A stretch of 33,685 bases of DNA from a filamentous cyanobacterium CCP2 (GTDB lineage: Bacteria; Cyanobacteriota; Cyanobacteriia; Elainellales; Elainellaceae): contig PVWD01000035.1 in the NCBI GenBank assembly GCA_003003615.1, forward strand, positions 1 through 33,685, given 5' to 3'. Below the pieces are notes generated by a model that saw nothing but the letters and a program-made list of their open reading frames with translations, was not told the DNA's origin and ran no database searches. This document shows positions 1-33,685 of the stretch, one piece after another. Made by a program: the position numbers and the translations under genes. The stretch's first letter is position 1. Each line of letters opens with the position of its first letter.

Positions 1-659
<659 letters not shown>

Positions 660-749
660 TAGTTGAAGTTGATGAACCATCTGTACTCTCTACCTGACTC
701 GCTATGCAGCCTTCTTGGCTTTGAATTGTACTCTATCTAACTCCATCTC

Positions 750-868
750 TCCTGGTGTCTATGGCGGTGTGGAACCACGCTTATCCATCTCGAACTGAGT
801 TGTGAAACGCACCCGCGGCAAAGATAGTTGGACGGCAGCGTCCCGCAAAAATAGCTCGATGCCAGGGT
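750..868 (+). rRNA. rrf: 5S ribosomal RNA
   Basis: A 119-nt sequence begins TCCTGGTGTCTATGGCGGTG and ends GATGCCAGGGT. The terminal stem CCTGG/CCAGG closes the molecule, and the conserved CCATCTCGAACTGAG core of loops B-C is present. It lies about 90 nt after the 23S gene and is followed within 10 nt by a strong terminator, so it is the last gene of the rRNA operon. The ends are set by the terminal helix and may be off by one or two bases. Confidence 0.95.
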
Positions 869-877
869 ATTTATTCA

Positions 878-908
878 AGAGTCATGTTCAAGGAACATGG
901 CTCTTTTT
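878..908 (+). terminator. Rho-independent terminator of the rRNA operon
   Basis: An 11-bp hairpin, AGAGTCATGTTC paired with GAACATGGCTCT (one G-T pair) around a very short loop, is followed directly by TTTTT. It starts about ten bases after the 5S end. Confidence 0.85.
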
Positions 909-1160
909 ACATTAGAAATCGTTTAATTCGACTCATACTGCAAGCGACTTGTGAGTTTCTCTTGCTACAAAATGTATGGCAACGAATAGATAGATGAGGA
1001 CGCTTAAAGTTACTGAGTTCAATCAGCGGATAGAGCTGGAAACAGTGTCCTAATTTTTAGGCTACGGCTATACAAGCTCTATTTTTCACTATCTACATAG
1101 CTAAATTGGTTGCTATGGGCGATATGATTGCTAGTTAAATTAGCTATTTGTGACGATTTC

Positions 1161-2519
1161 ATGTTTTGTGTTTCTTTGAACTGGTTGGTTGCTCTTTTAG
1201 CGGCTCAACCTCTGCACATGTCGGATTCTGTTTTACAGGGGAGCGTTACTGGTATCAGTACAGATAGCCGTCATATTCAAGTAGGTAATTTGTTTGTGGC
1301 ATTGCGAGGTGAAAATTTTGATGGGCACCAATTTGTAGCAGGAGCGATTCAGAAGGGGGCGATCGCAGCAATTGTAGAGTGTGTGCCAGAAGATGCAGGT
1401 GCAGCCCCCTTGTTACTGGTGGATAATACGCTGGAGGCATATCAAAAAATTGGACGGTGGTGGCGTGAGCAGTTTACAATTCCCGTTATTGCGATTACTG
1501 GCTCTGTAGGCAAAACTACGACGAAAGAATTAACTGCTGCTGTTCTACAGACTCAAGGAAACGTCCTGAAAACTCAGGCTAATTACAACAACGAGATTGG
1601 CGTTCCAAAAACACTGTTGGAACTTGGCGACGAGCATGATTATGCTGTGATTGAAATGGGAATGCGGGGAGTAGGTGAGATTGCTCTGTTGACTCAAATT
1701 GCCCGTCCTGATATTGCTGTCATTACGAATGTGGGAACAGCCCATATTGGGCGATTGGGTTCAGAGCAGGCGATCGCCAACGCAAAATGCGAGCTATTGC
1801 AAGAAATGCCGCCAACAGGTGTAGCTGTACTGAATTATGACAATTCTCGCCTCATGGAAACAGCAGCCAGAGTATGGATGGGTAAGACTCTAACTTATGG
1901 ATTGAGGGGGGGGGATCTTCAGGGAGAGCTACTGAATAGCTGTACGCTGCTGGTCAACGGGATTGAACTACCTTTACCATTGCCGGGAGAGCATAACGCC
2001 CTTAACTATCTAGCAGCACTTGCAGTTGCTCAACTTCTGCAAATTGGCTGGGCTCCCTTGGAGCATGGATTATCTGTAGAACTGCCTCAAGGGCGAGCAA
2101 GGCATTATGAACTGCCCAATGATGTCGTAATTTTGGATGAAACTTACAACGCAGGGTTGGAATCGATGATGGCATCTTTGAAACTGTTAGCGGAAACGCC
2201 TGGGCAACGACGAATCGCTGTCCTTGGGACGATGAAGGAACTGGGTGATCGCTCGTCAGAATTTCACTATCAAGTGGGTGCAGTTGTCAAACGGCTTAAC
2301 TTAGATAGATTGCTGATTCTGGCAGACCCGGTTGAACAACAGGCAATGGCAGAAGGGGCAGCCCCCATGGTGGCTGAGAAATTTTCTAGCCATGAGCAAG
2401 TTATCCAACGGCTTAAAGAATTGATCCAGCCAGGCGATCGGCTATTGTTCAAAGCATCACGGGCAGTAGGGTTAGATCAGGTGGTGAATCGGGTGAGGGA
2501 ATGGAGTACTGACAAATGA
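1161..2519 (+). CDS. murF: UDP-N-acetylmuramoyl-tripeptide--D-alanyl-D-alanine ligase (MurF)
   Basis: Cytoplasmic ATP-dependent Mur ligase that adds D-Ala-D-Ala to the UDP-MurNAc-tripeptide, the last cytoplasmic step of the peptidoglycan precursor. The protein has the Mur ligase N-terminal domain (STDSRHIQVGNLFVALRGENFDGHQF), the ATP-binding loop GSVGKTTTKE at about residues 114-123, the NNEIGVP motif just after it, and the C-terminal ligase domain with LDETYNAGLESMMASL and FKASRAVGLD. The reading frame is open from a TTG at 1128. I prefer the ATG at 1161, because homologues begin just before the SLxxLVALLxAQP segment, giving 452 aa, a normal length. It follows the rRNA operon terminator and converges with raf1. 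Another cell-wall gene, murA, lies 20 kb away at 21.6 kb. Confidence 0.95.
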   Translation: MFCVSLNWLVALLAAQPLHMSDSVLQGSVTGISTDSRHIQVGNLFVALRGENFDGHQFVAGAIQKGAIAAIVECVPEDAGAAPLLLVDNTLEAYQKIGRWWREQFTIPVIAITGSVGKTTTKELTAAVLQTQGNVLKTQANYNNEIGVPKTLLELGDEHDYAVIEMGMRGVGEIALLTQIARPDIAVITNVGTAHIGRLGSEQAIANAKCELLQEMPPTGVAVLNYDNSRLMETAARVWMGKTLTYGLRGGDLQGELLNSCTLLVNGIELPLPLPGEHNALNYLAALAVAQLLQIGWAPLEHGLSVELPQGRARHYELPNDVVILDETYNAGLESMMASLKLLAETPGQRRIAVLGTMKELGDRSSEFHYQVGAVVKRLNLDRLLILADPVEQQAMAEGAAPMVAEKFSSHEQVIQRLKELIQPGDRLLFKASRAVGLDQVVNRVREWSTDK

Positions 2520-2521
2520 TC

Positions 2522-2560
2522 CAAATGGGTGGGTTTAAGTGATCCATTTGTTCATTTTTT
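2522..2560. terminator. Possible terminator between convergent murF and raf1
   Basis: CAAATGG at 2522-2528 pairs with CCATTTG at 2544-2550 across a 15-nt loop. It is followed by TTCATTTTTT, which would serve murF on the plus strand. The stem is short and AT-rich and the loop is long, so this is a weak call. Confidence 0.4.
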
Positions 2561-3674
2561 ATTCATCGATCTGCCAAAGCTCTTTATTGTAATCCTCATC
2601 CAATACACGTTTCGGACGTAGCACCAACACAACTTTTCCAAGAAGGGCGTGTTCAGGAGCCTCTTCAAACCAGTTCATTTGCAACTGTCCTTCCTGATCA
2701 AAAACAAAGTAACTGTCTTCTACCCAACTGCGCTGGGCCCGATCGATCATTACCATTACCTCTTCCGCATTGGAAACTGTGTCCGGCGGTAAATGATGAC
2801 CATCTGCCAACAGCAAGACGGGATCTTCGGCAGTCCGCACCACTTGCCAACTGGGAAGTGAAACCCATGCCCCGGTGCCAGAAAATTTGACAATTTGAAA
2901 TGTCCCTTCTGGATCGGTGAATGGAACAGCTTTTAGGTCATCGGTTGCCAGGGGTAGCTTGCCCACAACCGGAATGATACGCGGTTGTTCTTCTGCGGAC
3001 TCGATTCGGTAAAGCGGCAACCGGGGAGCCGGACGGTTGCGCGTAATGGTGAAATCAGTTAGCAGTTTTTCAACTTGCTGGCGGGCTGTTTCACTTTGAG
3101 CAAATCGGAGAGCTTGAGCAATTAGCCGCGATCGACTTTGTAAATCATCTTGCTGTCGTGCCAGTTTCCAATAGTAATAAGCAATGGCATCACTGGAATG
3201 CTCTGTGAATTCTTTAGGGGGGGTAGACAGGCGTGCAAATTCCTTGAGAGCCTTAGCAATTTCTCGTGCGCCATCAAGCTCAATATTTTTTTCCACCAAA
3301 ATCGTAGCGGCAGACACTCGTTGTGGCTGAGACAGAATCCGAAACTCATAGAGAATATCGCTTCCAGTGCGATCAAACCGTTCTAACACCTCCGCTGCTG
3401 CTTCACCGCTAACGAGAGACTGGTACACTTGCGCGGCTACAGCTACCTGATTTTGTTGAACGGGTTCAAAGCCGGTTTCTTCAAAAATCTGCTGTGGCGA
3501 ATACCTTGCTTTCTGCAATGTTTGGCAGGCTTGCCCCCATGCCACCCAGTTTCCCTCTTTGCGGCGAAGCGATCGCAGCAGCATTTGGGCTTCTTCGTCA
3601 GTTAAGCCAGTTTCAGATGGTGCAGCACCAGCATTGGGTGGTTGAAGGTTAGACTCATCGGGCGGCGTTGTCAT
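2559..3674 (-). CDS. raf1: RuBisCO accumulation factor 1 (Raf1)
   Basis: Raf1 is a dimeric assembly chaperone that brackets RbcL dimers during form IB RuBisCO assembly in cyanobacteria and plants. The 371-aa protein has the usual layout. A short disordered N-terminus is followed by the conserved helix-turn-helix/alpha region (LRRKEGNWVAWGQACQTLQKA, then YSPQQIFEETGFEPVQQNQ and the VAAQVY helix). The linker NRPAPRLPLYRIE near residues 212-224 leads to a C-terminal beta domain (IIPVVGKLPL, FSGTGAWVSLPSW, ending VVLVLRPKRVLDEDYNKELWQIDE). Length and order match cyanobacterial Raf1. The ATG at 3674 is the natural start; no clear Shine-Dalgarno is seen. It is converging with murF and is transcribed in the same direction as hemW, about 160 bp downstream of the hemW end. 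The rbcLXS genes are not in the window. Confidence 0.93.
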   Translation of the reverse strand: MTTPPDESNLQPPNAGAAPSETGLTDEEAQMLLRSLRRKEGNWVAWGQACQTLQKARYSPQQIFEETGFEPVQQNQVAVAAQVYQSLVSGEAAAEVLERFDRTGSDILYEFRILSQPQRVSAATILVEKNIELDGAREIAKALKEFARLSTPPKEFTEHSSDAIAYYYWKLARQQDDLQSRSRLIAQALRFAQSETARQQVEKLLTDFTITRNRPAPRLPLYRIESAEEQPRIIPVVGKLPLATDDLKAVPFTDPEGTFQIVKFSGTGAWVSLPSWQVVRTAEDPVLLLADGHHLPPDTVSNAEEVMVMIDRAQRSWVEDSYFVFDQEGQLQMNWFEEAPEHALLGKVVLVLRPKRVLDEDYNKELWQIDE

Positions 3675-3680
3675 AAAAGA

Positions 3681-3733
3681 TTTTAGATCTCAGTGGATTC
3701 AAGACACATTAGATAATTCTAGGTTTTAGATCT
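3681..3733. promoter_or_regulatory. Direct repeat TTTTAGATCT upstream of raf1
   Basis: The decamer TTTTAGATCT occurs at 3681-3690 and again at 3724-3733. The copies are 43 bp apart, close to four helical turns, immediately upstream of the raf1 start. Each copy holds the palindrome AGATCT. It could be an operator pair or coincidence; no binding protein is recognised. Confidence 0.2.
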
Positions 3734-3835
3734 TGGATTTTGAATTAAATTTTTCCTGGTTTGGGCGATCTGACTTTCTCATAATTTTGGCGTTGTTTAA
3801 TCTAAGGATGAAAGTTTGTTGCGCGGTCATAACCA

Positions 3836-5146
3836 CTATGGATCTGTCACAGACAACTGTTCAAATAATGCAGTTAAGACAACATTGGAGAACAAAAATC
3901 CTTCTGGATCAGTGAGGCGAATCCGATGAGGGGGGTGCGATCGTTCTAGAAATTCTCGTTTCTTTGCAGAACCATCCAGATACATCACCCAACCTAGTTG
4001 CTGGTAGTCCTGGAGACAGGCAAAAATTTGCGATAGCACCATCTCGCCAAATTGTTCTGTTAGATTCCCCACTGACAAGCCATCTGCCAGTCGCAAGCCC
4101 AGCATCAGCGTATCGAGCAGTCGATCGTTTAATGAAACAGATACACAGTCGATCGCGCCATGCTGTTCGATTAAGGTTTGTACCCATTGATAATAGTCTC
4201 GCCGTTTTCGAGGACGAGTAAAACGCTGACCGTTGGTGTAGCTGGCGGCGGCCATGCCAAATCCATAATACGAGCGGTTTTCCCAGTACACTCGGTTGTG
4301 CCGACACTGGTATCCCGATCGCGCATAGTTGGAGATTTCGTAATGCTCGTAGTCTGCCTGGGTGAGGGTCTGCTGAGCAATACGATACATTTGAGCGGTG
4401 GCTTCATCACTGGGAAGCGGGAGCGTTCCGGGGGTATACCAGCGATCGAATGCAGTCCCTGGTTCGATGGTCAAGTCATAAACCGAAAGATGGGTTGGGT
4501 TGAGGTGAATGGCTTGTTCCAGGGAGTCTTGCCAGCGATCAAGCGTGAGGTGGGGGAGTCCGGAGATCAAATCCAGGCTGAAGTTGGCAAAATCAAGCTG
4601 ATGCAGTTTTTCAACGGCAGCGTAGATATCCGCAACGGTATGGGTGCGGCCACAGGCGGTGAGCAATTCTGGCTGGAAAGCTTGTACCCCCAGGCTAATG
4701 CGGTTAATTCCGGCAGCTTGGTATCCCTTGAGGCGATCGAGCTCGACCGTATCAGGGTCAATTTCCATCGAAATTTCGGCAGTCGGAGCAATGCTAAACC
4801 GGCGATCGATGGTGTTGAGGATTTGGTCTAACTGCTGCACCGTAAGTAATGAAGGTGTACCACCGCCAAAGAAAACGGTTTCTAGCGATCGGCTTAAAAC
4901 AGGGGTTGCATTAATTTCCTGGCAAAGGATTTCTACATATTCTGCGATCGTTCCAAACCCCTGCGCTGATTCTGGCCCTTGTCGCGTCAAGGGTGGGTTA
5001 TCTCCGACGACTGAAATGGGAAAATCGCAATAGAAGCAGCGACGACGGCAAAAAGGAACGTGAACATAGGCCGCGCCCGGGCGATCGAAGCAGGAATTCT
5101 CTATTTCTTGGTTATAGAAAACCGAATCAAACTTATCGCACAACAA
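3836..5146 (-). CDS. hemW: Radical SAM heme chaperone HemW
   Basis: HemW is a radical-SAM-fold protein, long misannotated as coproporphyrinogen III oxidase HemN, that binds heme and delivers it to target proteins. The 4Fe-4S motif is CRRRCFYC (CxxxCxxC) near residues 33-40, after AYVHVPF. FFGGGTPSLL is the glycine-rich SAM motif, and EIDPDTVELDRL and INRISLGVQAFQ follow. The HNRVYW segment near residue 295 is the signature that separates HemW from true HemN, with SYYGFGMAAASY after it. The 436-aa length is normal, with a slightly long N-terminus. No ATG lies between an in-frame TAG just upstream and the iron-sulfur motif, so the start must be non-ATG. The tandem TTG codons at 5146 and 5143 are the best candidates. 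Confidence 0.92.
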   Translation of the reverse strand: MLCDKFDSVFYNQEIENSCFDRPGAAYVHVPFCRRRCFYCDFPISVVGDNPPLTRQGPESAQGFGTIAEYVEILCQEINATPVLSRSLETVFFGGGTPSLLTVQQLDQILNTIDRRFSIAPTAEISMEIDPDTVELDRLKGYQAAGINRISLGVQAFQPELLTACGRTHTVADIYAAVEKLHQLDFANFSLDLISGLPHLTLDRWQDSLEQAIHLNPTHLSVYDLTIEPGTAFDRWYTPGTLPLPSDEATAQMYRIAQQTLTQADYEHYEISNYARSGYQCRHNRVYWENRSYYGFGMAAASYTNGQRFTRPRKRRDYYQWVQTLIEQHGAIDCVSVSLNDRLLDTLMLGLRLADGLSVGNLTEQFGEMVLSQIFACLQDYQQLGWVMYLDGSAKKREFLERSHPPHRIRLTDPEGFLFSNVVLTALFEQLSVTDP

Positions 5147-5173
5147 CTACAAAACCCTTCCTAAATCGGGCGA

Positions 5174-5179
5174 TATAAT
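5174..5179 (+). promoter_or_regulatory. Candidate -10 box upstream of the PIN/TRAM gene
   Basis: A perfect TATAAT lies in the divergent space between hemW and the gene starting at 5414. No good -35 hexamer sits 16-18 bp upstream. If used, it gives a leader of about 230 nt, which contains a small hairpin with arms TGCCC and GGGCA at 5222-5238. Confidence 0.3.
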
Positions 5180-5413
5180 GAGGCTGTGCAAGCCTATGTG
5201 TTAAGTTTAATCTCATGTTTCTGCCCGTTCAATGGGCAAGTTGATGCATAGAACAGAGTGAATTGACCGCAGAAAATGATGGAACGCATCATTAACAACC
5301 CAAGCATGATTTCAAGCTCATGATTTGTAGCCAAACTCACTGAGAGAGCTAACCTAGCACTTAGTCTTGCGTTTCACCAAATCTGCACCCTCGTCCAATC
5401 ATGGATACCAATT

Positions 5414-6496
5414 ATGCTTGATGCAATCATTATCTTATCATTCATCCTAGCAGGGGCAGGGATTGGCTTCTATGGCGTGGATTTGTTGCCAAGTGATACG
5501 CTGGCACAGGTTTCTAGCTTAGAAGGCTTGAGCTTTGTAACAGGTGGCTTTGGTGCGTTAATTGGTCTTGCTTTTGGATTGGTCGCTCAAACGGCATATC
5601 GTCGAGTGGAGCGACAAGTTCGAGAGATGCCCGTTGATGTGCTTTTGAGCCGCTCTGTGGGTCTAGTGCTAGGGTTGCTGGTGGCAAACCTATTGCTTGC
5701 GCCAATTTTTCTATTGCCAATCCCTCGTGAATTTGCCTTTATTAAGCCTTTAGCCGCCATTCTGGGCAGCGTGATGTTTGCGTTCTCTGGCGTTAATTTG
5801 GCAGATATTCACGGTCGAACATTGCTGAGGTTAATTAACCCAAACAGCGTCGAGAGTATGCTGGTGGCAGAAGGAACGCTGAAACCGGCGGCCACAAAAG
5901 TTTTGGATACAAGCTGCATTATTGACGGGCGAATTGAAGATTTGCTGGGTACGGGCTTTTTGGAGGGGCAAATTTTGATCCCTCAGTTTGTGCTACAGGA
6001 GTTGCAAACGGTCGCTGATGCCTCAAACGATCAAAAACGCACTAGGGGGCGGCGAGGACTGGATATTTTGAAACATGTCCAGGAAGCCTTCCCTGAACGA
6101 ATTGTGATTCACTCGGCCGATTACGACGACATTTCAACGGTGGATGCCAAGCTAGTCCGTCTGGCTCAAGAAATTAATGCAACGCTGCTCACGAATGATT
6201 ACAACCTGAATAAGGTAGCCAGCTTACAGCGGGTGAATGTGCTGAATATTAACGATTTGGCACAGGCCATGCGTCCTGCGTACTTACCAGGGGATCTGTT
6301 GGATCTGAAGATTCTTAAGCAGGGTAAGGAGCCGGCCCAAGGGGTTGGCTATCTGGAAGACGGCACGATGGTCGTTGTGGAAGATGGAGGAAGCTACATT
6401 GGCGATGAGCTTTCGGTGGTGGTGACGGGGGCATTGCAGACCTCGGCGGGGCGGATGATTTTTGCCCGTCCTGGAGCGTCGATGGTGACAGGTTAG
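5414..6496 (+). CDS. Membrane-anchored PIN/TRAM domain protein (YacL-type)
   Basis: The 360-aa protein has about four N-terminal membrane segments (residues 4-22, 41-60, 82-102 and 108-130), then a PIN nuclease-fold domain, then a TRAM domain. The PIN domain starts at VLDTSCIIDGRI with the expected acidic residues D165 and D171, and continues to LLTNDYNLNKVA near residue 260. The TRAM domain spans about residues 290-355 (PGQGVGYLEDGTMVVVEDG-like segment, ending GRMIFARP). The order matches the Bacillus YacL family conserved in Gram-positives and cyanobacteria. PIN and TRAM suggest RNA binding or cleavage at the membrane, but the substrate is not known to me. The ATG at 5414 begins directly with the first membrane segment. 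It is divergent from hemW. Confidence 0.9.
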   Translation: MLDAIIILSFILAGAGIGFYGVDLLPSDTLAQVSSLEGLSFVTGGFGALIGLAFGLVAQTAYRRVERQVREMPVDVLLSRSVGLVLGLLVANLLLAPIFLLPIPREFAFIKPLAAILGSVMFAFSGVNLADIHGRTLLRLINPNSVESMLVAEGTLKPAATKVLDTSCIIDGRIEDLLGTGFLEGQILIPQFVLQELQTVADASNDQKRTRGRRGLDILKHVQEAFPERIVIHSADYDDISTVDAKLVRLAQEINATLLTNDYNLNKVASLQRVNVLNINDLAQAMRPAYLPGDLLDLKILKQGKEPAQGVGYLEDGTMVVVEDGGSYIGDELSVVVTGALQTSAGRMIFARPGASMVTG

Positions 6497-6581
6497 CTTG
6501 TAACTGCATCTTGTAACTGCTTCGTCTCGTTACTTCTGTCTACACCGTTTTCTGACTGGCGAATTTTTTCCTGACAAATCT

Positions 6582-6767
6582 GTGCGTTCTCTTCGAGTCA
6601 AGCAGTGCGATCGGTGTGTACAGCCTTTTCCTGTGCTGTACCGAATTCGCTATGAATCGTCTGGGCAATGGCGGTTTGTGTGTGAACCATGTTTGCTCAA
6701 GCTTCGGGAGGATAACCCGCACTATGCTTATGGCGGAACCTGGAAGGCTCGAAAGCGACGATCGTGA
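6582..6767 (+). CDS. Small CxxC/CxxC protein, conserved cyanobacterial hypothetical
   Basis: A 61-aa basic protein. It has two CxxC pairs, CDRC near residue 9 and CEPC near residue 34, which could form one zinc ribbon, and a C-terminal YGGTWKARKRR tail that I associate with a small family in cyanobacteria. The only suitable start is GTG at 6582; there is no ATG. It follows the PIN/TRAM gene by about 85 nt in the same direction and may be cotranscribed with it. The zinc site and basic tail fit a nucleic-acid or ribosome-associated role, but this is inference and no function is claimed. Confidence 0.7.
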   Translation: MRSLRVKQCDRCVQPFPVLYRIRYESSGQWRFVCEPCLLKLREDNPHYAYGGTWKARKRRS

Positions 6768-6981
6768 ATAGCCCAGGAGCAATATCAACAAATGACTTGG
6801 TGGGAGTGAATTACTTTTTAATGGAATGCGATCGGCAGTTTCTGGAATTGGCAAATCTGTTGCTGTAGAAAATTAAAGGGATTTTTTTACCAGCAAGTCG
6901 GGTGCAGCCATGAGAACTGAACAATTACTCACTCCATTTCCGCATTCCATTTCGACATTTTTCTTTAGCCTTCTTCAAGGT

Positions 6982-7012
6982 AGGGACGTAGTATATGCGT
7001 CCCTGTTTTTTT
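6982..7012 (+). terminator. Rho-independent terminator built from an intergenic palindrome
   Basis: AGGGACG at 6982-6988 pairs with CGTCCCT at 6998-7004 across a 9-nt loop and is followed by GTTTTTTT. It would end the transcript of the small CxxC gene about 215 nt earlier. The GTAGGGACG...CGTCCCT core resembles palindromes often scattered in cyanobacterial genomes. Confidence 0.7.
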
Positions 7013-7069
7013 GCTGGATTTTTTCGTATTGCTTTGCTGTGAGTTTGACAGTTTAATACGATTAATTGG

Positions 7070-7087
7070 TTATTGATCGGTCAATAA
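7070..7087. promoter_or_regulatory. Operator-like palindrome upstream of the kinase gene
   Basis: TTATTGA-TCGG-TCAATAA is a perfect inverted repeat with 7-bp arms and a 4-bp centre. It lies 20 bp downstream of TTGACA (7045-7050) and overlaps or follows the expected -10 region. That placement would suit a repressor, but no regulator is recognised. Confidence 0.35.
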
Positions 7088-7184
7088 TCATGATTCAGTA
7101 TTCGCTTGAATAGACTTGTTCAACTTGTTTGACCAAACAGGTTCGTGTTTTGCATCAAAACTAGAGCATTTGTTTGTCTGTAAG

Positions 7185-9035
7185 ATGACTCCAACCATTC
7201 TGAACAATCGCTACCGGGTGCTTCAAGTCTTGGCTAAAGGAGGGTTTGGTGAAACTTTCCTGGCGGAAGACAGTTTCCTGCCCTCTAAACGTCCTTGCGT
7301 GATTAAACAACTCAAAACAATGGCGGATAATCCGCAGGTGTACCGCATCATTCAAGAGCGGTTTCATCGGGAGGCTGCCATTTTGGAAGAGTTGGGGCGA
7401 TCGAGTAGCCAAATTCCTGAACTGTATGCCTACTTTGAAGAGTCTGATCGGTTTTACTTGGTGCAAGAGTGGGTTGAAGGGCAAACCCTGGCTAATAAGG
7501 TGCGCCAGACGGGATTATTGAATGAATCTACTGCCTATCAGCTATTGGAAAACATTTTGCCTGTGATGGGGGTAATCCACAGCCGAGGCATCATTCACCG
7601 CGATATTAAACCTGACAATATTATTTTGCGGCAAAGTGACGGTAAACCTGTACTCATTGATTTTGGTGCAGTTAAAGAATCGGTTGGTACGCTGTTAAAC
7701 TCTCAAGGGCAAACGGTTAGCTCGATCGTAATTGGCACTCCAGGTTATATGTCTCCCGAACAGGGGGCAGGACGGCCCGTGTTTTCCAGTGATCTTTATG
7801 GACTGGGGCTGACCGTCATTTATCTCTTTACAGGTAAATTGCCCCAAGATTTACCCACGGATTACCGAACTGGAGACTTACTCTGGCGATCGTTTGCTCC
7901 GTCTATCAGTGATGCTCTCGTCGCCATTCTAGACAAGATGATTCAGTATCATCCTCGCGATCGGTTTGCCACGGCTCAGGAGGTTCTCTCTGCGCTCCAT
8001 GCCACGACGATCGCATCTCCGATTCCGCCCACTCAGCCCATCCAGCATTTTCCTCCTCCGATTCCGCCCACCGTTCCCGTTTCGGGTTCGCCGATTCCGC
8101 CCACAGCACCTGTTTCCATTCCTCCGGTGGTGGCTCCACCTTCTTCCTCCTTCCCTGATCCTGTTGTTTCCTCGCCTTCGCCTTCTTCCTCGCTTCCTTC
8201 TTCCCTCCCAACTCCTGACCCCTCTCTGCCCTCAACGAAGACCTCCGCTCCTGCTCAATCTTCCCGCACTTTGCTGGCAGCGGGTATTACTGCGGCGATC
8301 GTGGCTCTGCTGGGGGGAAGTGGCTACATTTATGTTCAACAGCAAGCCCGACCCTACCGCGAGGCGGAGGCCGCTTTGGAGCAAATTGAAACGTTGCACC
8401 TTCAGGGCAATCACCAAGAGTGTATTAATCGGGCGCAATCCTTTCCAAGGGACTTCCCAGAACTATTTGAGCAGGTGCGGATGATTTTGACGAATTGTTC
8501 TGCTGCAAGAGATGAGGAAACGTTGCAAGAAGCCGTCAACATTGCTTCCCAGCCTGATGCGAATTTGGCAGAGGCGATCGAAAAGGCGCAACAAATTAAA
8601 AACTCTCCCGTGCGTGAAGATGCGGAAGAATTTATCTTCAGGTGGCAGGCTTCCGTGTTGCAAGAATATTTGCGGGTGCAGGTTCCCCAAAACCAAAGTG
8701 AGCGAAATGCAGCCCGGTTTCGTCGGATTCAGCCCACAGTAACGCAGTTTACAGGCGAAGAGATTGCCATTAGCTATGACACCTCCAAGAGCCAGGAGGA
8801 TACAGCACTTGCAGGCGAAGAGGGAATTCGGCTAATGACGGTGACGTTTATGGAGCAAATTCTCAGTAAAAATCCTGACAATGCAAAATATTACGATGAG
8901 CTTTCGACGCTGGTTGTCTACCCGCAGCAGGGAAACCTCCAGGCTCGATTAAAAGCTGAGGAATGGGCGGCTTATCAGGACAATACGGTCAATTTAGATC
9001 AACTGTTGAGCCAAATTGAAGTAGCCGCTCGATAA
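7185..9035 (+). CDS. Membrane Ser/Thr protein kinase (Hanks type)
   Basis: A 616-aa eukaryotic-like protein kinase. The kinase domain covers about residues 10-275, with glycine loop AKGGFGETF, catalytic lysine K41 (CVIKQL), HRDIKPDN with D140, DFG at 159-161 and the activation segment GTPGYMSPEQ. A Pro/Ser-rich linker runs over about residues 280-355, followed by one membrane segment near 361-383 (LLAAGITAAIVALLGGSGYIYV) and a C-terminal domain of about 230 residues. The kinase is probably cytoplasmic and the C-terminal part outside the membrane, as in other membrane kinases, where it may sense a signal. The ATG at 7185 matches family N-termini (LNNRYRVLQVLAKGGFGETF). An upstream TTG at 7116 is less likely. 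The exported PPC protein follows in the same direction and may be cotranscribed. Confidence 0.93.
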   Translation: MTPTILNNRYRVLQVLAKGGFGETFLAEDSFLPSKRPCVIKQLKTMADNPQVYRIIQERFHREAAILEELGRSSSQIPELYAYFEESDRFYLVQEWVEGQTLANKVRQTGLLNESTAYQLLENILPVMGVIHSRGIIHRDIKPDNIILRQSDGKPVLIDFGAVKESVGTLLNSQGQTVSSIVIGTPGYMSPEQGAGRPVFSSDLYGLGLTVIYLFTGKLPQDLPTDYRTGDLLWRSFAPSISDALVAILDKMIQYHPRDRFATAQEVLSALHATTIASPIPPTQPIQHFPPPIPPTVPVSGSPIPPTAPVSIPPVVAPPSSSFPDPVVSSPSPSSSLPSSLPTPDPSLPSTKTSAPAQSSRTLLAAGITAAIVALLGGSGYIYVQQQARPYREAEAALEQIETLHLQGNHQECINRAQSFPRDFPELFEQVRMILTNCSAARDEETLQEAVNIASQPDANLAEAIEKAQQIKNSPVREDAEEFIFRWQASVLQEYLRVQVPQNQSERNAARFRRIQPTVTQFTGEEIAISYDTSKSQEDTALAGEEGIRLMTVTFMEQILSKNPDNAKYYDELSTLVVYPQQGNLQARLKAEEWAAYQDNTVNLDQLLSQIEVAAR

Positions 9036-9128
9036 CTGAGAATATTGCAGAGATTTGCGAAAATTTCTATCTCAATGTCTATTTTTCTGGTATTCAAAGA
9101 AAATAAGTTTAAGGCATTCACCCAAATC

Positions 9129-10139
9129 ATGGCAGTACCGTATTCCAAATATTTAACGATCGCACTACTCAGTTTTGTGAGCGCGTTAATCTTTAGCGGC
9201 ATTTTAGGCACTCCCGTTAACGCTCAGAATGGGCCATCCGAAATTGAAAGACGATTAGAAGATTTTGGCAGACCTCCAGAAGTTGAATTACCCCAGACGG
9301 CTCCAGCTCCAGCCCCACCTGCCCCGGTTGCTCCAGCTCCAGCCCCGCCAGCTCCGGTTGCTCCAGCTCCTGCTGCTCCAGCTCCGGTTGCCCCTGCTCC
9401 TCCTGAACCCAGACCGCGTGTTGCTCCCAGACCCATTACTCCACCGGCTGAACCCAGCGTGACTCAATTACAGTTTGGGTTTCCTCAGCCAGGTGTATTG
9501 GGACAGGCAGATTTTATTGCCGAAGATGGGCGACGCATTGAATTTTTTGAATTTGAAGGAATTCAGGGGCAGCCCATTATTTTAACGGTGAGTGGAAGTA
9601 GAACAGTTTCACCGGGCAGCAATTTCAGTCCGAATGTGTATGCGGCTGTGATTGCACCCAGTGGCGAAATTGTCGATCGCAATGATGTGGCAGGCGGTGA
9701 GCGGAGAGAAGAAGATGAACGGTTGTGGTTGAGATTGCCAGAAGCAGGAACCTATTTAGTTGCAGTTTCTACTGATCCTGGACGGGAAGCTCGGTTTAGC
9801 GTTGCTCTGCAAAGAGATACTACTCGTTACCGCTTGGATGATAGCAGTGTTCTCACAGATGATAGTCCACGTTTAGATGATGGTAGCCCCTTTAGAGCTT
9901 ATAGTCTCGTTGCCGATTTTGATGGGCAGTTTATTAACATCCAAGCGACTAGCCCTGATTTTGACACTTACCTAGTCTTGGTCGATGCAGACTTTAATAT
10001 TCTTGCGGCTGATAACGATAGTGGCGGCAACTTTAACTCGCTAATTCGAGGACAACTACCAACACAGGGACAGTATTATGTTTTGGTGAATGCGCTCCGT
10101 TCTGAAGGGCGCGGTCGCTATCGTCTGACCATTTATTAA
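9129..10139 (+). CDS. Exported protein with Ala/Pro-rich linker and two PPC-type domains
   Basis: A 336-aa protein with a signal peptide over about residues 1-33 (YLTIALLSFVSALIFSGILG, cleavage after VNA). An Ala/Pro/Val-rich linker made of repeated APAPPAPV units follows. Then come two beta-sandwich domains that resemble bacterial pre-peptidase C-terminal (PPC) domains: the first has FEFEGIQGQPIILTVSG and PEAGTYLVAVS, the second has FDTYLVLVDADFNILAADND and GQYYVLVNA. No protease domain is present, so PPC here may serve as an extracellular binding module. The ATG at 9129 is chosen because it begins the signal peptide; a TTG at 9045 and ATG at 9075 lie further upstream in frame. It lies about 95 nt after the kinase gene. 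Confidence 0.8.
   Translation: MAVPYSKYLTIALLSFVSALIFSGILGTPVNAQNGPSEIERRLEDFGRPPEVELPQTAPAPAPPAPVAPAPAPPAPVAPAPAAPAPVAPAPPEPRPRVAPRPITPPAEPSVTQLQFGFPQPGVLGQADFIAEDGRRIEFFEFEGIQGQPIILTVSGSRTVSPGSNFSPNVYAAVIAPSGEIVDRNDVAGGERREEDERLWLRLPEAGTYLVAVSTDPGREARFSVALQRDTTRYRLDDSSVLTDDSPRLDDGSPFRAYSLVADFDGQFINIQATSPDFDTYLVLVDADFNILAADNDSGGNFNSLIRGQLPTQGQYYVLVNALRSEGRGRYRLTIY
9299..9410 (+). repeat. Degenerate tandem repeat coding for an APAP/PAPV linker
   Basis: Units of roughly 30 nt based on GCTCCAGCTCCAGCCCC and CCGGTTGCTCCAGCTCC repeat about three times inside the PPC protein gene and encode its Ala/Pro linker. Such in-frame repeats often vary in copy number between strains. Confidence 0.75.
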
Positions 10140-10264
10140 TCCATTACCGAGTTACTGCGCTGCATTGGTTTGGGATCTCTTAGCAAATCAAGATGAGCGT
10201 GTCCCCTTGATATGTTAAGATGCGTAGCAATTATGAAATCTGTGTTGGAGAGGTAGAGGTACAC

Positions 10265-10402
10265 ATGGAAGCGGTATTGCTGTTGGCAAAGTTACCAGAG
10301 GCTTACTCAATCTTTGATCCCCTAGTGGATGTTCTGCCTGTGATTCCCGTTTTCTTTTTGCTACTGGCGTTTGTCTGGCAAGCATCGGTGGGTTTCAGAT
10401 AA
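10265..10402 (+). CDS. psbK: Photosystem II reaction center protein K (PsbK)
   Basis: A 45-aa one-helix thylakoid membrane subunit of photosystem II. The sequence has a short cleaved presequence (MEAVLLLA), then [20 protein letters not shown] and the membrane helix [17 protein letters not shown], which matches PsbK along its whole length. Mature PsbK begins at the Lys of KLPEAY. The ATG at 10265 is preceded by GGAGAGGTAGAGGT. An in-frame open frame extends upstream to about 10220 but does not belong to the protein. It is single-gene and is closed by a terminator 30 nt downstream. A TAAGAT at 10216-10221 is a possible -10 box. Confidence 0.96.
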
Positions 10403-10430
10403 GTCTTAATTTATTCAGTGGGCTTGTGTA

Positions 10431-10461
10431 GGGGGTGCATTTCCGCATCCCCTTCTTTTTA
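10431..10461 (+). terminator. Rho-independent terminator of psbK
   Basis: GGGGGTGC at 10431-10438 pairs with GCATCCCC at 10445-10452 (one G-T pair) around a 6-nt loop, followed by TTCTTTTTATT. Confidence 0.8.
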
Positions 10462-10709
10462 TTGCTGGTTTATTGCCGGTTTAAGATCAATTTGCATTAA
10501 TGAAATGCTGCCAACGGAGTTCATCGTTTTTTTATCAATTTTTGAAGAATCTCCTGATGGCGCACTTCACCATAGAATTTAGGGTTAAGGCAGAGTTAAC
10601 ATCAAAAAACCATCAGTCCGCGGTGACGATCAGCTTCAATTTACCGCTCAGTGCATGATACTAATTCGCCTCATTCAAACAATTATTTACTAAAGCTAGA
10701 ACTGAATCT
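10461..10709. other. Intergenic region between psbK and the one-TM protein
   Basis: Apart from the psbK terminator I see no gene here. The CTGATGG near 10553 and CCATCAG near 10610 could pair over a loop of about 50 nt, but this is weak. The upstream control region of the 10710 gene must lie here. Confidence 0.5.
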
Positions 10710-11183
10710 ATGAAGTCGCATAGAAATGCCAATGCTGCTTTCAAACGGTTAATGAATCACCTCCCGTCCGGACTGGTCGAAACTTTTTCAGAAGCTCAGA
10801 AAGATGCCCTCCATCAAGCACTTAAGCGAATGAGCCAGGGCAATCACCTTATTGATCTCCGGCTATCGGTTCCTTTTCCACAACCCGGTTTTTACGTGGT
10901 TTTATTCGCTGGGCGGGAACGTCGATCGCTGAAACGCTTGAAGACTGAACAGCACAATTATCCCTTTACTGCTACCAATCTCATCCTGCTCATCCTTTTA
11001 TTAAGCGGAGGAATCACGCTGGGAGTAATGAAACTTCTCCCTAAAATCCTGTCTGCTGCCCAGAATGCCTCCTTCCATCCTACAGCGATTCCCTGGTTGC
11101 AGACTGAGTCAGAGTGCCGGCACACTGGGCGCACTTGGCGCGATGATAAGTGTTGGGATGGCGAGCATGATGCCAATTTTTAA
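10710..11183 (+). CDS. Hypothetical one-TM protein with a Cys-containing C-terminal tail
   Basis: A 157-aa protein that I do not recognise by name. Residues 1-85 are soluble, with RLMNHLPSGLVETFSEAQ and a basic RERRSLKRLK segment. One membrane helix lies near residues 88-110 (LILLILLLSGGITLGVMKLL), followed by about 45 residues ending ESECRHTGRTWRDDKCWDGEHDANF. The two cysteines with the GRTW and CWDGEHD residues look like a conserved disulfide or ligand-binding tail on the far side of the membrane; this is inference. The ATG at 10710 gives the full frame. The CIRCE element of groEL begins about 90 nt downstream, so the two genes are probably separate units. Confidence 0.7.
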   Translation: MKSHRNANAAFKRLMNHLPSGLVETFSEAQKDALHQALKRMSQGNHLIDLRLSVPFPQPGFYVVLFAGRERRSLKRLKTEQHNYPFTATNLILLILLLSGGITLGVMKLLPKILSAAQNASFHPTAIPWLQTESECRHTGRTWRDDKCWDGEHDANF

Positions 11184-11276
11184 TTAATTCCTTAGAAAGG
11201 ATTACTTCCTGGCTTCATTCCTTTCATTCTTCCTTGTCCTCAACATCGTAAGTTCGGAATTCCCTCCACATTAGAA

Positions 11277-13029
<1,753 letters not shown>

Positions 13030-13060
13030 TTCGCCGCTCCGCCCCACCCAACGTCCCCTG

Positions 13061-13297
13061 TTACTGCATGACTCGATACTCTGTGCTAATGGACATAAAC
13101 ACAGCAGGATCGGGAGTGGGTAGCAGGGGACTCCAACTATCTACCCGTCGGAAGTTTCTGAGATGGGCATCATGAATGGTGGCGCGAACAGCATCTTTTG
13201 AACCAAAGATGATAATGCGAACGAGTTCTCGTCCTGGATTCGGATGAGAATCGTCACCGAAGGCAGGATGATCGAACAGGTTAAAATCACCTGTCAT
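13061..13297 (-). CDS. Small conserved cyanobacterial hypothetical protein
   Basis: A 78-aa soluble protein without a named family. The core VRIIIFGSKDAVRATIHDAHL followed by WSPLLPTPDPAVFMSISTEYRV looks like a small alpha/beta domain, and I have a general memory of similar short proteins in cyanobacteria. The ATG at 13297 is backed by a GGAGT ribosome-binding site about 6 nt upstream on the minus strand. It converges on groEL with a gap of 31 bp. No catalytic residues, signal peptide or membrane segment are visible. Confidence 0.65.
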   Translation of the reverse strand: MTGDFNLFDHPAFGDDSHPNPGRELVRIIIFGSKDAVRATIHDAHLRNFRRVDSWSPLLPTPDPAVFMSISTEYRVMQ

Positions 13298-13817
13298 GGG
13301 AATACTCCTTGGAATGGTTTGGTTTCAACAAACGGAAGAAACCCAAGAACCTGGAGGTCTCCCACATTCGATCGCAGCAAAATCGCGGCGCAGGAGCTTA
13401 ACAGATTAGGTAGAATTTACCAAAAAAGCTAAACTATCCTAAGCCCGACGGACAGCTACGGTCGTCTGTGGGGTTAGAGGTATGTTGTAGTTGCTCTCTA
13501 CTTCATACCTCGCCAGGTTTTTGGGAGACAGGCTACTGCAACACGCACAATGTAGCCATAAGTTAAGACAATACCAGACTCATAGCGTGAGTCAAGTATG
13601 CTGTTGTACAAATTTACTGGAAGTGAGGGCGAGGGGCGATCGGTTATCGGATTCCTCGATCGAAAGAATTGGGTCAATTGCTGAACCTGTCACAACCCGA
13701 TCGGTTCCTGTGCCAAATCCCGGTAAGCTATAAGGTTGCAGTTTGTAACTGACATTCTGTAACTGAGATTCAATGTGAAGGGGTAGCGATCGGGCATGAC
13801 CCGTGAGGAGGTAGACC
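13298..13817. other. 520-nt intergenic region before the Tat/MBL gene
   Basis: No frame here looks like a protein. The left part is the upstream region of the minus-strand small gene. The middle holds a cluster of hairpins (13441-13593) described separately. Further right are two copies of TGTAACTGA near 13745 and 13757 and a strong GAGGAGG ribosome-binding site at 13804-13810. Confidence 0.6.
13441..13593 (+). ncRNA. Candidate structured RNA (cluster of hairpins), class unknown
   Basis: Several stems follow each other in 150 nt. The first is loose, with CCC...GGG closing arms near 13443-13473. The second is strong: GAGGTATG (13477-13484) with CATACCTC (13504-13511), extended by GTAG/CTAC across a TT/TT internal loop. 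The third is GGCTAC (13531-13536) with GTAGCC (13552-13557). The fourth is GACTCA (13577-13582) with TGAGTC (13588-13593). A TAGAAT at 13412-13417 could be a -10 box. It does not match tmRNA, RNase P RNA, SRP RNA or the 6S rod shape as far as I can tell. It could be a leader of the downstream gene or a separate small RNA. Confidence 0.35.
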
Positions 13818-14582
13818 ATGAAACGTCGTCAATTTGTGCAATATGCTGGAGCAGGCTTACTGGCAGCATCTGGGCTAGGAGTAGCGAAGACTGCCCTGGC
13901 TCAAACGGGTTCTGTCACGGTTCAGTCTTTAGGCCATATGTGCTTCTTGTTTACCGGGGATGGTCGGCGAATTTTGGTGAACCCATTTCGACCGATCGGC
14001 TGCACCGCAGGCTATCGACCCCCTCAGGTAAATGCAGATTTGGTGATGATTAGTAGCCGGTTGTTGGATGAAGGGGCGATCGAGGAGTTGCCTGGAAATC
14101 CGCGTGTGTTAGCAGAGCCAGGAATTTTTGAATTTCCAGGAATGCAGGTTCAAGGCATTAATACAGACCATGACCAACTGGGCGGCAGACGGTTTGGGCG
14201 AAACGTTGTCTGGCGATGGAACCAGGGAGGGATTGGGAATATTCTGCATCTGGGTGGGGCAGCGGCTCCGATAACGGTGGAGCAACAAATCCTGATGGGT
14301 CGCCCAGATATCGTGCTGATTCCAGTTGGAGGTGGGCCAAAAGCCTACGGCCCAGAAGAAGCCAGGGCCGCGATTCAAACTTTAAACCCAAGGGTGATTA
14401 TTCCAACCCAATACTTAACTCAGGCAGCCGACACCGCAGCTTGTGACATTGTTTCCCTTGACAACTTCTTGGCACTGATGGAAGGAACGCCGATCGATCG
14501 AAGGGGCGATTCGATTACGCTGAGTGCCTCAGATTTGCCGGATTCTGGCTCCAGAATTGTGGTGTTGGATTATGCCTTTTGA
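13818..14582 (+). CDS. Tat-exported MBL-fold protein lacking the usual metal ligands
   Basis: A 254-aa protein with a twin-arginine-like signal (KRRQFVQYAGAGLLAASGLG, cleavage after TALA). The rest resembles the UPF0173-type metallo-beta-lactamase fold: SLGHMCFLFTGDGRRILVNPF, then GINTDHDQLGGRRFG, NILHLGG, VLIPVGGGPKAYGPEEA and PRVIIPTQY. The signature HxHxDH is absent. Its place holds MISSRLLDEGAIEELPG. The usual HLGD reads HLGG, and the usual C-terminal PxHY reads PTQY. The domain therefore probably lacks the standard dinuclear metal site. The ATG at 13818 follows GAGGAGG by 7 nt. An earlier annotation as hydrolase would rest on the fold only. It stands after a 520-nt intergenic region. Confidence 0.8.
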   Translation: MKRRQFVQYAGAGLLAASGLGVAKTALAQTGSVTVQSLGHMCFLFTGDGRRILVNPFRPIGCTAGYRPPQVNADLVMISSRLLDEGAIEELPGNPRVLAEPGIFEFPGMQVQGINTDHDQLGGRRFGRNVVWRWNQGGIGNILHLGGAAAPITVEQQILMGRPDIVLIPVGGGPKAYGPEEARAAIQTLNPRVIIPTQYLTQAADTAACDIVSLDNFLALMEGTPIDRRGDSITLSASDLPDSGSRIVVLDYAF

Positions 14583-14786
14583 TGGTTCTAATGGGCAGCA
14601 AAGGGGGTGTATCCCACTTTTGCATTTCCATGACAAATCTTTCACTGGCAGGCAAGATGCCTGCGCTACGGAAATCAATCCATTTGCATCAATGGGATGC
14701 TCCCCAGCAAAGGTCGTCATTTATCGGAATGGGATCTCCCCATAACAGGTGTAAGCGTCTACCTCTAAAATACTGCATCTAAGATA
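14583..14786. repeat. Short intergenic region with a palindrome
   Basis: GCAGGC-AAGAT-GCCTGC at 14648-14664 is a perfect 6-bp palindrome. Palindromes with an AGGCAAGATGCCT core recur in filamentous cyanobacterial genomes as far as I recall. No T-tract follows, so it is not a standard terminator. Confidence 0.4.
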
Positions 14787-15536
14787 ATGGGAGAATCTGC
14801 CCTTTCTGCAATTTTTGGCATGGCAACTCCTCAGTTTCAATTTTCCGATCGTCCACTCCATCGTTCACTCATTCCTCCCCTGGAAAATGGCGATCGGTTG
14901 AATTCAATTGAGTTTGAGCGGCGGTATCAGGCAATGCCGGGTGTTAAAAAAGCAGAACTGGTGGAAGGAGTTGTCTACATGGCCTCGCCGTTACGGTTTG
15001 AACCACACGCAGAACCGTATGGTGATTTAATCGGTTGGCTTTGGAGCTACAAAATTGCAACTGCTGGCGTGAGATTGGGAGATAATCCAACGGTTCGCCT
15101 GGATCTGGATAATGAGCCACAACCCGATGCAGTGCTTTTGATTGATGCCCAAGTGGGGGGGCAATCTTATTTGGGCGAGGAGGGATATATTGAGGGTGCC
15201 CCGGAATTGGTGGCGGAGGTGGCAGCTAGTAGTGCGTCGATCGATTTGGGGGATAAGAAACGGGCCTATCGCCGCAATGGAGTGCAGGAATATTTAGTTT
15301 GGCAGGTTTTTGATCAGCGGATTGACTGGTTCAGTTTGCAAAATGGTGAGTATGTGGTGTTACCGCCAGACGCTGAGGGAGTTATTCGCAGTCAAGTTTT
15401 TCCGGGACTTTGGTTGAACCATACCGCACTCTTGCAGGGGCAGATGGCACAAGTACTAACCACTTTGCAACAAGGGTTAAATTCAAATGAATATCGATCG
15501 TTTGGGCAACGGCTACAGGGAAACAGAAAGGATTAG
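14787..15536 (+). CDS. Uma2 (DUF820) family protein
   Basis: A 249-aa protein of the Uma2 family, which is greatly expanded in cyanobacteria and has a PD-(D/E)XK nuclease-like fold. Visible landmarks are KAELVEGVVYMASPL near residue 54, QPDAVLLID in the core, ELVAEVAASSASIDLGDKKRAYRRNGVQEYLVWQV (conserved acidic E and K of the motif) and FPGLWL near the C-terminus. The cellular role of the family is not established. Two starts are possible: ATG at 14787 or ATG at 14820 (MATPQFQF); neither has a clear ribosome-binding site. It is followed after about 190 nt by pepP. Confidence 0.88.
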   Translation: MGESALSAIFGMATPQFQFSDRPLHRSLIPPLENGDRLNSIEFERRYQAMPGVKKAELVEGVVYMASPLRFEPHAEPYGDLIGWLWSYKIATAGVRLGDNPTVRLDLDNEPQPDAVLLIDAQVGGQSYLGEEGYIEGAPELVAEVAASSASIDLGDKKRAYRRNGVQEYLVWQVFDQRIDWFSLQNGEYVVLPPDAEGVIRSQVFPGLWLNHTALLQGQMAQVLTTLQQGLNSNEYRSFGQRLQGNRKD

Positions 15537-15727
15537 AAGGAACGATCGCCCCTCTTAAAAGCCTGGGTGCAGTGAGGCGGAGTCAGCCGCAGAGTGAAGC
15601 TCTGAGTGGAAAGCAGGTAGGCTTTATGTTTGATCCCAGTTTTGAGCGAAGTTGCTACACTGCATAAAAGCGATATTTGCTGCGATCGATCGCCCTCTAT
15701 CCACTTCACTTCTACATTCATCTCCCC

Positions 15728-17041
15728 ATGACCACCCAAACTGAATTCGCGACTCGCCGAGAACAATTGATGTCCAAAATTGGGAAAGGTACTGCCATTT
15801 TTCGGAGTGCGCCAATGGCGGTCATGCACAACGATGTTGAGTATAACTTTCGGCAAGACAGCGATTTCTTTTACCTGACGGGCTTTAATGAACCGAATGC
15901 CGTAGCAGTTTTGGCTCCCCACCATGAAGAACATCGGTTTGTGTTGTTTGTGCAGCCGAAGGATTTGGAAAAAGAAACCTGGACAGGCTATCGGGTTGGG
16001 GTTGAGGCAGCCAAGGAACAGTTTGGGGCTGATGCGGTTTATCCGATCGCGGAATTGGATGAAAAACTGCCTCAATATTTGGAAAAAGCCGATCGCATCT
16101 ACTACAAGTTGGGGCGCGATCGGGGTTTTAATGGCACCGTCTTGAAGCACTGGCAAAAGCTGATGGCGGTTTATCCGAAAAAGGGAATTGGCCCGACTGC
16201 ATTGGAAGATCCGTCTCCCATTCTGCATCCAATGCGGCAAATTAAAACAGAGCGAGAGCTTGAACGGATGCGGCAGGCAGCCCTGATTGCAGTGGAGGCC
16301 CATAACCGAGCGCGGCAGTTTGCCCAATCTGGACGGTATGAATATGAAGTGCAAGCCGAGATCGAATATACATTTCGGCTACGAGGAGCAATGGGCCCAG
16401 CTTATCCGTCGATCGTCGCTTCTGGAGCGAATGCCTGCGTGCTGCACTACACCGAAAATACGCGGCAAATGCAGAATGGGGATTTACTGCTCATTGATGC
16501 TGGATGCGCCTACGACTATTACAACTCTGACATTACCCGGACTTTTCCGATCGGCGGCAAATTTTCGCCCGAACAGAAAGCAATCTACGAAATTGTCTTG
16601 GAGGCGCAACGGCAGACGATCGCTCAAGTATATCCGGGTAATCCTTATCGCCAAACCCACGATACGGCGGTGCGGGTCATTGTCGAAGGGTTGATGGAAT
16701 TGGGGCTGCTTCAGGGAGACATCGAGGAAATCATTAAAGAAGAAAAATACAAGCCGTTCTATATGCACCGAACAGGACACTGGTTAGGGTTAGATGTGCA
16801 TGATGTAGGCGTGTATCAGCATGGAGAAACGCCACACAATTTGGAACCGGGGCAGGTGTTGACGGTGGAACCAGGAATTTACATTTCGTCTTACATTAAG
16901 CCCGTTGAGGGACAGCCCGACGTTGCCCCACGCTGGCACGGCATCGGCATTCGGATTGAAGATGATGTTTTGGTGACGACCTCAGGGCATGAAGTTTTGA
17001 CGGAGGGTGTACCGAAGGCGATCGAGGAGTTGGAAGATTAG
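15728..17041 (+). CDS. pepP: Xaa-Pro aminopeptidase (M24B)
   Basis: Cytoplasmic metallopeptidase that removes an N-terminal residue before proline. The N-terminal aminopeptidase P domain (residues 1-165, with FRQDSDFFYLTGF) is followed by the pita-bread catalytic domain. The five dinuclear metal ligands are visible: D257 (LLIDAG), D268 (YNSDITRTF), H351 (RTGHWLGLDVHD), E381 (VEPGIY) and E411 (GIRIEDD). The 437-aa length is normal. The ATG at 15728 matches homologue N-termini; the frame extends upstream to 15677 through non-conserved residues. It is followed after 40 nt by the cytochrome gene. Confidence 0.94.
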   Translation: MTTQTEFATRREQLMSKIGKGTAIFRSAPMAVMHNDVEYNFRQDSDFFYLTGFNEPNAVAVLAPHHEEHRFVLFVQPKDLEKETWTGYRVGVEAAKEQFGADAVYPIAELDEKLPQYLEKADRIYYKLGRDRGFNGTVLKHWQKLMAVYPKKGIGPTALEDPSPILHPMRQIKTERELERMRQAALIAVEAHNRARQFAQSGRYEYEVQAEIEYTFRLRGAMGPAYPSIVASGANACVLHYTENTRQMQNGDLLLIDAGCAYDYYNSDITRTFPIGGKFSPEQKAIYEIVLEAQRQTIAQVYPGNPYRQTHDTAVRVIVEGLMELGLLQGDIEEIIKEEKYKPFYMHRTGHWLGLDVHDVGVYQHGETPHNLEPGQVLTVEPGIYISSYIKPVEGQPDVAPRWHGIGIRIEDDVLVTTSGHEVLTEGVPKAIEELED

Positions 17042-17045
17042 AGGA

Positions 17046-17062
17046 ATGAGAAATGAGAAATG
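17046..17062 (+). repeat. Heptamer tandem repeat ATGAGAA
   Basis: The heptamer ATGAGAA occurs about 2.5 times in tandem in the 40-nt gap between pepP and the cytochrome gene. Short tandem heptamers of this sort are common in cyanobacterial spacers. Confidence 0.5.
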
Positions 17063-17081
17063 AAAGAAGCCAGGGAAAAGG

Positions 17082-17429
17082 ATGAAAAAGTTATTGTCAA
17101 TGTCGATCGCGTTTGCAGTGCTAATTGGGGTGCTGTTGGGAAATTTTCTGTTGATGGCTCCGGCGATCGCGGCTGATTTAGAACAAGGGGCGCAGGTGTT
17201 TAGCATTCACTGTGCTGGTTGTCATGTGAATGGCGGAAACATTGTGCGGCGTGGCAAAAATTTGAAGCTGAAAACGCTCGAACGCAATGGCTTAGATTCT
17301 GTAGAGGCAATTGCTCAACTGGTGACGAATGGTAAGGGAATCATGTCTGCCTATGGCGATCGGCTGACGGGAGTGGAGATTCAGAATGTATCAGCCTATG
17401 TGCTGGAGCAGGCAAAACAGGGATGGTAG
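17082..17429 (+). CDS. c6-type cytochrome (c6B/c6C-like)
   Basis: A 115-aa lumenal class I cytochrome. A signal peptide covers residues 1-30 (cleavage after AIA). The mature protein is ADLEQGAQVFSIHC..., with heme motif CAGCH and axial Met in KGIMSAYGDRL, ending YVLEQAKQGW. In classic c6 the segment before TNGK reads QV. Here it reads LVTNGK, so Leu replaces the conserved Gln that raises the heme potential. With the NIVRRGKNLKLKTL segment, this points to the c6B/c6C group rather than the PSI electron donor PetJ. The ATG at 17082 begins a good signal peptide. It lies 40 nt after pepP. Confidence 0.9.
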   Translation: MKKLLSMSIAFAVLIGVLLGNFLLMAPAIAADLEQGAQVFSIHCAGCHVNGGNIVRRGKNLKLKTLERNGLDSVEAIAQLVTNGKGIMSAYGDRLTGVEIQNVSAYVLEQAKQGW

Positions 17430-17448
17430 CTGTTTCACTTCTTACTCC

Positions 17449-17925
17449 TCACTCCGCTACTCCCCACATCCTGTACGGATACTGAACCAACGAAACATTA
17501 AAATACCGAGGATCATCTGAAACATCTTGTCCAATCCAAGTGGGCAGGTTAATTGTCTGATTTGTATCCGTAAGTTCCACCTCTGCCAGAATCAAGCCCT
17601 GGTTCTCTCCCATAAATTCATCTACTTCCCAAAGCAAACCGTCCCAGTAAATGCGGTGGCGCGTCTTTTCAATCAACGGTCGATCGCACAGGGTATCTAA
17701 CATTTCGGTTGCATCTGAAAGGGGAATCACATACTCATATTCGGCTCTAGAAATTCCTTGCGTTGCTCCTTTAATGGTGAGGTAGCCCGTCTCTCCGGCA
17801 ACGCGTACCCGCACCGTTACACCATCCCGCGATGCCAAGTAGCCCTGGCGGTAAAGCGTTCCTTCTCCTAAATCGCGCCAGCCTTCGCCCACCACTAAAA
17901 ACTTCCGTTCAATTTCAGTACCCAT
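17449..17925 (-). CDS. CYTH-domain protein (triphosphate tunnel metalloenzyme)
   Basis: A 158-aa single-domain CYTH protein. The diagnostic ExExK motif is EIERK at residues 4-8, followed by the alternating charged beta strands of the tunnel fold: VTVRVRVAGETGYLTIKG, RAEYEYVIPL, KTRHRIYWDGLLWEVDEF and LILAEVELT. Short bacterial CYTH proteins of this form are usually inorganic triphosphatases that hydrolyse PPPi, and that is the likely activity here; thiamine-triphosphatase or another triphosphate substrate is possible. The ATG at 17925 sits directly before the motif. It converges on the cytochrome gene with a 20-nt gap. Confidence 0.9.
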   Translation of the reverse strand: MGTEIERKFLVVGEGWRDLGEGTLYRQGYLASRDGVTVRVRVAGETGYLTIKGATQGISRAEYEYVIPLSDATEMLDTLCDRPLIEKTRHRIYWDGLLWEVDEFMGENQGLILAEVELTDTNQTINLPTWIGQDVSDDPRYFNVSLVQYPYRMWGVAE

Positions 17926-18307
17926 CTTGGTTTAGCCTCTCGTTCTACAACAGCAACGCGCCCTAATCATCCTAATCATGATTATTACCGAACCCATGAC
18001 GCTCCTCACTGATTCCCTAATTGCTGGAGAGGCGATCGGTTTTGCAGCGTTGTTGTTTAATGCTGGACGTTCTCGTAAACAAAAGCTGGAACTTTTCTGG
18101 TTTTACCGAGGAGCAATCCGGCTGAAAGATGCCTGAACTGCCGATCGTTTCTGCCCTCTGCCAGTTGCATAAAACCGATCGCCAAAAAAAGATTTCAAAA
18201 TTAAAAAGACTGCTAAAATCTGCTTGTCCTTTGGCTTGACTTGCATTGTTCAATTCAGCCAAACGGAAAAATTCATTGCAAACCTAGTTTGAGATAGTGT
18301 GCAGCCT
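17926..18307. other. Intergenic region upstream of mscL
   Basis: About 380 nt. The left half has a 52-codon frame (17978-18136) that may be a gene remnant. The right half is AT-rich and must carry the mscL promoter. I cannot place the promoter hexamers with confidence. Confidence 0.5.
17978..18136 (+). pseudogene. Possible truncated remnant of a small membrane protein gene
   Basis: A 52-codon frame starting MIITEPMTLLTDSLIAGEAI and continuing GFAALLFNAGRSRKQKLELFWF. The MTLLTD start, a hydrophobic helix and a basic turn followed by LxLFWF look like the N-terminal part of a cyanobacterial multi-helix membrane protein family, after which the frame ends early at TGA. It could be a relic, a short gene of its own, or chance. 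The likely internal start is the ATG at 17996. Confidence 0.25.
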
Positions 18308-18745
18308 ATGGCAGTGAGGAGAGGAACAAGAGCCGCTGGTGGCTTCCTGGCGGACTTCCGTGATTTCATTATGCGCGGTAATGTCATTGACCTTGCCGTT
18401 GCCGTTATTCTTGGAACCGCGTTCAATCAGATTGTGGAATCCTTGGTGGGAGACATCATTACACCTGCACTATTGCAACCCGCCCTAGACGCGGCAGGTG
18501 TTGATCAGTTGAGCGAACTGTCTGCAAATGGGATTCGGTATGGAGTCTTTTTGGCAGCCGTTATCAATTTCCTGGTGATCGCGTTTGTGATTTTTCTGCT
18601 AATCCGCGCGTTTGAAAATGCGAAACGGCGATTCATTCGTGAGGAAGAGGCAGAAGCGGAAATTGATCCGATTATTGAATCTCAAGAGCGTTTGACCGGA
18701 GCAATGGATCGACTGACTGCTGTGATAGAACGTAGAACGCCGTAA
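18308..18745 (+). CDS. mscL: Large-conductance mechanosensitive channel MscL
   Basis: Homopentameric membrane channel that opens on membrane tension and releases solutes after hypoosmotic shock. The 145-aa protein has the N-terminal amphipathic segment, the first helix with the signature FRDFIMRGNVIDLAVAVILGTAF, the periplasmic loop, the second helix FLAAVINFLVIAFVIFLLIRA and an acidic cytoplasmic helix (EEEAEAEIDP). A GTG at 18299 is also in frame, but the ATG at 18308 gives the usual length. A terminator lies about 60 nt downstream. Confidence 0.95.
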   Translation: MAVRRGTRAAGGFLADFRDFIMRGNVIDLAVAVILGTAFNQIVESLVGDIITPALLQPALDAAGVDQLSELSANGIRYGVFLAAVINFLVIAFVIFLLIRAFENAKRRFIREEEAEAEIDPIIESQERLTGAMDRLTAVIERRTP

Positions 18746-19029
18746 TAGAACCCAAATTTAAGAGTGTCGTTTTGTTGTTTGAATCGTTTGTTTATTTCAT
18801 ACCAAAAGAGGGAAGAGATGCCATGCTCTCTCCCCTCTGTTTTTTTGTTTCGCCGATTGCTGTCAGGTTGAATATCTGTCTGGTTGTCCGATCGATCGCC
18901 TTCTTGCTTCAGCCGCTTTGCCAAATTTTTGAATTGCTTCTGCCGTTGTCGCTTCCGGGCACTGCCACCCCTACCTTTGTCGTTTCGCCCTTCTCTGCGA
19001 GGAGACTCCCACCGCTTTAATCGAGTCAT
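18682..19029 (-). CDS. Doubtful small basic protein, antisense to the mscL 3' end
   Basis: A 115-codon minus-strand frame whose first 45 residues are very basic (MTRLKRWESPRREGRND, later SARKRQRQKQFKNLAKRLKQE). The ATG at 19029 has AAGGGG about 9 nt upstream on the minus strand. Against it, the 3' part runs through the mscL terminator hairpin and into the mscL coding strand, and the last 50 residues have no protein-like character. It may be a real short basic protein whose true end differs in relatives, or chance. Homology search of the first 60 residues would decide. Confidence 0.25.
   Translation of the reverse strand: MTRLKRWESPRREGRNDKGRGGSARKRQRQKQFKNLAKRLKQEGDRSDNQTDIQPDSNRRNKKTEGREHGISSLFWYEINKRFKQQNDTLKFGFYYGVLRSITAVSRSIAPVKRS
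18807..18846 (+). terminator. Rho-independent terminator of mscL
   Basis: AGAGGGAAGAGA at 18807-18818 pairs with TCTCTCCCCTCT at 18827-18838 with one mismatch around an 8-nt loop and is followed by GTTTTTTTG. Confidence 0.85.
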
Positions 19030-19226
19030 GCGTTTTTCCCCTTGCTAATTCATTTGTTAACCAGATAATTACCTGGTAGAGATGCTGCGTTCAACATCTC
19101 TACTTCAAAGAACTACAGTTTCAAAGCCAGCTATTCCGCAACTCAATTAGAAGTTTTTGGAACTCTAAAAGAACATCAGATCAGTACATGATATAGAGTC
19201 ACTTGATCTAAAACTCAAAATTTGAA
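18847..19226. other. Region between the mscL terminator and tRNA-Leu(CAA)
   Basis: About 380 nt with only the doubtful basic frame described separately and a palindrome at 19076-19103. Nothing else is recognised. Confidence 0.5.
19076..19103. repeat. GTAGAGATG...CATCTCTAC palindrome
   Basis: Perfect 9-bp inverted repeat, GTAGAGATG and CATCTCTAC, with a 10-nt centre. It resembles the GTAGAGACG-type intergenic palindromes that recur in many filamentous cyanobacteria. No T-run follows, so it is listed as a repeat rather than a terminator. Confidence 0.5.
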
Positions 19227-19308
19227 TGGGCAGAGTCGGACTCGAACCGACATGACCGAAGTCGCCACATTTTGAGTGTGGTGCGTCTACCAATTTCGCC
19301 ATCCGCCC
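19227..19308 (-). tRNA. tRNA-Leu(CAA)
   Basis: An 82-nt class II tRNA on the minus strand. The acceptor stem is GGGCGGA with TCTGCCC. The D-arm contains AATTGGTAGACGC, the anticodon loop is CTCAAAA (anticodon CAA, reads UUG) on stem CCACA/TGTGG, the variable arm is long as in Leu tRNAs, and the T-loop has GGTTCGAGTCC. The CCA end is not encoded. Its first 20 bases, plus CCAA before them, are duplicated exactly at 19737-19760. Confidence 0.96.
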
Positions 19309-19312
19309 TTGG
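19289..19312 (-). repeat. 24-bp direct repeat, copy 1 (tRNA-Leu 5' end)
   Basis: This copy covers the first 20 bases of tRNA-Leu(CAA) and four bases before it. It is identical to 19737-19760. The 448-bp period and the gene content between the copies suggest an insertion or local duplication at the tRNA 5' end. Confidence 0.9.
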
Positions 19313-19399
19313 ATGCAGCTTCACTATTATAGTGCATTAGTAGTCCTTCTAACAAAGATTCGTTTTTGACTCACAATTTAACCAGATCAGCCAGGAGTT

Positions 19400-19672
19400 T
19401 TACTGCATACCCCCATTTCGACCTTGAGCGATCGCCTGAATTAACTGAAGCATTAATGCGCGATCGGCTTCTGCCCTTCGTTCCGCTTCTTCATGACGAC
19501 GCATCGACTCTTCATGACGACGCATCGACTCTTCATGCTGTTGGTCGTGGATTCTTACGATATCCGCCAAGGTAGAAACAGTAGATTTGAGATCTGAAAT
19601 CGATCGCTTCAACTCCTGCATATCAATTTCAACCGCTTCCACTCTAGATTCAAGGTTTTGTGGATCTGCCAT
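19400..19672 (-). CDS. Small coiled-coil protein with internal heptad repeat
   Basis: A 90-aa charged protein without a named family. MADPQNLESRVEAVEIDM opens a predicted coiled coil with heptad spacing, followed by SDLKSTVSTLADIV and a repeated EESMRRH unit, and ends QLIQAIAQGRNGGMQ. Small coiled-coil proteins of this form are frequent in cyanobacteria, but I know no function. The ATG at 19672 has AGGA 8 nt upstream. An upstream ATG at 19750 in the same frame lies inside the tRNA-derived repeat and would overlap the M48 gene end by 16 nt, with AAGGG just before it. The gene is the only one in the segment bracketed by the 24-bp repeats. Confidence 0.6.
   Translation of the reverse strand: MADPQNLESRVEAVEIDMQELKRSISDLKSTVSTLADIVRIHDQQHEESMRRHEESMRRHEEAERRAEADRALMLQLIQAIAQGRNGGMQ
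19490..19537 (-). repeat. 21-nt tandem repeat in the coiled-coil gene
   Basis: Two exact 21-nt copies (19490-19510 and 19511-19531) and a 6-nt partial third encode EESMRRH units. The length is a multiple of three, so copy number changes keep the frame and the heptad phase. Confidence 0.85.
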
Positions 19673-19734
19673 AGGAATTCCTAAAAGCGTAGTCGCCCAT
19701 TTTACTCTCAAGAGTTGCTCTAGAGGGGGAACTG

Positions 19735-20610
19735 TCACCAATTTCGCCATCCGCCCTTGGCTTTCGCTTCGTCCTTACCGTGCATTAATTGCCCTTGCAG
19801 CAAAGATTGATAATCTTGAGTGCTGGCCCACCGATCGATTTCTTTAGCCCGCAGGACAGGAACAGGATGGGTCAACTGTTCGGTTTGAATTTGCCGCAGC
19901 ATTTTGCCCAACTCATTGGTGCTGTTTTCTTCATAGGAGCGGGCTTGCGCTAAAAATGCATCTAAGTTTAGTTGAGGAGCTAAGGAAGGCGAACCGCCCG
20001 ACAACTTCATCAAAACGGATGCCACCACTCTTGGATCTTGCGCCACCAACAAGGCGGCCCGATCGCACGTAAATTCAGCACAGCGTACCCATTGCAGAAT
20101 CTGGGTTTGCAAGCTCTGAGCCAGTAGACCCCCCAGAGGCGTGAGTTGCCCTGCTGCCAACACCACTAAGTTCGCCAGGGTTAAATAAACGCTGTGTTCA
20201 CACTTGAGGTGCCCCAGTTCATGGGCAATGACCGCCTGAATTTCTTCTGGAGTGAGTAGCTCAATCAGCGAAGTGTGGATCACAATGAAGGGCTGCTTGC
20301 CCCGCATGGCAAAGGTATACGCATTAGGAACAGGATGCTGCCGGACATACAGTTGGGGCGGCTCCAGATCTAAAATTTGACAGGCTTCAATCAACAGCTT
20401 GTAAATGTGGGGAAGCTGTTGTTCACTCACCAAGATGCTGGAGGCGATGTTGTCTAGGTAAAATACCTGCTCTGCAACACCCCCCAACAGTGTACGAATC
20501 ACTAGATCCAGGGCTGGAATTTGCTTTAGGGTATTTGTGGCTTCTAAATCAAGCGGGTGGCGAAAATGGTCAGATTTTAGACCAATGAGAGCCGTTTTGG
20601 AGTGAGACAT
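19735..20610 (-). CDS. M48-family zinc metallopeptidase
   Basis: A 291-aa peptidase. The zinc motif HELGH lies at residues 130-134 (EIQAVIAHELGHLKCEH), and EFTCDRAALL near residue 185 supplies the third ligand Glu. Two hydrophobic stretches (LTLANLVVLAAG and TPLGGLLAQSL) suggest membrane association, as in HtpX-like enzymes, which degrade damaged membrane proteins. I prefer the ATG at 20610, because homologues start shortly before FRHPLDxEA; the frame is open to an ATG at 20661. The last residues KGGWRNW and the stop are encoded by a copy of the tRNA-Leu(CAA) 5' end. Confidence 0.9.
   Translation of the reverse strand: MSHSKTALIGLKSDHFRHPLDLEATNTLKQIPALDLVIRTLLGGVAEQVFYLDNIASSILVSEQQLPHIYKLLIEACQILDLEPPQLYVRQHPVPNAYTFAMRGKQPFIVIHTSLIELLTPEEIQAVIAHELGHLKCEHSVYLTLANLVVLAAGQLTPLGGLLAQSLQTQILQWVRCAEFTCDRAALLVAQDPRVVASVLMKLSGGSPSLAPQLNLDAFLAQARSYEENSTNELGKMLRQIQTEQLTHPVPVLRAKEIDRWASTQDYQSLLQGQLMHGKDEAKAKGGWRNW
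19737..19760 (-). repeat. 24-bp direct repeat, copy 2 (M48 gene 3' end)
   Basis: Exact copy of the tRNA-Leu(CAA) 5' end. Read in the M48 frame it codes for KGGWRNW, and the next codon is TGA. In the tRNA copy the same frame would continue with TAG. So either arrangement ends the peptidase at the same residue. Confidence 0.9.
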
Positions 20611-20919
20611 AAGCAGTTTAATGCTGCGCCTTAATCGCGCAAACAACCATCCTAAGCTCATTGTAGCGAGGAATAAAGGAATCGATAGGAGCGAAAGTCC
20701 GATTTCACTTCACACAAGCTTCAAAAATTCTTGGCCAGAACTCTGCATGAACTGCTCGGATTGGCTCTGGATGACACTGTATGGCTGACTGAGGCTTTAC
20801 GGGTCGTGGGTGTGTTAACAAGGATATTTTTAGCAGCCTCTTTGCCCATAAGTTCTACCCAATGACTGGATTGATATCTAGATCTGCCATTGGTTTTCGA
20901 TACATTGAAGGAGAAAAAG
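20611..20919. other. Divergent intergenic region, M48 peptidase / protoglobin
   Basis: About 310 nt between divergent genes (260 nt if M48 starts at 20661). It must hold both promoters. I see no clear promoter hexamers, palindromes or RNA structure. Confidence 0.5.
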
Positions 20920-21474
20920 ATGGCCTTAGAGCCGTATAACTTTTTGAAAACGCTGGAAAATCGATCGGGTTTTACCAACGACGATAAGCAGTTGCTACTG
21001 TCTTATGCAGAGTGGGGACAGACGATCGCCTCTGAGATGGCCGACCACTTCTATTCCTATCTCAACCGTGATCCAGAGATGAGTGCCATTCTGACTGCAA
21101 AAGAAGGACGGATGCACCGCCTCCGGGAAACCTTCATTCAATGGTTCCACGAAATGTTCACGGGTATGGATAACTGGGGCCAAAACTACGCCGATCGGCG
21201 TTGGCGCATTGGATTAGTACACGTTCAGATTGGCATTGGGCCACAGCACGTTGTTCCGGCAATGGCCACGGTGGTTCAAGAAGTGGGTAATCGGCTACGA
21301 GCAGAAGGAAAGGATCAATCTCTGCAAGATGCCTTAGGGCGGATCTGCATGATTGACCTTGCCTTTATTGAGCAGGCCTATGTAGAGGTGAGTTCAGCAG
21401 CCGTTCTGCGCGAAACAGGTTGGTCAGAGGGCTTGTTCAAACGCTTGATTGCCACTGGGGCAGGAACAATGTAA
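20920..21474 (+). CDS. Stand-alone protoglobin-domain protein
   Basis: A 184-aa single-domain heme protein of the globin-coupled-sensor/protoglobin family. The likely proximal heme His is H101 in RWRIGLVHVQIGIGPQHVVP, and helices with FYSYLNRDPEMSAIL and FIQWFHEMFTG match the family fold. There is no attached transducer, cyclase or kinase domain, and the C-terminal 40 residues extend slightly beyond the globin. A gas-sensing or binding role is inferred. The ATG at 20920 follows AAGGAG with 7 nt spacing. It is divergent from the M48 gene and is closed by a terminator before murA. Confidence 0.88.
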   Translation: MALEPYNFLKTLENRSGFTNDDKQLLLSYAEWGQTIASEMADHFYSYLNRDPEMSAILTAKEGRMHRLRETFIQWFHEMFTGMDNWGQNYADRRWRIGLVHVQIGIGPQHVVPAMATVVQEVGNRLRAEGKDQSLQDALGRICMIDLAFIEQAYVEVSSAAVLRETGWSEGLFKRLIATGAGTM

Positions 21475-21494
21475 ACGTGTTGATTGGCAAGTTC

Positions 21495-21557
21495 TAGGTG
21501 CTGAGGGCTAAGGGCAAGTTGACAAACCTACTTCTCAGCTCTCAGTCCTCTTTTTTT
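21495..21557 (+). terminator. Terminator between protoglobin gene and murA (convergent)
   Basis: CTGAGGGCTAAG near 21501-21512 pairs imperfectly with CTCAGCTCTCAG near 21534-21545, and TCCTCTTTTTTT follows. It would terminate the protoglobin transcript. Confidence 0.55.
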
Positions 21558-21564
21558 GGCGACT

Positions 21565-22953
21565 TTACGGCGACGCAGTAGGCTGAGCTTCAGAAACCGC
21601 TGTATCCGCAGGGGCATCGGCTTCAACATTAACGCGCTGAAGTTTTGCTCCTAAGGCTTTCAGTTTACCCTCTAGGTTTTCATAACCGCGATCGAGGTGA
21701 TGTAGCCCTTGGATGGTGGTCATGCCATCGGCGGCTAACCCAGCCAGCACCAGAGCCGCAGAAGCTCTTAGATCTGTTGCCAACACAGGGGCACCCGACA
21801 ACATTGGAACACCTTGAATAATGGCAATGTTGCCCTTAACACGGATATTTGCCCCCATGCGGTTTAACTCTGCCACATGCCGCAAACGATTTTCAAACAG
21901 GGTTTCGGTAATGACGCTGTTGCCTTCTGCCAGGGTTAACAACGCCATGAATTGCGCTTGCATATCGGTGGGGAAGCCAGGATAGGGCAATGTTTTGATA
22001 TCTGCCGCCCGGTGATGTTGCCCAGGAACAACGCGCAGCCGATTTGGAGCATCTGAAACAGTTTGAATGCCGATGCTGCGAAGCTTTGCAATGACTGCGG
22101 TGAGATGGTCTGGAATGACCGGAGCAAGGCTAATTTCCGATCGCGTGATGGCTCCTGCAACCAAGAACGTTCCTGCTTCAATGCGGTCAGGAATGATGGA
22201 ATAGTCGGCTGAATGAAGGCTAGGAACCCCAGAGATGACCAGTGTGTTGGTTCCTACACCGCGAATTTTCGCCCCCATTGCCCGACAGAAGTTTGCTAAA
22301 TCAACGACTTCAGGCTCTTGGGCTGCATTTTCAATGATGGTTTCACCCTCAGCCAGGGTTGCTGCCATCATCAGGGTTTCGGTTGCCCCAACGCTGGGAA
22401 CGTCTAGGTAAATTCGCGTTCCTTTCAGCCGTTTGCCGCCTCGGATGTAGGCATGAACCGTACCATGTTCGATCTGCACCTCAGCCCCCAGAGCTTGTAA
22501 CCCTCGGACGTGCAAATCCACAGGTCTAGCACCGATCGCGCAGCCCCCCGGCAGAGGAACCCGCGCCACTCCCAAACGAGCTAACAACGGGCCAATGACG
22601 AAGAAACTCGCTCGCAACTGGCTCACTAAATCGTAGGGGGCCTGTGATTGCCCGATATGGCGAGCATCAACATCTAGCGTGTCGCCGTGACGAGTCAGCT
22701 TTACACCCAAAGCAGACAGAATCTCGCCCATGCGAGAGACATCCACCAAAGACGGAACGTTGCGAATGCGACAGTCTCCAGCACAGAGCAAAGCCCCAGC
22801 CATAATGACCAACGCAGAGTTTTTCGCACCACTGATTTCAACCTGCCCTTGCAGCGAATGTTTGCCCCAAATCTGTAAAACAGATTCACCCTCCTCTGAG
22901 GAGGCTTGGGAGCTTTTCAAATTGAGAGTGGGAGTAATGGCTCTACCCTCCAA
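21565..22953 (-). CDS. murA: UDP-N-acetylglucosamine 1-carboxyvinyltransferase (MurA)
   Basis: Cytoplasmic enzyme that transfers enolpyruvate from PEP to UDP-GlcNAc, the first committed step of peptidoglycan synthesis and the target of fosfomycin. The 462-aa protein has [16 protein letters not shown] (Lys and Asn of the active site), [15 protein letters not shown] with the catalytic Cys C138, and the second EPSP-like half with [12 protein letters not shown]. The C-terminal tail is Ala/Thr-rich and not conserved. No ATG is available near the N-terminus; an in-frame TAG precedes the TTG at 22953, which is the first possible start, and a second TTG is at 22920. It is divergent from tRNA-Leu(CAG). 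Confidence 0.95.
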
Positions 22954-23148
22954 AATCTAAACGTATGTGGACAAAGTGGATGTGTACAAAACGAGTTTGC
23001 AAGTTGGCGTTGCAATTTGCAAATTTTGGTTCTGATTCTACCGGAAAGATTTAGAATGTCCAGCATTTATTCTGGGCATAGCTTAATCGATTTTAGGTGA
23101 ATAGAGTAAATCTGATTTAGGTTGGCATATTTTTTTGAATTAGACTAG

Positions 23149-23177
23149 TTGACGTTTGTCATAACGTGTTAGATGAT
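23149..23177 (+). promoter_or_regulatory. Candidate promoter of tRNA-Leu(CAG)
   Basis: TTGACG at 23149-23154 and GATGAT at 23172-23177 with a 17-bp spacer lie about 50 bp before the tRNA. The -10 is a weak match. Confidence 0.3.
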
Positions 23178-23230
23178 AGTAAGTCGCGGTCTGTAAATGG
23201 AAATTCATTCTAACGAACAGGCTGTACCAA

Positions 23231-23314
23231 GCGGAACTGGCGGAATTGGTAGACGCGCTAGATTCAGGTTCTAGTGTCTGCAAAGACTTCCGGGTTCAAG
23301 TCCCGGGTTCCGCA
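23231..23314 (+). tRNA. tRNA-Leu(CAG)
   Basis: An 84-nt class II tRNA. The acceptor stem is GCGGAAC with GTTCCGC and discriminator A. The D-arm is GGCGGAATTGGTAGACGC, the anticodon loop TTCAGGT (anticodon CAG, reads CUG) sits on CTAGA/TCTAG, the variable arm is long and the T-loop has GGTTCAAGTCC. No CCA is encoded. Confidence 0.97.
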
Positions 23315-23504
23315 TAATTCACTTAACGCGGTTTTTATGCACTCTAAGTACATTTAGGGGGGGTTGATGCTTAGAACGGGATATTTTGGCTCCTTCGAGT
23401 GATGGTTTAAAAAACTTAATGTGTTGATTGCTCAGTCCAACAAAATTCCAATCATTCCAGTTAAGGTTTACGCCTCTACTTCTGAACTTGCTGTTGAAAA
23501 ATCA

Positions 23505-24311
23505 ATGCTGACAAGTTTGCAAAATCCTTTAGTTAAGCAGATGCGAAAACTGCATCAGGCAAAGGAACGCCGATCGCAAAATTTGTTTTTGCTGGAGGGA
23601 ACCCACCTACTAGAAGAGGCATATGGCAATGGGGTTTCGTTTGTAACGCTCTGCTGTACTCCGATTTGGCAAGAGGCTCATCCTCGCCTATGGCAGCAAG
23701 CGACCGGTCGATCGCAACGGGCTGAAATTGTGAGCCAGGAGGTGCTGCAATCGATCGCGACAACCGTGCATCCCGATGGGGTTGTGGCAACGGTAGAACG
23801 AGTTGTGCGGACTCCAGACTTAGCCCATACTCAGTTGGGAATTGCGTTGGAGACGTTACAAGACCCAGGCAATTTAGGAACCATTATCCGAACGGCGGCG
23901 GCGGTGGGTGCCGATGGATTATGGCTCAGTGCAGACAGTGTGGATGTGGATCACCCCAAAGTGTTGCGGGCTTCAGCAGGGCAATGGTTTCGCCTGCCCA
24001 TGACAGTGAGTGCCAATTTATTATCCGAGATTCAGCACTTCAAAAGTCAAGGGATTCAAGTCATCGCAACGTTGCCGACTGCTGCCGCTACCTTCTGGGA
24101 AATTGACTTAACTCGGCCAACACTGATTTTACTTGGCAATGAAGGGGCCGGGCTGTCATCTGAACTGGCTACAAGGGCAGATATGGGCGTAAAAATTCCT
24201 TTGGAACCGGGTGTAGAGTCGCTTAATGTGGCAACCACTGCTGCGCTCATGCTTTACGAGGCGCGCCGTCAGCAACAGTTTGTGAACAAAGAACCATCAA
24301 TTAACCGTTGA
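23505..24311 (+). CDS. TrmH/SpoU-family RNA 2'-O-methyltransferase
   Basis: A 268-aa SPOUT methyltransferase. The N-terminal substrate-binding domain starts MLTSLQNPLVKQMRKLHQAK and includes FLLEGTHLLEEA. The knotted catalytic domain has the three SpoU motifs: LQDPGNLGTIIRTAAAVGADG, LLGNEGAGL and LNVATTAALMLYEARRQ. Members methylate the 2'-OH of tRNA or 23S rRNA; the exact target is not clear from sequence (RlmB-like or TsnR-like). The ATG at 23505 fits the family; the frame runs open from a TTG at 23421 without similarity. It converges on the RRM gene. Confidence 0.93.
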   Translation: MLTSLQNPLVKQMRKLHQAKERRSQNLFLLEGTHLLEEAYGNGVSFVTLCCTPIWQEAHPRLWQQATGRSQRAEIVSQEVLQSIATTVHPDGVVATVERVVRTPDLAHTQLGIALETLQDPGNLGTIIRTAAAVGADGLWLSADSVDVDHPKVLRASAGQWFRLPMTVSANLLSEIQHFKSQGIQVIATLPTAAATFWEIDLTRPTLILLGNEGAGLSSELATRADMGVKIPLEPGVESLNVATTAALMLYEARRQQQFVNKEPSINR

Positions 24312-24357
24312 CCATTGATAAAACTCAACAGCCAACGGTAATCAATCAAATCAACAA

Positions 24358-24386
24358 AGGGAACACGGCATTACCCCGTCCCTACC
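24358..24386. repeat. GC-rich hairpin between convergent genes
   Basis: GGGAACACGG near 24359-24368 pairs imperfectly with CCCCGTCCC near 24375-24383. It lies between the convergent methyltransferase and RRM genes. On the minus strand, a short T-rich stretch follows, so it may act as a weak terminator for the RRM gene. Confidence 0.35.
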
Positions 24387-24391
24387 TCTCG

Positions 24392-24688
24392 TTACCGATA
24401 TCGCCGCTCACCGCCAAAAGAGGCCGATCGCCGGTTGTTATTATTTTCACGAGGTCTAGCTTTGCTAACTCGTAGGTCGCGTCCCATCCATTCTGCACCG
24501 TCAAGAGCTTCAATGGCAGCCGTTTCTTCAGTATCAGATTCTAATTCAACAAAAGCAAATCCCCGCATCCGACCTGTTTCTCGATCGACAGGAAGCGTTA
24601 CATTTTGAACTTTTCCATATTCTGCAAAAACCTGCTCCAAATCTTCCTGAGTGACTTGATAGGACAAGTTACCGACATAAATTGACAT
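24392..24688 (-). CDS. RRM-type RNA-binding protein (cyanobacterial Rbp)
   Basis: A 98-aa protein with one RNA-recognition motif: RNP2 IYVGNL at residues 3-8 and RNP1 RGFAFVEL near residues 42-49, followed by a short basic tail (NNNNRRSASFGGERRYR). Cyanobacterial Rbp proteins of this form bind mRNA, and several are cold-induced or localise thylakoid mRNAs. The tail here is short and only weakly Gly-rich. The ATG at 24688 is preceded by GGAGA at 9 nt. The 540-nt upstream region is AT-rich, which fits the long leaders known for such genes, but the promoter cannot be placed. Confidence 0.92.
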   Translation of the reverse strand: MSIYVGNLSYQVTQEDLEQVFAEYGKVQNVTLPVDRETGRMRGFAFVELESDTEETAAIEALDGAEWMGRDLRVSKARPRENNNNRRSASFGGERRYR

Positions 24689-25229
24689 AGCAGCGTGTCT
24701 CCAAATTTCATTGATGTGTAGCATTGGGAATTCGGAGAGACGCTTACAACAGATTGAAAACGACTGGACATCCGAACATCATGCTTGTTGACCATTTAAA
24801 TGATAGCTCTCGAATGGCTGCAACGCTGCTAAATTTGCTTCGGTTTAAATAGCTTTTCAAAATTTATCTTGAGTCGAAGTCAAGTCCTTTCTTTCGGTAG
24901 AAGTTAAACTTCCTAATCTTTGCCGAAAAATGATGCTATTTGGTGATTTAGCGTTTGTGGATGCCTCAATAAGGATGAATTAGGGGAGTTTACAGTTAAA
25001 TTTTAAACCTTAACGATCGGGTCTTTAATCAGCTTTATGAATGTATCTGAAGTCTTCGTCAAAGAAGTACTATTAATTGATTTGAAAGTTTTATCAAATT
25101 AAATCGAGCTAACTCATTGAAGGATGGAAATACGATCGTTGAAACAAATAAAACAGACGTTTTTGAAATCTGCTTATTGCTAGCACAGTGACTATTATTA
25201 AGTTTAATATTACGTTTGATTCTTAATTG
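24689..25229 (-). other. Long AT-rich region upstream of the RRM gene
   Basis: About 540 nt without a gene between the helicase end and the RRM start, both on the minus strand. It is AT-rich, and a weak hairpin (ATTTGA...TCAAAT) lies around 25080-25100. It may contain the RRM promoter and a leader; no known riboswitch is recognised. Confidence 0.5.
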
Positions 25230-26747
25230 CTAAGTTTCTTTGCTTTCAGAAGTCGAAGAGTCAGGAGTAGGATTGTCTGTCCATTTGGGTGAGGCTTCCG
25301 CAGCGCGGTGAGTTGTTGGGTTGGGTTCGCTATAAGTTACAGGAGGAACCAGTTCTAGCTGAGCCGATCGTTTAGACTGGACCGCAGGTTGTCGCCTTCG
25401 ACGAGAAACCCCTTCCTCTGTCGTTTCTTCTGCCACCACCTCATAAAGAACCGCCCTCTTTTGAGCCTGTCCCTTTCGCAGCACACGCCCCAATCGCTGG
25501 ATATACTCCCGTGCGGAGCCAGTCCCTGATAGTAAGATCGCCACACTGGCTTCTGGTACATCCACCCCTTCGTTTAGCACATGGGACGCAACCAGCGTTT
25601 TGTAGGTTCCTTCCCGAAAGTTTTGCAAGATGGCATGACGTTCCTTTACCGGAGTTTGATGGGTGATGGCCGGAATTAAAAACGCCTGGGAAATGCGGTA
25701 AACCGTTGCATTATCGTTGGTAAAAATCAGCGTTTGCTCTGGGTAGTGCTGTGTCAGCAACTCGGCCAAAATTCGCAGCTTTCCTTCTGTGCCAAGGGCG
25801 ATCGTCCGGGCTTCTCGGTGAGCCAGCATGGCCCGTCGTCCGGATTGAGACTGAGCACTTGCTTGCACAAATCGTTGCCAACCCTGCAACGTTCCCAGCC
25901 AAATTTTGGACTTTTGCAAAAACTCATCGCGGGTTTGAATCAGGGCATCATACTGTTCTCTTTCCGAGGGTGACAGTTCCACTTTAATCTGGACAATTTC
26001 ATGATGGGCAAGGGCCTTACCTGCCAACTCTTCAGCCGTGCGATGATAAACCACCGCACCAAGCAACGAATCTAGATCGGTATGCTTACCGTCCGATCGA
26101 TCGGGTGTGGCAGTTAATCCCAGACGATAGGGAGAAATGGCATATTCAGCAATCACGCGGTTAAAGTCGGTGGGCAAATGGTGGCACTCATCGCAGATCA
26201 ACAGAGCATAGCGGTTTCCCAAAGATTCAGCGTGAATGGCAGCACTATCATAGGTTGCAACCAGAATCGGAGTTCGATCGCGGGAGCCACCACCCAGCAA
26301 ACCCACTTCGGCATCGGGAAAAGTCGTCACGAGTTGGGCATACCACTGATGCATCAAATCCAATGTGGGCACTGTGATCAGCGTACTGCAAGCCGTCTCC
26401 TGCATCGCCAGTTGGGCTAAATAGGTTTTTCCTGATGCTGTCGGTAGGACAACTACCCCCCGATGGCCGGCCTGAATCCAGGCGGTAAGAGCTTCCTGCT
26501 GATGGGAATAGGGCTGTCGTGCAGTTTGGGCAGCCAAGCTGACGGATGGAAAGTCCTGGGCTTCATCGGTAAAAGCCGTTTTTTCAGTTTTAAGGGTGGC
26601 AACTAATTCGCGATATTGGATCGCCGGAATCCGAAACCGCTCAACTCGATCGTCCCATGTTGCGTAGTCCACCCATGCCTTGCCTCTGGGTGGTGGATGC
26701 AAGATTAATGTACCGCGATCGAACTTCAAAGTTGGGATGCGCCCCAT
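25230..26747 (-). CDS. XPB/Ssl2-like SF2 helicase
   Basis: A 505-aa superfamily 2 DNA helicase/translocase. Walker A is PTASGKT at 102-108, motif II is DECH at 186-189, motif III is GLTATP, and the second RecA domain has TLIFTND, VASHVLNEGVDVP (motif V) and QRLGRVLRKG (motif VI). The N-terminal 75 residues resemble the short domain that precedes XPB-type helicases. The C-terminal 60 residues are charged and low complexity (SRRRRQPAVQSKR). Such proteins are found beside the Bax1/DUF790 nuclease in archaea and some bacteria; no such partner is adjacent here. The ATG at 26747 is the first start. A role in DNA repair is inference. Confidence 0.88.
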   Translation of the reverse strand: MGRIPTLKFDRGTLILHPPPRGKAWVDYATWDDRVERFRIPAIQYRELVATLKTEKTAFTDEAQDFPSVSLAAQTARQPYSHQQEALTAWIQAGHRGVVVLPTASGKTYLAQLAMQETACSTLITVPTLDLMHQWYAQLVTTFPDAEVGLLGGGSRDRTPILVATYDSAAIHAESLGNRYALLICDECHHLPTDFNRVIAEYAISPYRLGLTATPDRSDGKHTDLDSLLGAVVYHRTAEELAGKALAHHEIVQIKVELSPSEREQYDALIQTRDEFLQKSKIWLGTLQGWQRFVQASAQSQSGRRAMLAHREARTIALGTEGKLRILAELLTQHYPEQTLIFTNDNATVYRISQAFLIPAITHQTPVKERHAILQNFREGTYKTLVASHVLNEGVDVPEASVAILLSGTGSAREYIQRLGRVLRKGQAQKRAVLYEVVAEETTEEGVSRRRRQPAVQSKRSAQLELVPPVTYSEPNPTTHRAAEASPKWTDNPTPDSSTSESKET

Positions 26748-27026
26748 AGGATTCTGAGCAGATTTACCTTCTGCCTATTGTAAAAGAGGGCATGATGAAA
26801 CAATTGCGTATTAAAAAGGTGTAAATTCTTCCCGGATGGTCTAGGTAATCTATGAAAATTTGACTAGTTCATAAACGCACTCGGCTGCAATTCACAAATC
26901 TACTGAAATTTATGTGTCTCCCTGTTTGAGGTTTATAGAACAGGCTCCATTACTTAAGCAAACCACTAACAGGTTGATGCATCTGCCTTGGAAAGTCCGT
27001 TGTTTCTTTAGCAATTAAGGCAGATT
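26748..27026. other. Divergent intergenic region, helicase / PTPA-CTERM gene
   Basis: About 280 nt, AT-rich, without a gene or clear promoter hexamers. TAAGG lies about 7 nt before the ATG at 27027 as a possible ribosome-binding site. Confidence 0.4.
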
Positions 27027-27581
27027 ATGACTTTTACTAGAACCTTAGCCAACTGGACAGTACTTGCTGCGACGGTTGTAGGTGTTGGTATTGCAGCGGC
27101 ACCGGCTGAAGCTGCGGCTCTCAAATGGACTCTTCAAGATGTCACCTTCAACGATGGTGGAACAGCAACCGGAAGTTTCCTCTTCGATGCTGATACAAAC
27201 ACCTTCTCTGATGTGAATATCAACACATTCCTGAGCAATGGGAACCCGCTCGCAAATTATCTGTCCGCTTCGGGGAATGCAAATTTCTCCGTATCAACGA
27301 CTGCAACTTTATTTCCTCCAACTTTTAAGGCTCTGTTCCTTGGTTTCAGTAGCCCGCTTACAAACCTTGGAGGAACGGTTGACCTTCTGCCAACCATTGA
27401 GATCGCATTAGCGGATGGTTTCCCGCTTGCCCGTTCCATCAACGCTGGGACTCTCAGTGCCAGTGCTACCCCAATTCCCACTCCGGCTCTATTGCCGGGG
27501 CTGATCGGGTTAGGCGTAGGAGCTTTACGCAAGCGCAAGCAGGATGAAGAATCGCCAGAGCTTGAAGAAAGTAAAGCTTAA
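27027..27581 (+). CDS. Exported protein with a PTPA-CTERM sorting tail
   Basis: A 184-aa protein. A signal peptide covers residues 1-30 (LANWTVLAATVVGVGIAAAPAEA). The middle is a beta-rich, Ser/Thr/Asn-rich domain without a named family (WTLQDVTFNDGGTATGSFLFD). The C-terminus has the tripartite sorting signal: PTPA motif, hydrophobic helix (LLPGLIGLGVGAL) and basic cluster RKRK. It is the PTPA variant of PEP-CTERM, processed by an exosortase-type enzyme in the envelope. An acidic tail of 14 residues follows the basic cluster, which is unusual. No exosortase gene lies in the window. Confidence 0.88.
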   Translation: MTFTRTLANWTVLAATVVGVGIAAAPAEAAALKWTLQDVTFNDGGTATGSFLFDADTNTFSDVNINTFLSNGNPLANYLSASGNANFSVSTTATLFPPTFKALFLGFSSPLTNLGGTVDLLPTIEIALADGFPLARSINAGTLSASATPIPTPALLPGLIGLGVGALRKRKQDEESPELEESKA

Positions 27582-27594
27582 TTAATTTAGCCGT

Positions 27595-27653
27595 AGGGGC
27601 GAGCGTTATTCAAATCCCATTAGCAGCCAATGGGACTCACCACCCTTGCCCCT
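27595..27653. repeat. Nested hairpin between convergent genes
   Basis: Outer arms AGGGGCGAG (27595-27603) and CTTGCCCCT (27645-27653) enclose an inner hairpin CCCATT (27616-27621) with AATGGG (27629-27634). It occupies the gap between two convergent genes and may stop both transcripts, although no T-run follows. Confidence 0.5.
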
Positions 27654-27662
27654 TCCTGCCAA

Positions 27663-28532
27663 TTATTTCTCCTCAGAAAGCGGGTGATCGGGCGATCGAA
27701 CAGGTTGGCTCAACATATTCTCTAATTCTGTTCCTTCCAGGGTTGCGCCTTCCAGGTTGGCGTAGCTTAGGTCAGTTTCGCTGAGGTTCGCGTTTTGCAA
27801 ATTGGCTCCACTCAAATTGCTGTCGCGCAAATCGGCGTGGCTGAGATTGGCATGGTTGAGATTGGCCCCCAGTAAATCGGCTCCGTCCATTTTGGCGTGG
27901 CTCAGGTTTGCATAGCTCAGGTTTGCTCGGTTGAGTCTGGCTCCTCTGAGGTCTGCCTCGGTGAAATTGGCGTGGCTTAAGTCAGTTCCAATTAAGCGCG
28001 TTCCCTGCAATTTTGCGTCGTTCAAAACAGCATGATGCAGACAGGCTCTCCCTAATTCTGCTCGGCTTAAGTCAGCACGGGTCAGAATGGAGTGGCTTAA
28101 GTGGCTCCGGGTTAGCTCTGCTCCAATTAAGACGGCATCCTGTAAATTTGCATTATCTAAATTGGCCTCGCTAAAGTCCGATCGACTGAGATTGGCGTGG
28201 CTGAGGTTTGTCTGCCTCAAGTCGGACTGGCTCAGATAGGCTCCCAAGAGATTGGCGTGGCTGAGGTTAGCATCTTGAAGCATTGCCCCATCCAGATCAA
28301 CCCCGCTCAGGTCGGCTTCCCGTAAGTCTGCTCCTTGCAGATTTGCCCGACTCAGTTCTGCCCCACTCAAGTTCGATCGCCGCAGGTTTGCATCCTGCAA
28401 ATTCATTTCCTTTAGGCGACGCTTACTCAAATCAGCTCCACTCAGGTCAATTGCCTCGGAGGTTGTTTCTCTCCAAGTGTTCCAATCTTCGACGCTGTGC
28501 TGCGATCGGCTGAGATGGTCTGCATTTGCCAT
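27663..28532 (-). CDS. Pentapeptide-repeat protein
   Basis: A 289-aa protein. Residues 1-40 form a short N-terminal segment (MANADHLSRSQHSVEDWNTW), and from about residue 28 to 270 there are roughly 48 tandem pentapeptides of type A(D/N)LXX, such as ADLSG, ANLRR, ANLQG and ANLSH. Such repeats form a right-handed quadrilateral beta helix. Some members mimic DNA and inhibit gyrase, but most cyanobacterial ones have unknown roles. There is no signal peptide. The ATG at 28532 has a strong AGGAGG 9 nt upstream on the minus strand, so it is preferred over an upstream ATG at 28574. Confidence 0.93.
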   Translation of the reverse strand: MANADHLSRSQHSVEDWNTWRETTSEAIDLSGADLSKRRLKEMNLQDANLRRSNLSGAELSRANLQGADLREADLSGVDLDGAMLQDANLSHANLLGAYLSQSDLRQTNLSHANLSRSDFSEANLDNANLQDAVLIGAELTRSHLSHSILTRADLSRAELGRACLHHAVLNDAKLQGTRLIGTDLSHANFTEADLRGARLNRANLSYANLSHAKMDGADLLGANLNHANLSHADLRDSNLSGANLQNANLSETDLSYANLEGATLEGTELENMLSQPVRSPDHPLSEEK

Positions 28533-28808
28533 AACAATTGCCTCCTGGGGACGACGGTTAAGCCAACGGCTCACATGAACGAATGGGCAGATAAGGGATG
28601 TTAATCGTTATAGTGCAGATCCTGATAGTGAAAGCCTCGATCGCGCAAGTTTAATTCGTGCAAAGTGGGGTCTATCTAGAGAGCATAAGATCGTTTTAAG
28701 ATTCCCTTGCCAGTTGTATCCATCGCAATATATTTTGCTGCAATAAAAGACTAAGCTGAAAAAGAGTCTAGGTGTAGAGTGCAATCACAAGGGTAATCTG
28801 CCGTCATC

Positions 28809-29450
28809 ATGAATCGTTGTTGGTTAGCGTTAGCGATCGTTCTTGGAACAGTAGGGCATGCGATCGAAGTTGTGGCTCGTCCGGCTGAGGTGTTTTTGCC
28901 CCATCTTGAACAAATTCGGCTGAGTATTCCCCCTGATGATGTGTTGCGGTTGCCGTCAGAAATTTTATTGGGTGGGCCGGGGGGCTTGAATCCCAATGAG
29001 CTAATTGTCAAGGTTTTCCCTTCCAGTGCCCCAGCCCGACTCACCATTAGCCTGTTTACCTGCGAAAGTAGTCCCTTTCCTTGCCTTGTGGGTAGCTTCA
29101 CCGCCGAAAGTGCTGGCTCTGCGAATGCCCAACGAGAACTAGCCCGACACCAAGCCATGGATACACCCATTACCCTGGCTCAAGGGGTGCGGGGCTATTT
29201 GCAGGAAGGCCCCAGCCTCAACCCACCCTCTGATTTTTCATCGGTGATGTGGGAGCAAGAAGGCATGATCTACAGCGTCAGTTTTTTAGCTTCTGAACGG
29301 CAAAACATCCTCTTCATGGCGCGTTCAATGGCAATCCAGCCTCCCATTTTCTCGATGCAGGTTCCTCCAGTGCGATCGACTCCGCCCTCCACCGAACCTT
29401 CCATGGGAGTTTCTACCGAACCCTCTGCGGGCGATCGCCTGACTAGGTAG
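28809..29450 (+). CDS. Exported hypothetical protein upstream of atpD
   Basis: A 213-aa protein. A signal peptide covers about the first 23 residues (CWLALAIVLGTVGHAIEVVA). The body has a beta-rich domain with ELIVKVFPSSAPARLTISLFTC, a Cys pair (TCESSPFPC) that may form a disulfide, and VMWEQEGMIYSVSFLASERQNILFMARSM, which resembles beta-strand/helix ends of periplasmic lipoprotein-carrier-like folds, though I cannot name a family. The last 35 residues are Pro/Ser/Thr-rich. The ATG at 28809 starts the signal. It is about 120 nt before atpD, in the same direction, and probably separate. Confidence 0.65.
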   Translation: MNRCWLALAIVLGTVGHAIEVVARPAEVFLPHLEQIRLSIPPDDVLRLPSEILLGGPGGLNPNELIVKVFPSSAPARLTISLFTCESSPFPCLVGSFTAESAGSANAQRELARHQAMDTPITLAQGVRGYLQEGPSLNPPSDFSSVMWEQEGMIYSVSFLASERQNILFMARSMAIQPPIFSMQVPPVRSTPPSTEPSMGVSTEPSAGDRLTR

Positions 29451-29535
29451 AATTTCTCAGTAAAGAATTTTTTAAGGTGCTGATTCAGTGATAAGCTTTA
29501 GGGTGGCGATTTACAAATATTTAGGCTTTTTTTAA

Positions 29536-31029
<1,494 letters not shown>

Positions 31030-31034
31030 AAGTT

Positions 31035-31148
31035 GTAGGGATTTAGGGTTCAGGGATCAGAGATTAGGAGGGTAATCTCAGAAGCGAACCGTTCGTGAAT
31101 CTTGACATGAGCCTTGGTTCTACTCCTGATCCTGACCCCATTCCCTAC
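31035..31148 (+). repeat. Imperfect inverted repeat between atpD and atpC
   Basis: The arm at 31035-31070 (GTAGGGATTTAGGGTTCAGG...) is an imperfect reverse complement of 31119-31148 (...CCTGACCCCATTCCCTAC). The loop of about 48 nt contains CGAACCGTT at 31085-31093. As RNA it could form a long stem that tunes atpC expression or transcript stability. Confidence 0.55.
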
Positions 31149-31170
31149 TCCCTACTCCCTACTCCCTACT
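31143..31170 (+). repeat. CCCTACT heptamer repeated four times
   Basis: Four perfect tandem copies of CCCTACT just before the atpC start. Such heptamer arrays are a known type of short repeat in cyanobacteria. There is no clear Shine-Dalgarno between the array and the ATG at 31186. Confidence 0.85.
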
Positions 31171-31185
31171 CTTTGAAATACAACT

Positions 31186-31602
31186 ATGCCATTAACTGTA
31201 CGAGTGATTGCTCCCGACAAGACCGTCTGGGACTCTTCGGCTGAGGAAGTCATTCTACCCAGCACCACTGGTCAACTCGGTATCTTAACGGGTCACGCCC
31301 CCCTTCTCAGTGCGTTGGACATTGGGGTGATGCGAGTTAGAACCAATAAAGATTGGTCATCGATCGCCCTGATGGGTGGCTTTGCTGAAGTTGAAAATGA
31401 TGAAGTGATTATCCTTGTCAACGGTGCAGAGCGTGGAGATGTGATCGATCGAGAGAAAGCCCGCGCCGCCTACTCTGAAGCAGAAACTCGCCTAGGTCAA
31501 GTCCGCAGTAGCGGCAGCCGTCAAGAACTAATCCAGGCGGAGAAAGCACTTCGCCGTGCCCGTGCTCGGTTCCAAGCCGCAGGTGGCATGGTGCAAGTGT
31601 AG
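31186..31602 (+). CDS. atpC: ATP synthase F1 subunit epsilon
   Basis: Epsilon subunit of the F1 central stalk, 138 aa, which couples rotation and inhibits ATP hydrolysis. The N-terminal beta sandwich has [42 protein letters not shown], and [26 protein letters not shown] leads into the C-terminal two-helix domain rich in Arg and Ala ([13 protein letters not shown]). The ATG at 31186 matches the family. It is downstream of atpD in the same direction and followed by a second inverted repeat. Confidence 0.97.
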
Positions 31603-31738
31603 GGTAATGGGTAATGGTAATCGGTGATGGGAAGTTTTGAGCTGCCTGTAGCATAACTATATTTCTACAAAAACGAACCGTTTCCCTTATTCGTCCTGAC
31701 AAACTACACCCATTACCCACTACCGATTACCCATTACC
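31601..31738 (+). repeat. Imperfect inverted repeat after atpC
   Basis: The arm 31601-31630 (AGGGTAATGGGTAATGG...) is an imperfect reverse complement of 31709-31738 (...CGATTACCCATTACC). The loop contains CGAACCGTT at 31674-31682, the same nonamer as in the loop of the atpD-atpC repeat. No T-run is present, so it is not a classical terminator. Confidence 0.55.
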
Positions 31739-31781
31739 AATTCGCTCCTAAATTACCAATTCGCGGTTCCCAATTCTTCAA

Positions 31782-32387
31782 TTACGGACTAACTACCTGG
31801 CTGCCATGACTGCGAGGGTCATCAGGGCGTGAGCTGGGGGTGGTTGCATCTAGTCCCGAAATGCGCCCTTTGGCTTGGGCGTAGGGTAGAGAGTGTTCAG
31901 TCATGAGAGCTTCCAGGTTGGCTGCCATAATCGTGCGGGGCTGCTCTCCGATAGTGCTGGCAAGGGTTTCCCCAGTGCGATCGAGGAAGACAAAATGGGG
32001 AATGCCGTCTACGCGATAGTGCAGCATTTCAGGTAGCCATTTCGTGTTATCCACGTTCAGCATGACGAAATTAACTCGATCGCCATATTCGGTTTTTAAT
32101 TCATCCATATCCTGCGCCATTGCCTGACAGGAGGTGCACCAGTCGGCGTAAAATTCCATTAACGTTGGCTTACCGTTGCTTAAAGCCTCCTCTAGTGGCA
32201 TTGAGCTTTCTGCCATCGCTGCCAGCGAAGCTGTATTGGTTCCGGTCTGTAGCCCCAGAAACACGGACGCACTCAAAAGCACCGCCACCAGAACAATCAC
32301 AAAATTCCGTAGACGGGTTGCAAAGGCAGACTTAGATGCATCAAACAGGGGAGACTCCGAAGCGGGTTTGGTTTGGTTGTCATTCAT
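31782..32387 (-). CDS. txlA: Membrane-anchored thioredoxin-like protein (TxlA/HCF164 type)
   Basis: A 201-aa protein with one N-terminal membrane segment (about residues 29-47, FVIVLVAVLLSASVFLGLQ) and a thioredoxin fold facing the lumen. The redox motif is WCTSC (C84 and C87) in LMEFYADWCTSCQAMAQDM, followed by FVMLNVDN and the cis-Pro segment GIPHFVFLD. This matches cyanobacterial TxlA and the plant HCF164, which works with CcdA in cytochrome b6f and c assembly; that role is by homology. The C-terminal 40 residues are low complexity. The ATG at 32387 is preferred over an upstream TTG. Confidence 0.9.
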   Translation of the reverse strand: MNDNQTKPASESPLFDASKSAFATRLRNFVIVLVAVLLSASVFLGLQTGTNTASLAAMAESSMPLEEALSNGKPTLMEFYADWCTSCQAMAQDMDELKTEYGDRVNFVMLNVDNTKWLPEMLHYRVDGIPHFVFLDRTGETLASTIGEQPRTIMAANLEALMTEHSLPYAQAKGRISGLDATTPSSRPDDPRSHGSQVVSP

Positions 32388-32499
32388 AGCAAACAAGCAA
32401 GTATCAAAGGAAACCTTTTAGAATTTAACGGAAGCGTTCCTCGCTCCAGATCTGGATTATAGATCAGTGCAGTTGAATGACTGGAAGCTGCTTGTGCAT

Positions 32500-33198
32500 T
32501 TACATGCGGTCTGCTCGAAATGCTGAGGCAGTCTTTACCTTTCCTGAAGCGGAGTATCGAAGCACTGAAGCGTATACAACAGCGAGAGTTAGGCGATGCC
32601 AGCTTGGTTGATTGATGGAGAACAGAATGCCTCCAGCGAGTGCTGCCCAACCCACAGGACCAAGGAGCAGGGCGATCGTCTGGCTCATTCCCAAATAAAT
32701 TGTAAAAGGGAGCATAATGCCCAGAGCTTGCGATAAACTGCCCAAAACGGTGCTTGCCAATAGGTAAACACCAAAACCGCTCATTTTTGCGATTGTCATC
32801 ACACTACCCGCCAGCAGCAAGGGTTCAAAATCAGGATCGTCCTTGCCTTTTTGCATTTCCATTGCCAGCTTTTGCTGCTGCTCCGGTGAGAGTTGTTCCA
32901 ACATCTTTTGAAACAGTTTAGCGACAACAGCAGTTTCGATTTCTCGTGCTTCTAGATCGTGCCATCGACGATCGCCCAAAGTTTCTGTCCAATCAATTCC
33001 AACTTGATCCGCAACATCGGTGACAACTTGCTTCCAGGAATCGTTCCAAAAAAGTTGTCCAATACTTCCTGCCCTGAGATAGCGGATATGGTTGCAAAGC
33101 GTGTCAGGGGCATCACCGAATTTTGAGTCGGTCAGTTTTGCCAGGGTTTGGCGTTGTTCCTTCGTAGCCGATCGGACAATTTTGTAAAATTCCCGCAT
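32500..33198 (-). CDS. YaaW/UPF0174-like membrane protein
   Basis: A 232-aa protein. The N-terminal part is soluble and helical (REFYKIVRSATKEQRQTLAKL), and the middle contains LFQKMLEQLSPEQQQKLAMEM. Two or three hydrophobic segments follow near residues 128-200 (SVMTIAKMSGFGVYLLASTVLG, SQTIALLLGPVGWAALAGGILFSI). The GFGVYLL...GPVGWA...TLAVVYASVLR pattern resembles the Escherichia coli YaaW (UPF0174/DUF3944) family, whose function is unknown. The match is from memory and partial. The ATG at 33198 has CTGAAGCTGAAAGAGAAC upstream on the minus strand, with GAGA as a weak ribosome-binding site. Confidence 0.6.
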   Translation of the reverse strand: MREFYKIVRSATKEQRQTLAKLTDSKFGDAPDTLCNHIRYLRAGSIGQLFWNDSWKQVVTDVADQVGIDWTETLGDRRWHDLEAREIETAVVAKLFQKMLEQLSPEQQQKLAMEMQKGKDDPDFEPLLLAGSVMTIAKMSGFGVYLLASTVLGSLSQALGIMLPFTIYLGMSQTIALLLGPVGWAALAGGILFSINQPSWHRLTLAVVYASVLRYSASGKVKTASAFRADRM

Positions 33199-33332
33199 GG
33201 TTCTCTTTCAGCTTCAGTTTCAGGATGATTGCATTTGCATCAATATCCTGTTACTCAAGCTAGCCGCCTTCCCTGCGACCGCGCATTAATATCGCTAAGC
33301 TTTAACTGAATAGCACAATCTAAGTAGAAATT

Positions 33333-33685
33333 GTGAAAAAGCGAGTTACTCTCATTTTCCCCAAACGATCGGTTCATATGCCAGTTACCTATCGGTTGGC
33401 CAAGGACTTTAATGTTGCTGCCAATATCATTCGGGCCCAGGTAACTCCCAATCAGGTGGGAACGCTGGTTGTTGAGCTATCGGGGGACATTGACCAGCTT
33501 GATGCCGCCCTAGACTGGATGCGATCGCAGGATATCGGCATTTCTCTGGTTAGACGAGAAATTGTCATTGATGAAGAAGTTTGCGTCCACTGTGGTTTAT
33601 GTACCGGAGTTTGCCCCACTGAAGCTCTCACGCTTGATCCTAAAACCTTCCGCCTTAACTTTACGCGATCGCGCTGTGTGGTTTG
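33333..33685 (+). CDS. NIL domain / 4Fe-4S ferredoxin, 3' end outside window
   Basis: The visible 117 codons encode a NIL domain (KKRVTLIFPKRSVHMPVTYRLAKDFNVAANII, then VGTLVVELSGDIDQLDAALDWM) followed by the first ferredoxin cluster motif CVHCGLCTGVCP. The sequence ends in SRCVV, where the second cysteine motif of a two-cluster ferredoxin begins. This domain pair is typical of cyanobacterial NIL-ferredoxin proteins; a redox partner is not known. The start is a GTG at 33333, without a clear ribosome-binding site. The ATG at 33378 inside the NIL domain is too late. Confidence 0.92.
   Translation, partial: MKKRVTLIFPKRSVHMPVTYRLAKDFNVAANIIRAQVTPNQVGTLVVELSGDIDQLDAALDWMRSQDIGISLVRREIVIDEEVCVHCGLCTGVCPTEALTLDPKTFRLNFTRSRCVV

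Follow-up and report, generated by a model that had tools for sequence, protein, structure and literature searches.

The locus studied here lies in a window of 33,685 nucleotides (the whole stretch of DNA analysed, contig PVWD01000035.1 of the filamentous cyanobacterium CCP2), in which a tRNA-Leu(CAA) gene and the gene of an M48 metalloprotease are separated, without overlap, and a small coiled-coil gene is placed between them. The features of the locus are the following.

19227-19308, minus strand: tRNA-Leu(CAA), intact (ARAGORN)
19289-19312, minus strand: exact 24-bp repeat, tRNA-side copy (the first 20 nt of the tRNA and the 4 bases preceding it)
19309-19360, minus strand: relic of the 3' end of the M48 coding sequence, today the upstream region of the tRNA (72-nt repeat, translation, profile score)
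19326-19331, minus strand: TATAAT, predicted -10 box of tRNA-Leu(CAA), 23 nt before tRNA nt 1
19350-19355, minus strand: TTGTTA, predicted -35 box, with a spacer of 18 to TATAAT
19400-19672, minus strand: gene of a 90-aa coiled-coil protein between the two copies, no family match
19688-19703, minus strand: possible stub of a lost first tRNA copy (AAAATGGGCGACTACG against AAAATGTGGCGACTTCG in the tRNA), suggestive only
19735-20661, minus strand: M48 (HtpX-like) metalloprotease gene (PF01435, E 8.7e-21), stop TGA at 19735-19737
19737-19760, minus strand: exact 24-bp repeat, M48-side copy (repeat search)
19738-19755, minus strand: GGWRNW codons, the tRNA-derived C-terminal hexapeptide of M48 (comparison with relatives)
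19737-19808, minus strand: 72-nt repeat, M48-side copy, which translates as QSLLQGQLMHGKDEAKAKGGWRNW and carries GGTAAG in place of TATAAT (Gly-Lys for Tyr-Asn)

The 24-bp repeat noticed in a sequence-only reading of this DNA is real, and it corresponds to the core of a longer direct repeat (19289-19360 and 19737-19808) of 72 nt, with 78% identity and a period of 448. Translation of the open frame also bears out that the copy at the M48 end codes for KGGWRNW followed by TGA. Translation of the tRNA-side copy in the frame of M48 yields ESLLEGLLMHYNSEAASKGGWRNW-TAG without internal stop, the TAG being inside the tRNA. The tRNA is therefore preceded by a second copy of the protease 3' end. Moreover, this stretch scores 30 bits against a profile built from the M48 tails that overlap the tRNA in relatives, with the tRNA itself excluded, and the match is not due to chance (best score of 4.2 bits in 1360 shuffles; 5 bits or more in 1 of 43 upstream regions of other tRNAs). 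What remains of the overlap in the window is then GGWRNW and the 24-bp copy in M48, and the relic before the tRNA.

The M48 protein shares with the HtpX/M48 zinc metalloproteases (PF01435) a catalytic domain with an HExxH-type motif, being HELGH in this case; however, it scores far below every NCBIfam HtpX cut-off and bears a cyanobacterial tail ending in GGWRNW. In the predicted structure, residues 292-308 show pLDDT values under 50 and are devoid of secondary structure, and GGWRNW lies in this low-confidence tail. A PDB sequence search returned one weak match (4fm3).

M48 loci were gathered from cyanobacteria, giving a first set of 182 unique loci and 211 rows once deeper lineages were added. 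In the first set, 113 M48 genes end inside tRNA-Leu(CAA), always at a TAG in the D-arm and with an overlap of 22 nt, whereas the tRNA is found 30-3027 bp downstream in 33 loci and beyond the flank read in 32. The ancestor predicted from the window alone, with M48 ending in GGWRNW inside tRNA-Leu(CAA) and nothing between, corresponds to the arrangement of most relatives, including the nearest ones (G002/L003 and L032), and the predicted stop at the D-arm TAG holds for 113/113 of these genes. Neither a separation of all relatives nor an absence of KGGWRNW, which the same reading had named as telling against its ancestor, was found. In the 211 rows, 119 are overlapped, that is, a same-strand open reading frame runs into the tRNA and stops inside it; 64 are separated with a GGWRNW-like end; and 28 lack such an end. 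The overlapped ends are nearly all (G/E/K)WRNW-TAG (GGWRNW in 100, GEWRNW in 11, and GKWRNW in 2; n = 113) and differ only where the tRNA differs. Two loci, L145 and L269 (G054 and G096), resemble a near-overlap, their M48 gene reaching a TAA a few codons ahead of the tRNA, and the reading frame past this stop continuing into the tRNA (GKWRN). Also, the ends GWRHW, GWW, AWLDW, and AWW of L268, L270, L271, and L275, respectively, may be decayed forms of GGWRNW in lineages losing the motif.

The same M48-tail profile finds relics upstream of separated tRNAs, both when these are near M48 (26/32) and when they are far from it (17/29), and in 0/7 never-overlapped lineages; for 6 near and 12 far separated tRNAs, no clear relic was found in this search. 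The tRNAs located today far from M48 would often have retained the predicted promoter of the M48 tail. In G050, G159, G304, G206, and G148, M48 is separated and two copies of tRNA-Leu(CAA) are present, some of them few kb apart.

Regarding the segment between the repeats, it contains only the coiled-coil open reading frame, which has no Pfam or NCBIfam match. Its most likely start is at 19672, giving 90 aa, since the listed 116-aa frame merely uses an ATG inside the repeat. A perfect 21-bp tandem duplication (19488-19529) inside this gene repeats EESMRRH. The protein is a member of a small accessory family whose genes are located at unrelated sites in relatives and have no flanking tRNA there, and neither the segment nor the protein has a plasmid match. 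The possibility that this or other spacer genes were former downstream neighbors of the tRNA was considered and rejected, because they are not found there in overlapped relatives; then, duplication alone does not explain the arrival of the coiled-coil gene, which is a passenger between the two copies. Elsewhere, the spacers hold unrelated genes (small proteins, or an alpha-hydroxy-acid oxidase-like gene in Nostocales) or consist only of 78-80 nt without a gene, as in L018, L172, and L220. Most of the separated Nostocales (L093, L086, L103, L175, and others) have this oxidase-like (lactate/glycolate) gene in the spacer between M48 and tRNA-Leu(CAA). Unrelated genes, or none, across lineages argue that no common element is involved.

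An informative arrangement is found in L207, where the overlapped tRNA is intact, its -10 element is already AATAAT, and a 126-bp duplicate (93%) of the M48 tail and the whole tRNA is located 2.8 kb downstream. In its congener L224, the first tRNA has been lost. L207 represents an intermediate of the separation, in another lineage than that of the window, for which the own intermediate is unseen and no closer relative was found. Also, some loci have short tRNA stubs downstream of the M48 stop (combined p of 3e-4 over 32 loci, relatedness not being corrected for), and the one of the window gives a p of about 0.007 by local alignment and of 0.19 if anchored at the stop; a complete pseudo-tRNA was also sought by profile downstream of this stop, with no convincing result. 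These data bear on an alternative in which the coiled-coil gene was inserted by another route, the 72-nt repeat being a target duplication from break repair with no prior duplication of the tail and tRNA. Such an insertion would yield the gene and the repeat in a single event, and would fit the absence of the coiled-coil gene beside the tRNA in overlapped relatives. However, it does not account for the gene-free separation in L018, L172, and L220, for the whole tRNA in the L207 copy, or for the tRNA stubs after the M48 stop, and we consider it unlikely, although it keeps some plausibility.

The sequence-only reading had left two mechanisms open, a local duplication and a new kind of mini-insertion at a tRNA 5' end. 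The first one is favored because of the M48-tail duplicate before the tRNA, the intermediate found elsewhere, and the unrelated or absent spacer genes in other lineages; the second one finds no support, given these same spacers. A more elaborate version is the insertion of an integrative element that attached at the tRNA 5' end, supplied M48 with a new tail, and was later reduced to the coiled-coil gene. It would agree with the direct repeat in the tRNA gene at both segment ends and with the integrity of both genes. Nonetheless, the segment has no integrase and no terminal inverted repeat, the repeat involves nt 1-20 of the tRNA and neither its 3' end nor its anticodon arm, the corresponding position in other lineages is occupied by unrelated genes or just by about 80 nt, no tRNA flanks the coiled-coil homologues, and neither the segment nor its protein has a plasmid match, which makes this scenario very unlikely. 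A transposon insertion was rejected, since inverted repeats are absent from the segment ends and the duplication is of 72 nt, not short.

The direction of the change was taken from the root and the relics, because change counts alone give no direction. In a FastTree phylogeny of M48 without its tail, rooted on the Gloeobacterales group, the window sits between the overlapped rows L003 (support 90) and L032 (support 92). Being nested among overlapped relatives, the separated state of the window is, on this topology, derived. Parsimony requires at least 18 changes between the overlapped and separated states, with 10 independent pairs on well-supported branches, so that according to the tree the separation of M48 and the tRNA arose repeatedly in cyanobacteria. 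In Gloeobacterales, 9-38 nt separate the M48 stop from the tRNA, the two genes do not overlap, and GGWRNW is missing, which suggests that adjacency probably came first and overlap later. It could be argued that separation is ancestral and that overlaps arose repeatedly by deletion between repeats, a deletion that is possible in itself, given that Gloeobacterales and a few other lineages are adjacent without overlap. However, these lineages lack both GGWRNW and the M48-tail relic (0/7) and so look pre-overlap, the separated rows are scattered among overlapped ones on the tree, and the relics before separated tRNAs derive from coding sequence. We therefore regard this alternative as highly improbable.

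The M48 tail would also contain a promoter element of the tRNA. A match to TATAAT of at least 5/6 is found within 52 nt before the tRNA-derived codons in 119/119 overlapped genes versus 7/64 separated M48 tails, the -10 box being absent from the protease copy in 57/64 separated loci. In 88/113 overlapped genes, the best hexamer starts 23 nt before tRNA nt 1, where TATAAT codes for Tyr-Asn, and a Tyr-Asn-like dipeptide is present in 108/113 overlapped versus 5/63 separated proteins. On the other hand, the sequence before the separated tRNA retains the -10 match in 29/32. Complementary loss is thus observed, with the -10 box gone on the M48 side and kept on the tRNA side, and among 10 phylogenetically independent pairs a mean of 9.5 agree and 0 oppose (sign test p of about 0.002). 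In the window, TTGTTA-18-TATAAT precedes the tRNA at 19355-19326, with TATAAT at the modal position of the overlapped relatives and GGTAAG at the matching place in M48; a -35/-10 scan gave 2 sites in the region versus 1.3 expected by chance and is not significant alone. The TATAAT in the last M48 codons is then presumed to be the -10 box of tRNA-Leu(CAA) from its consensus, position, and co-variation. As an exception, L107 keeps TATAAT in the M48 tail, with a tRNA-Leu only 30 nt downstream. In this locus (Chlorogloeopsis), tRNA-Leu(CAA) is shrunk to a 5' stub, and the tRNA-Leu just downstream has a different acceptor sequence; this second tRNA-Leu seemingly uses the old promoter, a possible case of tRNA gene replacement.

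The fate of the peptide can be followed in its codons. The overlapped genes use only CGA/CGG for Arg and only TAG as stop, whereas in the separated genes GGWRNW is kept while each of the six Arg codons, four Gly codons, and three stops occurs. On the tree, GGWRNW in separated genes accumulates 6 amino-acid versus 96 codon changes, and the linker of eight codons just upstream about 245 versus 309. GGWRNW thus survives despite free synonymous change and is maintained today at the protein level, so that a peptide present in the protein because of the tRNA 5' end is now under selection on the protein. That it persists only through recent separation, or as an attachment or regulatory DNA site, might be read from the six GGWRNW codons of the window, still identical to the tRNA, but this is hardly credible in view of the 96 codon versus only 6 amino-acid changes across the separated lineages.

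Altogether, these observations are best explained by a dual-use sequence that was duplicated and whose copies then degenerated in complementary ways, a reading to which we assign a probability of roughly 0.86; neither an embedded promoter nor a protein-level retention of the tRNA-derived peptide was part of the sequence-only reading. The ancestral locus would have been a single dual-use stretch in which the last M48 codons held the -10 box of tRNA-Leu(CAA) (TATAAT, Tyr-Asn), and the last six codons together with the stop coincided with nt 2-22 of the tRNA. In the lineage of the window, a presumed local event duplicated at least 52 nt of the M48 tail together with the 5' end of the tRNA, and probably the tRNA as a whole. 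Then, the protease-side copy would have dropped the remaining tRNA and the promoter letters while keeping the reading frame and GGWRNW, and the downstream copy would have retained the promoter and the tRNA, drifting as protein. The duplication would have come first, the first tRNA and one of the promoters would have been lost afterwards, and the small coiled-coil gene would have come to occupy the spacer. This same route was taken repeatedly in cyanobacteria, leaving GGWRNW as a protein motif. The separation may also have relieved a conflict, because the maturation of the tRNA by RNase P would deprive the M48 mRNA of its stop codon. The sequences themselves show the overlap in relatives, the duplication, the complementary loss, the codon pattern, and the recurrence of the process; the activity of the promoter, the molecular event behind the duplication, the relief of this conflict, and the role of GGWRNW are inferred. 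A more tentative extension, somewhat more apt to be wrong than right, is that GGWRNW is a functional C-terminal signal co-opted from the tRNA 5' end and that RNase P maturation, by cutting the overlapped M48 mRNA before its stop, ties protease synthesis to tRNA-Leu(CAA) production, repeated separation being an escape.

The locus corresponds to a natural repeated experiment in which one DNA stretch serving as protein, presumed promoter, and tRNA is taken apart. With more than 100 genomes fused, dozens resolved, and one intermediate, the steps can be ordered. Moreover, it offers a testable case of a tRNA sequence turned into a selected peptide and, for annotators, a reason to retain this CDS/tRNA overlap.

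In duplication-degeneration-complementation (subfunctionalization), a sequence with two functions is duplicated, after which one function is lost from one copy and the other function from the second copy. The present case is alike in that two copies from one ancestral dual-function sequence show complementary loss, but the unit is of about 70-130 bp instead of a gene, and the functions are protein coding versus tRNA promoter and 5' end. Phages and genomic islands integrate at tRNA genes, so that a direct repeat of the tRNA end flanks the insert and the tRNA is restored. Here a direct repeat of the tRNA end also flanks DNA and the tRNA is restored; however, the repeat is at the 5' end, there is no integrase, and the contents are unrelated between lineages. 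For the M48/tRNA-Leu(CAA) overlap itself, no paper was found in the open-licence PubMed Central literature. Among published cases, the closest one found is that of selB and tRNA-Sec (selC), with the tRNA nested in the gene or overlapping it. There, a same-strand tRNA overlaps the 3' end of an open reading frame and is translated as a C-terminal extension; the paper presents it as the first tRNA reported to be nested inside an open reading frame of a bacterium, and partial overlap, overlap loss, and a remnant after small-gene insertion are also reported (Mukai 2021, PMC8124441). In selB-selC, the gene of the tRNA's own elongation factor contains either the complete tRNA or about half of it, whereas in M48-tRNA-Leu only nt 1-22 overlap, with an unrelated M48 protease. 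Furthermore, the M48-tRNA-Leu system differs in the predicted tRNA promoter within the codons, in the rescue of both parts by duplication, in the number of recurrences, and in the protein-level selection on the peptide after separation.
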